64,000 nucleotides of DNA from Oscillospiraceae bacterium (GTDB lineage: Bacteria; Bacillota; Clostridia; Oscillospirales; Ruminococcaceae): NCBI GenBank assembly GCA_024684395.1, contig JAIKWY010000038.1, positions 1 to 64,000 on the forward strand, written 5' to 3'. Each line of letters starts with the position of its first letter. The first letter of the stretch is position 1. The translations under genes and the position numbers were made by a program. The notes under the pieces are model-generated. The model ran no database searches, was not told the origin of the DNA, and saw only the letters and a list, made by a program, of their open reading frames with translations. This document shows positions 1 to 64,000 of this stretch, in pieces.

Positions 1-316
1 CGTCATCCTTGGACGATTCCAGCACGAAGAGCGTATCGCCCTCGTTCACCTCGTCGCCGACCTTTACAGCCACACTGCTGACCTTGCGGTTGCCCTCTGC
101 CGTCACCTCATAGTTCTGGTTGGCAGAGACGATGCCGGAGCCCCTGACCTTCTCGCTGATATTGCCATAACCGCCATACTGCGCCGAAACTCTCGGCAGG
201 CTGTGGTTCATGATGGTATTCGAGAAAAATGTCAGCACCAGCAGAATGGCTAAAAATATGATCAGGATCGTCTTGATGCGCTCCCGTCTTTTCACACTCG
301 GATTCTTTTCTTCCAT
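1..316 (-). CDS. HlyD-like membrane-fusion/adaptor protein, N-terminal part (runs off the window)
   Basis: Reading leftwards from the ATG at 316, the frame stays open to base 1 (about 105 codons). A basic N-terminus (residues 1-17) is followed by one membrane helix (about 18-34) and then a lipoyl/biotinyl-like beta segment with the pattern GSGIVSANQNYEV and VKVGDEVNEGDTLFVLES, typical of HlyD/RND periplasmic adaptor proteins. The ribosome binding site GGAGGAATT lies just upstream. It is the third gene in the same direction after two sugar ABC permeases, 24 bp from the second, so it may share their transcript. The partner transporter would lie outside the window. Confidence 0.7.
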   Translation of the reverse strand, partial: MEEKNPSVKRRERIKTILIIFLAILLVLTFFSNTIMNHSLPRVSAQYGGYGNISEKVRGSGIVSANQNYEVTAEGNRKVSSVAVKVGDEVNEGDTLFVLESSKDD

Positions 317-340
317 GATAATTCCTCCCGGTAGTATAGG

Positions 341-1231
341 TCAGCCTTTCACGCCGCCCGAATAGGTAATGCCCTCCACCAAGTATTCCTCGCCATAGAG
401 GAACAGCAACAGGGCGGGTATCATATACACAACTGCGACTGCAAACGCAAGTCCCACATCGCCGGTATTGATCTGCGAGAGAAAGACCGACAGCGGGTAT
501 TTTGTCTCGTCATCGAGCAGGATGAGCGGCTGCTCGACCATGTTCCAGTAGTCGATGAACACCAGCAGCCCGACCGAAAGCATGGCGCTCCGGCAGAGCG
601 GCAGACAGATCTGGAAAAAGACCTGTATCTCGCTGGCGCCGTCCAGTCTGGCGGCTTCAAAGTACGCCTTGGGGATGCGCCGCATCATCTTGGTCAGCAG
701 ATAGACCGAGAACGGCGAGAAGATGCCCGGCAGGACGATCGCCCACCGTGTCCCTAAAATGCCCAGCCAGTCCGAAACGAGGTAGTTCGGCACAAGTGTG
801 ACCTGATAGGGCATCAGCATCAGGATGATGTACGCAAAGAAGATGATCTCCCGGACACGCCCCCGGTAGCGGGTGAAGCCATAGGCTGTCACCGCCGCAA
901 GGAGCACCTGGAACACGGTGATCGGCACGACGAGGATCACGGAGTTCCAGAATTTCAGCAGGTAGTCCGGGCTTTTGAACAGCACGGTCGTGTACTGCTG
1001 GAGGCTCACCTTGTCGGGGATGAATTTCAGGTTCAGATCCTCGGAGATGTAGCTCTTCTTGTCGTTGGAGGCATTCTCGATCATGGCGCCGTAGTTGGCC
1101 ATGATCTCCTTCTCCGTCATGAAGCTGTTGCTGATGGTGAGCACCGTCGGCATGATGAACAGGAGCGCAGCGATCAGTGCTAAGATGAACAGCAGTGCCG
1201 TTGCAAGGTGCTTTTTGAGAAAACGTTTCAT
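341..1231 (-). CDS. Carbohydrate ABC transporter permease, MalG type
   Basis: 296 aa with six predicted membrane helices. The cytoplasmic EAA loop that docks the ATPase is visible as EAARLDGASEIQVFFQICLP (about residues 193-212). A hydrophilic extracellular stretch of about 45 residues after helix 1 is common in the MalG/UgpE branch. The start codon overlaps the stop of the MalF-type gene by 4 bp (ATGA), so the two permeases are translationally coupled and almost certainly form one heterodimeric channel. The sugar cannot be told from the permease, and no binding protein or ATPase is in the window. Confidence 0.88.
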   Translation of the reverse strand: MKRFLKKHLATALLFILALIAALLFIMPTVLTISNSFMTEKEIMANYGAMIENASNDKKSYISEDLNLKFIPDKVSLQQYTTVLFKSPDYLLKFWNSVILVVPITVFQVLLAAVTAYGFTRYRGRVREIIFFAYIILMLMPYQVTLVPNYLVSDWLGILGTRWAIVLPGIFSPFSVYLLTKMMRRIPKAYFEAARLDGASEIQVFFQICLPLCRSAMLSVGLLVFIDYWNMVEQPLILLDDETKYPLSVFLSQINTGDVGLAFAVAVVYMIPALLLFLYGEEYLVEGITYSGGVKG

Positions 1232-2121
1232 TCCTCCACATCCTCCCCGTATTTACGCTCGATCAGGAAAAGGATGCCGATGATGACGATCATGGCGATC
1301 GACAGCAGCACGGCAGCGCTGGACAGCTTCTGGTAATCGAGGGACTTGAACGTATTGTTCATGAAGTGCTGTAAGAGGTACATGCTTTCGAGGTAGTCGC
1401 CCGACAACAGGTAGACCTCACGGAACATCTTGAACGAGCTGATGATGGACAGGATCGTCACAAACAGGATGGACGGTGAGAGATAGCGCAGCTTGATGTG
1501 CAGGAAGGTGTAGAACCGGCTGGCGCCTTCGAGCTCTGCGACCTCGATGATGTCCTGCGGGATGCCGGCGATGGCGGACATGAAGAGGATCATGTTATAG
1601 CCGAGGGTCTTCCAGAGGAACATGACCGTCAGGACGCCGTATGCCCAGTTGGTCTTGATCCAGTCCACCGGCGCCATGCCGAAGAGCTCGGTGATCTGGT
1701 TCAGCGTGCCGTGGTTGTGGAAGATGACCTGCCACACCAGCACGACCGATGCGATCGGCACCATCAGCGGACACAGGAAACACGACCGCAGCCAACTCTT
1801 GCCGGGAATCTTGGAATTGAGCGCAAACGCCATCCAGAGCGAGAGCACCACGGAGAGCGGCACGGCGATCACCGAGAAGATGACCGTATTCTTGACGGCG
1901 AGCTGGAAGGCGGAGTTCTGGAAGAGCTTGATGAAATTCTCAAACCCCACAAAATTCGCAAAGATCGGGTTATCCAGCACGGAATAATAGATCACGACGC
2001 AGAACGGCAAGATGAAGAAGATCAGCACGCCGATCAGGCTTGGTGTGAGCCAGACCCAGCTTGTGATCTTTTCCCGGAGCTTTCTGCGCTTCTTTTGGGA
2101 TGTATCGGACAAGGTATCCAC
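1228..2121 (-). CDS. Carbohydrate ABC transporter permease, MalF/LplB type
   Basis: 297 aa with six membrane helices and the EAA loop EVAELEGASRFYTFLHIKLR (about residues 192-211). It is the first gene of the operon, directly behind a TTGACA/TATTAT promoter with a palindrome across the -10. The start given is GTG at 2121. The Shine-Dalgarno (AAAGGA) is so close that a TTG three codons later (2112) is an equally good start. The sugar is unknown. Confidence 0.88.
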   Translation of the reverse strand: MDTLSDTSQKKRRKLREKITSWVWLTPSLIGVLIFFILPFCVVIYYSVLDNPIFANFVGFENFIKLFQNSAFQLAVKNTVIFSVIAVPLSVVLSLWMAFALNSKIPGKSWLRSCFLCPLMVPIASVVLVWQVIFHNHGTLNQITELFGMAPVDWIKTNWAYGVLTVMFLWKTLGYNMILFMSAIAGIPQDIIEVAELEGASRFYTFLHIKLRYLSPSILFVTILSIISSFKMFREVYLLSGDYLESMYLLQHFMNNTFKSLDYQKLSSAAVLLSIAMIVIIGILFLIERKYGEDVEE

Positions 2122-2131
2122 TTCCTTTGTT

Positions 2132-2174
2132 TAACTGTATTATTTATAATAGCACAGTTAGTGTAATTTGTCAA
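2132..2174 (-). promoter_or_regulatory. Promoter with palindromic operator for the sugar permease operon
   Basis: On the minus strand TTGACA (2174-2169), a 17 bp spacer and TATTAT (2151-2146). A perfect 7 bp inverted repeat, TAACTGT at 2132-2138 and ACAGTTA at 2154-2160 with a 15 bp gap, brackets the -10. That is a typical position for a repressor site (inference: sugar-responsive regulator). Confidence 0.75.
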
Positions 2175-2351
2175 GTCCTTCCTGGACTGCTTTTTTGTCT
2201 GTCATAAAAAAAGACACCTCAGAAGGTCAAAAATTGACACATTATTTGAAGGAAGACACAAATTTGTAGGAATGCACAAAAACAGATGCAGAATTCTATG
2301 CTTCATCCACAAGTGCTTTTCGCTTTTGTGGCAGGAGCCCCCATCTTTTAC

Positions 2352-2380
2352 TTGCAAAACCCGCCGGAATGTGCTATAAT
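2352..2380 (+). promoter_or_regulatory. Promoter for the asparagine-synthase-like gene
   Basis: TTGCAA (2352-2357), a 17 bp spacer, and TATAAT (2375-2380) preceded by TGC (extended -10). Transcription would begin near 2387 and give a leader of about 160 nt. The stretch 2175-2345 upstream holds only short A/T-rich hairpins (for example 2174-2196 with a T run) and no gene that I can see. Confidence 0.8.
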
Positions 2381-2441
2381 AGGAATCGGAGACTGTACTG
2401 CTGCATATCATGTGGCATAATCATTTCATCCTGATCCTGGT

Positions 2442-2476
2442 GTATTGATTTCCCGCCTTCGGCGGGAAATCAATAC
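2442..2476 (+). repeat. Perfect 16-bp inverted repeat in the leader of the asparagine-synthase-like gene
   Basis: GTATTGATTTCCCGCC (2442-2457), TTC loop, then its exact reverse complement (2461-2476). No U tract follows, so it is not a simple terminator. It lies between the promoter and the start codon, where it could act in mRNA stability or attenuation, or it may be a short mobile hairpin repeat. The CCGCC-TTC-GGCGG core resembles hairpins in the repeats at 24538 and 36187. Confidence 0.8.
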
Positions 2477-2548
2477 GGAACAAAGCCGTTTTGAAGCAAC
2501 GCCAATACTGAACAGGATCGGGAAATCTTTCATCAACGAGGTGCATCT

Positions 2549-4090
2549 ATGATCGAAGTAAAAGAATACCGTGGACATATCCGCAACTGGGAGGCGCTCT
2601 GCGAGGAGCTGGGGCTCTCCAAGACCATGACCCGTGAGGAGCGGGAGCCGGCGATCCTTGTCAAGGCATATGAGACATGGGGCAAGGACATGGCTGACCA
2701 CATGTACGGCATGTTCGCCTTCGCCCTGTATGACACGGAAGCAGACGAGCTCTTCTGTCTGCGTGACCAGTTCGGCACCAAGCCTTTCTACTATTATCAG
2801 ACGGCTGACGGCAAGCTGCTCTATGGCACCATGATCCGCAGCATTCTCGAACAGCCCGGATTTGTCAAGGAGCTCAACATCGACATGCTCCAGATCTACA
2901 TGACACTGACCTATGTGGCAGGCGAGGATACCTTCTTCAAGGGTATCAAGAAGCTGATGCCGGGGCACTGGCTGCATTTCAAGGACGGCAAGCTCGAACT
3001 GCACCGCTACTGGACGCCCACCTTCCACCCGGATGAGAGCAAGAGCCTCGAAGACTGGGCGGACGAGATCCACACGACGCTGCAGCAGATGATGCGTGAG
3101 GTCAAGACCGCAGACGAGACGGCTGAGTCCTTCCTCTCCGGCGGCGTCGATTCCTCCTACGTGCTGGCGATGAGCGATGCCAAGCGTGCGGATTCCTGCG
3201 GCTATGACGAGGAGCGTTTCGATGAGTCCCGCATCGCAGCCAAGACCGCAGAGCTGCTCGGCGTGGAGCACAGCGTTGCCAAGATCACCCCGCAGCAGTT
3301 CTTTGACATCGTGCCCTATACGATGTACAACATGGAGCAGCCCCTCGGCGATGCTTCCGCCATCGTGTTCACACTCGGCTGCAATGCCACCGCACAGCAC
3401 ACCAAGCTCTGCTATTCCGGCGAGGGCGCTGATGAGTTCTTCGGCGGCTATAACATGTACCGCAACGCCGAGCGCTACGGCGACAACCTCAAGACCTTCT
3501 ATGTCGGCAACACCAACATCATGAAGGAGGACGAGAAGCAGCGCATCCTGAAGCACTATAACCCCGATGTCCTGCCGATCGACCTGGTGAAGTACATCTA
3601 TGACGAAACAGAGGGGCTCGACCCGCTGACCAAGATGTCCGACGTGGACATCCAGATCTGGCTCGAAGGCGACATCTACCTGAACGTTGACAAGATGAGC
3701 ACTGCTGCAGGGCTCGAGATCCGGATGCCGCTGACCGACCGCCGCATCTTCGACATTGCAAGCCGTATGCCCTCCCGCTTCAAGGTGACCGAGGAGCAGA
3801 ACAAGGTCGCATTCCGCACGGCTGCCGCAAAGGTGCTCCCGGACGAGATCGCCTTCCGCAAGAAGCTCGGCTTTATCGTACCTGTCCGCATCTGGCTGGC
3901 TGATGAGAACTACAACGGCGATGTGCGCCGCCTGTTCGCAAGCGACTTTGCCGCAGAGTTCTTCAACATCGACGAGATCCAGGCGATCTATGCCGAGTAC
4001 ATCGGCGGCAACTCCGACCTCTGGCGCAAGATCTGGACGATCTATACCTTCCTTGTATGGTATGAGGAATACTTTATCAAGAGAGCATAA
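2549..4090 (+). CDS. Asparagine synthase-like protein lacking the N-terminal glutaminase cysteine
   Basis: 513 aa. The C-terminal synthetase half is intact: PP-loop SGGVDSS at residues 197-203 (ATP/beta-aspartyl-AMP chemistry) and YSGEGADEFFGGY from residue 289. The N-terminal half keeps the late part of the class II glutaminase fold (RDQFGTKPFYYY at 72-83), but the MCGI start with nucleophile Cys2 and the next roughly 60 residues are absent. An upstream stop in frame at 2492 excludes a longer version. The protein should therefore not hydrolyse glutamine. It may use free ammonia, receive it from a partner, or make another amide. A remnant-like upstream ATG at 2411 (reading MWHNHF) does not restore the missing part. 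Confidence 0.82.
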   Translation: MIEVKEYRGHIRNWEALCEELGLSKTMTREEREPAILVKAYETWGKDMADHMYGMFAFALYDTEADELFCLRDQFGTKPFYYYQTADGKLLYGTMIRSILEQPGFVKELNIDMLQIYMTLTYVAGEDTFFKGIKKLMPGHWLHFKDGKLELHRYWTPTFHPDESKSLEDWADEIHTTLQQMMREVKTADETAESFLSGGVDSSYVLAMSDAKRADSCGYDEERFDESRIAAKTAELLGVEHSVAKITPQQFFDIVPYTMYNMEQPLGDASAIVFTLGCNATAQHTKLCYSGEGADEFFGGYNMYRNAERYGDNLKTFYVGNTNIMKEDEKQRILKHYNPDVLPIDLVKYIYDETEGLDPLTKMSDVDIQIWLEGDIYLNVDKMSTAAGLEIRMPLTDRRIFDIASRMPSRFKVTEEQNKVAFRTAAAKVLPDEIAFRKKLGFIVPVRIWLADENYNGDVRRLFASDFAAEFFNIDEIQAIYAEYIGGNSDLWRKIWTIYTFLVWYEEYFIKRA

Positions 4091-4102
4091 CAAACGAATC
4101 AA

Positions 4103-4140
4103 AAACCTCTTCATTTCGCTGAAATGAAGAGGTTTTTCGT
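4103..4140. terminator. Bidirectional terminator between the convergent asparagine-synthase-like gene and cysK
   Basis: Perfect 15 bp stem AAACCTCTTCATTTC (4103-4117), GCT loop, and its complement (4121-4135), with T-rich tails in both directions. It serves genes ending at 4090 (+) and 4145 (-). Confidence 0.92.
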
Positions 4141-4144
4141 TATA

Positions 4145-5071
4145 TCATCCAAACAGAGGCGTGGAGAAATAGCGCTCCGCCGTATCGGGAAGGATCGTCA
4201 CGACCGTCTTCCCTGCCCCGAGCTTTTCTGCCATTTTGAGCGCAGCTGCCACATTGGTACCGCTCGAAATGCCGCACATGATGCCTTCAAGGGAAGCGAG
4301 CTGCTTGGCAGTCGTGATCGCCTCCTCATCGGTGACGATATGGATATGGTCATAGATCTGCTGGTTCAGGATGGTCGGGATGATGCCGTCGCCGATGCCC
4401 ATCTGCAAATGCGTGCCGATGGTTCCGCCGGCAAGGATCGCCGCATGTTCCGGCTCCACCGCCCAGATCTCCATGTCCGGATTCTGGGATTTCAGCGTCT
4501 CGCCGATGCCTGTGATCGTGCCGCCCGTGCCGATGCCGGAGCAGAAGCCGTCGATCCGGCAGGCTGTCTGTTCGAGGATCTCCAGCGCCGTGTAATATTT
4601 ATGCGCATAGGTGTTGTTGACGTTCTCAAACTGCTGCGGCACGAACACATGCGGATCGTTGGCAGCCATTTCAAGAGCCGTATCCAGACATTTCTGGATG
4701 CACTTGCCGATGTCGCCGTCATCATGGATCAGAATGACCTCGGCGCCGTAATGCTGCACCAGCAGACGGCGCTCCTCGCTGACGGAATCCGGCATGATGA
4801 TGACCGTCTTGTAGCCCCGCACAGCGCCCACCAGTGCCAGACCGATGCCCTGGTTGCCGCTCGTCGGCTCCACGATGATCGTATCCTTCGTGATGCGTCC
4901 CTCTTTTTCAGCGTTGAGGATCATGTTATAAGCGGTGCGGGTCTTGATCGAGCCGCCGACATTCAGCCCCTCAAACTTCACGAGCACCTGCGCATTGCCG
5001 GGCTTATTCATGTGGTTCAGGCGGATGATAGGCGTATGCCCCATCGCTTCGAGAATATTGTTATAGACCAT
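4145..5071 (-). CDS. cysK: Cysteine synthase (O-acetylserine sulfhydrylase), PLP-dependent
   Basis: 308 aa from ATG at 5071 (GGAG seven bases upstream). A TTG two codons earlier is too close to the ribosome site. It makes L-cysteine from O-acetylserine and sulfide in the cytoplasm. The Schiff-base lysine is in GGSIKTRTA (about K43), the substrate loop is TSGNQG (about 70-75), and the phosphate-binding loop is GIGTGGTITGIGE. Length matches CysK (about 300-310). The usual GSxKDR is GSIKTR here, a common variation in Firmicutes. It lies behind the pnp terminator, so it needs its own promoter, which I could not see clearly in the 78 bp gap. Confidence 0.9.
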   Translation of the reverse strand: MVYNNILEAMGHTPIIRLNHMNKPGNAQVLVKFEGLNVGGSIKTRTAYNMILNAEKEGRITKDTIIVEPTSGNQGIGLALVGAVRGYKTVIIMPDSVSEERRLLVQHYGAEVILIHDDGDIGKCIQKCLDTALEMAANDPHVFVPQQFENVNNTYAHKYYTALEILEQTACRIDGFCSGIGTGGTITGIGETLKSQNPDMEIWAVEPEHAAILAGGTIGTHLQMGIGDGIIPTILNQQIYDHIHIVTDEEAITTAKQLASLEGIMCGISSGTNVAAALKMAEKLGAGKTVVTILPDTAERYFSTPLFG

Positions 5072-5099
5072 ATACAATCTCCGTTCTGATACATCTGTT

Positions 5100-5128
5100 A
5101 AAAAAGGGATCGGATGCGTTCCGATCCC
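5100..5128 (-). terminator. Terminator of pnp
   Basis: Stem GGGATCGGA/TCCGATCCC (5106-5114 and 5120-5128). On the minus strand it is followed by a run of U (bases 5105-5100). Confidence 0.88.
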
Positions 5129-5149
5129 TTTCTTTGCATTTGCTAACGA

Positions 5150-7270
5150 TTACTGATTTGCACGCTTCTTGGCAATGTCAGCCAGTGCTTCCTTACGGGA
5201 GAGATTGATCCTGCCCTGCTTGTCGATCTCGATGACCTTGACAACGATCTCGTCGCCGATCTCAACAACATCCTCCACACGCTCTACTCTGTGGTTGTCG
5301 AGCTGGGAGATGTGTACCAGGCCGTCCTTGCCGGGAGCGATCTCTACGAATGCACCGAAGTTCATCAGACGAACGACCTTGCCCTTGTAGATAGCGCCGA
5401 CCTCGGGATCATTTGCGATGGTCTCGATGATCTGGATCGCCTTCTTGGCATTGTCCATGTTCACGCCGCTGACAAATACGCCGCCCTCTTCGTTGATGTC
5501 GATCTTGACGTCGCACTCAGCGCAGATCTTCTGGATGACCTTGCCGCCCTGACCGATGACCTCACGGATCTTGTCCACCGGCACCTTGGTCTGGAGCATC
5601 TTGGGTGCATACTCGTTGACAGTCTCACGGGAAGCCGGGATCGCCTTCAGCATGATCTCATCGAGGATATAGAGACGAGCCTTGCGGGTCTTCTCAAATG
5701 CCTGCTCGATGATAGCCGGGGTCAGGCCGTCAACCTTGATATCTACCTGGATGGCAGTGATACCCTTGTGTGTACCGCCTACCTTGAAGTCCATGTCGCC
5801 GTAGAAGTCCTCAAGACCCTGAATATCGACCATCGTCATGAAGTCGTCAGAATCCGGGAAGGTGATCAGGCCGCAGGAGATACCTGCTACCGGAGCCTTG
5901 ATCGGCACACCGGCATCCATCAGAGCCAGCGTAGAGCCGCAGATGGAGCCCTGGGAGGTAGAACCGTTGGAGCTCAGTACCTCGGATACCAGACGCATTG
6001 CATACGGGAACTCCTCCACGCTCGGCAGAACGGGAACGAGAGCCTTCTCAGCCAGTGCGCCGTGACCGATCTCACGTCTGCCCGGGCCTCTGGAGGGCTT
6101 GGTCTCGCCTACGGAGTAGGACGGGAAGTTGTACTGATGCATGTAGCGCTTGGAGGTCTCCTCATCCAGACCGTCGATCTTCTGTGCATCGCTGATCGGG
6201 CCGAGGGTCGCGATGGTCATGACCTGTGTCTGACCTCTGGTGAACAGACCGGAACCGTGTACTCTCGGTACAAGACCAACCTCAGCAGCGAGCGGACGGA
6301 TCTCGTCGATGCCTCTGCCGTCTACGCGCTTACCGTTGTACAGCCAGTTGCGGACGATCTTCTTCTGGAGCTTGTACAGGCACTCGCCCAGCTTTGCAGG
6401 ACCGTTCTCGCCGTACTGCTCGTCAAATGCCTCGTGGACCTCATCGGTGATGGGCTTCATGCGGGCATCTCTTACATTCTTGTCATTGGTGTCGAGTGCG
6501 ACCTTGACCTTCTCGCCAACGAGTGCCTCAACAGCGTCGAACATCTCGTGCGGGATCTCCTGGGACTCGAACTCGAACTTCGGCTTGCCGATCTCCTTCT
6601 GGATGTCGGAGATGAAGGCTACCATCTTCTTGATCTCCTCATGACCGGTCATAATGGCGTTCAGCATGGTCTTCTCATCGACCTCGTTAGCACCTGCCTC
6701 GATCATGACGATCTTGTTGGCAGAACCTGCAACCGTCAGGTTCAGGTCATTCTTCTCTCTCTGCTCCTTGGTCGGGTTCAGCACGATCTCACCGTCTACC
6801 AGACCAACGCTGATGCCGGCGATCGGACCGTTCCACGGAATATCGGAGATGGAGATAGCGATGGACGTAGCAATCATGCCGGCGATCTCCGGAGAGCAGT
6901 CCGGATCTACGGACAGTACGGTCATGACAACGGAAACGTCATTGCGCATATCCTTCGGGAACAGCGGACGGATCGGGCGGTCAACCATACGGGAGGTCAG
7001 GATCGCCTTCTCGGTGGGCTTGCCCTCACGCTTGGTGAAGGAGCCGGGGATTCTACCTACGGAATACAGACGCTCCTCGTAGTCCACAGACAGCGGGAAG
7101 AAGTCGATACCGTCTCTCGGCTTTGCACTTGCGGTAACGTTCGCCATAACAGTGGTCTCACCATAGCGTACCCAGCAGGAGCCGTTGGACAGCTCGCAGG
7201 TCTTGCCGGTCTCTACGACCAGCGGACGGCCTGCATAGGTCGTTTCAAACTTTCTGTAATTCTCAAACAT
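5150..7270 (-). CDS. pnp: Polynucleotide phosphorylase
   Basis: 706 aa from ATG at 7270, which has AAGGAGGAAAATT directly in front. The longer open frame upstream to 7315 has no ribosome site. It is a phosphorolytic 3'-5' exoribonuclease of the RNA degradosome and forms a trimeric ring. Domain order: RNase PH-like core 1 (residues 1 to about 210), alpha-helical linker, catalytic RNase PH core 2 (about 310-540, with SEVLSSNGSTSQGSICG), KH (about 555-615, IREVIGQGGKVIQ) and S1 (about 620-690, GKVVRLMNFGAFVEI). The length is normal. It lies downstream of rpsO, the classic rpsO-pnp order. Confidence 0.97.
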   Translation of the reverse strand: MFENYRKFETTYAGRPLVVETGKTCELSNGSCWVRYGETTVMANVTASAKPRDGIDFFPLSVDYEERLYSVGRIPGSFTKREGKPTEKAILTSRMVDRPIRPLFPKDMRNDVSVVMTVLSVDPDCSPEIAGMIATSIAISISDIPWNGPIAGISVGLVDGEIVLNPTKEQREKNDLNLTVAGSANKIVMIEAGANEVDEKTMLNAIMTGHEEIKKMVAFISDIQKEIGKPKFEFESQEIPHEMFDAVEALVGEKVKVALDTNDKNVRDARMKPITDEVHEAFDEQYGENGPAKLGECLYKLQKKIVRNWLYNGKRVDGRGIDEIRPLAAEVGLVPRVHGSGLFTRGQTQVMTIATLGPISDAQKIDGLDEETSKRYMHQYNFPSYSVGETKPSRGPGRREIGHGALAEKALVPVLPSVEEFPYAMRLVSEVLSSNGSTSQGSICGSTLALMDAGVPIKAPVAGISCGLITFPDSDDFMTMVDIQGLEDFYGDMDFKVGGTHKGITAIQVDIKVDGLTPAIIEQAFEKTRKARLYILDEIMLKAIPASRETVNEYAPKMLQTKVPVDKIREVIGQGGKVIQKICAECDVKIDINEEGGVFVSGVNMDNAKKAIQIIETIANDPEVGAIYKGKVVRLMNFGAFVEIAPGKDGLVHISQLDNHRVERVEDVVEIGDEIVVKVIEIDKQGRINLSRKEALADIAKKRANQ

Positions 7271-7357
7271 AATTTTCCTCCTTGTGCCAGACAGCGTTTT
7301 CGCACAGTCCTGCACCGGGATCCATCTTGTGGTGATGTCCTTCCCGCAGAGGCAAGA

Positions 7358-7496
7358 ACTTAGAAGTAAACAGTGAGCGTCTCACTGCTTGCTTCTAACC
7401 TCTTACTTCTTCATGCATATGCTTGAAAACCGCTGCCGACGCAGCTTTTTTGATCGGAATGCACAGAAAGGCAGACGGGTCGCCCCGCTGCCTTCT
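7358..7496 (-). terminator. Hairpins in the rpsO-pnp intergenic region
   Basis: On the minus strand after rpsO there is a GC-rich hairpin AAGGCAGCGGG/CCCGTCTGCCTT (about 7467-7494) with a weak U tail. A GCTGC/GCAGC hairpin follows near 7432-7445, then a CAGTGAG/CTCACTG hairpin (about 7367-7392) in front of pnp. The first may be a partial terminator. The last could be an RNase III or Pnp autoregulation site, as in other rpsO-pnp operons (inference). No other gene is seen here. Confidence 0.5.
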
Positions 7497-7506
7497 CCAT
7501 ACTTCC

Positions 7507-7773
7507 TTACTTACGGATGCCCAGCTTAGCGATGATCGCACGGTATCTGTTGATGTCCTTCTTCTTCAGGTAAGCCAGCAGATTTCTTCTGCGGCCGATC
7601 ATCTTCAGCATACCTCTTCTGGAGTGGTGATCGTTCTTGTGCATCTTCAGATGCTCAGTCAGATCGTTGATGCGACGGGTCAGGATCGCGATCTGTACCT
7701 CAGGAGAGCCTGTGTCGGTCTCGTGGGTACGGTTGTTCTCGATGACAGCCGTCTTCTCTTCCTTACGCAGCAT
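7507..7773 (-). CDS. rpsO: 30S ribosomal protein S15
   Basis: 88 aa from the second ATG (7773; MLRKEEK...). An ATG two codons earlier (7779) sits only about 4 nt from the Shine-Dalgarno AGGGGTGA, and 88 aa matches S15. The signature [21 protein letters not shown] and the [19 protein letters not shown] region that binds 16S rRNA are complete. It is transcribed from its own promoter with a folded 90 nt leader, and pnp lies downstream in the same direction. Confidence 0.97.
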
Positions 7774-7779
7774 GTTCAT

Positions 7780-7869
7780 TTCACCCCTTTGATATTTATT
7801 CTCCGTAACATAGAGTGGGGCAGGTAAGTTCCCTATCGGGCGTAACCCCCAGTCCAAGTACACGGAACA
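7780..7869 (-). ncRNA. Structured rpsO leader, candidate S15 autoregulatory element
   Basis: The 5' untranslated RNA (transcription start near 7869) can fold with UCCGU near its 5' end pairing with ACGGA near 7800, UGGGG with CCCCA, and GGGUUACGCCC as a small hairpin. These helices stop just before the AAAGGGGUGA ribosome site. S15 represses its own mRNA through leader structures in several bacterial groups. Assignment here is inferred from position and folding by eye. Confidence 0.5.
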
Positions 7870-7875
7870 TTACAT

Positions 7876-7904
7876 ATTATATCACATTTTCAGTGATTTG
7901 TAAA
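7876..7904 (-). promoter_or_regulatory. rpsO promoter
   Basis: Minus strand TTTACA (7904-7899), 17 bp, TATAAT (7881-7876). Confidence 0.85.
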
Positions 7905-7929
7905 GAGCTTTTTCAAAAAAATTTCGGGA

Positions 7930-8385
7930 TCAGCCATTTTTTTCTTGGATCGCCCGGATATAGCCCTCTACCGCTTCGAGTGCAGGGATATATCTTGCCC
8001 GGAGCCGGGAGTGATCCGCCCCCGCCGGGAGCCTGGTACTGTCGAGATTGTGCAGCAGGTCGGCACGCTTCACCTGCAAGGCGGTCAGATTCCCCTGCAT
8101 GTTGGCGACATAATCCGCATAGGGCATGTCCTTGTCATGGCAGAGCAGCCGCAGCGCCGTGACGGCTTCCTCCGGGATCCCCTGCCGGCGCATGTCCTCA
8201 AACGTGACCGGCGTGTCCTCTGCCACATCATGCAGCAGCGCCACGACCGTGGCAAGCTCCGTGTCCATCTGCTCCGCCAGGTGCAGCGGATGATGGATGT
8301 ACGGATAGCCCGCCTTGTCCACCTGCCCGTTATGGGCATCAAATGCGATACACATCGCTGTTCTGACAAGCTCCGAATAGATCAT
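7930..8385 (-). CDS. Small HD-domain hydrolase, Mesh1/SpoT-like
   Basis: 151 aa from ATG at 8385 (GAGGAGGGTACT upstream). The sequence follows the metal-dependent (p)ppGpp hydrolase domain of RelA/SpoT: AFDAHNGQVDKAGYPYIHHP near the start, then ALLHDVAEDTPVTFEDM with the HD pair, and VKRADLLHNLDSTRL late in the domain. No synthetase, TGS or ACT domain is attached. It probably hydrolyses alarmones or a related nucleotide in the cytoplasm. The substrate is inferred from the family. It follows the YesL-type gene by 10 bp and so is probably cotranscribed with it. Confidence 0.82.
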   Translation of the reverse strand: MIYSELVRTAMCIAFDAHNGQVDKAGYPYIHHPLHLAEQMDTELATVVALLHDVAEDTPVTFEDMRRQGIPEEAVTALRLLCHDKDMPYADYVANMQGNLTALQVKRADLLHNLDSTRLPAGADHSRLRARYIPALEAVEGYIRAIQEKNG

Positions 8386-8395
8386 AGTACCCTCC

Positions 8396-9346
8396 TCAGG
8401 AAACGATCTTTCCTTTTCTGCTCTTTTTCTTCGATGTGGGTGCTTCGATCGGCTTTTCCTTGCCGCCCTGATCCTCAAAGAGATTCTCGCCCTCGGTCTC
8501 CGTGAAGCTCATCTCCGGGTTGACCTCGCCGAGCTGTGCATAGTAGGGGTCAACGACATATTTCTGGATCACCGGATAGCTGTTGAACACCACGATGAAC
8601 GCCGCAAAGCTTGACGGCATGAACAGCAGCACAAAGATCATGATATACGGGAAATAGATCGCCAGCACCGTGAACACGCCCATCACGATACCCGCCAGCA
8701 GCAGCGTCAGCAGGTTGCGCTTGAGTGCGATAAAGGTCAGCGCCAGGGAGTTTTTCATGATATTCTTGAACGAAAGATCCGTCGAGACCATCATCAGATA
8801 GGCATAAAAGCTCATCATGATGACGACAAAGGCGATGCTGAGCGCCGCAATGAACAGGATATAGTACACCAGCGAGCCGCTCTCGCCCGTTTCTTTCAGA
8901 CGCTGGATGAACAGCGGGTACACATAGGAGCCGCTTGCCGCCGAGGACAGCACGAGCAGGTCGATCAGACCCATCGGGCAAGCCTGCTTGAAGCTCGACT
9001 TGAATGCCCGGAAGAAGGTCTGCATCATGAAGCAGGGCTTTTCGAGCGTGAACTTCCGCAGCACCTGCGCCGTTCCCGCCATCCACGGTCCGAAGAGGAC
9101 GGCAAACACAACGCCCATCGCACCGGCGATGACCGTCGCAGCCGTGGTGTTGCGTTCCGACAGCAGCAAAACCGCTGCGCCGCCGATCGCCAGCGGTATC
9201 ATGAGACACATCATCAGCAGATTCAGTTCGAGCAGCTTCCAGAACTTTCTGCCGACGATCTCCCAGAACCGGAAAAACGGCTTTTTCTTCGGCGCATCCT
9301 TGGCGATGCCCGGACCGCTTTGCTCATAGCCACCAAATAATGGCAT
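8396..9346 (-). CDS. YesL/DUF624-family membrane protein
   Basis: 316 aa from ATG at 9346 (AAAGGA eight bases upstream). The N-terminal pattern YEQSGPGIAKDAPKKKPFFR followed by FWEIVGRKFWKLLELNLL is characteristic of the YesL (DUF624) family. Six hydrophobic helices follow and a charged tail of about 50 residues ends in a lysine-rich stretch. The family is often near sugar-uptake operons and has no known biochemical function. Its right-hand neighbour (9361-9927) is another small membrane protein 14 bp upstream. Confidence 0.78.
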   Translation of the reverse strand: MPLFGGYEQSGPGIAKDAPKKKPFFRFWEIVGRKFWKLLELNLLMMCLMIPLAIGGAAVLLLSERNTTAATVIAGAMGVVFAVLFGPWMAGTAQVLRKFTLEKPCFMMQTFFRAFKSSFKQACPMGLIDLLVLSSAASGSYVYPLFIQRLKETGESGSLVYYILFIAALSIAFVVIMMSFYAYLMMVSTDLSFKNIMKNSLALTFIALKRNLLTLLLAGIVMGVFTVLAIYFPYIMIFVLLFMPSSFAAFIVVFNSYPVIQKYVVDPYYAQLGEVNPEMSFTETEGENLFEDQGGKEKPIEAPTSKKKSRKGKIVS

Positions 9347-9360
9347 CAAAAACATCCTTT

Positions 9361-9927
9361 CTATTGTAACATACACGATAAAAATGCAGGGTACAGGCGC
9401 AGAACACCGTATTGTGCGGCTGTCAGGGCAAGCTGGATCGCTGCGAGCAGCCAGAAGGCGGCGGCATAGCGTTTCAGCGGGTACTCCCCTGCTGTACGAT
9501 GCAGCACCGCACCGGTCAGCCAGCGAGCGCCGGTACATGCCTCCCTTGCCGCAAACAGGAGCACCACAATGCTCCCCAGTGCAAACGGCATCACGAACAG
9601 GAGCGACGTCAGCAGACCGCCGGCACCGCCATCCCGGTAGAGTCCGGTCAGCACCGCACCGAGCGCCATGCCCTTGCAGAAGACCGCCCCGAAGGCACCG
9701 ACCATGCCGAGCACGGACAGCCCGGATGCCGCCGTCACCGCAAGTGCGAGACATGCCAGCCCGAACAGATGCAGGAAATGCAGCGACTCAAGCCCCATCC
9801 CCTGCCGGAACACAACGCTCCGCCAGAGCGGCAGCGCCGGATACAGCGCTGCAAGAATGCTCCCTGCCGCCGTACCCATCACCGCAAAAACTGCCGGCAG
9901 GATCAGACCTTTGCCCTGTTGTTCCAT
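9361..9927 (-). CDS. Small polytopic membrane protein, possibly SpoIIM-like
   Basis: 188 aa with about five hydrophobic helices, start at ATG 9927 (GAAGGGG upstream). The order of helices and the segment GAFGAVFCKGMALGAVLTGL resemble the SpoIIM/DUF95 family, which takes part in septal membrane remodelling during sporulation, but no diagnostic motif is certain. It lies directly upstream of the YesL-type gene and downstream of proC in the same direction. Confidence 0.5.
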   Translation of the reverse strand: MEQQGKGLILPAVFAVMGTAAGSILAALYPALPLWRSVVFRQGMGLESLHFLHLFGLACLALAVTAASGLSVLGMVGAFGAVFCKGMALGAVLTGLYRDGGAGGLLTSLLFVMPFALGSIVVLLFAAREACTGARWLTGAVLHRTAGEYPLKRYAAAFWLLAAIQLALTAAQYGVLRLYPAFLSCMLQ

Positions 9928-9978
9928 GCCATCAACCCCTTCGTTGACAGCATATGTGCCCGTCCCCGGAACTATGCG

Positions 9979-10779
9979 TTATTTGGAGAGCTCGTAAGCC
10001 CTTCTTGTGCAGGCTGTGCAGGCGGCATCGACCGTCTTCTCCAGCTCACCCTTGTACAGCTCATCGAGACCCGCCAGCGTGGTGCCGCCGGGAGAGGATA
10101 CCATCTTGATGAGCTCCTCAATGCTGTAACCGGAATCCGTCAGCATCTTCGCACTGCCGATCAGGCTCTGTGCAAACAGCGGGAGAGCCGTCTCCTTGGC
10201 GATGCCCTCCTTTGCCGCATAATCCACGAATGCCTTGGCAAACAGATAGATGAATGCAGGGCTGGAGCCGTTGATGGCGATGATCTCCTTCATCTTGTTC
10301 TCCGGCAGCGTTGCGGAAATGCCGCAGGCGTCGAAGAAGCTGCATACTGTTGCAAATTCCTCATCGGTCGTCGGCTCAGACTTTGCCAGCGCAGAAGCGC
10401 CCACACCGAGCAGCAGAGGGGTGTTCGGCATCACGAGGATGACCTTGGCATCGGGGAGCGTCTTGGAGCGGATATACTCCGCCGTGATGCCCGCCGCAAT
10501 GGACACGATGACCGTATCCTCCGTCACAGCACTGCCGATCTCATCCAGCACGGTGTCAAACATCTGCGGCTTGACGGCGAGGAAGACATACTTGCAGGTA
10601 TTCAGCACCTCGGCACCGGTCTTGCAGACGGTCACGCCGAGCTCGGCAAGTCTTTCCTGCTTGTCCGCTGCCGGGTCGAAGGCAGAGAGCTTCGTCTCAG
10701 AAGCCAGTGCGCTCGCGGCAATGCCCTTCATGATGGCATAGCCCATATTGCCTGCGCCAATAAATCCTACAGTATTCAT
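9979..10779 (-). CDS. proC: Pyrroline-5-carboxylate reductase
   Basis: 266 aa from ATG at 10779 (AAAGGA nine bases upstream; an ATG six codons earlier lacks a ribosome site). It carries out the NAD(P)H-dependent last step of proline synthesis. Rossmann motif GFIGAGNMGYAIMKG (residues 5-19), the VKPQ segment after strand 4, VMPNTP in the middle, and the C-terminal signature SSPGGTTLAGLDEL. It is transcribed alone from a promoter framed by an inverted repeat. Confidence 0.95.
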   Translation of the reverse strand: MNTVGFIGAGNMGYAIMKGIAASALASETKLSAFDPAADKQERLAELGVTVCKTGAEVLNTCKYVFLAVKPQMFDTVLDEIGSAVTEDTVIVSIAAGITAEYIRSKTLPDAKVILVMPNTPLLLGVGASALAKSEPTTDEEFATVCSFFDACGISATLPENKMKEIIAINGSSPAFIYLFAKAFVDYAAKEGIAKETALPLFAQSLIGSAKMLTDSGYSIEELIKMVSSPGGTTLAGLDELYKGELEKTVDAACTACTRRAYELSK

Positions 10780-10848
10780 AGTATCAGATCCTTTCATGAT
10801 TAGCTCCCGGTTCTGGATTTCTATGAGGTTCAGAATCAGGATAAATAA

Positions 10849-10894
10849 AACACTTACTTAATTATACTACAAAGTGTACAAAAAAGCAAGTGTT
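10849..10894 (-). promoter_or_regulatory. proC promoter inside an 11-bp inverted repeat
   Basis: Minus strand TTGCTT (10889-10884), 17 bp, TATAAT (10866-10861). AACACTTACTT (10849-10859) and AAGCAAGTGTT (10884-10894) are complementary except for one base and flank the promoter, the right arm covering the -35. It is a candidate operator. Confidence 0.65.
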
Positions 10895-10904
10895 TTTTCG
10901 TATG

Positions 10905-11516
10905 TTATTCTGGTCTGCGGATTTCTCTGCCGGATACGATGCGCTTATATGCCAGGAGCGCCGCCGGAAGGATCAGCAGAAGCAGCGGGATGTCCGCCGC
11001 AAGTTCGAGGACATTCTTCAGCAGTCTTGCGGAGATCGCCGTGCCGAATGCCTGCTGCGGGATAAAGCCGTAGTGCATGTTCAGCCATGTATTGCACAGC
11101 AGATTGATGAGACACACATCCAGAAGCCGTGCGATCACGATACGGATGCACATGGAAGCGGTGTCATTCAGCCCGAACAGCGAGATCTTGTCCTGCTTGT
11201 AGTACAGCAGGATGCCGTAGATCAGACCCTGGATGCCGGCTACGAGCGTGTATGCCGGGAAGAAACCGCCGTCCGGATTGGCGATCCAGCCGACGATGTC
11301 GCAGAGCATACCGGCGACAAAGCCCACCGTCGGACCGCACAGCATACCGATCACGGCAATCGCAAGGAACGCAAAGTTGATCTTGAACAGCGGGAAGTTG
11401 ATCGTGAATTTCTCGATGACCATCGAGATGGCAATGAACATCGCCGTCACGGTCAGCGACCGCAGGTCATAAAATTCCTTTGCGGAGCGGGGAAACATGG
11501 AAAAAAAGCTCTTCAT
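10905..11516 (-). CDS. folT: Folate-family ECF transporter S component
   Basis: 203 aa from ATG at 11516. It is a hydrophobic protein with six predicted helices (TVTAMFIAISMVIEKFTI..., IAVIGMLCGPTVGFVAGMLCDIVGW) in the pattern of ECF vitamin S components. The decisive context is a tetrahydrofolate riboswitch in its leader (11592-11690), which normally controls folate uptake or synthesis genes, so a FolT role is well supported. It would work with the shared EcfA/EcfA'/EcfT energising module, which is not in the window. Confidence 0.87.
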   Translation of the reverse strand: MKSFFSMFPRSAKEFYDLRSLTVTAMFIAISMVIEKFTINFPLFKINFAFLAIAVIGMLCGPTVGFVAGMLCDIVGWIANPDGGFFPAYTLVAGIQGLIYGILLYYKQDKISLFGLNDTASMCIRIVIARLLDVCLINLLCNTWLNMHYGFIPQQAFGTAISARLLKNVLELAADIPLLLLILPAALLAYKRIVSGREIRRPE

Positions 11517-11591
11517 AAGAATACCTCCTTCAAATACGCAGCCTCGTGTATATCTCAAGGTATCTTATAAAGAGCTTTGAAATAATACATT

Positions 11592-11690
11592 CAGCGGGAT
11601 GCGGACACTGTACCGCAAGGGTTCGCCCCTTTTCGTCCCCCCGGCAACTCCCCGTCCGGGCGGCACTTAACGCACAACGTCCTACTCTGT
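11592..11690 (-). ncRNA. Tetrahydrofolate (THF) riboswitch
   Basis: On the minus strand the conserved blocks occur in order: AGAGTAGGACGTT, GCGTTAAGTGCCG, GGGGAGTTGCCGG, GACGAAAAGGGGCGAACCC, and a closing CGCATCCCGCTG. These match my memory of the THF riboswitch consensus, in which GCGUUAAGUGCC and the flanking GAGUAG are nearly invariant. It starts only about 14 nt after the pfkA stop, so it may be reached by read-through or by a promoter inside the end of pfkA. It ends about 75 nt before the folT start. Confidence 0.9.
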
Positions 11691-11704
11691 GTATGAGTCT
11701 AAGA

Positions 11705-12670
11705 TCAATAAGCCGTCTCTGTCAGGATGTCATACAGATGGTCGATGAACGGCTTCTTCATAGCCAGACCTTCCTGGAGATCCACGTCATAGATCTTACC
11801 GTCCTTCATGCCAACGATGCGGTTGCCGATGCCCTGCTCGAGCAGCTCAACTGCATGGTAGCCCATCTCTGTCGCAACGATACGGTCACGCATGGTCGGT
11901 GCGCCGCCTCTCTGCACATGCCCCAGAACGGTAGCTCTCGACTCAACGCCGGTCATCTCCTGGATCTCGCGTGCGATGTTCTCAGTCTGGCCTACGCCCT
12001 CAGCCACAACGATGATGAAGTGATGCTTGCCGCCTTTTTCGCTCAGGGTCTTGGTCATCTTGGCAGCGATCGCATTCAGGTCATAGGGGCGCTCGAGGGT
12101 CAGTGCAGCCTCTGCACCGGCACCGATGGCAACATTGACAGCAATGTAGCCGGCTCTTCTGCCCATTACCTCTACAACGGAGCAGCGGTCGTGGGACTGG
12201 GTGGTATCACGGAGCTTGTCGATCATCTCGACAGCGGTATTCATAGCGGTGTCATAACCGATGGTGTACTCCGTGCAGGAAATGTCGTTGTCGATCGTGC
12301 CGGGGATACCGATGCACGGGATGCCGACACTGGACAGATCGCCTGCGCCACGGAAGGAACCGTCGCCGCCGATGACTACCAGACCCTCGAGGCCGATCTC
12401 CTCACAGACAGCCTTACCCTTCATAACACCGTCCATGTTGCGGAACTCGGGGCAGCGGGCAGTGTACAGGCAGGTACCGCCTCTCTGGATGATACCGGAA
12501 ACGGTTCTTGCTGTCATATTCACGAATTCACGGTTCAGAAGGCCGACATAACCTCTCTGGATGCCAACGACCTCCATGCCCTTAGAGAGTGCCGTGCGGG
12601 TCACCGCTCTGACAGCTGCATTCATGCCCGGCGCATCGCCGCCGCTTGTCAAAACACCGATTTTTTTCAT
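11705..12670 (-). CDS. pfkA: ATP-dependent 6-phosphofructokinase
   Basis: 321 aa, the normal length. Nucleotide loop TSGGDAPGMNAA (8-19), GGDGSFRG at 101-108 (glycine at the position where PPi-dependent enzymes carry aspartate, so ATP use is predicted), catalytic GTIDND (about 124-129) and MGRRAGYIA. It phosphorylates fructose 6-phosphate in glycolysis. It has a consensus promoter just upstream. Confidence 0.97.
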   Translation of the reverse strand: MKKIGVLTSGGDAPGMNAAVRAVTRTALSKGMEVVGIQRGYVGLLNREFVNMTARTVSGIIQRGGTCLYTARCPEFRNMDGVMKGKAVCEEIGLEGLVVIGGDGSFRGAGDLSSVGIPCIGIPGTIDNDISCTEYTIGYDTAMNTAVEMIDKLRDTTQSHDRCSVVEVMGRRAGYIAVNVAIGAGAEAALTLERPYDLNAIAAKMTKTLSEKGGKHHFIIVVAEGVGQTENIAREIQEMTGVESRATVLGHVQRGGAPTMRDRIVATEMGYHAVELLEQGIGNRIVGMKDGKIYDVDLQEGLAMKKPFIDHLYDILTETAY

Positions 12671-12720
12671 AGCTATTCATTCTCCATTCTGCTGATATTG
12701 GAAAAAACCTTTACTTATCT

Positions 12721-12749
12721 ATTTTACTACATTTAGCCATGCATGTCAA
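12721..12749 (-). promoter_or_regulatory. pfkA promoter
   Basis: Minus strand TTGACA (12749-12744), 17 bp, TAAAAT (12726-12721). Confidence 0.88.
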
Positions 12750-12801
12750 GCCCTTTTTTTGATTTCTTTGTTATTTAAATCACAAATCTGCATTTTCCGC
12801 G

Positions 12802-15800
12802 CTATTTCCGGATCATCCGGATGAGTCCGAGCGTCTCCGGGCGGAACAGACTGCACAGCTTTTCGTACAGTTCCTCGCACGGCTGGACACGCAAAACCGG
12901 CTTGACTGCGGCATATTTGCGCTGCTGCATCAGATAGAGGATGACCTCTGTCTCCCCCGGATAGTCCGCACAGACCGCTGGCAGCTTCCGGAGCGCTTCC
13001 TGCTCCTCCGGGGTGCCGCTGAACTTGATGCAGAGCTGCCGCTGTCGGAGCATCAGGGGAAAATCATCCTCCGAGAGGATGCTGCCGCAGATCAGGCTGT
13101 TCTCGTCGTCCTTCCGGGAGATATTGCCCGTCACATACAGCACCTTGTCCGGCAGCAGCCTCCCGCCGGAGATGCTCAGCAGCTTCGGGAACACGAGTGC
13201 CTCGATCACGCCGGAGGTGTCCTCGAATGTCACGAACGCCATATCCTCGCCGCTTTTCGTCCGGTACTTCTTCATGCTCTGCACCAGGCACAGGATGCTG
13301 CATTCCGCCTTGTCCGGTGCTTCCGTCAAGGCGCCGATGCTCCCGCAGCGAAGCAGCTTTGCCAGATATGCCGTGCTTTCGAGCGGATGCCCGGACAGAT
13401 ACATGCCCGTGACCGCCTTCTCCATCTGCAATTTTTGCAGCAGCCCGAGATCCGGTGCAGGAGCGATCTGCAAATCGCCCTCCGTGGAGATCTCGCCGTC
13501 CCCGAACAGGCTCATCTGCCCTTCGATGCCGCTGTCGAGCGCATCACTGACCGAATCCATCACAAATTCGTAATTCAGCAGCATCTGATGGCGGTTGCAG
13601 TCGAGCCCGTCCAGAGCGCCCGACTGGATCAGGCTTTCGAGGATGCGCTTGTTCATCCCGCAGCCCGACATCCGGCGGCAGAAATCCACAAAGCCACTGA
13701 ATGTGCCTTTGTTCCGGCGCTCCATGACCATGCGGTCGATCAGCCCCTTGCCGAGCCCCTTGATGGCAAGCAGCCCGAACCGGAGCTTGCCGTCCCGGTA
13801 GGAAAAGCTCCACTCCCCCGTGTTGACATCGGGCGGGAGCACTTCGATCCCGGCTGCACGGCATTCCTCCACATATGCCATGAGCTTTGCCGTATCACCC
13901 ATCACACTCGTCATGAGGGCTGCCATATATTCCCCGAAATAGTGCGTTTTCAGATACGCCGTCTGGTAGGCGACCAGCGCATAGGCTGCCGCATGGGATT
14001 TGTTGAAGGCATAGGACGCAAAGCTCTCCATCTGGTCAAAGATCTGGTTGGCGATGTCCTCCGGCACACCGTTCGCCACGGCACCCGTGCAGCCGTCGTC
14101 CTGCCCGGAGCCGTAGAGGAATTTCTGCCGCTCCTTTGCCATGATGTCATGCTTCTTCTTGGACATGGCACGGCGCAAAATGTCCGCCTGTCCGTAAGAA
14201 TAGCCCGCTAATTTCCGGCAGATCTGCATGACCTGCTCCTGGTAGACGATGCAGCCGTAGGTCATGCACAGGATGTCTTCGAGCAGCGGGTGCAGATAGC
14301 GCACCTCCTCCGGATGGTGCCGGTTCCGGACATAGGTCGGGATGGAATCCATCGGGCCGGGGCGATAGAGCGCCAGCGCTGCGATGATGTCCTCCATGTT
14401 CTCCGGCTTCAGCTGCATCAGAAATGCCCGCATCCCGGCACTTTCGAGCTGGAACACGCCGGAGGTATCCCCGCGGGAAATGAGCTGGTAGACCGCCGCA
14501 TCATCGGTCGGGATCTTTGCGATGCTGAACCCAGGCACATGCCGTGCGATCGAGCGCTCCGCCTCCCGGATGATCGTCAGGTTGCGCAGCCCGAGAAAGT
14601 CCATTTTCAGCAGCCCGAGCTTGTCGAGCACGGTCATGGTGTACTGCGTCACGACCGTCTCATCATTCTTCTGCACCGGGACAAAATCGCTCACCGGCGC
14701 AGGTGCGATGACCACGCCTGCCGCATGGGTGCTCGCATGGCGGGGCATCCCCTCGATCTGCGCTGCCATATCGAGCAAGCTGTGGATTCGTTCATCGCTC
14801 CCGCTGAGCTGTTTGAGCTCTGGGATCTGTTCGAGGGCTTCATGGATATCCATCCGCCAGTCGATGAGCTTTGCCGCCTTGTCGCAGAGGGCATAGGGGA
14901 CGTTCATCACCCGCCCCACATCCCGGATGGCTGCCCTTGCCTTCAGCGTATCGAACGCGATGATCTCCGCCACATGGTCGGCACCGTAGCGGCGGACGAC
15001 ATACTCCTTGACCTTGCCACGCCCTTCGATGCAGAAGTCGATGTCAAAGTCCGGCATGTTGCCACGCTCCACGTTCAGGAACCGCTCAAAGAGCAGATTG
15101 CCCTTGATCGGGTCGATCTGCGTGATGCCGATGCAATAGGCGCACAGGCTCCCCGCACCGGAACCACGCCCGGGACCGACCGGGATGTCCTGGCTCCTCG
15201 CATAGCGGATGAAATCCCACACGATGAGGAAATAGTCCACGAACTGCATCGTTTCGATGACATGCAGCTCGTGGGCGAGCCGCTCCCTGACCTCGGGAGC
15301 AGGATCGGCACCGTAGCGCTTCTGCATACCTTTATAACAGAGCGCACGGAAATAGGCAACATTGTCCGGTACGCCCTCCTGCACGAAGCGGGGCAGCTTG
15401 CGCTCGCCGAAGCGGAACTCCACCCGGCACCGCTCTGCGATGCGGCAGGTATTTGCCAGCGCCTCGGGGACAGTGCGGAAGAGCTGTGCCATCTCCTCTG
15501 CCGATTTCAGATAATACTCATTCGTGGTAAAGCCCATGCCTGTCGGCTCGTCGATGGTCTTGCCGGTCTGGATGCAGAGCAGCACCTTCTGCATGGCGGC
15601 GTCATTCCGCCGGAGATAGTGGACGTCATTCGTTGCCGCCAGCGGGATGCCTGTCTCCCTTGAAAGCCGCAGCAAAAGCGGCAGCGCCTGCCGCTCCTCC
15701 GGAACACCGTGATCCTGTATCTCCAGATAGTAATTCTCTTTCCCGAACAGCGCCTGATACCGCAGCGCCGCAGCCCTCGCCGCTTCATAATTCCCGTCGA

Positions 15801-16254
15801 GCAGCAGTCTCGGGATCTCGCCGACGATGCAGGCGGACAGGCAGATGAGCCCTGCATGGTATTTTTGAAGCAGCTCCCAGTCGATGCGGGGCTTTTTGTA
15901 GAAGCCCTCTAAATTTGCCAGCGACACGAGCTTGACCAGGTTCCGGTAGCCCTGCTCGTTCTCACACAGCAGGATCAGGTGATAGCTTTTCCCGTCGAGC
16001 AGCGGATCCTTGTCGAAGCGTGTCCGCTGTGCCACATAGACTTCGCAGCCGATGATGGGCTGGATGCCTGCCGCCTTTGCCGCCTCATAAAAAGCAACAG
16101 CGGCGTACAAATTGCCGTGATCGGTCACAGCGCACGCCGTCTGTCCAAGAGCTTTTACCTGCTCGCAGAGCGCACCGATCCGGCAGGCCCCGTCGAGCAG
16201 ACTGTATTCACTGTGTACATGCAGATGTACAAATCCGTCATTCGTCACAGACAT
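12802..16254 (-). CDS. dnaE: DNA polymerase III subunit alpha (DnaE type)
   Basis: 1150 aa from ATG 16254. A GTG two codons later (16248) has better spacing from GGAGG and may be the true start. Domain order: PHP (FVHLHVHSEYSLLDGACR at the N-terminus), C-family palm with the catalytic aspartates in MPDFDIDFC, fingers/thumb, tandem HhH region, and OB fold (SILCLVQSMKKYRTKSGED) near the C-terminus. There is no inserted exonuclease, so it is DnaE and not PolC. It overlaps the end of whiA by 17 bp and is the last gene of the hprK-murB-rapZ-whiA series. Confidence 0.96.
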   Translation of the reverse strand: MSVTNDGFVHLHVHSEYSLLDGACRIGALCEQVKALGQTACAVTDHGNLYAAVAFYEAAKAAGIQPIIGCEVYVAQRTRFDKDPLLDGKSYHLILLCENEQGYRNLVKLVSLANLEGFYKKPRIDWELLQKYHAGLICLSACIVGEIPRLLLDGNYEAARAAALRYQALFGKENYYLEIQDHGVPEERQALPLLLRLSRETGIPLAATNDVHYLRRNDAAMQKVLLCIQTGKTIDEPTGMGFTTNEYYLKSAEEMAQLFRTVPEALANTCRIAERCRVEFRFGERKLPRFVQEGVPDNVAYFRALCYKGMQKRYGADPAPEVRERLAHELHVIETMQFVDYFLIVWDFIRYARSQDIPVGPGRGSGAGSLCAYCIGITQIDPIKGNLLFERFLNVERGNMPDFDIDFCIEGRGKVKEYVVRRYGADHVAEIIAFDTLKARAAIRDVGRVMNVPYALCDKAAKLIDWRMDIHEALEQIPELKQLSGSDERIHSLLDMAAQIEGMPRHASTHAAGVVIAPAPVSDFVPVQKNDETVVTQYTMTVLDKLGLLKMDFLGLRNLTIIREAERSIARHVPGFSIAKIPTDDAAVYQLISRGDTSGVFQLESAGMRAFLMQLKPENMEDIIAALALYRPGPMDSIPTYVRNRHHPEEVRYLHPLLEDILCMTYGCIVYQEQVMQICRKLAGYSYGQADILRRAMSKKKHDIMAKERQKFLYGSGQDDGCTGAVANGVPEDIANQIFDQMESFASYAFNKSHAAAYALVAYQTAYLKTHYFGEYMAALMTSVMGDTAKLMAYVEECRAAGIEVLPPDVNTGEWSFSYRDGKLRFGLLAIKGLGKGLIDRMVMERRNKGTFSGFVDFCRRMSGCGMNKRILESLIQSGALDGLDCNRHQMLLNYEFVMDSVSDALDSGIEGQMSLFGDGEISTEGDLQIAPAPDLGLLQKLQMEKAVTGMYLSGHPLESTAYLAKLLRCGSIGALTEAPDKAECSILCLVQSMKKYRTKSGEDMAFVTFEDTSGVIEALVFPKLLSISGGRLLPDKVLYVTGNISRKDDENSLICGSILSEDDFPLMLRQRQLCIKFSGTPEEQEALRKLPAVCADYPGETEVILYLMQQRKYAAVKPVLRVQPCEELYEKLCSLFRPETLGLIRMIRK

Positions 16255-17155
16255 CCCTCCTCCGGTATGTCTCTGCAATCGCCGCAAGGCGGCGGAACCG
16301 GTGGTTCACGCCGGAACGCCCGATGGGCTTGCTCAGCATCTCGGACAGCTCCGCAAGGCTCAGATGCGGGTTTTCGAGCCGGAGTTCGGCAAGCTCCCGC
16401 AGATCGTCCGAGAGCTCCTTCATGCCGCCGTGCTCCACAATGAGCCGGATGTCCGCACACTGCCGCTCCGAGGCGGAGATCACCTTGTCGATGTTCGCCA
16501 TATCGCAGTTGTTCTGGCGGTTGATGCGGTTTTTCATCTCCTTGTCGATCTGCACGTCGATCAGACCGAGCGTACACTTCTGCGCACCCATGAAGGTCAG
16601 CAGATCGCCGATCTCCTCGCTGACCTTCAGATACACGGAATAGCCGCATCTGCGCTGGATACAGCCCGGATGCACCCCGACGCTGTACAGCAGATCGCAG
16701 AGATCCTTGCCGAGGTTCTCGGTCGGCACCGCAAATTCGAGGTGATAGTCCTTGGAGGGATCCGTCATCGTGCCGCAGATCAGGAACACACCGCCGAGGA
16801 ACATGCCGATGCTGTTGGTCGGCAGATTGCGCATGTCGATGCGGCGTTCCTCATGGATGTGGAAGCGGTGCCGGATTGTCGTCACGGCTTCCTCGCCTGT
16901 GATGCGGTAGATGTGGAGGATGCCGCCGTCCTTGCGGGGGCGGCTCTCGATCGTCAGCGGCACGGAGGCGCCGAAGACGGTCTTCATCAGCACCGGGAAC
17001 ACGGCATCGAAGATCTCGCTCTCGCTTTTCAGCACGATCTCGGTGCGGGTGACGGTGCGCCCGTACAGCAGCATACCATACAGGCAGGCAAAACGCCTGT
17101 CGTGATCGTTGATCGTTTCACGGATGCAGGAACGTACCTGATCGGAAAATGACAT
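16238..17155 (-). CDS. whiA: DNA-binding protein WhiA
   Basis: 305 aa. It has the N-terminal LAGLIDADG-like domains of the WhiA family (NSIGMFLGGVFLICGTMTDP, a degenerate homing-endonuclease motif) and the C-terminal helix-turn-helix with LAELRLENPHLSLAELSEML and SGVNHRFRRL. The protein links chromosome segregation and division in Firmicutes and sporulation in actinomycetes. It lies in the conserved rapZ-whiA pair, 15 bp after rapZ. GAAGGAGGGAGCAGC precedes the ATG. Confidence 0.95.
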   Translation of the reverse strand: MSFSDQVRSCIRETINDHDRRFACLYGMLLYGRTVTRTEIVLKSESEIFDAVFPVLMKTVFGASVPLTIESRPRKDGGILHIYRITGEEAVTTIRHRFHIHEERRIDMRNLPTNSIGMFLGGVFLICGTMTDPSKDYHLEFAVPTENLGKDLCDLLYSVGVHPGCIQRRCGYSVYLKVSEEIGDLLTFMGAQKCTLGLIDVQIDKEMKNRINRQNNCDMANIDKVISASERQCADIRLIVEHGGMKELSDDLRELAELRLENPHLSLAELSEMLSKPIGRSGVNHRFRRLAAIAETYRRRDVCDE

Positions 17156-17170
17156 GCTGCTCCCTCCTTC

Positions 17171-18037
17171 TTATGGTTTGTCCTTCGTGATGTCTCGGTG
17201 CATCTTATGCACCTGATAGCCTTCCTTGCTCAGCGTATCTCCCACCAGCTCCGCAAAGGTCACGGAACGGTGCTTGCCGCCGGTACAGCCAAAGGATATG
17301 ACGACCTGGCTCTTTCCCTCAGCCACATAGAGCGGGATCAGGAATTTGAGCAGGTCAATGATCTTCTGCATGAGCGTCTCTGAATTTTCTGAGTTCATGA
17401 CATAGTCCTGCACACATTTTTCACAGCCGGTATGCGCTTTCAGCTCCGCTACATAATACGGATTCGGCAGGCAGCGCACATCAAACACCAGATCCGACTC
17501 TCTCGAAACGCCATATTTATAGCCGAAAGACGTTACCTTGACCTGGAGCGAATCGGAGCTGTTCTCGAGGAACACGTTCCGGATCTCCTCGCCGAGCTGC
17601 GAGGTACTCATCTGGGATGTCTCGAAGTAGTAATCCGCCTTGTCACGGAGCGTCTGCATCATGTGGCGCTCCTGCCGGATCGCCTCACGCAGAGAGCTGT
17701 ATTTATCGGCAAACGGATGCTTGCGGCGGGTCTCCTTGTAGCGCTTGATGAGCACATCATCCGCAGCCTCGGTAAACACGACCTTGAGTTCCACGCCGGA
17801 TTCCTTGCGCAGTTCGTGCAGTTCCTGCGAGATCTCCGAAAACAGCTCGCCCGTCCGGATATCCATTGCCACAGCGACCCGGTCGAGCGTGCCGCTGGAC
17901 TGATCACAGAGATCGAGGATCTTCGGGATCAGGAACGGCGGCAGATTGTCGATACAGTAATAGCCGATGTCCTCCAGCACACGCATAGCGGTGGATTTAC
18001 CGGAACCGGACATGCCGGTCACGATCACAAGCTGCAT
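17171..18037 (-). CDS. rapZ: RNase adapter / nucleotide-binding protein RapZ (YvcJ family)
   Basis: 288 aa. Walker A GMSGSGKS at residues 8-15, Walker B-like FTEAADD region, and the C-terminal family motif SFGCTGGKHRSV. The family binds nucleotides and, in different bacteria, acts in amino-sugar control or competence. The job in this clade is not settled. It has a 3 bp gap to murB and 15 bp to whiA, the standard Firmicutes order. Confidence 0.95.
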   Translation of the reverse strand: MQLVIVTGMSGSGKSTAMRVLEDIGYYCIDNLPPFLIPKILDLCDQSSGTLDRVAVAMDIRTGELFSEISQELHELRKESGVELKVVFTEAADDVLIKRYKETRRKHPFADKYSSLREAIRQERHMMQTLRDKADYYFETSQMSTSQLGEEIRNVFLENSSDSLQVKVTSFGYKYGVSRESDLVFDVRCLPNPYYVAELKAHTGCEKCVQDYVMNSENSETLMQKIIDLLKFLIPLYVAEGKSQVVISFGCTGGKHRSVTFAELVGDTLSKEGYQVHKMHRDITKDKP

Positions 18038-18040
18038 GGC

Positions 18041-19003
18041 TCAATCACTCTCCCACTTTACATTTCCGAGCAGAACAGGCTCGAGCTCGAGCACGGTGCC
18101 CGTTTCTGCCTTCACTTTTTCACGGACCTGTCTGCACAGCTCCGTCACATCGTCACATGTCGCATCGAACCGGTTCACCACGAAACCGGCGTGCTTTTCG
18201 CTCACCTGTGCGCCGCCATAGGTCAGACCTTTCAGACCGCACTGGTCGATCAGCGCCGAAGCATAGCCGACTTTCGGGCGCTTGAAGGTGCTCCCGGCGC
18301 TCGGATAGTTGAGCGGCTGCTTATCGCTGCGGCGTTTCAGGAGCTCCTGCATCTTGGCGGAGATCTCCTCACGGTTTCCGGGGGCGAGCTTTACCGTCAC
18401 AAACAAAATGACATTTCCCGGATGATCCGTGAACCAGCTGTGCCGGTAAGCAAACTCCAGCTCCTCCGCTGTCAGCGTGTGGAGCTCGCCGTCCTCGTCC
18501 ATGTATTCGCAGCAGGTCACGATCTGGGACATCTCATAATTATAGGCGCCTGCATTCATGAACAGCGCACCGCCGACCGTGCCCGGGATGCCCGAAAGCC
18601 CCTCCATACCGGTGAGCCCGAACTCCTCGGCGGTCTTCGCCGCCTTGACGAGGGAGCCTGCGGCACCGAGTTTCAGCACGCCTGTGCATTCCACAGGAGC
18701 CTGGAGCTCTGAGCCGTCCTCATTGACCATCTCGCAGTTCGTGAACGCACCGTCCAGATGGATGATCAGCCCATGATAGCCCTCATCCGAAGCCAGGACA
18801 TTGCTCCCCTTGCCCATGATGAAATACGGGAGCTCCTCTTCCTTGCAGAATCGCAGAAGGGCGCTGAGCTGCGTTTTCAGGGAGACATTCACCCAGTAGT
18901 CCGCCTTGCCGCCGATGCGGAAGGTCGTATGCTCCGACAGCGGCACCTGCTCTTGCAGCTCCATCTCATAGCGTTCGCAGAGCGCAGACAGCTTTTCTCT
19001 CAT
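18041..19003 (-). CDS. murB: UDP-N-acetylenolpyruvoylglucosamine reductase
   Basis: 320 aa from ATG 19003 (CAGGAGGCTGCT upstream); an ATT six codons earlier is not credible. It reduces the enolpyruvyl group in peptidoglycan precursor synthesis with FAD and NADPH. FAD-binding segments TTFRIGGKADY, GKGSNVLASDEGYHGL and GLSGIPGTVGGALFMNAGAY are visible, and the proton-donating serine is in SAGSTFKRP. It starts inside the end of hprK with a short overlap. Confidence 0.96.
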   Translation of the reverse strand: MREKLSALCERYEMELQEQVPLSEHTTFRIGGKADYWVNVSLKTQLSALLRFCKEEELPYFIMGKGSNVLASDEGYHGLIIHLDGAFTNCEMVNEDGSELQAPVECTGVLKLGAAGSLVKAAKTAEEFGLTGMEGLSGIPGTVGGALFMNAGAYNYEMSQIVTCCEYMDEDGELHTLTAEELEFAYRHSWFTDHPGNVILFVTVKLAPGNREEISAKMQELLKRRSDKQPLNYPSAGSTFKRPKVGYASALIDQCGLKGLTYGGAQVSEKHAGFVVNRFDATCDDVTELCRQVREKVKAETGTVLELEPVLLGNVKWESD

Positions 19004-19017
19004 AGCAGCCTCCTGAA

Positions 19018-19980
19018 TCAATAGAATGCGTCGTAATCCTTGACAGTTTCGGTGGATTCCATATCCATGCCCAGACGATCGAGCAGCTCGGTCGCAGCAT
19101 TGTAGCCCATCTTCTTCTGGCGGTTGTTCATCGCAGCGACTTCGAGGATGACGGCAAGGTTACGACCGGGCTTGACCGGGATGGTCAGCGACGGCACCTT
19201 CACGCCGAGGATGGACACATACTGCGTATCCACGCCCATGCGGTCATAGATCTTCTCCGGGTTCCAGAGCTCCATCTCGACAACAAGGTCGATCTTCTCC
19301 GTCACCTTGACGGCACCCATACCGAACAGGCGGCGGGCATTGATGATGCCGATACCACGCAGTTCGAGGAAGTGCCGGATGTTGTCCGGAGACGAGCCGA
19401 CAAGGCTGATGTTGGACACCTTGCGGATCTCCACGGCATCGTCTGCCACCAGACGATGACCTCTCTTGACAAGCTCGATCGCCGTCTCGCTCTTGCCGAC
19501 GCCGCTCTCACCGGTCAGGAACACGCCCTCACCGTAGATCTCGATGAGTACTCCATGCCGTGTGATGCGGGGCGCCAGGTTCAGGTTCAGGAATGCGATC
19601 AGACCGGCGATGAAGTTGGAGGTGCTCTCCTTGCTGCGCAGGAGCGGCACTTCGTACTTCTGCGCCATTTCGAGCATTTCGGAGAAGTACGGCAGCTCTC
19701 TGGCAATGATGAGCGCCGACAGCTTCTGCGAGAACAGCATCTCCAGACGATCCTTGCGGGTCTTCTCGTCAATGGTCGATAAATAGGCAAATTCCATCTT
19801 ACCGATGATCTGGATACGCTCCGGGTTGAAGTACTCATAGAAGCCCATCAGCTGCAAGCCCGGACGGTTGACATCGTTCTCGTCGATCAGCATCTCAGCG
19901 GGATCCTTCGGGGTGTAGATCACCTCTAACTTGAACTCGTCGATGATTTTTTTCAGGGAAATCGTAAATTTTTCGGACAT
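19018..19980 (-). CDS. hprK: HPr kinase/phosphorylase
   Basis: 320 aa from ATG 19980 (AAAGGAGTGAGGGCG). This is the carbon catabolite control enzyme that phosphorylates HPr on Ser46. P-loop GESGVGKSETA, catalytic RLVADDAVEIR, and the family signature LELRGIGIINARRLFGMGAV are intact. With murB, rapZ and whiA it forms the conserved Firmicutes cluster. Confidence 0.96.
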   Translation of the reverse strand: MSEKFTISLKKIIDEFKLEVIYTPKDPAEMLIDENDVNRPGLQLMGFYEYFNPERIQIIGKMEFAYLSTIDEKTRKDRLEMLFSQKLSALIIARELPYFSEMLEMAQKYEVPLLRSKESTSNFIAGLIAFLNLNLAPRITRHGVLIEIYGEGVFLTGESGVGKSETAIELVKRGHRLVADDAVEIRKVSNISLVGSSPDNIRHFLELRGIGIINARRLFGMGAVKVTEKIDLVVEMELWNPEKIYDRMGVDTQYVSILGVKVPSLTIPVKPGRNLAVILEVAAMNNRQKKMGYNAATELLDRLGMDMESTETVKDYDAFY

Positions 19981-19993
19981 CGCCCTCACTCCT

Positions 19994-21154
19994 TTATTCA
20001 GCAGCCTCAGCCGCTTCTTTTTTGGTTTCCGTTTTCAGCGTCACGGTAAAGCTCTCCTCACCTGCCGGCAGATCCGCTTCCTCCCACGACAATACACAGG
20101 GATGCACGGACGAAATACCACGCAGGATGTCGGTATTGTCTCTCGATGCCGCATTGACACCGACCAGCAGCGCACCGATCTCGAGCTGATCCGCTGCCGT
20201 GACGGCATCCATGCGGTTGGTCAGCACATCGAGCCCGTCGATGCGGATGAAGAACTCCGCTTCGGGCGCCGCCTGCTGCATGGATTCCACCAGCTTCACA
20301 AGGGAGGTATATCTGTCCGGTGCCGTGCAGCGGGAATCGAGGTTGTTCACATCCGCTGCCGGGAAATCCGGATAGACAAGCCCCTCACAAAGGATGGAGC
20401 GGAACCCGGCGTCATTGGCTTCCTTTGCGATATTGGACAGATAATCCACCGCCAGACCGCTGAACGGTGACATCCAGACAGCCCCGGAGGGATCCATCCA
20501 GCGTGCCCCGCTGCCTGCCATGCGGTAGGAGGCATCCTGATAATTCAGCGGATAGATCTGATCCTCGAGGGTATTGATGACAGCGACCGGTTCAGCGCCT
20601 CTTGTCTTGATCGTCTCATAGACCGATTCGAGCGGCATGGCAGCCTGCACCGCCTTGATGCCGTCCTCGAGCTTGGTGGCATAATACAGCCCGCCGCCCT
20701 TGACTTTCAGCGGCACAAGGATATGTGTGGCGCCCTCCGGCACCTGTAGCAAGGCAGCTTCCAGCGCCGTTTTGGTGGCGAGTGCCGAGGTCGGGAGCTG
20801 ATAGCCACGCATCGTGATCTGCGCCGGCGGCTCCACTGCGACAGGCTCGGTCTGTGCCGGCTCTGTTTCGGCAGGTATCTCGCCGTTCTCGCTCTCCGCA
20901 CCGCTCTCCGGGGGCTCGGTCTGCTCAGAAACGGAGCTTTCGGGAGCTTCGGATGAAGCATTCGGCTTGGCGATGATCTCCTTGTCCTGCAAAAAGCGCA
21001 GCACAGGACCACCGGCACTGTAGCCGACAAACCCCAGCACAGCGATCAGCACCACAGTGCCGACGACCGCACCGGTATTGCTCCAGAAGGCCCGCAGACG
21101 TTCAAACCGGCTCTTTTCCCGGTAGATCTTTCGTCCTTTTGGTTTCAATTTCAT
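19994..21154 (-). CDS. Membrane-anchored TIM-barrel-like protein (putative glycosyl hydrolase fold, PF13200-like)
   Basis: 386 aa. A basic cytoplasmic N-terminus, one membrane helix (about 28-50), a Ser/Glu/Pro-rich linker (about 65-105), then a folded domain. The run WMDPSGAVWMSPFSGLAVDY followed by IAKEANDAGFRSILCEGLVY resembles the part of PF13200 (DUF4015) proteins where a conserved barrel strand follows IAKEA..GF. The expected acidic catalytic pattern (FDYVRFP) reads LCEGLVYPDF here, so activity is uncertain. It lies 13 bp before hprK in the same direction, behind a 214 bp gap holding a strong RNA fold. Confidence 0.55.
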   Translation of the reverse strand: MKLKPKGRKIYREKSRFERLRAFWSNTGAVVGTVVLIAVLGFVGYSAGGPVLRFLQDKEIIAKPNASSEAPESSVSEQTEPPESGAESENGEIPAETEPAQTEPVAVEPPAQITMRGYQLPTSALATKTALEAALLQVPEGATHILVPLKVKGGGLYYATKLEDGIKAVQAAMPLESVYETIKTRGAEPVAVINTLEDQIYPLNYQDASYRMAGSGARWMDPSGAVWMSPFSGLAVDYLSNIAKEANDAGFRSILCEGLVYPDFPAADVNNLDSRCTAPDRYTSLVKLVESMQQAAPEAEFFIRIDGLDVLTNRMDAVTAADQLEIGALLVGVNAASRDNTDILRGISSVHPCVLSWEEADLPAGEESFTVTLKTETKKEAAEAAE

Positions 21155-21202
21155 GGAATTGGGATGCTCCTCTCAATAGACTTACTCGGGATCTGGAGAA
21201 GT

Positions 21203-21330
21203 GCCAGATCACGCTGGATGTTTTGTTCTGTGCGAAGTGACCCGGCAGCCGCAATACTTGCTGTATTGCAAGGTCGGGACGCAAAGCACAGGGCAAAAGA
21301 GACAAGCGGGATGGAACTTCGGAATGTTCC
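21203..21330. ncRNA. Nested inverted repeats: candidate structured RNA of unassigned class
   Basis: Three coaxial helices can form: TCTGTGC (21227-21233) with GCACAGG (21286-21292, closing pair mismatched), GACC (21239-21242) with GGTC (21272-21275), and GCAATAC (21251-21257) with GTATTGC (21263-21269). Internal loops are GAAGT opposite GGGACGCAAA. On the plus strand GGGACGCAAAGC (21276-21287) is identical to a core block of cyclic-di-GMP-I (GEMM) riboswitches, but the rest of that class is not recognisable. Only the minus strand reads into a gene (21154). A further hairpin lies at about 21313-21330. Confidence 0.5.
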
Positions 21331-21368
21331 GAGAAAGTCAGTTGTTCTGCAAATTCTCTCTCTATAGA

Positions 21369-22016
21369 TCAGGCGCCGGCTGCCATCGCATAGACAGCCA
21401 TAGAGATCACACCGATAAAGATCAGCACAGCCGGAAATCCCCGGAAGGCTGCGGGTACCTCTTTATCATACAGACGTTCACGCACTGCCGACAGCATGAC
21501 GGATGCCAGCACAAAGCCAAGCCCTGCCTGCAAGCCGAACAAAATCGCTCCGATCGGGTTCAGCGTATCGGAAAAGATCCTTGCCATCACAAAGGCATCG
21601 CTGCGGAGCTGAAGCGACTTCAGCGAATCCACAGGCTCGAATGCGAGGTACAGCGTGCCCATGACAGCACAGTTGAACGCAGCAAGATGGATATATTTCT
21701 TATAATTGGCAAAGCGCTTCCTTGCGAATCGGAACAGCAGGAGCAGCGTTGCCACATAGATGACCGAGATCATCAGCGTATACAGCAGCGGGAGTCCGAA
21801 GCTGTAGGGATATTGCAGCAGGATCGTCAGCCCGAACAGCCGGAACAGCAGACTTGTCAGCAGACAGGACACTGTGGAAAAACCGGTCATGACAGATGCC
21901 AGGATCAGCAGGTTCGAGCGGTTCTTGGACGCTGCGAGCAGCGTGCTGGTACCGAGCGCCTTGGTAAAGATCAGATTAGTCGTGAGCAGTGATACCACCG
22001 CTGAAAAGATCCACAT
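21369..22016 (-). CDS. RnfA/RsxA-like membrane protein lacking one Fe-S cysteine
   Basis: 215 aa from ATG 22016. Six helices. Homology to RnfA is clear in the C-terminal half (RERLYDKEVPAAFRGFPAVL) and around NCAVMG. In Rnf/NQR complexes RnfA and RnfE share a [2Fe-2S] cluster held by one cysteine in a GLCP loop and one in a TNCAxxG loop of each subunit. Here the first reads LGTSTLL (Ser24 where Cys is expected) and only Cys116 in FNCAVMG remains. It is third in the rpe-rnfD-rnfE-rnfA order, with no rnfB, C or G. Confidence 0.82.
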   Translation of the reverse strand: MWIFSAVVSLLTTNLIFTKALGTSTLLAASKNRSNLLILASVMTGFSTVSCLLTSLLFRLFGLTILLQYPYSFGLPLLYTLMISVIYVATLLLLFRFARKRFANYKKYIHLAAFNCAVMGTLYLAFEPVDSLKSLQLRSDAFVMARIFSDTLNPIGAILFGLQAGLGFVLASVMLSAVRERLYDKEVPAAFRGFPAVLIFIGVISMAVYAMAAGA

Positions 22017-22018
22017 AC

Positions 22019-22654
22019 TCAATCCACCTTCTTCCGGAAGACCACCCGGTGCAGTGCGCACAGGACGCCAAGCACGATGAAACCGCCCCAGGGTGCCGCA
22101 AATCCACGCATCAGAAGCGGGATGTCCACCACATGTCCGGCGATACTGCCGTGTGCAAGCAGCTCCCGCACTGCGGCGCAGGCACATGCTGCCAGACAGA
22201 AGCCAGCCGTATGGGCGATCAGCGACACGAGCATCACGGGCTTGCGCATATGATAGAAATGCAGCTCGGAATGCAGCACGATGAACGAATTGACCGACAG
22301 CAGCGGCAGATACATCGCAGCTGCCTCCGGCACGATCCCCTGCCCCGGTACGGGCATGGAACCAAGCGCCCCATAGACCGAGGGGCTGATAAACTGACAC
22401 AGCAGCGCCGCCGGGATAAAGATCACCGCCGCCGTTACCGCATACAGCACGATGCGCATGGTATAGACCAGCTTTTTCGGATAGAACGACCCGATCGTCA
22501 CGGTCAGGATCGTCACGATCGCAAAGACGAGCGACAGCAGCAGCGCCTTCGGGAGCGTATCACAGCACGCCACGATCGGTGCGATGACCATGCCCTGCGA
22601 AAGGACAGCGTTCCGGCGAAGGAAGCCGTCGGAAAGTGAATGCTTATTCTCCAT
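22019..22654 (-). CDS. RnfE/RsxE-like membrane protein lacking both Fe-S cysteines
   Basis: 211 aa from ATG 22654 (GGAGGACGAGG upstream), overlapping the end of the rnfD-like gene by 11 bp. It aligns by eye to RnfE: GFLRRNAVLSQ matches the N-terminal GLWKNNxALVQ, but the following GLCP loop reads MVIAPIV (Ala25). The second cysteine loop TNC reads SVNSFIV (Ser123). RELLAHGSI matches the late REIIGxGT segment. A subunit of this type without either cysteine should not hold the [2Fe-2S] cluster. Confidence 0.78.
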   Translation of the reverse strand: MENKHSLSDGFLRRNAVLSQGMVIAPIVACCDTLPKALLLSLVFAIVTILTVTIGSFYPKKLVYTMRIVLYAVTAAVIFIPAALLCQFISPSVYGALGSMPVPGQGIVPEAAAMYLPLLSVNSFIVLHSELHFYHMRKPVMLVSLIAHTAGFCLAACACAAVRELLAHGSIAGHVVDIPLLMRGFAAPWGGFIVLGVLCALHRVVFRKKVD

Positions 22655-23618
22655 CCTCGTCCTCCTCTTCCTCGTCATCATACCTGTCGATAAACGGTAT
22701 GCGGATCTTGCTGAAATCTGTACTGTCTATGATATGCTGTTCGAGCATCCCCAGCCCACGCCAGAGCGGACAGCCAAGGATCACAGCGATCACCGGCGCA
22801 TATTCCATGCCAAAGGCGGAGATCAAATAGCTGGTGAACAGACCTACGACCGCAGCGCCGACCCAGCCTGCCGACGGTGTGCATGGGTTCACTGCCGGAT
22901 CACTGATCAGGAACAGCAGCGAGAACAGCACCATATTGGCAGCGAGCAGCTCCTGGAGCGAAACACCGTACAGGAAGACAGCGAGCGACATGCCGAGCAG
23001 ACAGCCCAGGAATTTCCAGGGATCGAGCTGTCCACGGAACAAGAGGACAAGCCCGCAGACGAGCAGCAGCAAAATGCAGCCCGTGCCCATCGGCGTGCGG
23101 ACAAAGCCCAGGAGCGTATCATAGAGATCCGCCTTCTCCAGTCCTTCTTTGTTCAGAAAAACGCTGAACGACTCCTCCAGATCCTCCGGATTGTGGAACA
23201 GATGCAGATCCGCTCCGACCGGCGGGAAGTTCAGGACGGACTTCCGCCAGGAGATCAGCGCAAACAGATACCCCAGCGCCGGCGGCGGGAACAGATGATC
23301 CCTCCGGTAGCCGAAAACATGGCTGCCGACTGCCGTTGCAAAGATCGTGCTCAGCATCAGGATCGAATACGGGATCGTCGCCGGGAACATCATCGCCAGG
23401 ATCAGCGCATAGCCGACATTGGACAGGTCGATCCGCCGGTAGCTGCGCCCTCTCAGGAACAGACAGACAAAGTCCGTTGCCACGGCTGTCACTGCGGCAA
23501 GAGCCAGAACTGCCGCTGCCCGTATTCCGTAAAAGCAGACACAGACGATACAGAACGCTGCGATCACGACCCAGTATTCCTGCCGCCGCAGGGGGCGGCT
23601 GAATCGTTTCTTGATCAA
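22644..23618 (-). CDS. RnfD-like membrane protein without the covalent-FMN motif
   Basis: 324 aa from a TTG at 23618 (GAGG seven bases upstream). It has many helices with RnfD features (SYRRIDLSNVGYALILAMMF, FPPPALGYLFALISWR, SDPAVNPCTPSAGWVGAAVV). The threonine motif of RnfD/NqrB that carries FMN (S/T-x-AT-P-L) should precede FVRTPMGTGC, but DLYDTLLGF stands there instead. The GETS motif after it is also lost. The C-terminus is very acidic. It lies 9 bp after rpe. Confidence 0.78.
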   Translation of the reverse strand: MIKKRFSRPLRRQEYWVVIAAFCIVCVCFYGIRAAAVLALAAVTAVATDFVCLFLRGRSYRRIDLSNVGYALILAMMFPATIPYSILMLSTIFATAVGSHVFGYRRDHLFPPPALGYLFALISWRKSVLNFPPVGADLHLFHNPEDLEESFSVFLNKEGLEKADLYDTLLGFVRTPMGTGCILLLLVCGLVLLFRGQLDPWKFLGCLLGMSLAVFLYGVSLQELLAANMVLFSLLFLISDPAVNPCTPSAGWVGAAVVGLFTSYLISAFGMEYAPVIAVILGCPLWRGLGMLEQHIIDSTDFSKIRIPFIDRYDDEEEEDEDGE

Positions 23619-23627
23619 GGCAAGCCC

Positions 23628-24269
23628 TCACTTCCGCAGTGTCTGCACTGCCGCCTTCATATCCGGATGAGTGAAGAGATAGCTGCCTGCCACCAGCAGG
23701 TCGGCACCTGCTTCCACAGCAGCGCCGACCGTATCCGCATTGATGCCTCCGTCTACCTGCACGAACACAGGGCGCTCGCCGACTGCATTGCGGACAAGGC
23801 GCACCTTCTCCGTCATATCATACATAAAGCTCTGCCCGCCGAATCCCGGCTCCACCGTCATGATGAGGATGTTCTCCACCTGGTCGATATACGGGAGCAC
23901 CGCTTCCCCCGGCGTACCGGGCTTCACGGAGATACCCGCCTTGCAGCCCGCCTCGTGGATCATGCGGATCGTTTCGGCAGGATCGCTCTCACTTTCAAGG
24001 TGAAATGTGATCATATTTGCACCGCTGCGGGCAAAATCTGCGATATACAGATGCGGACGGGCGATCATCAGATGGACATCCATGAACAGGCGGCTCTGCT
24101 TTGCCACAGCCTGTAACACCGGAATGCCAAAGGAAATATTGGGGACGAAAATACCGTCCATCACATCAAAATGCAGCATATCCACCTCTGCCTGCTCGAG
24201 CCGGCTGATCTCGTCGGCTAAATGCAGCAGATCGGAATTTAAAATAGATGCGGAAACCTGGAGTTTCAA
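23628..24269 (-). CDS. rpe: Ribulose-phosphate 3-epimerase
   Basis: 213 aa from a TTG at 24269 (GGAGGTG five bases upstream). It interconverts ribulose 5-phosphate and xylulose 5-phosphate. TIM barrel with metal ligands in LHFDVMDGIFVPN and DVHLM, then TVEPGFGGQSF and the phosphate loop VDGGINADT. It is the first gene of an operon with the Rnf-like trio, behind a consensus promoter and a short hairpin (24301-24317). Confidence 0.95.
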   Translation of the reverse strand: MKLQVSASILNSDLLHLADEISRLEQAEVDMLHFDVMDGIFVPNISFGIPVLQAVAKQSRLFMDVHLMIARPHLYIADFARSGANMITFHLESESDPAETIRMIHEAGCKAGISVKPGTPGEAVLPYIDQVENILIMTVEPGFGGQSFMYDMTEKVRLVRNAVGERPVFVQVDGGINADTVGAAVEAGADLLVAGSYLFTHPDMKAAVQTLRK

Positions 24270-24331
24270 GTCTGCACCTCCGTAATCATCTCATTCTGGG
24301 ATGCTCTGAAAGAGCATTACAGTCCAATTCT

Positions 24332-24360
24332 ATTATACCGAAAAAAACGGATCCCGTCAA
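24332..24360 (-). promoter_or_regulatory. rpe operon promoter
   Basis: Minus strand TTGACG (24360-24355), 17 bp, TATAAT (24337-24332). Confidence 0.88.
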
Positions 24361-24537
24361 TAGCTCAACTCGTTTTTTTACAAATTATTCTGATTTAACA
24401 AAATCGGGGGAGCACACTTATGCTGTAATAAGTATGTGTAATATAAATGCTGCGCCGCATAGCAGAGTGCCGTCCGACATACATTAAAACGAATACCTGA
24501 TACTACTCCCCTTTACACCGATAGATCAGTAAAGCTT

Positions 24538-24695
24538 GCCTCCTCCGCCATTCGGCGGCACCCGCCTTACGGGCGGCGAGTCCCCTCTGTCCTGCGGACA
24601 TCTCCCCACCCCGTGGGGAGTCACCCCCGCATACCCATCCGGGCACAGGCGCGGGGGAGGAATGGGTTTTAAGGGGGCTGCGCCCCCTTAACCTG
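24538..24695. repeat. Multi-hairpin intergenic repeat, copy 1
   Basis: A chain of short GC-rich palindromes: TCCGCCATTCGGCGG, CCCGCCTTACGGGCGGCG, TGTCCTGCGGACA, CTCCCCACCCCGTGGGGAG, and AAGGGGGCTGCGCCCCCTT. A degenerate second copy lies at 36187-36280. The rest of the gap, 24361-24537, is A/T rich with one inverted repeat (ACACTTAT/ATAAGTaTGTGT near 24414-24440). I see no gene in it. Confidence 0.75.
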
Positions 24696-24750
24696 CTTTA
24701 TCTATTATTGTTATGAGGATTAGTAAGAAAGAAGTGGGAGGTCTATGTGC

Positions 24751-26283
24751 ATGAAACGAAACATCCTGAAGGACACCATTCTGCTGACAGTCATACAAAT
24801 GACACTCGACGGGCTGGCGCTGGTGCTGAATGTATTTCTGACCCGGCGGCTCGGCACAGAGGCGATCGGCATCCTGACGCTCACGGCGTCCTTTTTCCGC
24901 CTTGCTGCGCTGACCTCGAACGGGAATGCCTTTCTGTGCGTGAGCCGGTTCATCTCCGAGGAGCTGGGCAAGACCGAACGGGATCCCGGCGGTGTGATGC
25001 GCCTTTGCATCGGCGTGAGCATGGCGCTGAGCGCAGTCTTTACTACCGTTCTCCTCTGCTGTGCGCCGTGGTGCAGCGTCCACTTCCTGAAAAGCCCGGC
25101 ACTTGCCGCTCCGATCCGCCTGATGGCGCTTTCGCTACCGCTGGTGGCGCTGACCTCCTGCGTGCGGGGCTGGTTCAATGCCTGCTGCAAGTCGGGGCTC
25201 TGTGCGGCGTCGGATACGGTGGATTTCGGCGTCAGATCCGCTGTGATGGTCGTTGCCGCAGCCCATCCGCAGACAACGGAAAGCCTGTGCCGCCTGACCG
25301 CCGTGAGCATGATCGCCGGTGCAGCAGCGCAGCTCCTGTTTCTGCTCTGCTTCCTGCCGTCCTGCCATGCCGACAAGACCGGGCGGGCTTCGCTGGATCT
25401 GGGGCGCTACCTGCGGCTGGCGCTGCCGGTCATGGGCGGCTCGGCGCTGACGTCCTTCCTCGGCTCTGCCAATGATGCGCTGGTACCGATCACGCTGCGG
25501 CAGGCGGGCAATTCCACCGCCGAGGCATTCAGCCAGTTCGGCATCTTCGAGGCGATCATTCTACCGACGCTGTTCTTTCCGTCCACGGTGCTCTGCTCGC
25601 TGGCGGGCATCCTCATCACCGAGACCGCCCGTGAGAAGGCAGCAGGACGCTCTGCCCGCATCACCCGTCTGACAGAGACCGCCGTCCGCAAGACGATCGT
25701 GTTCGCCGTCTTTGTCACTGCCATTCTGATGCTCGTCGGCAGGCAGCTCGGCGAACTGCTCGGCGGCGGAGATGTTGCCGGAAAGATGATCGTCCTGCTG
25801 GCGCCGGTCGTGCCGTTCATCTATCTGGAGATCGTGCTGGAAAGCATCATCAAGGGCATCGGGGAGCAGGTGTTTTCCTCGGTCAATTACCTCTGCGAGT
25901 ACATCATCCGCATCTCGTTCGTGCTGCTGTTCATCCCGGTGTTCGGGTTCTACGGCATCGTCATCTCCTACTATGCCAGCAATGTCTGCGGGAACCTCAG
26001 CCGCATCGTCTGCATCATCCGCAAGACAGGAATGCCGCCGGATCCGGTCAGACTGGTCGGGATACCGGTCTTTTCGGCAGTCTTTGCCACGCAGCTTGCC
26101 AGGATGGTGCTCTCGCTCTGCCATCTGGAACCGGGCGGCAGCATCCCGAGCATGTGTCTGTTCACGGCGATGGATGCGGCGCTGTATCTTCTGGTGCAGC
26201 GGGGGCTGTTCCGGCTCTGCGGGACGATCCCGGCTTCCGGGGGCATCCCTGTTTTGGGCAATATTCACAAATCAAAAGCGTGA
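24751..26283 (+). CDS. MOP-superfamily membrane protein (SpoVB/Wzx-like polysaccharide or lipid flippase)
   Basis: 510 aa from ATG 24751; the ATG at 24745 is only 3 nt from GGGAGG. 12-14 hydrophobic helices in the arrangement of SpoVB/MurJ/Wzx transporters, starting ILKDTILLTVIQMTLDGLAL, with the central GSALTSFLGSANDALVP. Relatives flip lipid-linked sugars or peptidoglycan precursor across the membrane. Which substrate applies is not visible. It is a single gene between the repeat region and a VWA lipoprotein gene 110 bp downstream. Confidence 0.78.
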   Translation: MKRNILKDTILLTVIQMTLDGLALVLNVFLTRRLGTEAIGILTLTASFFRLAALTSNGNAFLCVSRFISEELGKTERDPGGVMRLCIGVSMALSAVFTTVLLCCAPWCSVHFLKSPALAAPIRLMALSLPLVALTSCVRGWFNACCKSGLCAASDTVDFGVRSAVMVVAAAHPQTTESLCRLTAVSMIAGAAAQLLFLLCFLPSCHADKTGRASLDLGRYLRLALPVMGGSALTSFLGSANDALVPITLRQAGNSTAEAFSQFGIFEAIILPTLFFPSTVLCSLAGILITETAREKAAGRSARITRLTETAVRKTIVFAVFVTAILMLVGRQLGELLGGGDVAGKMIVLLAPVVPFIYLEIVLESIIKGIGEQVFSSVNYLCEYIIRISFVLLFIPVFGFYGIVISYYASNVCGNLSRIVCIIRKTGMPPDPVRLVGIPVFSAVFATQLARMVLSLCHLEPGGSIPSMCLFTAMDAALYLLVQRGLFRLCGTIPASGGIPVLGNIHKSKA

Positions 26284-26392
26284 TGTTTGTGCAATATCCC
26301 TCCATAAAAACCCATCCGCCCATCCGTATCATAGGACAGAAGCGCAAAAAACCACCGGGCGACCGGTACACATATCTGAAGGAGGATGTCCT

Positions 26393-27829
26393 ATGAAAAA
26401 CAGAAAGTATTATGCATTTTTGACCGCTCTCATGATGATGTGCGCCTGCACAGGCTGCGGCAGCAACAAGGAAATGACCGAGACAAAGAAGACCGAATCT
26501 CCCGTGATGAACGGCATCGTTGCCGACGGCGGCGCATCTGCGGCTGCCGATGCACCGGCAGCCGAGGCAGAGTGTGCCGGGGAAGCGGTCGCCGATGCTG
26601 CCGGCAAGGAAGCGATGCGATCCGCTGCGCTCACAGCCGACGAGCTCGCCGATGAGGGATTTGCACCGGAAATGTATGCCGGAGACGCAGCACCGGGTGC
26701 CGGTGACGTTCTCCCCGATGAAGGCGACCCCGGCGAGGGAGATCCCGGCGAGATCGTCCCCGAGGAGCCGCCGGTAGTCGTGGAGCCGGTCGATCCCTCT
26801 CCGAGAGAGATGGTCAGCATCCTCACCGCCGGCGAATGGAAGGATCACGAGAACTGGGGCTTCTTCGCCAACCTCGTGAACAACGGGACGATCAGCTTCC
26901 CGAGCTTCGGCGTGGATCCGACACAGCGCATCGCCGTGACCGTGAAGGACGGCTCGGGCAACGCTCTGCCGAACGCTTCCGTACAGCTCCTGGATGCCGG
27001 ACACAACGCCATCTGGAATGCCGTGACGAACAAGGACGGCGTGGCATATCTGTTTGAGACGAACGGGCGCACCGGTACGGCTGTCTCTGCGACGAATCCC
27101 GGCGGCGGTTCTGCGGAAACTGCCATCGAGGCAGCGGCTTCCGATTCGCAGGGCGCACGCCTTGTCTCCGACCGTTCCGCTTCGCTGACGATCGAGGGCA
27201 GCGCTGTGTATTATCCGGATACGCAGGTCATGTTCATCGTGGATACGACCGGCTCGATGGGTGACGAGATGTTCTATCTCCAGAGCGATTTCGCCGCCAT
27301 TGCAGAGGATGTCGGCACAGACGGCACGAGCTATTCTGTCCGCTTCTACAAGGACGAGGGCGATGCGTATGTCACCAAGACCGGCAGCGGCTTTACCACG
27401 GACGTTGCACAGATTCGCTCTGCCCTGAATGCAGAATATGCAGACGGCGGCGGCGATGAGCCGGAGGCTGTGGCAGAGGCGCTCTCCGAGGCATTCTCCT
27501 CCGATGAGTGGAGCACAGAGTCCGCCAAGGTCGCCTTCCTGATTTACGATGCACCGCCTCACTACGGCAAGGAGGACATGCTCTCTGCTGCCATCGAGGA
27601 GGCTTCCCGGAAGGGCATCCGCCTGATCCCGGTGGTATCCTCCAACGGTTCGAGAGAGACCGAGCTCTTCGGTCGTGCCGCAGCCATCTGCACCGGCGGC
27701 AGCTATGTCTTCCTGACGGATGATTCCGGCGTGGGCGGCTCTCACCTTGAACCCATCATCGGCGACTACGAGGTCGAGAAGCTGCACGACATCATCGTCC
27801 GCATCATCCAGCAGACACAGCAAAAATAA
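26393..27829 (+). CDS. Secreted lipoprotein with von Willebrand factor A domain
   Basis: 478 aa from ATG 26393 (AAGGAGGATGTCCT). N-terminal signal with lipidation-type CTGCGS (Cys22). Ala/Glu-rich, then Pro/Glu/Asp-rich low complexity to about residue 135. An Ig-like module (about 160-225, VTVKDGSGNALPNASVQLLD). A VWA domain (about 248-470) opens with MFIVDTTGSMGDEM, a MIDAS with Asp-x-Thr-Gly-Ser in place of Asp-x-Ser-x-Ser. Probably an extracytoplasmic metal-dependent adhesion or protein-binding factor. The upstream alternative start in the same frame reads through the flippase gene and is rejected. Confidence 0.8.
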   Translation: MKNRKYYAFLTALMMMCACTGCGSNKEMTETKKTESPVMNGIVADGGASAAADAPAAEAECAGEAVADAAGKEAMRSAALTADELADEGFAPEMYAGDAAPGAGDVLPDEGDPGEGDPGEIVPEEPPVVVEPVDPSPREMVSILTAGEWKDHENWGFFANLVNNGTISFPSFGVDPTQRIAVTVKDGSGNALPNASVQLLDAGHNAIWNAVTNKDGVAYLFETNGRTGTAVSATNPGGGSAETAIEAAASDSQGARLVSDRSASLTIEGSAVYYPDTQVMFIVDTTGSMGDEMFYLQSDFAAIAEDVGTDGTSYSVRFYKDEGDAYVTKTGSGFTTDVAQIRSALNAEYADGGGDEPEAVAEALSEAFSSDEWSTESAKVAFLIYDAPPHYGKEDMLSAAIEEASRKGIRLIPVVSSNGSRETELFGRAAAICTGGSYVFLTDDSGVGGSHLEPIIGDYEVEKLHDIIVRIIQQTQQK

Positions 27830-27913
27830 GCACGGAGCCCGTGCTGGCAGACGCACGCCAAGTTCCGTTCGGGGTGACAGATCAGTTCATACGTTGACAG
27901 CTTTGTATCACCA

Positions 27914-27957
27914 TAAAAAAAAAGAAAACCGCCGGCAGGTCCTCCCCTGCCGGCGGT
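27914..27957 (-). terminator. Terminator of the dockerin protein gene at 27963
   Basis: Perfect 12 bp stem ACCGCCGGCAGG/CCTGCCGGCGGT (27928-27939 and 27946-27957), followed on the minus strand by a long U run (27923-27915). Confidence 0.9.
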
Positions 27958-27962
27958 CTGTG

Positions 27963-29123
27963 TTATTTCAGTACCTTTCGTTTCAGAAGTCCGAGGTCGA
28001 AGATATCGCACTCCCCGTCATTGTTCATATCCGCTGCATCAAACTGCATCATGCTCAGACTTTGCAGGTTCAGCAGATACTTTTGCAGATAGATCACGTC
28101 GAGCACATCCACCCTGTTATCCATGTTCACATCGCCCTTTTCAGGCAGCATCGGCACCAGTCCGGTCGGATCCGGCGTATAGTCCTGCGTGGGCTCGGTC
28201 GGTTTCTCGGTAGGCTCCGTCGGCGCTGCGGTGGGCTCGGTCGGATCGGAATGCTCCTCGATCGGCGCAAGGCTCGGGGTCAGCTCGCCGAACCATTCCC
28301 ACGGATTGCCTGTGCGGTAGGGATCGACACGCTCATCCGTCGTCCAGGAGAACGCATTGTCATACAGATGCCCTTCCTCATAATACCAGCGGGCAAGCGA
28401 AGCGATCTCGTCCGGATAATTCTTGTAGTAGCCGTCTTCCTCGCCGGTATACGTGACCCAGCCGGTGTTGAAGCCCTTGAGCGCTCCACGGATGACCTGA
28501 TAGCCCTCCAGACCGTCATCCGTCATGCCGACAACGCAGAAATGCATGATCTTCCGCACGCCCATGTGGTCGGAGATGATCGCATCATAGAAGGTCGATT
28601 CCGAGAGGGAGTACTGGTACATCTCCGGAACGTCCTCCTCCTTCATGAAGGTCGGATCCGCATCCGCAAAGGCAGTGACTGCCGTCTGGAGCGTTCCGTA
28701 GGCATGTGCCGAGCTGACGCCGAAGCCCTGTGCGAAGGCTGTCTCGATGTCCGCACCGTCGCCGTTGCCGCCGAGGGTCGATTCTCTCGTGCCAACGCCG
28801 AGGAACAGCGCATAGACCTTCTCACGGTCGGTCGTGCCGATGCGGGTGGAGATCAGATCCCAGTGCTCGTCGATCTCCTTATACAGGGCATACTTGACCT
28901 CCTGCACCGTCATATTGTGGTTGATCTGGCGGATCTCCTCGGTGGAGGCATCCGCCGGGGTGTTGCGCTCGCCGAAGTTGAAGGGATTGCCGACACCCTG
29001 CGTCTGCACATCCCGGGAAGGATCGTGCTTCATCTCGCCCTCTGCATGTACCGGGACGGCGGAAAACAGCATGGCGGCAGAGAGCAGGATAGCACCTGTC
29101 ATACGGAAAAATCGTGATCTCAT
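27963..29123 (-). CDS. Secreted dockerin protein with a lysozyme-like region
   Basis: 386 aa from ATG 29123 (TTAAGGAGGTAAAGCCC). Signal peptide 1-28. The middle region has FLGVGTRESTLGG then AHAYGTLQTAVTAF, which resembles the catalytic-glutamate and GxxQ parts of the transglycosylase SLT (lysozyme) fold, but the match is short. A Pro/Thr/Glu linker (PTEPTAAPTEPTEKPTEP) leads to a C-terminal type I dockerin with two calcium-binding repeats (GDVNMDNRVDVLDVIYLQKY and AADMNNDGECDIFDLGLLKR). It should dock onto a cellulosome scaffoldin. Confidence 0.75.
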   Translation of the reverse strand: MRSRFFRMTGAILLSAAMLFSAVPVHAEGEMKHDPSRDVQTQGVGNPFNFGERNTPADASTEEIRQINHNMTVQEVKYALYKEIDEHWDLISTRIGTTDREKVYALFLGVGTRESTLGGNGDGADIETAFAQGFGVSSAHAYGTLQTAVTAFADADPTFMKEEDVPEMYQYSLSESTFYDAIISDHMGVRKIMHFCVVGMTDDGLEGYQVIRGALKGFNTGWVTYTGEEDGYYKNYPDEIASLARWYYEEGHLYDNAFSWTTDERVDPYRTGNPWEWFGELTPSLAPIEEHSDPTEPTAAPTEPTEKPTEPTQDYTPDPTGLVPMLPEKGDVNMDNRVDVLDVIYLQKYLLNLQSLSMMQFDAADMNNDGECDIFDLGLLKRKVLK

Positions 29124-29189
29124 GGGCTTTACCTCCTTAACATTCTGTAGCAATGCCGAAAGACAGCATGGAAAATGCTGCCAGACGGA

Positions 29190-30932
29190 TCATGTATTTT
29201 CGTGGATGCAATAGTACCTCGGTCCGAGCAGCCGGTTCTCGAACGTATCATGCGGCAGCGGCTTGTCGAAGAGATAGCCCTGCGCCATGTCGCAGTGGAT
29301 CTCCTTGAGGAAATCTGCCTGCTCGACACGTTCAACACCCTCCGAGATGATCTGGAGGTTCAGCGACTGTGCCATGCGGACGATGTTTTCGATGACGATC
29401 TCGTCCTGGTGGCTCTCCACATCATTCCGGGCGATGCGATCGAGGAAGGATTTGTCGAGCTTGATGATATCCATGTCGAACTCACGCAGCATATTCAGCG
29501 TAGAATAGCCCGTTCCGAAGTCGTCAATGGAAGTGGAGATGCCCTTGCTGTGCATCTTTTTCAGGAACGCCATCATGGCATCGTGGTTCTTGACACCGCT
29601 CAGCTCCGTGAGCTCGATCTCGATCAGGTCACTGCTGATCTGGTAATACTCCATGATCGCTTCGATGCGCTCTGCCAGGTCAAGGCTCCGCAGATGCTGC
29701 TGCGAGAAATTGACAGAGACACGCACCGGCTTGACGCCCTTATCCAGCCAGTTGCGCAGATCACTGCACACCCGGTCGAATACGTAGAAATCGAGGCTGC
29801 ATACCGTGCCTTCTTTTTCCAGAACAGGAACAAATTCCATCGGGGGGACAATCTTGCCGTCACGCGCCCAGCGGACAAGCGCTTCGCAGCCGCAGAGCAT
29901 CCCTGTGGCGAGATTGACCTTCGGCTGATAGAATACGAGAAATTCCTGATCCCGCAGCGCCCTCGGGAAAAGCTGGGAGACCTGCTTTTCACGCATGAGC
30001 CGCTCCTGCATGGACGGATGATACCAGAGCTGATCGGTCGCCTGGTCGGAATGCTTGACGATGTTGAGGGCGATCGTTGCCAGATTCAGGGTCTTGCCCA
30101 TATCATCCTCCGGACCGATGTCATAGATGCCCGCATGTGCCGAGAGCAGGAAGGTCAGCTCGCCGTTCTCCGTCGGCAGATGCACCGGCACCTCCGTAAG
30201 GTGTGACAGAAAATCATCGGCGTTCTCTTTCCGGATGAGCGCAAAGAAATTGTCTCCGCCCGGTCTGGCGATCTCTTCCTCACCCTGGATATGCGCCATC
30301 AGGTCACGGTAGTAATACAAGAGGATGTCGTCGCCACGGCGACCGCCGACGGACTGGTTGATGTACTTGAAATTCTTGACATTCAGGAAGATGCCGACAT
30401 ATCTGGAGAGCTGCCCTTTCGCATGAAGCATCCCGCCGTGACGCATCAGACCCGGCGTGTTGAGTGCTCCGGTCATCATATCCCGGAACATCGCATTGAA
30501 CAGCAGACTCTGCATCCGGACACGGCTGATAATGGAAAACAGACTGCCGCTCAGGAAGCGGATCTGTCCGATGTCCGGCTCTGTCCAGTGAACCCCTTTC
30601 ACAGGATACATTTTTACTGTGAACATGCCCTCTTCGCCGGTCGGGAACATGCTCTCGATCAACTGTTCTTCATCATAGCCGTTTTCATCAAGGTAGATGT
30701 CGCTCTCATGCAGCTGCCCCAGCGGGGTCATTCTGCTGGCAGGCTGATGATGACGCAGATACAGTCTGCCGATCCGCAGCGGTCTGCACAGCTTCGGGAT
30801 CTCACGGACGATAACTTCAACCACATCAATATCCCGTTCAAAATGCCCGCTTACAGCCTGAATAAATGACATAAATTCTAAGGATGTTATCCGGAAAGGC
30901 ATATTATTTTCAGGCGGTTTTCCGATCATCAT
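29190..30932 (-). CDS. Cyclic-di-GMP phosphodiesterase with degenerate GGDEF and intact EAL domains
   Basis: 580 aa from ATG 30932 (GGGAG eight bases upstream). Residues 1-150 are an unassigned N-terminal region. A GGDEF-like domain carries RPGGDNF (GGDNF at 225-229), which breaks the catalytic motif. The EAL domain has all main residues: CEALVRW (EAL at 350-352), ELTELSG, DDFGTGYS (470-477), LDKSF, ISEGVE and QGYLFDKPL. It should hydrolyse cyclic-di-GMP, with the GGDEF part perhaps sensing GTP. No membrane helix is seen. It has its own consensus promoter. Confidence 0.9.
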   Translation of the reverse strand: MMIGKPPENNMPFRITSLEFMSFIQAVSGHFERDIDVVEVIVREIPKLCRPLRIGRLYLRHHQPASRMTPLGQLHESDIYLDENGYDEEQLIESMFPTGEEGMFTVKMYPVKGVHWTEPDIGQIRFLSGSLFSIISRVRMQSLLFNAMFRDMMTGALNTPGLMRHGGMLHAKGQLSRYVGIFLNVKNFKYINQSVGGRRGDDILLYYYRDLMAHIQGEEEIARPGGDNFFALIRKENADDFLSHLTEVPVHLPTENGELTFLLSAHAGIYDIGPEDDMGKTLNLATIALNIVKHSDQATDQLWYHPSMQERLMREKQVSQLFPRALRDQEFLVFYQPKVNLATGMLCGCEALVRWARDGKIVPPMEFVPVLEKEGTVCSLDFYVFDRVCSDLRNWLDKGVKPVRVSVNFSQQHLRSLDLAERIEAIMEYYQISSDLIEIELTELSGVKNHDAMMAFLKKMHSKGISTSIDDFGTGYSTLNMLREFDMDIIKLDKSFLDRIARNDVESHQDEIVIENIVRMAQSLNLQIISEGVERVEQADFLKEIHCDMAQGYLFDKPLPHDTFENRLLGPRYYCIHENT

Positions 30933-31002
30933 TCCTAATTCTCCCAACTGTTTCTGTACGATACAGGCGCCGATCTGCGTCAGCGCACACTTACTCCATA
31001 AT

Positions 31003-31031
31003 ATTATACCATGTTTCATCGCAAATGTAAA
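31003..31031 (-). promoter_or_regulatory. Promoter of the EAL gene
   Basis: Minus strand TTTACA (31031-31026), 17 bp, TATAAT (31008-31003). Confidence 0.85.
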
Positions 31032-31123
31032 TAGCCTTAACAGTATTCGTACAAACTTTGTTGCTTTTGACAAATGAAGTACCATTGTTTCTGTGCAACT
31101 TTTCGGAGAACCGGCTTTTCCGA

Positions 31124-31149
31124 AGAAAACACCCGGCGGATGCCGGGTG
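31124..31149 (-). terminator. Terminator of the LytTR-type two-component operon
   Basis: Stem CACCCGG/CCGGGTG (31130-31136 and 31143-31149), followed on the minus strand by UUUUC. Confidence 0.82.
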
Positions 31150-31163
31150 CAGGAAAGATACGT

Positions 31164-32465
31164 TCAGTTTCGTGCGGGAAGGAGCACCTCTGCTGTGAAC
31201 TGATCGCCAGAAGCGGCTTCCTTGCAGGATAGTTCCAGCGTGCCGCCACATTTTTCCACGGCTTTCCGGACGCTTTTCAGCCCGAGCCCGTGATGGGCAC
31301 TGTCGGGCTTGGCGGTCGGGATGTCGCCGGAAACAGGGACCGGCTCCGAGGTCGGATTGGTGATGCAGAGGTAGTAAAAGCTGCCGGATCTTCGGGCGGA
31401 AAGGGTGATCTCCTGCCCCTCGCCTGTCGCTTCGATGGCATTGTCGAGCAGATTCGACAGCACCGTGCAGAGCGTGACGGCGCTGATGTCAAGCCCTTGC
31501 AGGCTGCCGTCTGTCAGGAGCCGGATGCCCTTGCTCTCGGCAAGCGCCCGCTTCTCGGCAAGGATGGCATCTGCGATCTCGCTGCCGATGCTGTTGACCG
31601 CCTGCATCTCGGCAAAGCTGCTGCCGAGCGTTTTCAGATAGGCGCCGAGCTCCTCGGTCTTGCCGGCGGCATAGAGCCCGTTCATGACGGTGATGTGGTT
31701 CTTCATATCGTGGCGCAGCATCCGCATTTCCGTGTCCGCTTCTCTCGCCTGCTCAAAATGCCTTGCCTGCGCCGTCATATAGGTCTCGCTCATAGCATTC
31801 AGCGCCCGGAAGCGCTCTGCCTGTTCGGTCTTCACGGACAGGAGCAGCAGCACGGACGCCGACATCAAAATCAGCACGGCAGGGAGCGCCGCTTCGAGCG
31901 AAACATCCGGCACATACAGGGAACTGCCATAGTTCCGGAGGTTATACACAGTAACAGCGCCTGTCACGCCGGTCAGGAGGAGCATTTGCAGCTTGCCGAG
32001 CGGTTCCCGGTCATCGCTGCGGACGAGCCATTGCAGGAAATACACAAAGCCGACCGAAACAGCGTAGATCAGGGCATACAGCAGCGTGACAGCCAAAAAG
32101 CCCCGCTCGCCGCCTTTGGTGATGGCAAAGACTGCCATCTGCACGCTGCTGATAAGGCTCATGGAGAAGATCTCCGCCATCACAAGAGACAGCAGATGAT
32201 CCCACTTCCGCCCGGTCAGCAGCAGAAACGCCGCTATCGTATGGAACACGACCATCACGCTCGGTAATAATGCGCCGAGCAGCAGCTGCTGCACCAGGCA
32301 CAGGAGCACATTCACGATGCCGAACAGGAGCGGGAACAGCACCGGATGCTTCACCTTCCGGTAGAACAGCCCGCCGAAGGTCGCCAGTGAACACAGGCTG
32401 AACGCCGTGCCGTACAGCAGTTCAAGCAGCAATGGCATCAGGATGCTGAGCAATGGTTTCTGCAT
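31164..32465 (-). CDS. Sensor histidine kinase, GHKL/AgrC-like
   Basis: 433 aa. Seven or so N-terminal membrane helices (about 5-215) form the sensor. The kinase part has RHDMKNHITVMNGLY (phospho-accepting His), NLLDNAIEA (N box) and GLGLKSVRKAVEKCGG (G box), the pattern of AgrC/NatK-type kinases. It follows the LytTR response regulator by 9 bp. The family often responds to peptides or membrane cues. No precursor peptide gene is adjacent, so the signal is unknown. Confidence 0.9.
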   Translation of the reverse strand: MQKPLLSILMPLLLELLYGTAFSLCSLATFGGLFYRKVKHPVLFPLLFGIVNVLLCLVQQLLLGALLPSVMVVFHTIAAFLLLTGRKWDHLLSLVMAEIFSMSLISSVQMAVFAITKGGERGFLAVTLLYALIYAVSVGFVYFLQWLVRSDDREPLGKLQMLLLTGVTGAVTVYNLRNYGSSLYVPDVSLEAALPAVLILMSASVLLLLSVKTEQAERFRALNAMSETYMTAQARHFEQAREADTEMRMLRHDMKNHITVMNGLYAAGKTEELGAYLKTLGSSFAEMQAVNSIGSEIADAILAEKRALAESKGIRLLTDGSLQGLDISAVTLCTVLSNLLDNAIEATGEGQEITLSARRSGSFYYLCITNPTSEPVPVSGDIPTAKPDSAHHGLGLKSVRKAVEKCGGTLELSCKEAASGDQFTAEVLLPARN

Positions 32466-32474
32466 AGGCTCCTC

Positions 32475-33185
32475 CTATCTTGCGTTCATCCGCACATACT
32501 CCATCAGCCGCTGTTTCAGCTCGTCCGTGTAGCTTTTGCTGACGGGCAGGATCGCCCCGTTGTCGAGCTTCACTTCCCGTTCGGTACGGCTGATGATATG
32601 CGGTAGTCCGACGATCACCGAGCGGTGGATCCGGCAGAAATGCTCGGAGGTGCCTTCGAGCATGGCAGCGGCGTCGGTCAGCTTCATGCGCATCTGGTAG
32701 GTGCGCTCCGAGGTGATGAAGCGCACGGTGTTGTTGTCCGCTTCGGCATAGAGGATGTCATCCGGCGAGAGGTAGTGCTCCTCGCCGTTCTCCTTGATGC
32801 AGACGGTCTTTTTCAGCCCGCAGAGCTGCCGGATGTCCCGGAGCGCAAGCTCCAGTTTTTCCGGCACGACGGGCTTTTGCAAGAACCGGAACGCCCCGAC
32901 CTCGTAGCCGTCCATTGCCAACTCCGTATGGCTCGTCAGAAAGATCACGGGCAGCGCCGGCGAAAATTCATGCAGGCGCTTTGCCGTCTCCATCCCATCC
33001 GGCGGCGGCATTTCTATATCGAGGAAGACCGCATCGAAGCGGTTCCCCTTCTCAAAAGCAGAGATCAGCGCTGCGCCGCTCTCATACGCAAGGCACAGCA
33101 CATCCAGGCTCCGGTAAAAGCGGTCGATCTCCTCGCAGAGCATCTCCCGGAAATAGGCTTCATCATCACAGACTGCGATACGCAT
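32475..33185 (-). CDS. LytTR-family response regulator
   Basis: 236 aa. Receiver domain with acidic pocket CDDE (6-9), phospho-acceptor Asp in FLDIEMPPPDG and Lys in QKPVVPEK. The C-terminal LytTR domain (about 130-230, ILYAEADNNTVRFITSERTY and HRSVIVGLPHI) binds paired direct repeats. Such repeats with 21 bp spacing lie at 33750-33782, in front of the next upstream gene (33237-33689), which is its likely target. It is the first gene of the operon with the kinase. Confidence 0.92.
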   Translation of the reverse strand: MRIAVCDDEAYFREMLCEEIDRFYRSLDVLCLAYESGAALISAFEKGNRFDAVFLDIEMPPPDGMETAKRLHEFSPALPVIFLTSHTELAMDGYEVGAFRFLQKPVVPEKLELALRDIRQLCGLKKTVCIKENGEEHYLSPDDILYAEADNNTVRFITSERTYQMRMKLTDAAAMLEGTSEHFCRIHRSVIVGLPHIISRTEREVKLDNGAILPVSKSYTDELKQRLMEYVRMNAR

Positions 33186-33202
33186 CTCCTCACCCCCTTA
33201 CC

Positions 33203-33231
33203 AGTATACCACATCCGGGGCGGGAATGCAA
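33203..33231 (-). promoter_or_regulatory. Promoter of the two-component operon
   Basis: Minus strand TTGCAT (33231-33226), 17 bp, TATACT (33208-33203). Confidence 0.82.
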
Positions 33232-33236
33232 GGCAC

Positions 33237-33689
33237 TTACTTGGTGATGTACAGGTTCCAGTCGTTGTCAAGACGCAGGCGGTCTGTTCCGTTCACCTCG
33301 TGGGTGTCGCAGTAGATCACATAGCCCTTCTTTCTGACAAGAAGCCCGCCTGTGCTCTCGTAAATGAAGGTCACGGTATTGCCGTCGGAGCGGATGGCTT
33401 CGTGGTCTTCGCACATGAGCTGCATCCAGCCGGACATGAAGGCATCGTAGGCATCCGAATCCTCGTATACGATCCCCAGATATTCCTCACCTGCCATCGG
33501 AATGTCGGTCAGCTCCGTTGTGATATGCCTGGAGTGCAGATAGGATGCCACATCCTTATACGCCTGCTTGTGTGAGTTGAAATCCTCCGTCAATCGCTCC
33601 CGGGAGACCTGCTCCGGACGCAGCAGAATGAACCATGCAGCAGCACCCAACACCAAAACGATCAGCACCGTGATAATGACCTTTTTCAT
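33237..33689 (-). CDS. Small membrane-anchored protein, likely LytTR target, function unknown
   Basis: 150 aa. N-terminal membrane helix (about 3-22) or uncleaved signal, then a soluble extracytoplasmic domain of about 125 residues with no motif I recognise. AAAGGAGCTGATCTGT precedes the ATG at 33689. The gene lies 51 bp upstream of the response regulator gene. Its promoter has a -10 (TATCAT) but no -35, and two LytTR-type repeats just upstream, so activation by the neighbouring two-component system is likely. Confidence 0.8.
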   Translation of the reverse strand: MKKVIITVLIVLVLGAAAWFILLRPEQVSRERLTEDFNSHKQAYKDVASYLHSRHITTELTDIPMAGEEYLGIVYEDSDAYDAFMSGWMQLMCEDHEAIRSDGNTVTFIYESTGGLLVRKKGYVIYCDTHEVNGTDRLRLDNDWNLYITK

Positions 33690-33715
33690 ACAGATCAGCT
33701 CCTTTGTTTTTTCTT

Positions 33716-33782
33716 ATGATAGCACAAAAGAGCATGAGCGGGGGCTTTTTGTGGTGAAATGCGCTTTTTCTGTGGTGAAATG
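33716..33782 (-). promoter_or_regulatory. LytTR-type direct repeats and activator-dependent promoter
   Basis: TGTGGTGAAATG occurs at 33750-33761 and again at 33771-33782 (start to start 21 bp, two helical turns). On the minus strand they lie about 5 bp upstream of where the -35 would be. That hexamer is poor (CCCCCG-like), while the -10 is TATCAT (33721-33716). Confidence 0.72.
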
Positions 33783-33784
33783 AG

Positions 33785-33814
33785 AAAAAGACCCCGGCGT
33801 GAAACCGGGGTCTT
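33785..33814 (-). terminator. Terminator of the amidase gene
   Basis: Stem AAGACCCCGG/CCGGGGTCTT (33788-33797 and 33805-33814) with a U run on the minus strand. It partly touches the distal LytTR repeat region of the neighbouring promoter. Confidence 0.9.
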
Positions 33815-33825
33815 GTAGCATGATC

Positions 33826-35883
33826 TTAGTCATTCATTCCGAAATAATCTGCCAGCAGCTCTGCTTCTGCCTCTGCCATGCGCTTGCAGTTGTCATCATT
33901 GAGCAGCCACATGGTCGCACGGTAATTCGTGTGATAGCTGTGTTCGAGCAAAATCGCCGGTGTGCCGACATTGGTCGCACCACGCAGTACGCTGTAATAG
34001 TCGAAGTCAGGCTCCTTGATGCCGTGGCGCTTCCAGATGGTACCGCCCTGGTTGGTCTCCATGACCTCAGCGACCAGATCCGCCATCATCTGTCCGAGCT
34101 TATCGGCAGAACCGTTGATCGCACAGCACGCAAGCGGTGCATCGACCGAAGGATCGCCGCAGGCATTGCTGTGGATGCTCAGGAACAGGTCGCAGCCCTT
34201 GGAGACCTCACCTCTCGGTGCAAGACCCATGTCTACGTCCTTATCGGCACGGGTCGTGATGACCTCGATGCCCTTGGCTTCGAGCGCTGCCTTCAGGTGC
34301 AGGTGCATCCGCCATGTGAAGTCAGACTCCCAGTACGCATCAACGACCGGGCTGTGGTTGTACTTGGCGTAGTGACCTGCGTCGAGGCAGATCTTGATCG
34401 GGTTGTAGATGCCGTCATCCTCGAAATGGTACTTGATGCCGTCCATCACGATGTTGCCGGTCACCATCACGCCGTCCTTGTCGAAGTAGTACTTGTTCGC
34501 CTGGTACTCTGCCCAGCCCACTGCCATCAGACCGATGGAGTTGAAGTAGTGCGTGCCGTCCTCAAGCTCTACAAAGCCGACAGCCATCTCGCCGTCTTCC
34601 TTATAGTAGCGCTTGCCGCTGTCGGAATCCTTCAAGCCGGTCACCGGAACGCCGTTCTTGTCGAACAGATAGGTCTTGGCGCCGATCGTTGTTTCGCCGG
34701 TCGCAAGGACACCGTTGCCGTTGAAATAGTACTTGTTGCCGTCGATCGTCTGCCAATCCGTCGCAAGTACGCCGTTCTTGTCGGCATAGCGCTTGCCGTC
34801 CGTGCAGTCGAGCCAGCCGCCGTAGCCGAGGGCGCCCTTCTCATCGAAATAATAGGCATAGCCGTCGATGAGCTGTACGCCGAACGCCTGGGAACCATTT
34901 GTCACATCGAAGTAGAAAATACCGTCATTGGTATCGAGCCAACCGGTCGTCATGGCGCCGTCCTGACCGAGGTGATAGGTCTGATCGGCAAGCTGTACAT
35001 AGCCGGTCTGCATCTTCGCATCCTCGGAGAAATAATAGGTCGCACCGTCAACTTTTGCCCAGCCCTCAGAAAGGGTATAGTCGCTGTTGGCGTGGAGCTT
35101 GTCTGCATCGTCATTGATCCAGCCGGTCTGGAGCACGCCGTTCTCGTCTGCATAGTACTGCGCACAGCCGAGCGGCTTGACCTCCTCGCCCGCACCGCAG
35201 CGGGATGCATAGATCAGCACCTCTGCCGCATCGGATGCGTTGATATTGCCGTCGTTGTTGATGTCGGCGATCTGGGTCGCCTGGAATGCATCACTCACCG
35301 AATCATAAGCATCTGCCAGCAGCTCGCCTGCGGTCTCCATGCTCGTACCAGCCGTGGAGGATGCGATCAGGATGCAGGCGGCATCGCTTGCATCGACATT
35401 GCCGTCACCGCCAAGATCGCCCTTGAGGTAATCCGGGGTCACGCTGAAATGTCCGGTCAGCTTCTTGCCGTTGTTGATATAGGAGGTCTCGCCGTTTGCC
35501 TCGTGAACCATGCCGTTCTTTGCATTCGGGTCAGAGGAAAGGCTCAGTGTCACGGAAAGGATGCCGTGATCCACAGCCTGTGCAAGCGGCGCCTCTGCGA
35601 TCTCCTGAGCTGCGGGAACGTTCTCTTCTGTATTGGCAGCCTCCGTCTCCTCGGCGGGAGCTTCTGCCGTTTCTGCTTCGGTCTCTTCCTCAGCAGCTGT
35701 CTCATCTTCCTCAACTGCCGCTGTTTCGGCTATTTCCTCTGCTGCGGGAGCTTCTCCGGCAGTCAGTGCAGCCGGCTCTGTTTCCGGCATTGTGTCCTCT
35801 GCTGCAAACGCACTCATCACTGTTCCGTTGGATACAGCAAGCAGGCAGCTCAACAGAACACACGCCAGTTTTGAATGCTTCAA
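33826..35883 (-). CDS. Secreted N-acetylmuramoyl-L-alanine amidase with internal dockerin and cell-wall-binding repeats
   Basis: 685 aa if translation begins at TTG 35883, nine bases after AAGGAG. The ATG at 35892 abuts that ribosome site. Signal peptide (about 1-28), Glu/Ala-rich stretch (30-105), a two-repeat dockerin in the middle (GDLGGDGNVDASDAACILIA and IADINNDGNINASDAAEVLI), about ten choline-binding-type repeats (YYFDEKGALGYGGW, YYFNGNGVLATGETTI), then an Amidase_3 domain with zinc ligands in CLDAGHYAKY, an ESDF glutamate, SIHSNACGD, and catalytic Glu in ILLEHSYHTN. It cleaves peptidoglycan stem peptides. Confidence 0.88.
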   Translation of the reverse strand: MKHSKLACVLLSCLLAVSNGTVMSAFAAEDTMPETEPAALTAGEAPAAEEIAETAAVEEDETAAEEETEAETAEAPAEETEAANTEENVPAAQEIAEAPLAQAVDHGILSVTLSLSSDPNAKNGMVHEANGETSYINNGKKLTGHFSVTPDYLKGDLGGDGNVDASDAACILIASSTAGTSMETAGELLADAYDSVSDAFQATQIADINNDGNINASDAAEVLIYASRCGAGEEVKPLGCAQYYADENGVLQTGWINDDADKLHANSDYTLSEGWAKVDGATYYFSEDAKMQTGYVQLADQTYHLGQDGAMTTGWLDTNDGIFYFDVTNGSQAFGVQLIDGYAYYFDEKGALGYGGWLDCTDGKRYADKNGVLATDWQTIDGNKYYFNGNGVLATGETTIGAKTYLFDKNGVPVTGLKDSDSGKRYYKEDGEMAVGFVELEDGTHYFNSIGLMAVGWAEYQANKYYFDKDGVMVTGNIVMDGIKYHFEDDGIYNPIKICLDAGHYAKYNHSPVVDAYWESDFTWRMHLHLKAALEAKGIEVITTRADKDVDMGLAPRGEVSKGCDLFLSIHSNACGDPSVDAPLACCAINGSADKLGQMMADLVAEVMETNQGGTIWKRHGIKEPDFDYYSVLRGATNVGTPAILLEHSYHTNYRATMWLLNDDNCKRMAEAEAELLADYFGMND

Positions 35884-35934
35884 TTCTTCCATCTCCTTAG
35901 TAATTGTAATTGAATTGTAATATCTATCAATATT

Positions 35935-35963
35935 ACTATACCATATTTTGCAGTATTTGTCAA
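35935..35963 (-). promoter_or_regulatory. Promoter of the amidase gene
   Basis: Minus strand TTGACA (35963-35958), 17 bp, TATAGT (35940-35935). Confidence 0.87.
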
Positions 35964-36061
35964 GGGTTTATCTTTATTTTTCGCAATTTCTATGTTAGAA
36001 CGACCTAATTATCGGAATGTTACAGGATAGAAACTGCTGCTCTGTTAGGGCATATATCCGG

Positions 36062-36280
36062 GGTGTGAGCGCCCGTTCGCTGCGCTCCTGGCGCTCATGG
36101 GGGGCGGGGCTGCGCCCTGCGACTGCATTTTCATACAACTGTCAAGCAGCATCTCGCTAAGTCGGTTTTCATAGCTCTGACGTTCTCTCCGCCGCCGTTC
36201 AGCGGCATCTCGCATAATCGGCACCCGTTCCCTCGTCCTTCGGACATCTTCCAAAAATGTGGGGAGTCACACTTGCCCCG
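36062..36280. repeat. Multi-hairpin intergenic repeat, copy 2 (degenerate)
   Basis: Contains GAGCGCC/GGCGCTC (about 36066-36098), CCGCCGTTCAGCGG-like and GTCCTTCGGACATCT palindromes, and TGTGGGGAGTCAC, which match pieces of copy 1 (24538-24695) in the same order from about 36187 on. The gap 35964-36395 holds no gene that I can support. Confidence 0.6.
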
Positions 36281-36356
36281 CTTTTTCTAATTAAACTCTG
36301 AGGATCATTATAATCGACAGATGGTATATGCGTAGAAAGCTTGCAGATCACTGCAC

Positions 36357-36386
36357 AAAAACTGCTGCACCAAAGCGATGCAGCAG
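36357..36386 (-). terminator. Terminator of the pectate lyase gene
   Basis: Stem CTGCTGCA/TGCAGCAG (36362-36369 and 36379-36386) followed on the minus strand by UUUUU. Confidence 0.87.
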
Positions 36387-36395
36387 TCCGGTCTC

Positions 36396-39089
36396 TTATA
36401 CAGCGGGGAGCTCGGGGATGATCTCCACCACGAATTTCAGGATCGTCAGGGCGTCCGCCTCGTCCGGGTTGCCGCCGGAGGCATTGGCATCGGCGTTGAT
36501 GCGTCCCTGCGCCGGGATCGGGTCGCCGGTCATCAGGTTCTTGTTCAGGCAGATGACATCGAGGATGTTGACAACGCCGTCACAGTTGACATCGCCGCAG
36601 ATCTCGGAATACGGCTCATCCGGCTCGGATGTGGCAGAAGTCGGCTCCGTCGGGGCATCAGTCGGCTCCTCCGTGGGCTCGGTCGGCGCATCGGTCGGCT
36701 CTTCCGTGGGTTCGGTGGGGGCATCGGTCGGCTCAGTAGGCTCTTCGGTAGGCTCGGTCGGTGCGATCGTCTGCGAAGGCACAGCCTGTACCACATAATT
36801 CACACAATAGGCGCTCTGTCCGTTGGTGCCGAGGAGCACGCTCTCCCCTGCTGCGACCTGCTTGCTGTAGTACTCGAACGTCACATCATTGGAGGTCAGA
36901 GCGGTCAGTGCCGTCTTGGTATAGCCCTCCATCCACACCGGGACATTCTCCAGACGGGAATCCAGACCGACATAGACGGTCATATCCGCAGCAGCCGTGA
37001 AGGTCGCCGCATCAGAGTTCCAGTTCTTGGAGTCGCACGCCGTCAGGATACCCTCGGAGCCCGCAAGCTCTGCCGGATATTCCGTATAGGTGAACGTTCT
37101 GTCACCAAAGACGAGCGTCCCCGTATCGGAGGCAGGTGTGATGACCCAGGAGGCTGCGTGATCTGCATCCTTGACGGAAAGCTCTGTGATCAGGCGGTTT
37201 TCGGGCAATGCATCTGCATTGAATCGCAGCCAGTTCAGGTTCATCAGATAGCCCTCGTCGCCGACAAACCGCAGGTACAGGTTATGCATCCCCTTGAGCT
37301 CCGGGATGTTGAAGGTCACGGTCTGCCAGTCGGAGAAGCTGCCCGTCCCGGCATAGGGGATCTTGGCGATCGGCGAGCCGAGCGTATCCGAGCAGACCTC
37401 GATCATGCAGGGATTGCCGGATGCCCGCAGTGTAAGGGACTTTGCACCATCGCCGAAATCAAGGCGCTTGTACATCACATAGTCGCCGTTCTCGATGAAG
37501 CCGACGTTCTGGTCGCCGTTGTCATCGGAGGTGTCCTCGGTCTGGACGCCGTCCATCGCATCGTAGTCCTCGGCTTCGATCTTCTCAAAGGCGGACTTGC
37601 CTGCCGCTGGACCTGTTGCAGGAGACAGCCCTACAACACCCTCCGGGAAGGCATCCACGGTCAGGTCGTTGATGTAGTACTCGATGTTCATATAGCCGTC
37701 ACCGAGATAGTCGCCTTTATAGTCGGTCGGATCGGCAGGGTTGAGACCTCTTGCGGTCTCCCACTCGTCATCCATGCCGTCATTGTCGGCATCGGTGATG
37801 GTCTTTTGCAGCACGGAGCCGGGATACTCATAATTCACGCCGCACTTGATGCTGTACTTGTTCAGGTCGGAAACAGAGCCGTCATAGGCTGCGGTGCCGG
37901 AGCAGGTGCCTGTGCCGGTGCGGGTCTCGTAGGCGCACTGCTGGTCGATGGCGGTGCGCTTGTCCGGGGCGATTCCGTTGCCGGCGAAGCTGATGACATG
38001 CTCATAGGACGCCTCGGCGCTCTCGCAGGTGGTTGCCGTGGAGACATTCTCGCCGTTGACATCAATGGAGAAAGGCGATGCGCTGTAGAGGTTGTCCTTG
38101 GTGATGCCGATGCCGTCCTTGACGGTCACGCCGTCCCAGTTATTATAGGTGATGCCGTTCAGGGAGCCGTCCTTGTTGATAAGGCGGTTCCCGGCACAGT
38201 AGACCTTGAAATTCTCCGGCTTGGTGGTGCTGTCCACGTTCATCCAGTGGTAGCCGCCGGTCGTGGAATTACCGGCTTTCAGGGTGTTATTGACATAGTT
38301 CACATGTCCGATCGTGCCGTATGCCGTCTGATAGCCCCAGTCGTAGATGATGTTGTTGGTGAAATCCGCCACGCCTGTGCCCGGGATCTTGCCACGGAAG
38401 TTGCGGGAGACATTGTGGATGATGAGGTTATGGTCGAAAGTCAGACCGCTGTTGCCCATCATGATCGCAAAGCCGTGGATGCCCTTGTCATGACCGCCCC
38501 ACGAATTGGCGGGACCGATGACGGTGTACTGCACCGTATAATTGGTGTTGTTGGAGTACAGACCCCACTGCTCATCCGATGCCCAGCCGATGGAGCAGTG
38601 ATCCACGATCGAGTTGGCGCCCTTGGAGCCGCCCCATGCATCGTTGCCGGAGCTGGTCGCCTTGTAGGGACCGGGACGGGAGCTCAGGAAGCGGCAGATG
38701 ATATTGTCGCCGCCGAACGCCATCTTGTAGTTTTTGAGGGTGATGCCGGCGCCGCCCGGTGCGGTCTGTCCGGCGATGGTGACGTTGCCGGCGCTCGACA
38801 CGGCGCTTTCCAGTTCGATCGTGCCGCTGACGTCAAAGACAACGATACGCCCGGACTTGCTCACGGCATCGCGGAAGGAGCCCTCGCCGCTGTCATTGAG
38901 GTTGGTGACATGGTAGACCTCGCCGCCACGCCCGCCGGTGGCATACTTGCCGCCGCCGACAGCGCCCGGGAATGCAAGGAGCTGCCCTGCTGCCTGTACC
39001 TTCTCAGTAGGGGCTGCGGTGACAGCCATCGTCAGCGACATGGCGGCAGCTGTCAGTGCGGAGAGGATCCTTTTCAGAGAGAGATCCAT
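36396..39089 (-). CDS. Cellulosomal pectate lyase with CBM6-like module and dockerin
   Basis: 897 aa. Signal peptide 1-33. Polysaccharide lyase family 1-like beta-helix (about 36-400) with FPGAVGGGKYATGGRGGEVY, LNDSGEGSFRDAV, IAGQTAPGGAGITL and DHCSIGWASDE. A calcium-loop-like DADNDGMDDEWE segment precedes a CBM6-like module (about 510-640, KIEAEDYDAMDG, GFIENGDYVMYKRLDFG). A further beta domain, then an acidic Pro/Thr linker (about 770-820) and a C-terminal dockerin (GDVNCDGVVNILDVICLN and ADANASGGNPDEADALTILK, whose second repeat departs from the DxNxD pattern). It cleaves pectin backbones outside the cell. Confidence 0.88.
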   Translation of the reverse strand: MDLSLKRILSALTAAAMSLTMAVTAAPTEKVQAAGQLLAFPGAVGGGKYATGGRGGEVYHVTNLNDSGEGSFRDAVSKSGRIVVFDVSGTIELESAVSSAGNVTIAGQTAPGGAGITLKNYKMAFGGDNIICRFLSSRPGPYKATSSGNDAWGGSKGANSIVDHCSIGWASDEQWGLYSNNTNYTVQYTVIGPANSWGGHDKGIHGFAIMMGNSGLTFDHNLIIHNVSRNFRGKIPGTGVADFTNNIIYDWGYQTAYGTIGHVNYVNNTLKAGNSTTGGYHWMNVDSTTKPENFKVYCAGNRLINKDGSLNGITYNNWDGVTVKDGIGITKDNLYSASPFSIDVNGENVSTATTCESAEASYEHVISFAGNGIAPDKRTAIDQQCAYETRTGTGTCSGTAAYDGSVSDLNKYSIKCGVNYEYPGSVLQKTITDADNDGMDDEWETARGLNPADPTDYKGDYLGDGYMNIEYYINDLTVDAFPEGVVGLSPATGPAAGKSAFEKIEAEDYDAMDGVQTEDTSDDNGDQNVGFIENGDYVMYKRLDFGDGAKSLTLRASGNPCMIEVCSDTLGSPIAKIPYAGTGSFSDWQTVTFNIPELKGMHNLYLRFVGDEGYLMNLNWLRFNADALPENRLITELSVKDADHAASWVITPASDTGTLVFGDRTFTYTEYPAELAGSEGILTACDSKNWNSDAATFTAAADMTVYVGLDSRLENVPVWMEGYTKTALTALTSNDVTFEYYSKQVAAGESVLLGTNGQSAYCVNYVVQAVPSQTIAPTEPTEEPTEPTDAPTEPTEEPTDAPTEPTEEPTDAPTEPTSATSEPDEPYSEICGDVNCDGVVNILDVICLNKNLMTGDPIPAQGRINADANASGGNPDEADALTILKFVVEIIPELPAV
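36640..36765. repeat. Tandem coding repeats for the PTEPTEEPTDA linker
   Basis: Imperfect 15-33 bp units of GGCTCGGTCGGTGCATC type inside the pectate lyase gene. They encode a flexible linker between the catalytic part and the dockerin and are prone to change in length. Confidence 0.75.
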
Positions 39090-39157
39090 AACTACTCATT
39101 CCTTTCCTATTATGCAGTATTCTATCATTATTGTGAACATTCTATATCTTTGTTTTC

Positions 39158-39186
39158 ATTCTAACATATGGGAGCAGGAAATGCAA
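39158..39186 (-). promoter_or_regulatory. Promoter of the pectate lyase gene
   Basis: Minus strand TTGCAT (39186-39181), 17 bp, TAGAAT (39163-39158). A second possible pair, TTCACA/CATAAT with 17 bp at 39137-39109, would leave a leader of only about 13 nt. Confidence 0.65.
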
Positions 39187-39300
39187 TAGCACATAGTGGC
39201 TTTTTTATTGCAAAATGCGATATGTGGGCTATCAGCTTGCCATGTAAAAAGGATGACCCTGGCATCTGCAAAGAAAAGGCATGCCTTATTCTTTCATATC

Positions 39301-39309
39301 TGTTATAAT
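39301..39309 (+). promoter_or_regulatory. Extended -10 promoter for the secreted protein gene at 39398
   Basis: TGT TATAAT at 39301-39309 with no good -35 at the proper distance. Confidence 0.55.
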
Positions 39310-39397
39310 ACAATCAGGCACGAAAGCGGCAGCGCTTTTGGCTTTAACTTCGTATCCTGCGGATGCGCTGTATGAAAACACCAAAGGAGGAACAAGT

Positions 39398-40981
39398 ATG
39401 AGACGTTTCGGAAAGAAAACAACGGCGTTTCTGCTGGCGGCAGCGATGACGGCTGCTCCGGTGGCGGCGGAGATCGGTAGCTTTTTGTCGGACAGTTCGG
39501 GAATTATCGCAAATGCCAAGCAGGAAGGAGCCACTTTCGTCAAGTTTACATCCGAAAGCCAGCTCGCTGAGGAATGCATCGCTCAGTGTACATTCGAAGA
39601 AGCCAAAGCATGGTGCAGCGCTCATCTTAATGAGATCAAAGCTGGTCTGTCCGACTACGAATATGCCATTGTTGGCTATTCTGACGCTGACGGAATGTAT
39701 CATGCTTTAAAGATATTCTCTAATACGGCAACGGAGGATTTCAATAATCAGTATGCATCGAATGATAACACATTCGATGACTTTGATGGTTGGTTAAGTT
39801 GGTCTTACTCTGATGATGCCATCTTTTACCTTTGCGTGCCTACCCCCACAGAGCTCACGGTCGGCGCTGTTTATAACATTGGTGATGCGATCCAGTTGAG
39901 CAGCGATGCATGGATAGTGAACTGTGACTTCTCTGACGGATCTGTCGAAGAAATAGCCGCCGGATGCTATATCCTGCCTTCGTTTGGCTATGCATCTGCT
40001 ATGGATACATATTTCACCGATTCTTTTTTAGATGACAAAAACTCATCGTACCGGGTATCTCTCGAATATGTCATGCGGGATGGTCATTCCGAGTATGATA
40101 CGGTCCAGGGCATCCGGTGTACAGGCGGCGACGGCTCTGAGAGTGACCCCTATACATTTGCCTATTTCGTATCGCCTGAGATCAACAATGCCTCTCTTGC
40201 CCTGACGGACGGCTTTGAGTTCCATTTCTATGTGGACAACATCAAGGATGCGACCGGATACACGATGGCATTTTCCGGTGCCTGCGATGAGGACGGCGCT
40301 GCGCCCGTCGCACTCTCTTCCAAGGTCGTTGACAACCAGACTCTCTTCTACGGCACTGCCAATGTTGACCCCAAGAACATCAAGAAGAATGTCACCGCAA
40401 CGCTCTACAAGAACGGCGACACGACCACCCCTGTCGCTTCGCTCACCAGCACGGTGGACAAGTACCTCGACGCCGCACTGAGCATCAACAAGGATAGATA
40501 TACCGAGCTCATGCTGAAATCGACACGGATCTACGGCTATGCAGCGGATGAGTATTTCAACGGTGCCGACGACAATGTATCCCAGCTGATCGAAGATAAT
40601 TATGTGCCGATTTTGCAGCTGAACAGCGAAGACTTTGTCAAGAATCGGCTGGGACAGGACGGGAACGGTATCGCCACGCGGAGCGAGCAGCTCGGTTCGA
40701 ACAAGATCTCCCTCGTGCTCAATTCCAAGGCGATCCTGCGTGTCTACAGTGAAAACGGCTCGTCCGGTGAAAATGCTGCCGGCAAGTACATCGATGTGAA
40801 AGGTCTGACACCGGTGACAATGGGAGTGCCTGTCACGATCGACGGCTATAGCGTTTCCGGCTTTGTATGGGTATACCGTGTACTGACAAGTGAGGATCAA
40901 GCATTCCATGACCGGAATGTCAACATGGCAAAAGCACTGTGGGCTTACATGTTTGCCGGGGCGGTCATGGCGGATGACTGA
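39398..40981 (+). CDS. Secreted protein of unknown function
   Basis: 527 aa from ATG 39398 (AAAGGAGG seven bases upstream). A signal peptide with Ala-x-Ala cleavage near residue 24 is clear. The mature protein is acidic and Ser/Asp rich, with no membrane anchor, sorting signal or dockerin. It has a middle segment RCTGGDGSESDPYTFAYFVS that looks like a bacterial surface beta-domain joint. I cannot assign a family. The last 56 bp before the 36-aa peptide gene carry no terminator, so the two are probably cotranscribed. Confidence 0.72.
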   Translation: MRRFGKKTTAFLLAAAMTAAPVAAEIGSFLSDSSGIIANAKQEGATFVKFTSESQLAEECIAQCTFEEAKAWCSAHLNEIKAGLSDYEYAIVGYSDADGMYHALKIFSNTATEDFNNQYASNDNTFDDFDGWLSWSYSDDAIFYLCVPTPTELTVGAVYNIGDAIQLSSDAWIVNCDFSDGSVEEIAAGCYILPSFGYASAMDTYFTDSFLDDKNSSYRVSLEYVMRDGHSEYDTVQGIRCTGGDGSESDPYTFAYFVSPEINNASLALTDGFEFHFYVDNIKDATGYTMAFSGACDEDGAAPVALSSKVVDNQTLFYGTANVDPKNIKKNVTATLYKNGDTTTPVASLTSTVDKYLDAALSINKDRYTELMLKSTRIYGYAADEYFNGADDNVSQLIEDNYVPILQLNSEDFVKNRLGQDGNGIATRSEQLGSNKISLVLNSKAILRVYSENGSSGENAAGKYIDVKGLTPVTMGVPVTIDGYSVSGFVWVYRVLTSEDQAFHDRNVNMAKALWAYMFAGAVMADD

Positions 40982-41037
40982 TGTCACAAGCAGCCGCTCA
41001 TCACAGATCGCCTGACATATGAAAGGAGTTACCTGAC

Positions 41038-41148
41038 ATGAAGGAAAACTATACAGTTGCGGAGCTGGAGATCATCCGCTTTGACACAGAGGACATCATC
41101 ACCGCCAGCCCCGCCACCAGAGATCCGAACGAGATCGAACCTGCTTAA
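41038..41148 (+). CDS. 36-aa peptide of the EIIRFDTEDIITAS type
   Basis: An ATG with GAAAGGAG eight bases upstream opens a 36-codon frame, MKENYTVAELEIIRFDTEDI, then ITASPATRDPNEIEPA and TAA. A terminator follows at once. Short orphan proteins with a [P/A]E-E-I/V-x-x-F-x-T/E-D-V/I-I-T-x-S core are, from memory, frequent in Clostridia, and some are treated as peptide precursors or secreted peptides. No maturation gene is adjacent. Function unknown. Confidence 0.65.
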   Translation: MKENYTVAELEIIRFDTEDIITASPATRDPNEIEPA

Positions 41149-41161
41149 CAGCAATGATACG

Positions 41162-41202
41162 GAAGCGGCAGAACATTTTTGCCGCTTCTGGTTTTGCTTT
41201 TC
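41162..41202 (+). terminator. Terminator after the 36-aa peptide gene
   Basis: Stem GAAGCGGCA/TGCCGCTTC (41162-41170 and 41180-41188), then a T-rich tail. Confidence 0.82.
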
Positions 41203-41203
41203 A

Positions 41204-41232
41204 TTGACACACACCGGTTTTTATGGTATAAT
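41204..41232 (+). promoter_or_regulatory. Promoter of the lipase-like gene
   Basis: TTGACA (41204-41209), 17 bp, TATAAT (41227-41232). Confidence 0.9.
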
Positions 41233-41269
41233 AGAACCAGAAAAGCGCACGACTTTTAGGAGGTAAAAC

Positions 41270-42199
41270 ATGAAACAGGATTTTTTCTTCCCTTCCCATG
41301 ACGGAAAGACCACGATCCACGCTGCCGCATGGCTGCCGGAGGGCAAGCCGAAGGCGATCTTGCAGATCGTCCACGGCATGTGTGAGCATATCTGGATGTA
41401 TGATGCATTTGCCCGCTATCTTGCAGAAAACGGGTTCTGCGTTGTCGGCAACGATCACCTCGGACACGGCACCTCTGTGACAGGCGAGGAGGAGCACGGG
41501 TATTTCGCAGAGAAGGACGGAGATCTCATCGTGTTGAAGGATCTGCACACCCTGCGCCGCCGCACCGAGCAGCGCTTTCCGGGTGTCCCCTACTTCATGC
41601 TCGGGCACAGCATGGGCTCGTTTTTGCTGCGGCAGTATATCGGACGCTGCGGGAAACGGCTGTCGGGAGCGATCCTGATGGGAACGGGCAATTCCCCGCT
41701 GAATGTGCTTGCATCCGTCAAAAGGCTGTGCAAGTCCATTGCCCTCGTCAAGGGTTGGCACGCCCACAGCCAGATGCTGGATCGTATCTCCTTCGGCAAA
41801 TACAACCAGCCGTTCGAGCCGGTGCGCACTGCCTATGACTGGGTGAGCAAGGATGAAGCCTATGTGGATGCCTTCCGCAATGATCCGCTCTGCAACTTCC
41901 ACTTCACGGTCAACGGATTCTACAATCTGTTCTCGATGCTCGAAGACTGCCAGCTGCCGCCTGTTGTGGCGGGTATCCCGAAGGATCTGCCGCTGCTGCT
42001 CATCTCCGGCGAAAAAGACCCTGTCGGCAACCTCGGCAAGGATGTGCGGGAGCTGTTCCGCACCTATCAGGGTGCCGGCATCGTTGATCTGGAGATCAAG
42101 ATCTTTGAAAATGACCGGCACAACATCCTCGGCGAGACAGACCGGGATGCGGTCTTCGCCTACCTCCTGCGCTGGCTGGAGCTGCATATCTCCGAATAA
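41270..42199 (+). CDS. Alpha/beta hydrolase, lysophospholipase / monoacylglycerol lipase type
   Basis: 309 aa, cytoplasmic. Nucleophile elbow GHSMGS (about residues 112-117), an early QIVHGMCEHIWMYDAFARYL oxyanion region (HG plus E typical of the lysophospholipase family), the acid in LISGEKDPVGN, and the base in ENDRHNILGE. The length is normal. It is a single gene with its own promoter and shared terminator. Confidence 0.9.
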   Translation: MKQDFFFPSHDGKTTIHAAAWLPEGKPKAILQIVHGMCEHIWMYDAFARYLAENGFCVVGNDHLGHGTSVTGEEEHGYFAEKDGDLIVLKDLHTLRRRTEQRFPGVPYFMLGHSMGSFLLRQYIGRCGKRLSGAILMGTGNSPLNVLASVKRLCKSIALVKGWHAHSQMLDRISFGKYNQPFEPVRTAYDWVSKDEAYVDAFRNDPLCNFHFTVNGFYNLFSMLEDCQLPPVVAGIPKDLPLLLISGEKDPVGNLGKDVRELFRTYQGAGIVDLEIKIFENDRHNILGETDRDAVFAYLLRWLELHISE

Positions 42200-42211
42200 T
42201 ACCAAAAATGA

Positions 42212-42245
42212 CGCTCTCCGGATCATCTCCGGAGAGCGCTTTTTG
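42212..42245. terminator. Bidirectional terminator between the lipase gene and the signalling operon
   Basis: Perfect 11 bp stem CGCTCTCCGGA/TCCGGAGAGCG (42212-42222, 42228-42238) with CTTTTT after it and an A-rich stretch before it. Confidence 0.93.
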
Positions 42246-42251
42246 CATATC

Positions 42252-44936
42252 TCAGGAAAAGCTCAGCTTCTCCTGTACCAGGACACCGAAGGTGCCGGGA
42301 CCGCAGTTCACGGCGATCGCCGGGGATGCCTTCTGAAAAAAGATCTCATCAAAATGCATATGTCCTTCGATCTCTTCACGGATCCAGTCCATCTCACGCT
42401 TGCTCAGTCCCACATAGGTCACAAATGCGATGCGGGTGTCGATCGCTGTCTTTCTCCGCAGCACACCAGCGATATAGGAACGCCATGCCTTCTCCCGTGA
42501 GCCAAAGCAGATGCCGCCGACGACCATTTTCCCCTTCCGGAGCTCCAGGATCGGGCGCACCATGAACGACCGTGTCAGCTCGGCGACCTTCTGGCTCACC
42601 TGACCGGAACGGTGCAGAAATGCCAGATCATCCACCACAAAGCTGGTGTGTACTTTGGAGCTGAGTCTGGCGAGGTGGGCGGTGATCTCCGCAGCACTCT
42701 TCCCCGCTTCGACCATCCTGCACGCTTCGATGACCATGAGTCCCTGTCCGCTCGACAGATGTCCGGTGTCGATGACCTGCACATTGTCAAATGCCTTGGC
42801 GGCTTCCATCGCTGCCGGACAGCCGCTGTGCATGACCTTGCCGGAGATGGAGACATGCACGATATTGTTCGCCTTGACGAGCTGCTTGGCAAAGAATCCC
42901 TCGTGCATCTGCACATCCGGCGGCAGCGTGATAACAGTCTTGTCGGACGACTGCATGTAGAGCAGCAGTCCCTGTGTGTCGATCTCGATGCCGTCCCGGA
43001 AAACGCCCTCTCTCGTGCAGACCATGTGCGGGATCACGGCGATGTGGTACCGTTCGAGCAGCTGCTCCGGCAGGTCGGCGACGCTCTCGGTCGTGATCAT
43101 GACAGGCAGCTTCTTCTGGGTGTTCTGCATCCACGAGATCGTCTCTTCGAGGATGTCCTGCCCCTCACCGGTCACATAGACCAGATCGCTCGGCAGCAGG
43201 CGGAACAGCTCACGTTCGAGAACTTCGCCCGCAACGGGCTTTACGATATAGCCGTCAAAGCCTTCCTCCTGGTAGAGGGTGCGGTTCTCGGCACCGGCAT
43301 TGGCGGTCAGCGCCACGATCTTGGAATGCCGGCACAAGCCGCCCGTCTGGGCAATGATGCGGCGGCGGCACTCCACGCCGTCCATCTCCGGCATCAGATG
43401 ATCCATGAAGATCACATGATACGCCGTATTCAGCGTTTTCTGCAATGCCTCGGCGCCGCTCGATGCGGTGTCGATCTTCACCTTCGTATCCCGCAGGAGC
43501 TTGGTGACGACAAGCAGGTTGGAGGCATTGTCATCCACCACAAGGATCCGGGCATCGGGGGCTTCAAACTGCTTGCGGTATTTTGCATAATGGGCTGCAT
43601 TATGGCGTGCTTCGAGGTCGAGCTTGCCGATCTGCCGTTCGGTGATGACCTCCTGCGGCAGGTCGATGATGAAGGTCGTGCCCTTTGTGTACACGCTGTT
43701 GACGGTGATCTCGCCGCCCATCAGGTCTACGAACTGCTTCACGATGGACAGACCGAGACCTGTGCCCTCGATATGGCGGTTCTTCTCCTCATCCACACGC
43801 TTGAATGCCGTGAACAGATAGGGGATGTTCTCCTTCTTGATGCCGATACCGGTATCGGTCACGGTGTACAGGATGTGCAGGATGCCGCCCTCCCGTCTGC
43901 CGCACTGGATGTACAGCGAAACGGAGCCCTCCTTCGTATACTTGATGGCATTGTTCAGGACGTTGATCAGGATCTGCTTGATGCGCACCTCATCGCCCCG
44001 CAGCTCAGCCGGGATATCGGGCGCCACATTCACATGAAAGGCAAGCTGCTTTTCCTTCGCCCGCAGCCAGAGCATACCGACGATCTCGGAGAGCATGTTT
44101 CCCGGCTCGTAGGCGACCGGGGTGAGCTGCATCTGACCGGACTGGAACTTGGACATATCCAGAATGTCGTTGATCAGGTGCAGGAGCATCTGGCTGGCTG
44201 ACTGGATATTGGCAGCATCCTCGGCAACTTCGTCGGAGATGTTCTCGCGGAGGATCATCTCGTTCAGACCGATGATGGTATTGATCGGCGTGCGGATCTC
44301 GTGGCTCATGCTCGAGAAGAACTGGTTCTGGGAGGCGATGAGCGACTCGATCTCCTGACGGCTGCTCTCGGCACGTTCCTTCGCTTCGGTATAGAGCCGG
44401 CTCTCGTACTGGATCATGAAGCTCAGCGACAGACCGATCACGAGCAGAGCGACGATGGAATCGAGATAGGACGTCAACATGCCGTTATTGCGGACATAAT
44501 CCGGGTACAGGAATGCAAAGCAATAGCACGCCGCTGCCGTCAGGGTGTTGCAGACGAGGAAGAGGATGCGGGCTTTTCCGCTCAATATCATGCTGACATA
44601 CATGTAGATGAACAGGAACCAGATCGGTGCTGCGCCTGTGATGCCGCCGTTGAAAAAGAAGATACCGGGCAGGAGCATGAAGATCAGCATGACCGCATGC
44701 AGAACGGCGCCCACTCGGATATGATCCGTCACGATCGTCGCAAAGCCGATCACCATATAGATGAGGATCTCGACGGAAACGGTCAGGATGCTCCGGTACG
44801 AACCGCCGAGCACGATGATCTCGATCAGCATACACAGCAAAGCGATGCTCGTCACGAAAGCATTGATGATGAACAGCCGATCCTGGATGTCACGATCCTC
44901 ACCAAAGAAATGATGTTGAAATTTCCTCAGATTCAT
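42252..44936 (-). CDS. Hybrid histidine kinase - receiver - DegV fusion protein
   Basis: 894 aa. About six membrane helices (20-175), coiled linker, HisKA with SMSHEIRTP (His212), HATPase with N box around NVLNNAIKY (325-333) and GTGLGLSIV, receiver domain (about 462-585) with VVDDN and phospho-acceptor Asp512 in FMDHLMPEMDG. The C-terminal third (about 610-894) is a full-length DegV domain: ITTESVADLPEQLLERYHIA at its start, HVSISGKVMHSG, VIDTGHLSSGQG, FVVDDLAFLHRSGQVS and the late GPGTFGVL. DegV proteins bind fatty acids, some supplying the FakA kinase. Last gene of the operon, with its start overlapping the previous stop by 1 bp (TGATG). Confidence 0.93.
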   Translation of the reverse strand: MNLRKFQHHFFGEDRDIQDRLFIINAFVTSIALLCMLIEIIVLGGSYRSILTVSVEILIYMVIGFATIVTDHIRVGAVLHAVMLIFMLLPGIFFFNGGITGAAPIWFLFIYMYVSMILSGKARILFLVCNTLTAAACYCFAFLYPDYVRNNGMLTSYLDSIVALLVIGLSLSFMIQYESRLYTEAKERAESSRQEIESLIASQNQFFSSMSHEIRTPINTIIGLNEMILRENISDEVAEDAANIQSASQMLLHLINDILDMSKFQSGQMQLTPVAYEPGNMLSEIVGMLWLRAKEKQLAFHVNVAPDIPAELRGDEVRIKQILINVLNNAIKYTKEGSVSLYIQCGRREGGILHILYTVTDTGIGIKKENIPYLFTAFKRVDEEKNRHIEGTGLGLSIVKQFVDLMGGEITVNSVYTKGTTFIIDLPQEVITERQIGKLDLEARHNAAHYAKYRKQFEAPDARILVVDDNASNLLVVTKLLRDTKVKIDTASSGAEALQKTLNTAYHVIFMDHLMPEMDGVECRRRIIAQTGGLCRHSKIVALTANAGAENRTLYQEEGFDGYIVKPVAGEVLERELFRLLPSDLVYVTGEGQDILEETISWMQNTQKKLPVMITTESVADLPEQLLERYHIAVIPHMVCTREGVFRDGIEIDTQGLLLYMQSSDKTVITLPPDVQMHEGFFAKQLVKANNIVHVSISGKVMHSGCPAAMEAAKAFDNVQVIDTGHLSSGQGLMVIEACRMVEAGKSAAEITAHLARLSSKVHTSFVVDDLAFLHRSGQVSQKVAELTRSFMVRPILELRKGKMVVGGICFGSREKAWRSYIAGVLRRKTAIDTRIAFVTYVGLSKREMDWIREEIEGHMHFDEIFFQKASPAIAVNCGPGTFGVLVQEKLSFS

Positions 44937-47494
44937 CAGCTATCCACCTCCGGCTCAAATACCATGATCTCCTCTTCCGGCAGGAACTCCATCACTTCTT
45001 CCTCCGGTTCCCCGGCGGGGAGACCGATCGCCTCTGTCAGGCGGAGATATGCCGCCATCGTATCTGCATGGTGTGCTTCGATGTAGTCCAGGCGCTGCTC
45101 CCGTGCAGCCGTTTCGAGCTCCTTCGCCTGCTCGGAGAGCGGCAGACAGCCGATCATCTTTGTGGTGCTCTTGAGCGAATGTACCAGGATCTCGTAGTTT
45201 TTGAGATCCTTTGCCGCCAGGAACTCCTCCATCTTCTTGCGCTTTTCAACGCTCTCGGTTGCGAACTGCTCGAGCAGCGAGCGATAGAACTCGTCATCAC
45301 CCTGACAGTAGGAAAGCCCCTGTGCATAGTCCACATCCACCCGTTCCAGGCGTTCCCGCAAAGACAGTTCCCCTGCCGGTTCGGGCGCTGCGGGTGCAGT
45401 CCCGGTCGGCTCTTCGGCGGACGTTTCCGGCGGATCTTCGGTCTCAAAACGGAGCAGCGGACGTGGCAGCACACGCTGCAATACACGTTCGAGCTCCCGC
45501 AGATCCACGGGCTTGCTGACAAATCCGTCAAAGCCCTCGGCTATGAAGCGTTCACGGGCGGTGCTGACCGTGTTGGCTGTCAGCATGACGATCGGCATGT
45601 CATTGCCGACACGCACGCCGTCGGCACGGATGCGCTTCATCGCCTCGATGCCGTCCATGCCGGGCATCATGTGATCCATGAAGACGATGTCGAAGTGCTG
45701 CGTCTTGCAGACGGAGATCGCCTCCGGACCGGAGCTTGCGGTGGTCACTTCCATGCCGTAGCGCTTGAAGATGCTGCGGGCAACGACAAGGTTCATCGGC
45801 TCGTCATCCACAACGAGCGTCCGCACGCCCGGACAGCGGAGCTGTGCATGTCCCTGTGTGCGTTCACGGGGATCCGTGTTCAGGACGGCTGCCACCGGGA
45901 AGCAGTAGAACGGCTTTGCCATGATCTGCGCCCGGGAGTGATCCGGCAGGCGGAAATCAGAATCCGCCACGACAATGACCGCCATCTGTTCGGCGAGCTC
46001 CTCCATCAGCTCGGGGTCGCTCATATATTCCTCCTCGGCGACGAAGAGATGCGTCATCTGCACCGTTTTCAGCAGCTTGCGGAGGTTTTCAAGGTTTTCC
46101 ACACGGTACATCTGTACTTCCAGACCACGGACGATGTTGTAGACCATGCTGTTATAGTATTCACGCACCTGGGGATTGGCATATTTCTCAAAATGCAGAT
46201 AGGCACCAAGGCACAGCTCCTGCCGGTGCCGCAGCGACATGCAGCTCGTAGCGTCCACAACGATCTGCGGCAGGCTGACACGGACAGTCGTGCCTTCCTC
46301 CGGCTCGCTCGAAAGCGTCATGAAGCCGCCCAGCGATGTCACAAAGCCCGAAACGATCGCAAGTCCGAGACCCAGACCGCTGCTGTTGCGGGAACGGCTC
46401 GAATCCACCTGATAGAAGCGCTCAAAGACACGCTCCGTCTCCTCGGGCGTCATGCCGATGCCGGTATCTGTCACCTCGATGAACAGATTCACGCCGTATT
46501 TCTCCTGAACGGCGGAGATGCGGACATAGACGCCGCCGTCATGGGTGTATTTCAGACCGTTCATGATGAGGTGGCGCAGGATCTTCCGGAGCTTGGAGAC
46601 ATCCGAATGCATCACCGCCGGGATCGCCGGATCCACGTCAATGACAAGCTCCAGCTCCTTCGGCTTGTAGGGGCGCAGCTCGGATACCAAGTCGCTCAGC
46701 ACGGAGGCGAGCATATAGTCCTCGGTGTTGCAGGTGAGCTTGCCACGGTCGATCTCGGAATAGTCGAGGATGTCGCTGATCTGCTCGGCAACACGCAGAC
46801 CGGCATCACGGACGGAATACAGATCCGTCAGGATCTCCTCATCCTGCACCTTGTCGATGCAGATGCCGGACAGTCCGACCACCGCATTGACCGGCGTGCG
46901 CAGCTCATGGGAAACATTGGCAAGGAAATCGTTCAGGCGTTCGGTCGAATCGGTGAGCTCGACGATCTCGTGATGGGTAGTGAGCAGCACCTCTTCCCAT
47001 TTGTCGATGATCGTGCGGGCAAACCAGCTGATCGTGCAGACAACGCCGACATGCAGCAGCGTCCGGGTGACGAACAGCAGGTCAAACTGCGATGTATCCT
47101 TCATCAGCAGGCATATCTCATAGACCATCGTCAGAAGATAGGTGATCTCACACAGGTAGATGAACGATTTCCTGCCGGTCAGCGTGAACATCACGATCAG
47201 CGCCGACATGACGACGGCAAGATCGAACGTGCTCGTCTCATGGCTCCCGTAGAAGAAGAACGCCATCATCGTCAGGGCGGAATTGATGCCGAGCCGCTGG
47301 TCATCGCTCAGGATGTTCATGACATGCATGACCCAGCTGCCGACAACACTCGCACCGATCAGGAGCACTGCCCATTTTTCCCAACCGAGCAGCAAAGATT
47401 CCGTGAACAGGGCGATCTCGAAGATCGTGTAGCAGATCAAAATCGTCAGGTATGAGGTGCGGAACAGTTCTTTTGGCATGTTAGTCTTTTTCAT
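44936..47494 (-). CDS. Hybrid histidine kinase with receiver and HPt domains
   Basis: 852 aa from ATG 47494 (GAGGGAAC upstream), overlapping the preceding gene by 14 bp. Six N-terminal helices (about 13-160), HisKA NVSHELRTP (His196), HATPase with DTGIGM and GLGLGLAIV, an unassigned stretch of about 150 residues, a receiver (about 555-680) with VVDDEP and FMDHMMPGMDG, a Pro/Glu linker, and an HPt domain with LVHSLKSTTKMIG. This supports a full internal His-Asp-His relay. The very acidic C-terminus contains two EEE.MEF-like runs. Confidence 0.92.
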   Translation of the reverse strand: MKKTNMPKELFRTSYLTILICYTIFEIALFTESLLLGWEKWAVLLIGASVVGSWVMHVMNILSDDQRLGINSALTMMAFFFYGSHETSTFDLAVVMSALIVMFTLTGRKSFIYLCEITYLLTMVYEICLLMKDTSQFDLLFVTRTLLHVGVVCTISWFARTIIDKWEEVLLTTHHEIVELTDSTERLNDFLANVSHELRTPVNAVVGLSGICIDKVQDEEILTDLYSVRDAGLRVAEQISDILDYSEIDRGKLTCNTEDYMLASVLSDLVSELRPYKPKELELVIDVDPAIPAVMHSDVSKLRKILRHLIMNGLKYTHDGGVYVRISAVQEKYGVNLFIEVTDTGIGMTPEETERVFERFYQVDSSRSRNSSGLGLGLAIVSGFVTSLGGFMTLSSEPEEGTTVRVSLPQIVVDATSCMSLRHRQELCLGAYLHFEKYANPQVREYYNSMVYNIVRGLEVQMYRVENLENLRKLLKTVQMTHLFVAEEEYMSDPELMEELAEQMAVIVVADSDFRLPDHSRAQIMAKPFYCFPVAAVLNTDPRERTQGHAQLRCPGVRTLVVDDEPMNLVVARSIFKRYGMEVTTASSGPEAISVCKTQHFDIVFMDHMMPGMDGIEAMKRIRADGVRVGNDMPIVMLTANTVSTARERFIAEGFDGFVSKPVDLRELERVLQRVLPRPLLRFETEDPPETSAEEPTGTAPAAPEPAGELSLRERLERVDVDYAQGLSYCQGDDEFYRSLLEQFATESVEKRKKMEEFLAAKDLKNYEILVHSLKSTTKMIGCLPLSEQAKELETAAREQRLDYIEAHHADTMAAYLRLTEAIGLPAGEPEEEVMEFLPEEEIMVFEPEVDS

Positions 47495-49868
47495 GACTAT
47501 GTTCCCTCATGGTAAATTCCGTGTCCTCCTCGATCATCGCAAGCATGATGGAGGCGAAACGGGGGTCGAATTGTGTGCCGGTGTTTCTCTCAAATTCCAG
47601 CCGGACGACCTCCTGCCGGAGCGGTTCACGGTAGCTGCGGAAGCTCGTCATCGCATCATAGGCATCGGCTACGGAAATGATGCGGGCTGTCTCCGGGATG
47701 TCCTCCCCGGCAAGACCGTCCGGATAGCCTGTGCCGTCAAAGCGCTCATGATGCCAGTGCGCCGCCGTTGCCAGCGCGGGCATGGCTTTGATGTTCTCCA
47801 GGATCTTCGCACCGAGCACGGGATGGCGGCGGATGACGGCAAATTCTTCCTCGGTGAGCTTTGCCGGCTTGTTGATCACGGCATCCGGGATGCCGATCTT
47901 TCCGACATCGTGCAGGAGCCCCATGATATAGACCTCCTCCTGCTCACGCTGGCTATACCCGGCACGGCGGGCGATCTCACGGGCATACTCCGCCACTCGG
48001 TCCGAATGACCGTTGGTATAGGTATCCTTCGCATCAATGGCATCTGCAAGAGAACGCACCACGTCGATCATCAGATCCTTGTTCTCACGGGTCTTGCGCT
48101 CGACCTCAGAGCTCAGCTTCTTTTGCAGCTTGACGAGCTCCAGGCAGTGCCGTACACGCAGCAGCAGCACCTCCGGGACGAAGGGCTTGCGGATGTAGTC
48201 CATCGCACCGAGTGAGAGACCCTCCTTCTCCTTTCCCTCCTCCTCATCGGCGGTCAGGAAGATCACGGGGATCTGCGCCGCAGCGCCTGCGAGCGAGTGA
48301 ATCTTGTGCAGCGTCTCGAAGCCGTCCAGATCCGGCATCTTGACGTCGAGCAGGATCAGGTCGGGAAGATTGTCTTCAAGGTAGTTCAGGAGCGCTTTGC
48401 CGGAGCGGAGGGCTGTGACATACATGCCGCCCTTGCTCAGCACTCTGCCGGCGATGTTCAGGTTGGCAGGATCGTCGTCCACGATCACGACCTTGTCCTG
48501 CACGCTTTCGATCGACATCCAGCTGTCACTGCCAATAAATTCCGTTTCATAGGTGACGATCAGGTCTTCGCCGTTCTTCTCTTTCCAGGTATGGATCAGT
48601 GTCTCACCGATGACTTTTTCGATATAATTCTCCCGGATGTCCGTCAGAAAGACAAAATACTGGTTCGGCTGGCTGCGCATGATGATGTCGGACTTGCGCA
48701 GGGATTCCCGGACATGGGTGCCAAAATCCGTGCAGAGCTGCTTGAATGTCCGCTCATCGACACCATCGGCAGGTGTCAGCGTCAGGAGCGCCTTGCAGGC
48801 TGTGCGCTGGTTGCGGATGATATAGCGCATGATATAGCGGTAAACATAGGAAAAGGCGTCCTGGTCGAGCTGGAGCGCTACGTTCGGGATGCGGCGCTCG
48901 CCGATGATGGAGGACAGGGAGCGGAGATCCATCTCCTTGGCGGATGCAGGATCCTCATGCGACAGATCACGCCGGAAAATGGCATAGCCGTGCTTGCCGT
49001 TCTGCTTCACGGTATAGAGCGCCTGGTCGGCGAGCTTTATCAACTCCGGATAGGACTCCCCCTGCTGCGGCACAAAGACCGCTCCGACAGAGGCACCGAG
49101 CGGGATCGCCATCTGCGAGCCCATGAGCTCCTTGGCACGGGCGACCAGTTCATCATTCAGGCGCTCGGTAAGACGGGCGATGGTCTGCTCCTCCATATCG
49201 GTGATGCCGGCGCAGAATGCCACGAACTCATCGCCGCCGATCCGTCCGCAGCGGCTCCCGGGCGGAACTGCCGCCGAAATGATCTCGGCAAAGCTGATGA
49301 GCACCTTGTCGCCCATATCGTGCCCATAAATGTCATTGACATGCTTGAAGGAATCGAGGTCGATCATCAGCAGGCAGCCGGAACGGTTCTTGCAGTCCCT
49401 GCCGATCTCCTCGGCGGCAGCTGCCTTGTTCAGGAAGCCTGTCAGCTTGTCCGTTGTCGCTTCGCTCCGGAGACTGCGCATCCGCTCCTGCTTCGAGAGG
49501 ATGTTGTCGATACGCCGCAGCAGTACCTCCGGATTGAAGGGCTTCCGGATATAATCCGCCACGCCGACCTCAAAGCCGTGGGACTCGGTATCTGTATTCT
49601 CATCGGCTGTGAGAAAGACGACAGGCGTCTCCTCTCTGCCGGTCTCCGTCTCCTGCTGCCGCAGACGGCGGAGCGTCTCAAATCCGTCCATCCCCGGCAT
49701 CAGGATGTCGAGCAGGATCAGATCGGGCGCTTCATGCTTCTTGATATAGTCAAGCAATGCCTGTCCGGACTGCAACGCCGTGACACGCATCTGCGCCTTG
49801 CTCAGTATAAAACCCGCCATTTTCAGATTGGCAGTATCGTCATCCACAACAATAATCCAGCTTGCCAT
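47481..49868 (-). CDS. Receiver-GGDEF-receiver-HD-GYP protein (cyclic-di-GMP synthesis and breakdown)
   Basis: 795 aa, soluble. Receiver 1 (1-125, Asp54 in LLDILMPGMDG), an active-looking GGDEF domain (IGGDEF, motif at 211-215, no RxxD inhibitory site at the usual place), a second region (about 320-445) that looks like a worn GGDEF domain (SQPNQYFVFLT), receiver 2 (about 458-575, Asp508 in LLDVKMPDLDG), and a canonical HD-GYP domain (HDVGKIGIP, HHERFDGTGYPDGL). It can in principle make and destroy cyclic-di-GMP under two phospho-inputs. First gene of a three-gene operon with two hybrid kinases. Confidence 0.95.
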   Translation of the reverse strand: MASWIIVVDDDTANLKMAGFILSKAQMRVTALQSGQALLDYIKKHEAPDLILLDILMPGMDGFETLRRLRQQETETGREETPVVFLTADENTDTESHGFEVGVADYIRKPFNPEVLLRRIDNILSKQERMRSLRSEATTDKLTGFLNKAAAAEEIGRDCKNRSGCLLMIDLDSFKHVNDIYGHDMGDKVLISFAEIISAAVPPGSRCGRIGGDEFVAFCAGITDMEEQTIARLTERLNDELVARAKELMGSQMAIPLGASVGAVFVPQQGESYPELIKLADQALYTVKQNGKHGYAIFRRDLSHEDPASAKEMDLRSLSSIIGERRIPNVALQLDQDAFSYVYRYIMRYIIRNQRTACKALLTLTPADGVDERTFKQLCTDFGTHVRESLRKSDIIMRSQPNQYFVFLTDIRENYIEKVIGETLIHTWKEKNGEDLIVTYETEFIGSDSWMSIESVQDKVVIVDDDPANLNIAGRVLSKGGMYVTALRSGKALLNYLEDNLPDLILLDVKMPDLDGFETLHKIHSLAGAAAQIPVIFLTADEEEGKEKEGLSLGAMDYIRKPFVPEVLLLRVRHCLELVKLQKKLSSEVERKTRENKDLMIDVVRSLADAIDAKDTYTNGHSDRVAEYAREIARRAGYSQREQEEVYIMGLLHDVGKIGIPDAVINKPAKLTEEEFAVIRRHPVLGAKILENIKAMPALATAAHWHHERFDGTGYPDGLAGEDIPETARIISVADAYDAMTSFRSYREPLRQEVVRLEFERNTGTQFDPRFASIMLAMIEEDTEFTMREHSHEKD

Positions 49869-49925
49869 ACAAGTTGTCTCCCATACGTTGATTCAGTGCG
49901 TCTGCACCGGAATATAGTTATAGTA

Positions 49926-49954
49926 ATTATAGCATAAATTCGCTTTTTCGTCAA
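49926..49954 (-). promoter_or_regulatory. Promoter of the signalling operon
   Basis: Minus strand TTGACG (49954-49949), 17 bp, TATAAT (49931-49926). Confidence 0.88.
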
Positions 49955-50015
49955 TGCAATTTGCATATATTTATGAAGGGAGTCAATTTCAGAAGGATAT
50001 GCTGTGCATTATGCA

Positions 50016-50050
50016 CAAAACGCCCCTGCCGCTTTTGTTGCAGCAGGGGG
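50016..50050 (-). terminator. Terminator of the sortase gene
   Basis: Stem CCCCTGC/GCAGGGG (50023-50029 and 50043-50049), followed on the minus strand by CGUUUUG. Confidence 0.75.
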
Positions 50051-50059
50051 TGAGTCCTG

Positions 50060-50566
50060 TTATTCTTTCAGCATGCCGACCACGACCTGACGCTGGGTGC
50101 CGTCATCGGTGCAGGAGATGACCGTGAGCCGGTCATCGCCGAAATCATTGAGCACATAGACCTCGTTGGGCTCGACGATCTTGTATTCCGACACGATGTA
50201 GGTATAGCGGGTGCGGTTCGCATCCTTATCGACCAGCACCATCTCATCGCCGATCCTGATCTGGTCGAGGTCGTTGAAGATCTCGGCATAGATCGTGCTG
50301 TTGTGTCCGGCGATGCAGTAGTTGCCGTGCCCGAGGGCACCTGTCCCCTCAAAATGCCCCGCCGACACCTGCAATGCCTTGGAATCCGTGCCTTCGAGGA
50401 CGGGGACCTTGATATTGAGAACCGGAATCTCGAAGTTGATGTTCTCTTTCAGCAGCCGCCGCAGATAGAGCTCACGGCTGATCTTTTTGTAGGCAAGCAG
50501 CGAAAGGATCCCGAAGCCGCACACGATCATCAGGATGCCTGCCACACGCATGATCTTTCGTTTCAT
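50060..50566 (-). CDS. Sortase (short, class D-like)
   Basis: 168 aa from ATG 50566 (TAGGAGTCAT upstream). N-terminal membrane helix (about 8-28), then a sortase fold with catalytic His in YCIAGHNS, Cys in VISCTDDG and Arg in TQRQVVV. The spacing fits small class D/E-type sortases. No LPxTG-type substrate is in the window, so its target proteins are elsewhere. It lies 25 bp after the GTPase gene and was probably placed in that transcript. Confidence 0.88.
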   Translation of the reverse strand: MKRKIMRVAGILMIVCGFGILSLLAYKKISRELYLRRLLKENINFEIPVLNIKVPVLEGTDSKALQVSAGHFEGTGALGHGNYCIAGHNSTIYAEIFNDLDQIRIGDEMVLVDKDANRTRYTYIVSEYKIVEPNEVYVLNDFGDDRLTVISCTDDGTQRQVVVGMLKE

Positions 50567-50591
50567 ATGACTCCTATTCGGGTGGGGTGGT

Positions 50592-51563
50592 TCAGACGGA
50601 AACATACGCAGGATCGGTGTTGACCTGCTGCAAATGCCGGTCGATCGCTTCCCGGTGCAGCCCGTCGCCGATGACGATGAGCACTGCCTGTCCGTCGGGG
50701 ACGGGGTCGATCGCCGTAGTCTCGGGGGTCGCATTGATCTTGTACCAGCCGTCCGGGGCGGGCAGAGAGCCTTTCAGGCGGTAGATCCTGCCGCACGCCG
50801 GATCCTCCAGGATCGCCTGGATCACCGGGCGGATCTGTGCGTCCGGGATGTGGATATGCATGAAGTAGTGGACACTGCTCAGGATGTCCTCCGGGCGGAA
50901 GCGCTTGATATAGGCGGATCCACGGTAGCCTGCCGCTTTCAGGGATACAAAGTCCGCATCGGTCAGCGTCTCCCAGTCTCGGACGAGCATGTCCTCTGCC
51001 GTGAAGCGCCGGTCACAGCGGATGGCTTCGAGGGAGCGATTCAGGTGTGTGAGAGCGGATGCGGCTGCCGTTTCCGCCGGGATCTCAGGCTGCCATTTGC
51101 TGAGGATCAGCTTGCCGGCGCAGGCTGCCTCGGAGCCGAACAGATACTCCATCTGCGGCGGGAGCTCGTCATCCGTCTGCGCATCCACGACGGTCAGGAC
51201 GCTGCCGATCTCGAACCAGCGGTCGAGGGGCGATTCATGCAGCGTGTCGAAAAACTCATCCATATCGAAAATGCCGGAGGGCTCCACGAGCACACGGTCA
51301 AAATGCTGCATCCCGAGGTTGATGAGCTGGGTCTTGAAGCGCCGTCTGTGGCAGTGCGCATCGCAGCCGCCGGCGATCATGCCGAGCTCGCAGTTCTCGC
51401 CTTTCAGCTCCTGGAGCATCACCATGTCCACATTGACAGCGCCGAAGTCGTTCTCCAAAATGGCGATGCGCTCCCCCTGCCGCAGCAGATAGCGGGCATA
51501 GTGCAGGAGAAAGGTCGTTTTCCCGGAACCGAGCAGTCCGGTGATGAGGTCGATTTTCGTCAT
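50592..51563 (-). CDS. COG0523/G3E-family GTPase (CobW/YjiA-like)
   Basis: 323 aa. P-loop GLLGSGKTTF (about 9-18), ENDFG (switch), IAGGCDAHC, where the family usually has GCxCC (here Cys-Asp-Ala-His-Cys), VEPSGI and a divergent base-recognition motif (SKWQ). The family delivers metals to target proteins. The altered cysteine motif makes the metal uncertain. Transcribed from a TTGACA/TATAAT promoter. Confidence 0.85.
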   Translation of the reverse strand: MTKIDLITGLLGSGKTTFLLHYARYLLRQGERIAILENDFGAVNVDMVMLQELKGENCELGMIAGGCDAHCHRRRFKTQLINLGMQHFDRVLVEPSGIFDMDEFFDTLHESPLDRWFEIGSVLTVVDAQTDDELPPQMEYLFGSEAACAGKLILSKWQPEIPAETAAASALTHLNRSLEAIRCDRRFTAEDMLVRDWETLTDADFVSLKAAGYRGSAYIKRFRPEDILSSVHYFMHIHIPDAQIRPVIQAILEDPACGRIYRLKGSLPAPDGWYKINATPETTAIDPVPDGQAVLIVIGDGLHREAIDRHLQQVNTDPAYVSV

Positions 51564-51594
51564 GCGGGCGCCTCCTTACAGTTTCTCTGTATCC

Positions 51595-51623
51595 ATTATA
51601 CTGCATGGCGGCGGTATTGTCAA
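51595..51623 (-). promoter_or_regulatory. Promoter of the G3E GTPase - sortase operon
   Basis: Minus strand TTGACA (51623-51618), 17 bp, TATAAT (51600-51595). Confidence 0.9.
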
Positions 51624-51721
51624 TCCCGACCATTTTCTGACCAAACAAAGCCCAGAAAATGTGCCGAAAGTGTGTAAAAAATGTGCAAGCCTACGAAATT
51701 TTGCTTTTTTCCGATGTTTGC

Positions 51722-51750
51722 TTGACATATTTTGCGCACATGATTATAAT
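51722..51750 (+). promoter_or_regulatory. Promoter of the ArsB/NhaD transporter gene
   Basis: TTGACA (51722-51727), 17 bp, TATAAT (51745-51750). The leader is about 178 nt. Confidence 0.9.
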
Positions 51751-51762
51751 AAAAATGGTTCA

Positions 51763-51824
51763 TTGTTAATTTTTTGTTAAACGCCCCGCTATTTTGTTAA
51801 TTTTTTGTTAAACGCCCCGCTATT
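51763..51824 (+). repeat. Perfect tandem duplication of 31 bp in a leader
   Basis: The 31 bp unit beginning TTGTTAATTTTTTGTTAAAC and ending CCCCGCTATT occurs at 51763-51793 and again, without change, at 51794-51824. Confidence 0.95.
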
Positions 51825-51914
51825 CTTTGTGAAGGTCGTAAGCTATGTGTAGCTGCACCTTGACAAAGAACAGCGGAACGAAAGCCGGATCCGCCCAGGG
51901 CTCTCTCGGGAGCC
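51817..51914 (+). ncRNA. Strongly folded leader RNA, candidate riboswitch
   Basis: A long hairpin with small internal loops: CCGCT (51817-51821)/AGCGG (51872-51876), CTTTGT (51825-51830)/ACAAAG (51863-51868), AAGGT (51832-51836)/ACCTT (51857-51861), AGCTA (51841-51845)/TAGCT (51850-51854). A second hairpin GGCTC/GAGCC (51899-51903, 51910-51914) ends just before the AAAGGAG ribosome site. In front of a family that includes Na+/H+ antiporters, an ion-sensing riboswitch (for example the DUF1646/Na+-I class) is a fair guess. I could not match a consensus. Confidence 0.6.
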
Positions 51915-51934
51915 GCACATGAAAGGAGTACCGG

Positions 51935-53299
51935 ATGACTGTTGCACAGATCGTTGCGATCGTTATATTCATAACGATGTTCATCCTCATCATTTCCGAT
52001 AAGATCGAAAAACACTATGTCACACTTGGCTGCGGCCTGCTCACGCTTGTCGGCGTGTTCGGCATCTGTATGCAGGATATGGGCACGCTGTGGCATGTCA
52101 TCAACCTCGAATCCATCGTCACAGCGGAGTTCTGGCGGACGACCGGTGCCGAGACCGAATCGGGCGGCATCGACTGGGCGACCATCCTCTTCCTCGGCGG
52201 CATGATGGTCATGGTCGAGGGCATGGCGAGAGTCGGCTTCTTCAACTGGCTCTGCCGGCGCATCGCCAAGTTCGTACATTACAAGACCATCCCGATCTTC
52301 ATCGCCTTTATGTGCATGTCCTTCGTGCTGGCGATGTTCATCGACTCGATCACGGTCATCCTGTTCCTGGCATCCGTTACCATTGAGCTGTCACGGCTGC
52401 TGAAGTTCAACCCCGTCCCGATGATCATGTCCGAGATCTTCTGCGCCAACCTCGGCGGCTCGGCAACGATGTGCGGCGATCCGCCCAACATCATCATCGG
52501 CTCCAACCTGCACTATTCCTTCATGGATTTCGTACTGAATACCGGCGTTGTGGCTGCGATCTCGTTCGTGTTCATCCTGCTCTATTTCTTCTTCGTGATG
52601 CGCAAGGAGCTGTCGAGCACAGGTGAATCTGACGTGAGCTTCGATGATATGCCCTCCCCTGAGAGCTTCATCACCGACAAGAAGGGCTTCGCTGTCAGCA
52701 CGGTGATCTTCCTCATCGCTGTTGCGCTCCTCATCACCCACAGCACGACCGGTCTGACGGTGGCATTCATCGGCGTTTTCATTGCGCTCATCACGCTCAT
52801 CGCTTCCGGCAAGCACATCCTTGAAGTGCTCAAGGGCGTGGATTACAAGACACTGCTGTTTTTCACGGGTCTGTTCATCGTGGTCGGCGGTTTGGAGGAG
52901 ACCGGCGTGCTCGAGATCATCGCCAACTTCATCAGCAAGGTCTGCGGCGGCAACTACTACCTGATGGTAGCCATCATCATCTGGGTATCCGGCTTCGCAA
53001 GCGCTTTCATCGACAACATCCCCTTCGCTGCAACGATGGTGCCGATCATCCAGGATCTTTCCGGCGGCAGCCCCTTCATCCTCTCCACGCTGGCATGGTC
53101 GCTGGCAATGGGTACGGACGTCGGCGGTTCTGCAACGCCCATCGGCGCATCTGCCAACGTTGTCGGCACATCCGCTGCTGCCAAGGCCGGTCACCCGATC
53201 GGCTGGGGCGAGTACTGCAAGAAGATGGCACCCGCTACTGTCATCGTCATGCTCATCAGCACGATCTATATCTGCCTGCGTTATGTAACGCAGATCTGA
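51935..53299 (+). CDS. ArsB/NhaD-family ion transporter
   Basis: 454 aa, about 11 helices, start ATG 51935 after AAAGGAGTACCGG. It belongs to the ion-transporter superfamily with ArsB, NhaD and SLC13-type carriers. GGIDWATILFLGGMMVMVEG, the two conserved loops NLGGSATMCGDPPNIIIG and GTDVGGSATPIGASANVVG, and the late DNIPFAATMVPI are all visible. The DxPN and SAT loops are typical of NhaD Na+/H+ antiporters and ArsB alike. The structured leader suggests control by an ion or metabolite. Single gene with its own terminator. Confidence 0.88.
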   Translation: MTVAQIVAIVIFITMFILIISDKIEKHYVTLGCGLLTLVGVFGICMQDMGTLWHVINLESIVTAEFWRTTGAETESGGIDWATILFLGGMMVMVEGMARVGFFNWLCRRIAKFVHYKTIPIFIAFMCMSFVLAMFIDSITVILFLASVTIELSRLLKFNPVPMIMSEIFCANLGGSATMCGDPPNIIIGSNLHYSFMDFVLNTGVVAAISFVFILLYFFFVMRKELSSTGESDVSFDDMPSPESFITDKKGFAVSTVIFLIAVALLITHSTTGLTVAFIGVFIALITLIASGKHILEVLKGVDYKTLLFFTGLFIVVGGLEETGVLEIIANFISKVCGGNYYLMVAIIIWVSGFASAFIDNIPFAATMVPIIQDLSGGSPFILSTLAWSLAMGTDVGGSATPIGASANVVGTSAAAKAGHPIGWGEYCKKMAPATVIVMLISTIYICLRYVTQI

Positions 53300-53317
53300 C
53301 AGATCACAACATCTTCC

Positions 53318-53348
53318 GGAGCCGGTCCGACCGGCTCCTTATTTTTTT
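53318..53348 (+). terminator. Terminator of the ArsB/NhaD gene
   Basis: Stem GGAGCCGG/CCGGCTCC (53318-53325, 53331-53338), then TTATTTTTTT. Confidence 0.93.
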
Positions 53349-53377
53349 GGATACCGGCGGAAATCCGACATAAGCCC

Positions 53378-53406
53378 TTGACATTTCCGCACGGATATGC
53401 TATAAT
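53378..53406 (+). promoter_or_regulatory. Promoter of the small ORF and CNNM/CorC gene
   Basis: TTGACA (53378-53383), 17 bp, TATAAT (53401-53406). Confidence 0.92.
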
Positions 53407-53434
53407 AGTAAACAATCTACAAAAGGAGGATCCT

Positions 53435-53578
53435 ATGACACATAGCAGTTCGGATGATGCGGGCGTCCCGTGTCACAGTACGCAGATATATGAACAACAC
53501 ACAGGGTATCGCAGGTCTTCTGCAATGCCCTTTTCTTGCTGTAACGACGCAGACGGCAGAAAGGCAGGGCAGGTATGA
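53435..53578 (+). CDS. 47-codon upstream ORF coupled to the CNNM/CorC gene
   Basis: The first start codon after the promoter (ATG 53435) has an excellent ribosome site (AAAGGAGGATCCT). The frame codes for a hydrophilic 47-residue peptide with three cysteines (VPCHST and FSCCND) and ends in TGA that overlaps the next ATG by 4 bp (ATGA). The amino-acid makeup does not look like a known protein. The downstream gene has only GGGCAGGT before its start, so its translation probably depends on this frame. Either a leader peptide or a fast-evolving small gene. Confidence 0.5.
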   Translation: MTHSSSDDAGVPCHSTQIYEQHTGYRRSSAMPFSCCNDADGRKAGQV

Positions 53579-54837
53579 ACTATCCTGTGACCATTCTCAT
53601 CATTGCCTGCTGCATTTTGCTGTCCATGTTCTTCTCCGCTACGGAGACAGCCTTTAATGCCGTCAGCCGCATCCGGCTCAAAAGCAAGGTGGAAAACGAC
53701 GGCAACAAGCGGGCTGCACGAGTGCTCAAACTCCTTGAAAAATATGACGAGATGCTCTCCACCATCCTTGTGGGGAACAATCTGGTCAACATCGCCTGTA
53801 CGTCGCTTGCCACGCTGCTGTTCGTCTCGCTCCTGAAAGACGAACATCTCGGTGCGACGGTCGCAACAGCGGTGGTGACAGTCGTTCTGCTGATCTTCGG
53901 CGAGATCTCCCCCAAAAGCATTGCGATGGAGAACCCGGAGCGCATCGCCATGTTCGCTGCGCCGCTCTTACAGGTGCTCATGGTGCTGCTGACGCCCATC
54001 AACTGGGTGTTCAAGCTCTGGCAGAAGCTGCTTTCGCTCATCTTCAAGACCTCCGGCGAATCCGGTATCACCGAGCAGGAGCTGCTCACCATCGTGGATG
54101 AAGCAGAACAGGGCGGCAATCTCGATGCGGACGAGAGCGAGCTCATCCGGTCGGCGATCGAGTTCAATGAGCTCGAAGTACGGGATATTTTCACGCCCCG
54201 CATCGACATCGAAGCCATTTCCGCCGACAGCGACAAGGAAGAGGTCGCACGGGTCTTCTCCGAGTCCGGCTATTCCCGTCTGCCGGTGTATGAGGGAACG
54301 ATCGACAACATCATCGGCATCATCTATCTGAAAGACTTCTACAACCAGGCATACCGGTCAAAGGCGGGCATCCACGACTTCATCAAGCCTGTCATCTTCG
54401 TGCCGAAAAGCAAGAAGATCGCCGATCTCCGGAAGGAATTGCAGGAACAGCAGCTCCACATCGCCGTGGTCATGGACGAATTTGGCTGCACGGGCGGCAT
54501 CGTGACGCTGGAGGATATCTTAGAGGAGCTGGTCGGCGAGATCTGGGATGAGCATGACGAGATCGTCCGGGAGATGACCAAGACCGGCGAGAACACCTGG
54601 GTCGTTTCCGGCAAGGCGAATGTCGAGAAGGTCTTTGAGATGCTCGATTTGCCGTGTGAATTTGAGGCAATGACCATCAGCGGCTGGGTCATGGAGATCC
54701 TGGAAAAGATCCCCGCCGAGGGCGACAGCTTCCAGCGGGACAGCTTGCAGGTGCGTGTGCTGAAAATGTCCGGCAAGCGCATCGAGCAGGTGGAAATTGT
54801 CAGATCCGAGACGGATGAGGAAAAGAATGACGCATAA
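53575..54837 (+). CDS. CNNM/CorC-type membrane protein with CBS pair (hemolysin C-like)
   Basis: 420 aa. N-terminal CNNM (DUF21) domain with four helices (ETAFNAVSRIRLKSKVENDG near residue 22), a linker with the family motif EFNELEVRDIFTPRIDIEAI, two CBS domains (about 205-330, LPVYEGTIDNIIGIIY and LHIAVVMDEFGCTGGIVTLE), and a C-terminal CorC_HlyC domain. The family moves or senses Mg2+ or Co2+, or exports Na+/Mg2+. It overlaps the small upstream ORF by 4 bp. Confidence 0.93.
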   Translation: MNYPVTILIIACCILLSMFFSATETAFNAVSRIRLKSKVENDGNKRAARVLKLLEKYDEMLSTILVGNNLVNIACTSLATLLFVSLLKDEHLGATVATAVVTVVLLIFGEISPKSIAMENPERIAMFAAPLLQVLMVLLTPINWVFKLWQKLLSLIFKTSGESGITEQELLTIVDEAEQGGNLDADESELIRSAIEFNELEVRDIFTPRIDIEAISADSDKEEVARVFSESGYSRLPVYEGTIDNIIGIIYLKDFYNQAYRSKAGIHDFIKPVIFVPKSKKIADLRKELQEQQLHIAVVMDEFGCTGGIVTLEDILEELVGEIWDEHDEIVREMTKTGENTWVVSGKANVEKVFEMLDLPCEFEAMTISGWVMEILEKIPAEGDSFQRDSLQVRVLKMSGKRIEQVEIVRSETDEEKNDA

Positions 54838-54844
54838 GCATAGA

Positions 54845-54885
54845 AAAGGCTTTCCCAGGGGATCCCGGGAAAGCCTTTATTTTTG
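54845..54885. terminator. Terminator between the convergent CNNM/CorC and DUF3089 genes
   Basis: Perfect 12 bp stem AAAGGCTTTCCC/GGGAAAGCCTTT (54845-54856 and 54867-54878), then ATTTTTG. Confidence 0.93.
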
Positions 54886-54890
54886 TAAGA

Positions 54891-55877
54891 TCAGTGTTCG
54901 GCAAGATAACGCTCCGTCCGCACCTGTACATTCTCCTGCAGAGCCCTGTAGAAGAACAGATAGTCATAGACATGAAAGCTGCCCTCCGGCATGACAGGCA
55001 CCTTCGGCGGATAGTCGGCCGGATCCACATCCGGCACCTTAAGCGTTCCGCGCTCCGGGTCGATGTAACAGCCACAGAATCCGGGCGTTTCGCTCTTGAT
55101 CGTGCCATCATAGCGAACAAAGACCGCACCGGGGTTCTCCGAGGCATCCGCAGGCGTGTCGTCCGTCCGCCAGTTGAGCGGATTGATGGAGTACGTCCAG
55201 CTCCCCTCCGGGATGATGAACGTATCGGTCACCTCCGGCGCTTCACAGTCAAAGGTTACGACCACGCCGAGGTCATCCTCTGCCTGTGCGGGAATGATCT
55301 GGGGATACTGCTCTGTCATCTCCTCCGTGCATTTCCAGCCGATGGCATAGACTGCCACAAGCTGCTCCTGCATGGCGGGGTCGGCAAAGTACTCCTCCAG
55401 CAGCCGGCAGCACATATCCGACCCCTGCGAAAAGCCCGCAAGGATGATCGGCCTGCCGTTGTTCTCATTCTCCATATACCACGCAAACGCCTCGGAAACA
55501 TCCCGGTAGGCGATCGCAAGATAGGGCTCACGCTTGTCAACAGGCATGTCGAAGATGGTCATGGTCGCCTGACTGTAGTATGGCGCATAGAGGCGGCAGC
55601 AGTCCTCATACAGACCGCGCTCCATGTTCAGCGTGCCGCATATGGCTTCCTGTACCTCTGCGTTGCGCGGGTCGGCGTTGGTCCCCTTCCCTGCTCCGGT
55701 CGTCGGCGCCACAAGGAAAACATCCACCGCCTTGTCCTCGCCATCGGCAAAGTACGCCCACAGCGTAGTATCCGCATACTTTGATTCCGTCTGCGTCAGC
55801 GCAGGGGCATCGGCACCGCACCCGACAAGAAGTATCGCTGCTGCGGCAAACAGCGGAAGGATCCGTTTATGAAGCAT
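54891..55877 (-). CDS. DUF3089-type alpha/beta hydrolase lipoprotein
   Basis: 328 aa. Lipoprotein signal (LLVGCGAD, Cys20). The mature part follows DUF3089: DVFLVAPTT..., APYYSQATM, and a nucleophile elbow AGFSQGSDM (Gly-x-Ser-x-Gly) with a late HVYDY that may supply the histidine. The substrate is unknown. Its start overlaps the stop of the Mbeg1-like gene by one base (TAATG), so both hydrolases are made together. Confidence 0.82.
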   Translation of the reverse strand: MLHKRILPLFAAAAILLVGCGADAPALTQTESKYADTTLWAYFADGEDKAVDVFLVAPTTGAGKGTNADPRNAEVQEAICGTLNMERGLYEDCCRLYAPYYSQATMTIFDMPVDKREPYLAIAYRDVSEAFAWYMENENNGRPIILAGFSQGSDMCCRLLEEYFADPAMQEQLVAVYAIGWKCTEEMTEQYPQIIPAQAEDDLGVVVTFDCEAPEVTDTFIIPEGSWTYSINPLNWRTDDTPADASENPGAVFVRYDGTIKSETPGFCGCYIDPERGTLKVPDVDPADYPPKVPVMPEGSFHVYDYLFFYRALQENVQVRTERYLAEH

Positions 55878-57016
55878 TATCCTTCCTCCACTGGTTTGAG
55901 CTGCGGTGCAGGCTTTTTCCCGACACCGACCTCTGCGAACAATGCATTTGTGGAATTTTTCGCCATTTTGCCGATGGCTTCCACCACAAGCTTCTGCTGC
56001 TCCGGCGAGAGCTTGCTCAGGGCTTTGAGCATCCTCGGATAGGAGCTCAGCTTGTGGGCATTGATCTCGTGGAACGTGCCCTTTTCGGAGGCACCGAACA
56101 CGGCGAACACCGCATCCACCAGCTCCTTGCGCTCATCGTCGTTCAGCTCGCTGATCCAGCCGGAAATGGCGTTGTTGATGACCTCGCCGCTGCGGGACAG
56201 GCTTCTGACCGTGCAGAACGCCTTACGGCGGACCTCCCAGTTATAGGCAAAATGCTGCATGATGCCGCTCACCGAGCAGCGGATGATCGTATGGTCGATG
56301 CTGTTGTTCAGCAGCATCCCGATCACGGCGGATTCGGGGATGAACGAGCGGACACGGGGAACGATGCTGCGGTATTCAGGCGTTTCCACGATCTCCTCCC
56401 GGAAACCGGGACCGTCATAGGACAGCACCTGTATGATACGGCTGCGCACCTCCGGACGGCAGAACGCCGAGGCATAGACGGCTAAGTTGCCGCCCTTGGA
56501 GTGCCCGCTCACACGGATGCTTTTCGGGAAGCGCACTGCATTTTCATCGAGATAGCGCAGCGCCTCCGCCTGGGCGCCCGTCTGGAGCATGAAGCTGAGG
56601 TTGAAGTCCTCCTTCCAACCGATCACGGAGCCGTCTGTGCCACGATAGACCACAAGGGCTGTTCCGTCTTCGAGGATGTAGGTCATGGCGGAGAATTGCA
56701 GCTCCGCTTCGGCATCGGCTGCGCAGCGATAGCCTGTGATCTGTGTGCCGGAAAACCGGCGGGATTCTGCCAGCTTTGCAAACAGCGTCAGATCCTGCTG
56801 AAAGGTCACATGCCGCAGGATGCCCGCTTCCCGCTCGGCACAGTACCGCTCATAGGCATTGCGCATCAGCACACGCACGGAAAAGACCGGCGGCACGATC
56901 CCTTCGAGATCCAGATATGCAAGCTGCGACAGCAGGAGCCCGTCTACCTCATTGAACGGATCTACAGAAAAAGGGATGTCGCCACGCCAGTCAAGGTAAT
57001 CTATCATACTTGCCAT
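55877..57016 (-). CDS. Mbeg1-like (DUF2974) alpha/beta hydrolase
   Basis: 379 aa from ATG 57016 (AAGGAGGACTTGCAG); the longer frame to 57181 has no ribosome site. N-terminal MIDYLDWRGDIPFSVDPFNEVD is typical of the family. VVYRGTDGSVIGWKEDFNL precedes the nucleophile elbow VSGHSKGGNLAVYA. No signal peptide. The family is related to class 3 lipases. First gene of a two-gene operon. Confidence 0.85.
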   Translation of the reverse strand: MASMIDYLDWRGDIPFSVDPFNEVDGLLLSQLAYLDLEGIVPPVFSVRVLMRNAYERYCAEREAGILRHVTFQQDLTLFAKLAESRRFSGTQITGYRCAADAEAELQFSAMTYILEDGTALVVYRGTDGSVIGWKEDFNLSFMLQTGAQAEALRYLDENAVRFPKSIRVSGHSKGGNLAVYASAFCRPEVRSRIIQVLSYDGPGFREEIVETPEYRSIVPRVRSFIPESAVIGMLLNNSIDHTIIRCSVSGIMQHFAYNWEVRRKAFCTVRSLSRSGEVINNAISGWISELNDDERKELVDAVFAVFGASEKGTFHEINAHKLSSYPRMLKALSKLSPEQQKLVVEAIGKMAKNSTNALFAEVGVGKKPAPQLKPVEEG

Positions 57017-57053
57017 CTGCAAGTCCTCCTTCCATTCAGTATGTATCATCTCC

Positions 57054-57082
57054 AGTATACCATATCTGGCAGAAAAATGCAA
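57054..57082 (-). promoter_or_regulatory. Promoter of the hydrolase pair
   Basis: Minus strand TTGCAT (57082-57077), 17 bp, TATACT (57059-57054). Confidence 0.82.
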
Positions 57083-57174
57083 GTCTCTGATGCTTCTTGG
57101 AGAGGAACATGTTCCGGCGGGCGCTCCCCTGCTGCTGCCGGTGTACCCTGCTGATGAAAATTTATGAAAACCTA

Positions 57175-57203
57175 TTGACAAACAGTGTTTCGTATGCTAT
57201 AAT
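57175..57203 (+). promoter_or_regulatory. tRNA-Gly promoter
   Basis: TTGACA (57175-57180), 17 bp, TATAAT (57198-57203). Confidence 0.9.
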
Positions 57204-57223
57204 ATAATAGTTGTCAAACATAT

Positions 57224-57294
<71 letters not shown>

Positions 57295-57319
57295 TTGCAG
57301 TGAAAAGCTGCTGAAAATG

Positions 57320-57350
57320 CGCTCCGGAACATTCCGGAGCGTTTTTTTTG
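57320..57350 (+). terminator. tRNA-Gly terminator
   Basis: Stem CGCTCCGGAA/TTCCGGAGCG (57320-57329, 57332-57341) followed by eight T. Confidence 0.95.
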
Positions 57351-57390
57351 CCCGCATATGCATGGGATTTAGCGCTGCATCAATTATGTC

Positions 57391-57419
57391 TTGACTTTCT
57401 TCCTGAAACATGCTATGAT
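57391..57419 (+). promoter_or_regulatory. Promoter of the LRR protein gene
   Basis: TTGACT (57391-57396), 17 bp, TATGAT (57414-57419). Confidence 0.82.
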
Positions 57420-57468
57420 AGAAACAGATTTTACGCCGAACGCAACATGAAACAAAGGAGGCACTGCC

Positions 57469-59118
57469 ATGAATGGTACTGGACTCGGAGATCTGACTTT
57501 GCTTGCAAGAACTGCATATGCGATCATGTGCTTTGAGCGCTATGTCGGTTTCGTTTATTCGGATGTTGACTTCCGGCCTGTTGCCGAGATGCTCTGGCAT
57601 ACGGTTGACGGCAGCGAGCCGTTATCCGCTGCGGCAAAGAAGATCCGGGATATGACCCCGGAGCAGCTTTTTTCCTACAAGACCTATGAAGCCTATCAGG
57701 CGGCTGGACACAGGAGCCTGACGGAGGATGAATATCGCACGCTGACCCATATCCTGAACAAGGACGACTGGACGCTGAACAGCATCATGAAGCAGATCTG
57801 CCAGCTGATGTCGGAATATGAGGGAAAAACGGTGAAGCCGGGAGCGCCGGAGACGCTGCCGTATCTGGTGAATATCCGCTCCATGCTCAAGACCCGTGCC
57901 ATCGAGCTGCCGGATCCGGAGCTGCTGCAGCAGTATTCCTTCTCCCACCAGGAGGTGCCCTCCAACGAGGAGCTTGACTGGTTTGGCGAACCCATCGACC
58001 CGGCACCGCTGTCACTGCTCGGCATCAGCGGCAGATGCGGCGAGGAGCCGGATGACGATGAGGAGCCGGATCTCTGTGAAGAGACGGAGGGCTGCGAAGA
58101 GTCGGAAACGCAGCAGAACAAGGACTACGGCTCCAATTTCAGCAAGACGGGTGAATTCAGCTATAACGTCAACAAGCGCTCCTTCGGCAAGGAAGAGGTC
58201 GAGGACGTCATCTCGGGCTATGAGGAATACACCAAGCCCAGCGAGGAAGCAAACGGCTGTAAATGGGAATTTATCGACGATCCGGACGGTACCATCATCA
58301 CACGCTTCATCAACAGCTCCCTCCAGAAGGAGGTCACGATCCCGTCCGTACTGAACGGGAAGCCGGTCATCGAGGTCGATAACAACGCATTTTCCAATGA
58401 TCCGAACTGCGGATGCATGTTGATCGAAAAGCTCATCATGGCGGACTCCATCCGGCGCATCGGCGACAACTTCTTCAAGAGCTGCACGGGCATCCGGCAG
58501 GTCGTCTTCCCTGCTGCCCTGGAGAGCATCGGGCATGAGGCATTCCGTGGTGCATCAAGGCTGGAGACCATCTCCATCGGCGACCACTGCCAGATCATCG
58601 GCGATTATTTCTGCGCAGATGCCGTCTCGCTGCGGACTGTCCACATCGGTGCAGGGATCGACTACATCGGCGAGTTCACCTTTTACAATACGCCTGCTAT
58701 GATGGATTTCCGCTGCGACGGGATGCTCAGCGAGCTCGGCTACGGTTCCTTCTGGGTGAACAGATGGGCGGACAAGATCCTCTTCAACCCCACGACGGAG
58801 CTGCTCCGCTTCTGCAAGGACAATGCATTGCTTTACCGCTATGTCAAGCGGAATCCGCCGCCCCGCCTGTTCTTTGATCCGGGCATCAAGTATGTGTATG
58901 ATTTCGCTTTCGGCGGCGATGCATGGCATTCCGGCGACGGCATCACCGATATTTACTTCCCCGGCGCAGAGAAGATCGGTGTACAGGCATTCAGAAAGAC
59001 GCCCCATGCGACCGTGCATCTGAGCATTTCGAGGATGCAGGCGGCATACGGACCGGATTTCGAGTTTACGCTGAAAAAGATCTGTGAGCCGGCAAGGGTC
59101 GTGTTCGATCAGCCGTAA
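57469..59118 (+). CDS. BspA-like leucine-rich-repeat protein without signal peptide
   Basis: 549 aa from ATG 57469 (AAAGGAGG upstream). Residues 1-150 form an unassigned helical region. A very acidic stretch (about 185-215, EEPDDDEEPDLCEETEGCEE) separates it from BspA-type (LRR_5) repeats (about 285-440): VTIPSVLNGKPVIEVDNNAF, KLIMADSIRRIGDNFFKSCT, VFPAALESIGHEAFRGASRL. Most BspA-like proteins are exported. This one has no visible signal or anchor and may act inside the cell. Single gene. Confidence 0.82.
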   Translation: MNGTGLGDLTLLARTAYAIMCFERYVGFVYSDVDFRPVAEMLWHTVDGSEPLSAAAKKIRDMTPEQLFSYKTYEAYQAAGHRSLTEDEYRTLTHILNKDDWTLNSIMKQICQLMSEYEGKTVKPGAPETLPYLVNIRSMLKTRAIELPDPELLQQYSFSHQEVPSNEELDWFGEPIDPAPLSLLGISGRCGEEPDDDEEPDLCEETEGCEESETQQNKDYGSNFSKTGEFSYNVNKRSFGKEEVEDVISGYEEYTKPSEEANGCKWEFIDDPDGTIITRFINSSLQKEVTIPSVLNGKPVIEVDNNAFSNDPNCGCMLIEKLIMADSIRRIGDNFFKSCTGIRQVVFPAALESIGHEAFRGASRLETISIGDHCQIIGDYFCADAVSLRTVHIGAGIDYIGEFTFYNTPAMMDFRCDGMLSELGYGSFWVNRWADKILFNPTTELLRFCKDNALLYRYVKRNPPPRLFFDPGIKYVYDFAFGGDAWHSGDGITDIYFPGAEKIGVQAFRKTPHATVHLSISRMQAAYGPDFEFTLKKICEPARVVFDQP

Positions 59119-59138
59119 CAGAGCGGGAAATAGGAGAA

Positions 59139-59180
59139 GAAAGGCTTTGTACCCGGTTTGGGTACAAAGCCTTGTTTTGT
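59139..59180. terminator. Terminator between the LRR protein and endonuclease genes
   Basis: Perfect 14 bp stem AAGGCTTTGTACCC/GGGTACAAAGCCTT (59141-59154, 59160-59173), then GTTTTGT. Confidence 0.93.
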
Positions 59181-59204
59181 CTGTCATAGCATCCGCATGA
59201 AAGC

Positions 59205-61166
59205 TCATCGGATATAATCCGACAGGCTGACATGCTGACCGGCACCGGCGGCGGCTGCATAGATCAGCACGATCGCTGCATCGGAGGCATTGATGATGCC
59301 GTCGCCGTTGACATCGGCTGCCTGCTCCTGCGCAGCGTTAAGACCGGAGCTGCCTTCTGCGCCGATGGAGGCGGCTGCTATCAGGATCAGCGCTGCATCA
59401 CTGGCATTGACGATGCCGTCTTCATTGAGGTCGCCGAGCCCTTTCTGCTCCGCAAGGTATTCTGTCCCGCAGAAGACGCAGGTCGCCTTGCCATCGCTGT
59501 CCGGCTCGTCATAGGAGGCATGTGCGCTGTGGACATATGCCCTGAACCGTAACTCATCCCCGGGCTGATCCGTGTAGAACACCTGTAATACATCATTGTA
59601 GATCTCCAGCATTCCCGGACCGGACTGCCCGGTCTTCCGGTTGGAAGCCTCGGCGTTGACGCTCACGAGGGTCATATAGCCTTCCTCGTCCGTGGTGTAG
59701 TTCCAGATGCTGTAGGCAGTGGGGGTCTTGGTGTAACTGAGCGTACTGCCTGTCTCATTGGTCGTGAGATAACTGCCGTTGGTCATCAGATAGAAGCCGC
59801 CTTCTGCTGCCTTTGCATAAAAGAGGGAAAGCTCCGTCTTCGGATACAGCATCTCAGCCGCAGGATCGGTGTCCGCAGACAGGATCTGCTGATTGTAGAT
59901 CTCTGCGAGCGGCGCCTTTCCGTTCTTGCAGACGAATACGACATGATCGCCGTCATGAAGGCTTTCTGACGGCTGGAATCCGAAGGCGTGGGTCAGTCTT
60001 TCATCGCAGACATCACAGAACTGATCGCTGTCCTTGTCGATATGATCCGTACACGCCGTCATCAGGATGCGCTCTGCGCCGCAGTTCCGGCAGGTCCTGG
60101 TGATACTGCCCTCGTGCAGACAGGTCGCCGGCTTTTCGGCTGTGATCTTGTAGTCATGATGGCAGCCTGCATGGGTCGGCGTCTGGAGGTGCTCCGGGAT
60201 CTCCCGCCCGAACAGCTTCCAGGCAAGCTCCGGATAGTCGATGAAGACGTTCCGGTTCCCCTGCACGGCATAGGCGCTGTCATTGCGCTGCATCTCCCAG
60301 GTATCCACAGGATCGTCCTCCATCCATTGCAGGAGCGTGTCCAGATCCTTCATGACCCTGACGCCGGTGTCACTGGTATCATCGGAGTCCAGCGTCGGGA
60401 TATCGTTCTTGGAGACATCGGAATAGAGATTCGGCTGCTCCCAGCGGGAGTAGATGTAGAGCAAGATGCGTGCCACATCACCCTTGACATCATCCTTGCA
60501 CTCGAAATAGCCCTCCACGTCGTTGACCCATGCATAAACGGTATCATTGAACACGACATCGGAGGTATACTTGTCGTACACGCCGTTGACATTGCCGAAC
60601 GCATAGTTGCTCTTCGCCTGGTTGACCTCGCTGACACTCGGACGAAGATGGTGCAGGTCGGCGCCGCCGCCCAGCTGGTTGAAGGAGGCACGGTTCTTCG
60701 GCCAGATGTGTTCACGCTCCATGCTGAACGACTTGGTATCGCCCGCAGATACATAGGGGATGTCGGTATAGAAGCCGATGAAATTATCTGTCCCCTTTGC
60801 GGCATCCGTGCATTTCCAGTAATAGGCAATCGCTCCCTCGGCATAGCCCTTGTAGATCGGCTGGAAGGTCTGCGTGTCTGCCATGAGCGTGTGGAGCGCA
60901 TCGTACAGCGGGTTGTTCTTCGTGGCAGCAAGGCTCGTGGAGGTATCGGATGCACCCTTCAAAGCGGAGAGCTTTTCATAGGTGTAATCGCCGGTATAAT
61001 AGCCGGCTGCCGATGCCGGGAGCGATGCCGCATCTGCTGCGTGACGGACTTCGGTATTGGCATCCGGCAGTGCAGGTGCCGCAGAGACCGGCAGCGCCGC
61101 CGGACTGAGCGCTGCGGTTGTCATCAGAACGGACAGCATGATAGCGAGCAGTTGGGTTTGTTTCAT
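59205..61166 (-). CDS. Secreted endonuclease I-family nuclease with C-terminal dockerin
   Basis: 653 aa from ATG 61166 (AAGGAGG six bases upstream; the ATG two codons earlier touches the ribosome site). Signal peptide 1-30. Endonuclease I (PF04231) domain at about 55-330 with the His-metal motif REHIWPKNRASF and DLHHLRPSVSEVNQAKSNYAFG. A Cys/His segment (CHHDYKITAEKPATC, TCRNCGAE, FCDVCDE) that may bind zinc. A beta-rich module of about 170 residues, then a dockerin of two repeats (LGDLNEDGIVNASDAALILI, AADVNGDGIINASDAAIVLI). It would digest extracellular DNA or RNA while attached to the cellulosome. Confidence 0.9.
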   Translation of the reverse strand: MKQTQLLAIMLSVLMTTAALSPAALPVSAAPALPDANTEVRHAADAASLPASAAGYYTGDYTYEKLSALKGASDTSTSLAATKNNPLYDALHTLMADTQTFQPIYKGYAEGAIAYYWKCTDAAKGTDNFIGFYTDIPYVSAGDTKSFSMEREHIWPKNRASFNQLGGGADLHHLRPSVSEVNQAKSNYAFGNVNGVYDKYTSDVVFNDTVYAWVNDVEGYFECKDDVKGDVARILLYIYSRWEQPNLYSDVSKNDIPTLDSDDTSDTGVRVMKDLDTLLQWMEDDPVDTWEMQRNDSAYAVQGNRNVFIDYPELAWKLFGREIPEHLQTPTHAGCHHDYKITAEKPATCLHEGSITRTCRNCGAERILMTACTDHIDKDSDQFCDVCDERLTHAFGFQPSESLHDGDHVVFVCKNGKAPLAEIYNQQILSADTDPAAEMLYPKTELSLFYAKAAEGGFYLMTNGSYLTTNETGSTLSYTKTPTAYSIWNYTTDEEGYMTLVSVNAEASNRKTGQSGPGMLEIYNDVLQVFYTDQPGDELRFRAYVHSAHASYDEPDSDGKATCVFCGTEYLAEQKGLGDLNEDGIVNASDAALILIAAASIGAEGSSGLNAAQEQAADVNGDGIINASDAAIVLIYAAAAGAGQHVSLSDYIR

Positions 61167-61223
61167 AAGCATCCTCCTTCATGGTCAGCTTAGGGATCCG
61201 GGTGCGGGTCAACTGTTACATAT

Positions 61224-61252
61224 ATTATACAACTTTTCCGGGAAAACTGCAA
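61224..61252 (-). promoter_or_regulatory. Promoter of the endonuclease gene
   Basis: Minus strand TTGCAG (61252-61247), 17 bp, TATAAT (61229-61224). Confidence 0.87.
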
Positions 61253-61337
61253 GTACCTGCCGGAAAAATGCGTGACATGCAGAAATGACGCCGATCCGGA
61301 GGGAGCCCTGTAGCCTGCGGCAGTGCTCACAATACGC

Positions 61338-61366
61338 TTGACAAGCCCCCTATTATATGCTATACT
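61338..61366 (+). promoter_or_regulatory. Promoter of the RT-associated RNA and RT gene
   Basis: TTGACA (61338-61343), 17 bp, TATACT (61361-61366). The expected start, about 61373, is the first base of the left inverted-repeat arm. Confidence 0.88.
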
Positions 61367-61372
61367 TTTTGA

Positions 61373-61563
61373 GAGGGAAGGTGCATCCTTCGGGATGCGT
61401 CTGCAAGAAATCCGGTGGTATGGCATAAAAGGGCTATGCAGACGGCTGCCGTATCGTCGTATTTTGACGCACTTTCGCGCTTGAACTCGTCCTTCCCTCA
61501 TTTATTCTTTGGGGGACATCTCACAGCATCATTGCAGAGGTGCCTCTACAGTAGGAGTTTTTT
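61373..61563 (+). ncRNA. Structured leader RNA upstream of the reverse transcriptase, flanked by inverted repeats
   Basis: GAGGGAAGG (61373-61381) and CCTTCCCTC (61491-61499) are perfect complements enclosing about 109 nt. Inside lie GCATCC-TTCG-GGATGC (61383-61398, a UUCG tetraloop), GTCTGCA/TGCAGAC (61399-61405, 61437-61443), ACGGC-T-GCCGT (61442-61452) and CGTC/GACG (61455-61458, 61466-61469). After the right arm comes AGAGG/CCTCT near 61535-61548, then AGGAG and the RT start. The arms recall the a1/a2 repeats of retron msr-msd RNAs. Function is inferred from layout only. Confidence 0.6.
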
Positions 61564-62823
61564 ATGGGCGTTTTTGATAAAATGCTGTCTGATACATATA
61601 AGCAGGCTTTTATCCGTAAAAAAATGGCACAGCTCGGAACAGAGCAAAGCTATCTTGATGCTTTGAGCGAATATGTGACAAGCAGTGCGTGCGATGAGGA
61701 TGTTCTGAGGCTGAAAAACGGCGATTACTTTCTCAATGCACCCACTCGTTTTTTTGTTCGGAAAAGCCACTCGACCAAGAGGCGCAAGGTCTACAGCTTC
61801 AAGGGCAAAGACAAGTTCCTGCTGCAATACATCACCTTCGTGCTGATGGATCTTGATGACATCCATGTGGATTCCCTCTGCTCGTTCCGGCGGGACAACC
61901 GCACGGAGTTCTTCTTCGAGAAGCTCCGGCGGAAGGATCTGCACCGGAAGCTCTATGTTATGAAGACCGACATTCATGATTTCGGCGGCTCGGTCGATCA
62001 GGATATCGCCCTCCGGCTGCTGGAGGAGGTATTCCGGGACGACCCCGCATTTATGGCGTTTCTGCGGCAGCTGCTCACCCGGAATGCGTTTTATTCCCGT
62101 GGGGAGCTGGTGGAGGAACGTGTCTCGATCATCGAGGGGCTGCCGCTTGGGAGCTTCATCCAGAGCGTCTATCTTGCGGAGCTCGACAGGATCCTTGAAG
62201 CCAATGCCGTGATCTATATGCGCTACACCGATGATATCGCCTTCTTTACAGATTCTCCCGAAAAGGCAGAATGGGCGCTGGCGCAGGTAAAGGAGATCTG
62301 CGGGAAGCGTGCTGTCACCATCAATGAGGACAAAACGGAGATCATCCCGCCCGGTGAGCCGGTCGAGTTGCTCGGCATCGAGATCTTCAACGGCGGTTTT
62401 GACATCGGGGAAAACTCCCTGCAAAAGCTGCTCTCCAAGCTCAAGCGCTATCGTGACAAGCTCCTCCGTCGGGAACGGCGGGGCAGATGCACCAGAGAAA
62501 CGGCGATGCAGAGAATGATACAGTTCGCCGACAAGACATTTTTCGGAAAAAAACTGAACGACCATGAATTTAACTGGGTGATACACGCATTCCCGATCAT
62601 CACCCGGACGGATTCGCTCGAACGGCTCGACAGCTATGTGCAGGACTGCATCCGGGTCGTCGGTTCCGGAAAGATGGGGAATGCCAGATACCGGATACGC
62701 TATAAGGATATGTGTGCGGCAGGGTACCGTAATCTGGTACATGCCTATTATCATGGATATACCCTCGAGGAGGTGACGGCGGATGCATGCGCCTCTCGTC
62801 ATGCAGATACAGGCATCGGATAA
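61564..62823 (+). CDS. Reverse transcriptase of unassigned group
   Basis: 419 aa from ATG 61564 (AGGAG six bases upstream). RT motifs in order: YVMKTDIHDFGGSV (catalytic Asp of motif A), EGLPLGSFIQSVYLAELD (motif B), YMRYTDDIAFF (motif C, YTDD), TINEDKTEI (motif D) and ELLGIEIF (motif E). After the thumb come a basic helix (LRRERRGRCTRETAMQRM) and a C-terminal ARYRIRYKDMCAAGYRNLV then HAYYHGYT segment. I see no maturase or endonuclease domain, nor the retron NAxxH or VTG markers. No target-site repeat pair of a diversity-generating element was noticed in the visible part. It overlaps the next gene by 41 bp. Confidence 0.88.
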   Translation: MGVFDKMLSDTYKQAFIRKKMAQLGTEQSYLDALSEYVTSSACDEDVLRLKNGDYFLNAPTRFFVRKSHSTKRRKVYSFKGKDKFLLQYITFVLMDLDDIHVDSLCSFRRDNRTEFFFEKLRRKDLHRKLYVMKTDIHDFGGSVDQDIALRLLEEVFRDDPAFMAFLRQLLTRNAFYSRGELVEERVSIIEGLPLGSFIQSVYLAELDRILEANAVIYMRYTDDIAFFTDSPEKAEWALAQVKEICGKRAVTINEDKTEIIPPGEPVELLGIEIFNGGFDIGENSLQKLLSKLKRYRDKLLRRERRGRCTRETAMQRMIQFADKTFFGKKLNDHEFNWVIHAFPIITRTDSLERLDSYVQDCIRVVGSGKMGNARYRIRYKDMCAAGYRNLVHAYYHGYTLEEVTADACASRHADTGIG

Positions 62824-64000
62824 CGGTGCGGCAGCACTTGCCATGATGCTTGGCTATTACAAACGATATGTGACGATACAGGAGCTGCGGGAGCACTGCA
62901 TTTCCTCCCGGAACGGCTCCGATCCCGGACAGATCTGCCGTGCAGCGGCGCATTACGGGCTGAAAGCCGAGGTCGTGCCGCTTCCGAAGGAAGCGCTTGC
63001 GGCGCAGAAGTTCCCGCTGCTGATCTGCTGGAAAAAGAAGAACTATGCCGTACTGCTGAAGGTCGGCAAAAAGAGCGCTTCGGTGCTCGACCCTGCCAAG
63101 GGAAAATACAAGATCACGACCGAAAAGCTGCTGTCGAGCTATGCCGGAAAGGTCATCACGCTCTCGCCTACGGAAGAGTTTGAGCCCGGCGGCAAGGTAC
63201 CGGGGATCCTCAGCATCCTGACCGAACGGCTGAACGGCTACAAGAAATGGATCGTCCTGCTGTCGGCATTTTCGGCTGCGGCGGTTTTCCTGAACATGCT
63301 GGCACTGTCGCTCAAACAGCAGATGATCGACAAGGTGCTGTCCGGCGATGACAGGACATGGCTCCCGCTCCTCGCAGGCGGGATGCTCGCCACACTTGCG
63401 GTACAGATCGCCGTCACGATGACGGACACGGTCGTCTCCGCAAGAGTGAGCCGGAAAATGGCTGCGGCATCGGGGGCGGATATCTATAAACGGCTGTTCC
63501 GGCTGCCGCTTTCCTATTTCGACAAGATCAGCCGGGGGGAGATCATGGATCGTCTCGAACGCAACATGACGATCGACAAGTCCTTGCTCTCCACGCTGGC
63601 GCCGAAGCTGTTCAACACGATCGCACTGTGCTTCTATCTGATCCTGCTGTTCAGCTATAATGCGCTGCTTTCGGCGGTGCTGATCGGCGTTTATCTGCTG
63701 ATCACGATGCTGATGCTGCTGCTCCAGAATTATATGATCATGACCAAGCGCAGCGTGATCGCCTCCAACGAAGCCATGCGCTCCTCCATGCTCAATGCGA
63801 TCAATTCGATCGATTCCATCAAGGCGAGCGGCAGCGAGGATCGGTTCTTCCATCTCTGGAACGACCAGATGAACGAAGCCACCGCCGCTGACAGAAGGAC
63901 GATCGGTCTGGATGCGCTGTATTCCATGCTCCAGACCTTGCAGAATGTGTCATCCTCAGCGATCCTGCTGATCATGGGTGCCTATCTCATCATCAAGGGA
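62783..64000 (+). CDS. NHLP-type peptide-export ABC transporter with degenerate C39 peptidase domain (cut by the window end)
   Basis: 406 codons are visible and the frame is open to 64000. The ATG at 62783 follows GAGGAGGTGACGGCGG, inside the RT gene. The N-terminal 130 residues are a C39 peptidase fold: QIQASDNGAAALAMMLGYY matches the Q-x-x-x-x-x-C-G-A-A-A-L block with Asn14 where the catalytic Cys belongs. NYAVLL replaces NHFVVL (His lost) and LDPAKGK keeps the Asp. A six-helix ABC membrane domain follows from about residue 155 (KKWIVLLSAFSA, PLSYFDKISRGEIMDRL). The ATPase part lies beyond the window. Confidence 0.87.
   Translation, partial: MHAPLVMQIQASDNGAAALAMMLGYYKRYVTIQELREHCISSRNGSDPGQICRAAAHYGLKAEVVPLPKEALAAQKFPLLICWKKKNYAVLLKVGKKSASVLDPAKGKYKITTEKLLSSYAGKVITLSPTEEFEPGGKVPGILSILTERLNGYKKWIVLLSAFSAAAVFLNMLALSLKQQMIDKVLSGDDRTWLPLLAGGMLATLAVQIAVTMTDTVVSARVSRKMAAASGADIYKRLFRLPLSYFDKISRGEIMDRLERNMTIDKSLLSTLAPKLFNTIALCFYLILLFSYNALLSAVLIGVYLLITMLMLLLQNYMIMTKRSVIASNEAMRSSMLNAINSIDSIKASGSEDRFFHLWNDQMNEATAADRRTIGLDALYSMLQTLQNVSSSAILLIMGAYLIIKG

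What the first reader, a model, noticed from the sequence alone, without database searches (positions are those of the whole stretch)
61338..62823. Reverse transcriptase preceded by a promoter-defined RNA with retron-like flanking inverted repeats
The RT has complete catalytic motifs (TDI, YTDD) but lacks visible retron markers (NAxxH, VTG), an intron maturase and a diversity-generating variable-repeat pair. The 190 nt leader begins exactly where a consensus promoter would start transcription and opens with a 9-nt arm whose perfect complement lies 109 nt later. Between the arms are several hairpins, one with a UUCG loop. RT-linked leader RNAs serve as templates in retrons and in some defence RTs, so this may be a new RT-ncRNA pair.
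Basis: partly seen in the sequence, partly recalled or inferred. Interest (0 to 1): 0.85.

Follow-up and report, generated by a model that had tools for sequence, protein, structure and literature searches.

The report
Odd reverse transcriptase–RNA–exporter operon
A bacterium carries a small structured RNA paired with an unusual reverse transcriptase; the pair looks like a far-diverged branch of a known but unexplained bacterial RNA-copying system, here wired to a membrane exporter instead of its usual protein partner.

Summary
In detail: promoter, 9-nt arms 109 nt apart, UUCG hairpin and an intact RT are present. The RT is not a retron, DGR or group II RT but a divergent UG26 (PADLOC E 1.8e-95). 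The leader RNA is a probable divergent relative of Rfam RT-5 (24.7 bits, under the 45.7 cut-off; 27.6 bits with an independent model).

In 297 genomes of the family, RT-5 above cut-off occurs in exactly the 12 genomes with a UG26 RT besides the window's own. The RNA lies apart from the RT in 4 of those 12 genomes and on the opposite strand in the nearest relative, L009.

Window and L009 form a two-member branch: no RTasCOG2852 partner found, Gly where 42 of 42 aligned relatives keep the aromatic sugar-gate residue, and an NHLM-type ABC exporter pair whose C39 domain has lost Cys and His.

Verdict: new variant of a known kind; probably an RT-RNA defence or stress system with an exporter as partner. 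Function untested.

The parts
61338..61366 (+). sigma-70-type promoter (TTGACA, 17 nt, TATACT, TG before -10)
   Evidence: the -10 ends 6 nt before the P1 5' arm
61371..61499 (+). structured ncRNA, probable divergent relative of Rfam RT-5 (RF03026)
   Evidence: 24.7 bits Rfam; 27.6 bits with model R1 built without window or L009, next best in 60000-64000 is 6.6; L009 copy 96 of 126 aligned bases identical
61373..61381 (+). P1 5' arm GAGGGAAGG
   Evidence: L009 has a different but again complementary pair of arms
61491..61499 (+). P1 3' arm CCTTCCCTC
61383..61398 (+). extra hairpin with UUCG loop, also in L009 (one pair shorter)
61399..61404 (+). pseudoknot strand GUCUGC (RT-5 consensus GCCUGC)
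   Evidence: 6 pairs formed in 21 of 21 RNAs, 3 of 6 pairs with changes on both sides
61438..61443 (+). pseudoknot strand GCAGAC (RT-5 consensus GCAGGC)
61564..62823 (+). UG26-type reverse transcriptase, 419 aa
   Evidence: PDLC03764 E 1.8e-95; alignment A1
61969..61992 (+). motif A DIHDFGGS (residues 136-143); Gly141 at the aromatic sugar-gate position
   Evidence: Gly in window and L009 only; Phe in 42 of 42 other rows
62224..62235 (+). catalytic YTDD
62783..64000 (+). NHLM-type ABC exporter subunit 1 with degenerate C39 domain; overlaps the RT end by 41 nt (from its ATG) and runs to contig position 64909; a second exporter subunit follows at contig 64943-67108, outside the window

Best explanation
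This is a far-diverged member of the UG26 RT-ncRNA systems. SHOWN by sequence: a promoter lies just before a ~129-nt RNA (P1, UUCG hairpin, pseudoknot, long P3) that resembles RT-5, followed by a UG26-type RT with complete catalytic carboxylates and two NHLM-type ABC exporter subunits in one apparent operon. INFERRED: the RT binds the RNA as a separate, trans-acting molecule (scaffold and probably template), and the RNP makes a nucleic-acid product, possibly on phage infection or stress, as studied DRT enzymes do. In the UG26 systems of the family and order samples the accompanying protein is RTasCOG2852; in this branch the exporter pair takes that place as a membrane effector or outlet. Its C39 domain has lost Cys and His, so it should not cleave double-glycine leaders.
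For: RT: PADLOC RT_UG26 E 1.8e-95, next UG27 3.3e-23; L009 1.2e-89. RNA. Association: RT-5 over cut-off in 12 of 297 family genomes, exactly the 12 with a UG26 RT other than the window's own; RT-5 on fetched RT loci in 8 of 12 family, 11 of 11 order and 13 of 15 class loci, one of the 13 below cut-off. Trans: RNA away from the RT in 4 of 12 genomes, opposite strand in L009. Covariation. RNA, RT, ABC1 and ABC2 kept in L009 at 62/65/55% protein identity (ABC2 over the 497 aa on the contig) amid different upstream genes. C39 loss. Precedent for RT plus ncRNA in defence: DRT2 and DRT9 (passages).
Against: No function, expression or product is shown. The window RNA is under Rfam's cut-off, the L009 RNA gave no RT-5 match at E<=0.5, and the whole-genome RT-5 search found no match in G000. 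With the independent model the reverse strand of a true RT-5 RNA scored 30.0 bits, above the window's 27.6. Only two members of this branch were found. Defence is inferred from PADLOC naming and precedent; neighbours were not searched for defence genes beyond ABC1's first 406 aa, which matched nothing in PADLOC. The exporter link rests on two genomes, one a MAG whose contig ends inside ABC2. The template is not identified; an endless ORF (a DRT2-like sign) was not shared by L009.
Confidence: 0.6

Rival explanations
1. Cis-regulatory leader: the RNA is a riboswitch- or attenuator-like 5' UTR controlling an RT-exporter mRNA and has no role with the RT protein.
For: In the window it lies between a strong promoter and the RT start codon.
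Against: Opposite strand to the RT in L009; away from the RT in 4 of 12 genomes; RT-5 over cut-off in 0 of 284 family genomes without a UG26 RT.
Confidence: 0.08
2. Peptide (RiPP or bacteriocin) export operon in which the RT is a passenger.
For: Exporter subunits are best matched by NHLM_micro_ABC1 and ABC2.
Against: Six ORFs of 20 aa or more overlap 61330-61563, none precursor-like by eye; no other ORF of 100 aa or more reads on the operon strand between RT and the end of ABC2, save one of 100 aa inside ABC2; C39 Cys and His lost in both members while 5 of 5 aligned exporter relatives keep them; RT kept with both exporter genes in L009.
Confidence: 0.12
3. A retron: the leader is an msr-msd giving msDNA.
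For: Inverted arms flanking a structured leader before an RT; weak match to the retron St85 RT profile (47.4 bits, cut-off 235).
Against: Arms correspond to the P1 helix of the RT-5-type RNAs; no VTG or NAxxH; UG26 outscores every other PADLOC group by more than 200 bits.
Confidence: 0.03
4. Substrate-switched RT: Gly at the sugar-gate position lets the enzyme use ribonucleotides (or bulkier substrates), giving an RNA or mixed product.
For: Gly141 in both members, Phe in 42 of 42 others; this position is the gate in MMLV RT (F155), where F155V raises NTP use (passage of PMC8857657); RTs have a bulky residue where RdRps have the second Asp of DX4D (passage of PMC4634563).
Against: No biochemistry; Phe140 or another residue could take over; in BoMoC RT the analogous F534G lost some activity (same passage).
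Confidence: 0.15

Closest known systems
UG26 RT + RTasCOG2852 (PADLOC, listed under DRT) with RT-5 RNA (Rfam RF03026)
   Same: RT profile; RNA with P1, pseudoknot core and P3; RNA near the RT in most loci examined
   Different: No RTasCOG2852 found (own genome none at E<=1); exporter pair instead; DFGGS for DYFNS; extra UUCG hairpin; RNA below Rfam cut-off; RT 27-35% identical to those found
DRT2 and DRT9
   Same: UG-type RT with a structured ncRNA; DRT2 RNA also has a pseudoknot (PMC12596737, passages)
   Different: Different RT group; no conserved endless ORF; a DRT9-like poly-U template was not tested for here
NHLM/NHLP-type ABC exporter pair
   Same: Both subunits best matched by NHLM_micro_ABC1/ABC2
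   Different: Scores under NCBIfam cut-offs (631.1 of 853.3; 503.2 of 709.4); C39 Cys and His lost; no precursor or maturation gene seen

Membership tests
UG26 RT | Best match to the RT_UG26 profile over nearly full length | tested here: met
   318 bits, residues 1-397 on 1-394 of 398; next 80 bits
UG26 RT | Motif A with YFN after the catalytic Asp, as in the other rows aligned | tested here: not met
   FGG in window and L009; YFN in 42 of 42 others
Canonical UG26 system | RTasCOG2852 gene beside the RNA | tested here: not met
   No match in own genome at E<=1; none in window, L010, L009 by the profile built here. Found near RNA or RT in 22 of 23 family+order systems, 5 of 15 class loci plus one weak hit
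RT-5 RNA (RF03026) | Rfam gathering score 45.7 | tested here: not met
   24.7 bits; called a probable divergent relative, not a member
RT-5 RNA (RF03026) | Pseudoknot GCCUGC/GCAGGC (seen in the RNAs here; not among the Rfam model's pairs) | tested here: met
   GUCUGC/GCAGAC, compensatory
   for the motifs; msDNA not testable
Group II intron | Intron RNA around the RT; TIGR04416 over cut-off | tested here: not met
   No intron RNA in the window; 71.6 of 300 bits
DGR | Template/variable repeat pair | tested here: not met
   leader only as query
DRT (defence) | Protects against phage | not testable with these tools
   no call
NHLM exporter | Active C39 Cys-His-Asp | tested here: not met
   Cys to Asn14 in both; His to Asn (window) or Tyr (L009); Asp kept

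The most novel reading that the evidence does not exclude
In this branch a UG26 RT has lost its sugar gate and become an ncRNA-programmed polymerase that accepts ribonucleotides (or makes an RNA/DNA hybrid), and a dedicated peptidase-dead ABC exporter pair acts on or exports the product: an RT system whose output is a membrane transport event rather than a toxin or nuclease.
Probability: 0.1. Interest if true: 0.92.

Novelty: new variant of a known kind. Interest (0 to 1): 0.62.

Why it matters
UG26 is listed as a candidate defence RT and RT-5 is an RNA family named only for its neighbour; the genome-by-genome match in the family sample ties the two together and supplies RNA anatomy (terminal helix, pseudoknot) missing from the Rfam model, which makes the system testable. 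RNA and RT apart in several genomes argue for a trans-acting RNA. The window's branch is a natural experiment: related RNA core and RT, but a changed active site and an exporter in place of RTasCOG2852.

Tried and rejected
Retron, group II intron, DGR: see Membership tests. Endless ORF over RNA concatemers (DRT2-like): window 3 of 6 frames stop-free, L009 0 of 6, so no support. AlphaFold of window RT with L009 RT: mean pLDDT 40.7, discarded and not searched. A 27-nt genome match (G183) is chance inside a coding frame that reads cinA-like by eye. Viral contigs: no relative with P0001 or A5; 4 distant ones with A1, none with RT-5; RNA core pattern 0 matches. Phage records: 1 weak match; plasmids: 85 records with weak matches, 14 of the 20 shown annotated as group II (ltrA). 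Promoters upstream of 35 other RNAs: 13 of 35 with 9 of 12 or better, mean 5.91 against 5.27 shuffled, so only weak support for a promoter at P1 in general. The window's P1 score (24) is no higher than the mean of mismatched arms from different RNAs (23.6), so P1 in the window rests on position and on the different but complementary arms of L009. A structure of RTasCOG2852 was not asked for, as the tool admits no genome-search loci.

Full report
Observation. The RNA folds somewhat better than shuffles (z -2.50). The leader has no second copy in its genome; 15 other short matches have E 0.021 or worse. The operon continues beyond the window: the RT end overlaps ABC1 (contig 62783-64909), then ABC2 (64943-67108), then a GC-rich hairpin with a T run (read by eye) before a two-component system.

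RT identity. Pfam RVT_1; NCBIfam gives only sub-cut-off matches (best group II, 71.6 of 300); PADLOC gives RT_UG26 at 318 bits against 80 for the next. With P0001, UG26 relatives were found in 12 of 296 other family genomes (E<=1e-20), 0 of 37 other genus genomes (1e-15), 10 of 393 order genomes with 11 loci (1e-25) and 15 of 390 class genomes (1e-25). These RTs are 27-35% identical to the window's. One genome-contig scan found L009 (JAILKW010000299.1, titled Lachnospiraceae bacterium MAG) at 62%; that scan needs exact short peptides, so others may be missed. In a 44-row tree window and L009 pair with 100/100 support on a branch of 4.06 changes per column; their place among the others is not resolved.

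RNA identity. Rfam places the window RNA at RT-5 with 24.7 bits, below the 45.7 cut-off (E 0.0072 for 241 bases against all 4227 families). L009 gave no RT-5 match at E<=0.5. A model built only from 14 canonical RNAs with their arms gives 27.6 bits to 61362-61502 and 26.7 to L009, each best in its 4-kb stretch (next 6.6 and 10.5). In a 198-kb search over 14 sources their E-values were 0.011 and 0.016, and the reverse strand of one true RT-5 RNA scored higher (30.0 bits, E 0.0038). So homology is likely, not certain, by score alone; the shared pseudoknot, P1, place by a UG26 RT and conservation with L009 add to it.

Association. Family samples of 297 genomes, with the same handles wherever both outputs list them, were searched for the RT and for RT-5 (which uses stricter filters that lose weak matches). 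RT-5 over cut-off: 12 genomes, all UG26-positive. UG26-positive without it: only the window's own. Without UG26: 0 of 284 over cut-off; best sub-cut-off score 23.5 bits; 0 of 14 control genomes. On the short RT loci RT-5 lies near the RT in 8 of 12 (family), 11 of 11 (order) and 13 of 15 (class, 12 over cut-off; L075 and L080 none). In the four family misses the RNA is elsewhere: about 3 kb away on the other strand in G192, on other contigs in G071, G246 and G282, each time beside the same kind of ~165-aa gene. A profile made here finds that gene in 22 of 23 family+order systems (missing with L025) and in 5 of 15 class loci plus one weak hit. PADLOC names the two copies tested (L065, L029) RTasCOG2852; Pfam (2 copies) and NCBIfam (4 copies) gave nothing over a cut-off.

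Structure. Over 21 RNAs the six pseudoknot pairs form in every sequence, three with changes on both sides. The core structure as a whole has 91.1% of cells paired and 19 of 27 pairs with double changes; 0 of 500 shuffles reach the paired-cell or covariation values (4 of 500 for pair types); slid versions give 33-41% paired. The structure was drawn from these same, related sequences, so the controls flatter it. P1 on 18 sequences: 92.5% paired, 8 of 11 pairs with double changes (L009's 3' arm was cut off there). Per sequence, helices of 9-23 bp (one mismatch and G-U allowed) were found in 21 of 21, with at most 5 of 200 shuffles as good; own arms score 34.2 on average, mismatched arms 23.6, the window's own 24. 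Window against L009: 38 consensus pairs, 27 same, 4 changed on one side, 7 on both, 0 broken.

What is different here. (a) Motif A is DFGGS in window and L009; 42 of 42 other rows have YFN (the 42 include 4 viral rows and one very distant row). Residue 141 is the position known as the sugar gate (passages of PMC8857657 and PMC4634563; the placing at Asp+5 follows from the DX4D wording and the alignment). (b) No RTasCOG2852. (c) Two NHLM-type exporter subunits. tblastn of ABC1/ABC2 against 43 relative loci gave L009 at 65/55% and, at 27-36%, hits in L027, L028, L029, L031 and L033; 26 of the 43 loci have only about 1.5 kb of flank, so an exporter further off would be missed there. C39: Cys to Asn14 in both, His to Asn or Tyr, Asp kept; 5 of the 12 other matches were aligned and all 5 keep Cys, His and Asp. 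Walker and signature motifs of ABC1 look intact by eye. (d) Extra UUCG hairpin next to the pseudoknot strand.

L009. Upstream lie prmC- and prfA-like genes. The RNA is at 6134-6007 on the minus strand, followed by a C-run/TTT/G-run hairpin and T's (by eye; not listed by the terminator scan). The RT has a promoter-like site at 6219-6248, but 2 sites were found where shuffles give 1.8. An assembly error cannot be excluded.

Literature. Passages seen: PMC12483538 (DRT9), PMC12596737 (DRT2), PMC8934634 (myRT), PMC10504277 (names UG26 in seep viruses), PMC8857657, PMC4634563. Searches for UG26 + reverse transcriptase (3 papers, one relevant), RT-5 RNA (0), DRT9 + UG26 (0), COG2852 + reverse transcriptase (0), and listings, did not show the UG26/RT-5 link in print; most subscription papers are not held. 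That RT-5 comes from a 2017 survey of candidate RNAs, and UG26 with its COG2852 partner from the UG/Abi survey, is recalled.

Mechanism. Shown: gene order, RNA structure by covariation, the RT-RNA association, residue changes. Inferred: RNA bound by RT, polymerisation, defence role, exporter as effector or outlet.

Noticed in passing
window 59205-61172 (-): Divergent neighbour: a long secreted-looking protein whose C-terminus reads like two dockerin repeats (by eye); no link to the RT shown.
   Followed up: no
L010 7169-14773 (contig 67169-74773): Two-component system, LolD/MacB-like ABC ATPase, FtsX permease and a Pfam Beta-lactamase-family protein just after the operon.
   Followed up: partly
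window 11590-11691 (-): THF riboswitch, 86 bits.
   Followed up: no
G000: The genome (4.2 Mb) is larger than each of its 37 genus mates searched (1.3-2.9 Mb); some of it may be from another organism.
   Followed up: no
L044, L048 (G498): One genome carries two UG26 RTs on one contig, each with its own RT-5 RNA.
   Followed up: partly
L081-L084: Four viral contigs with distant UG26-like RTs (DYFNSI, YADD) and no RT-5 RNA; possibly another RT group.
   Followed up: partly
L074: RT-5 lies about 1.2 kb from its RT match rather than directly beside it.
   Followed up: no
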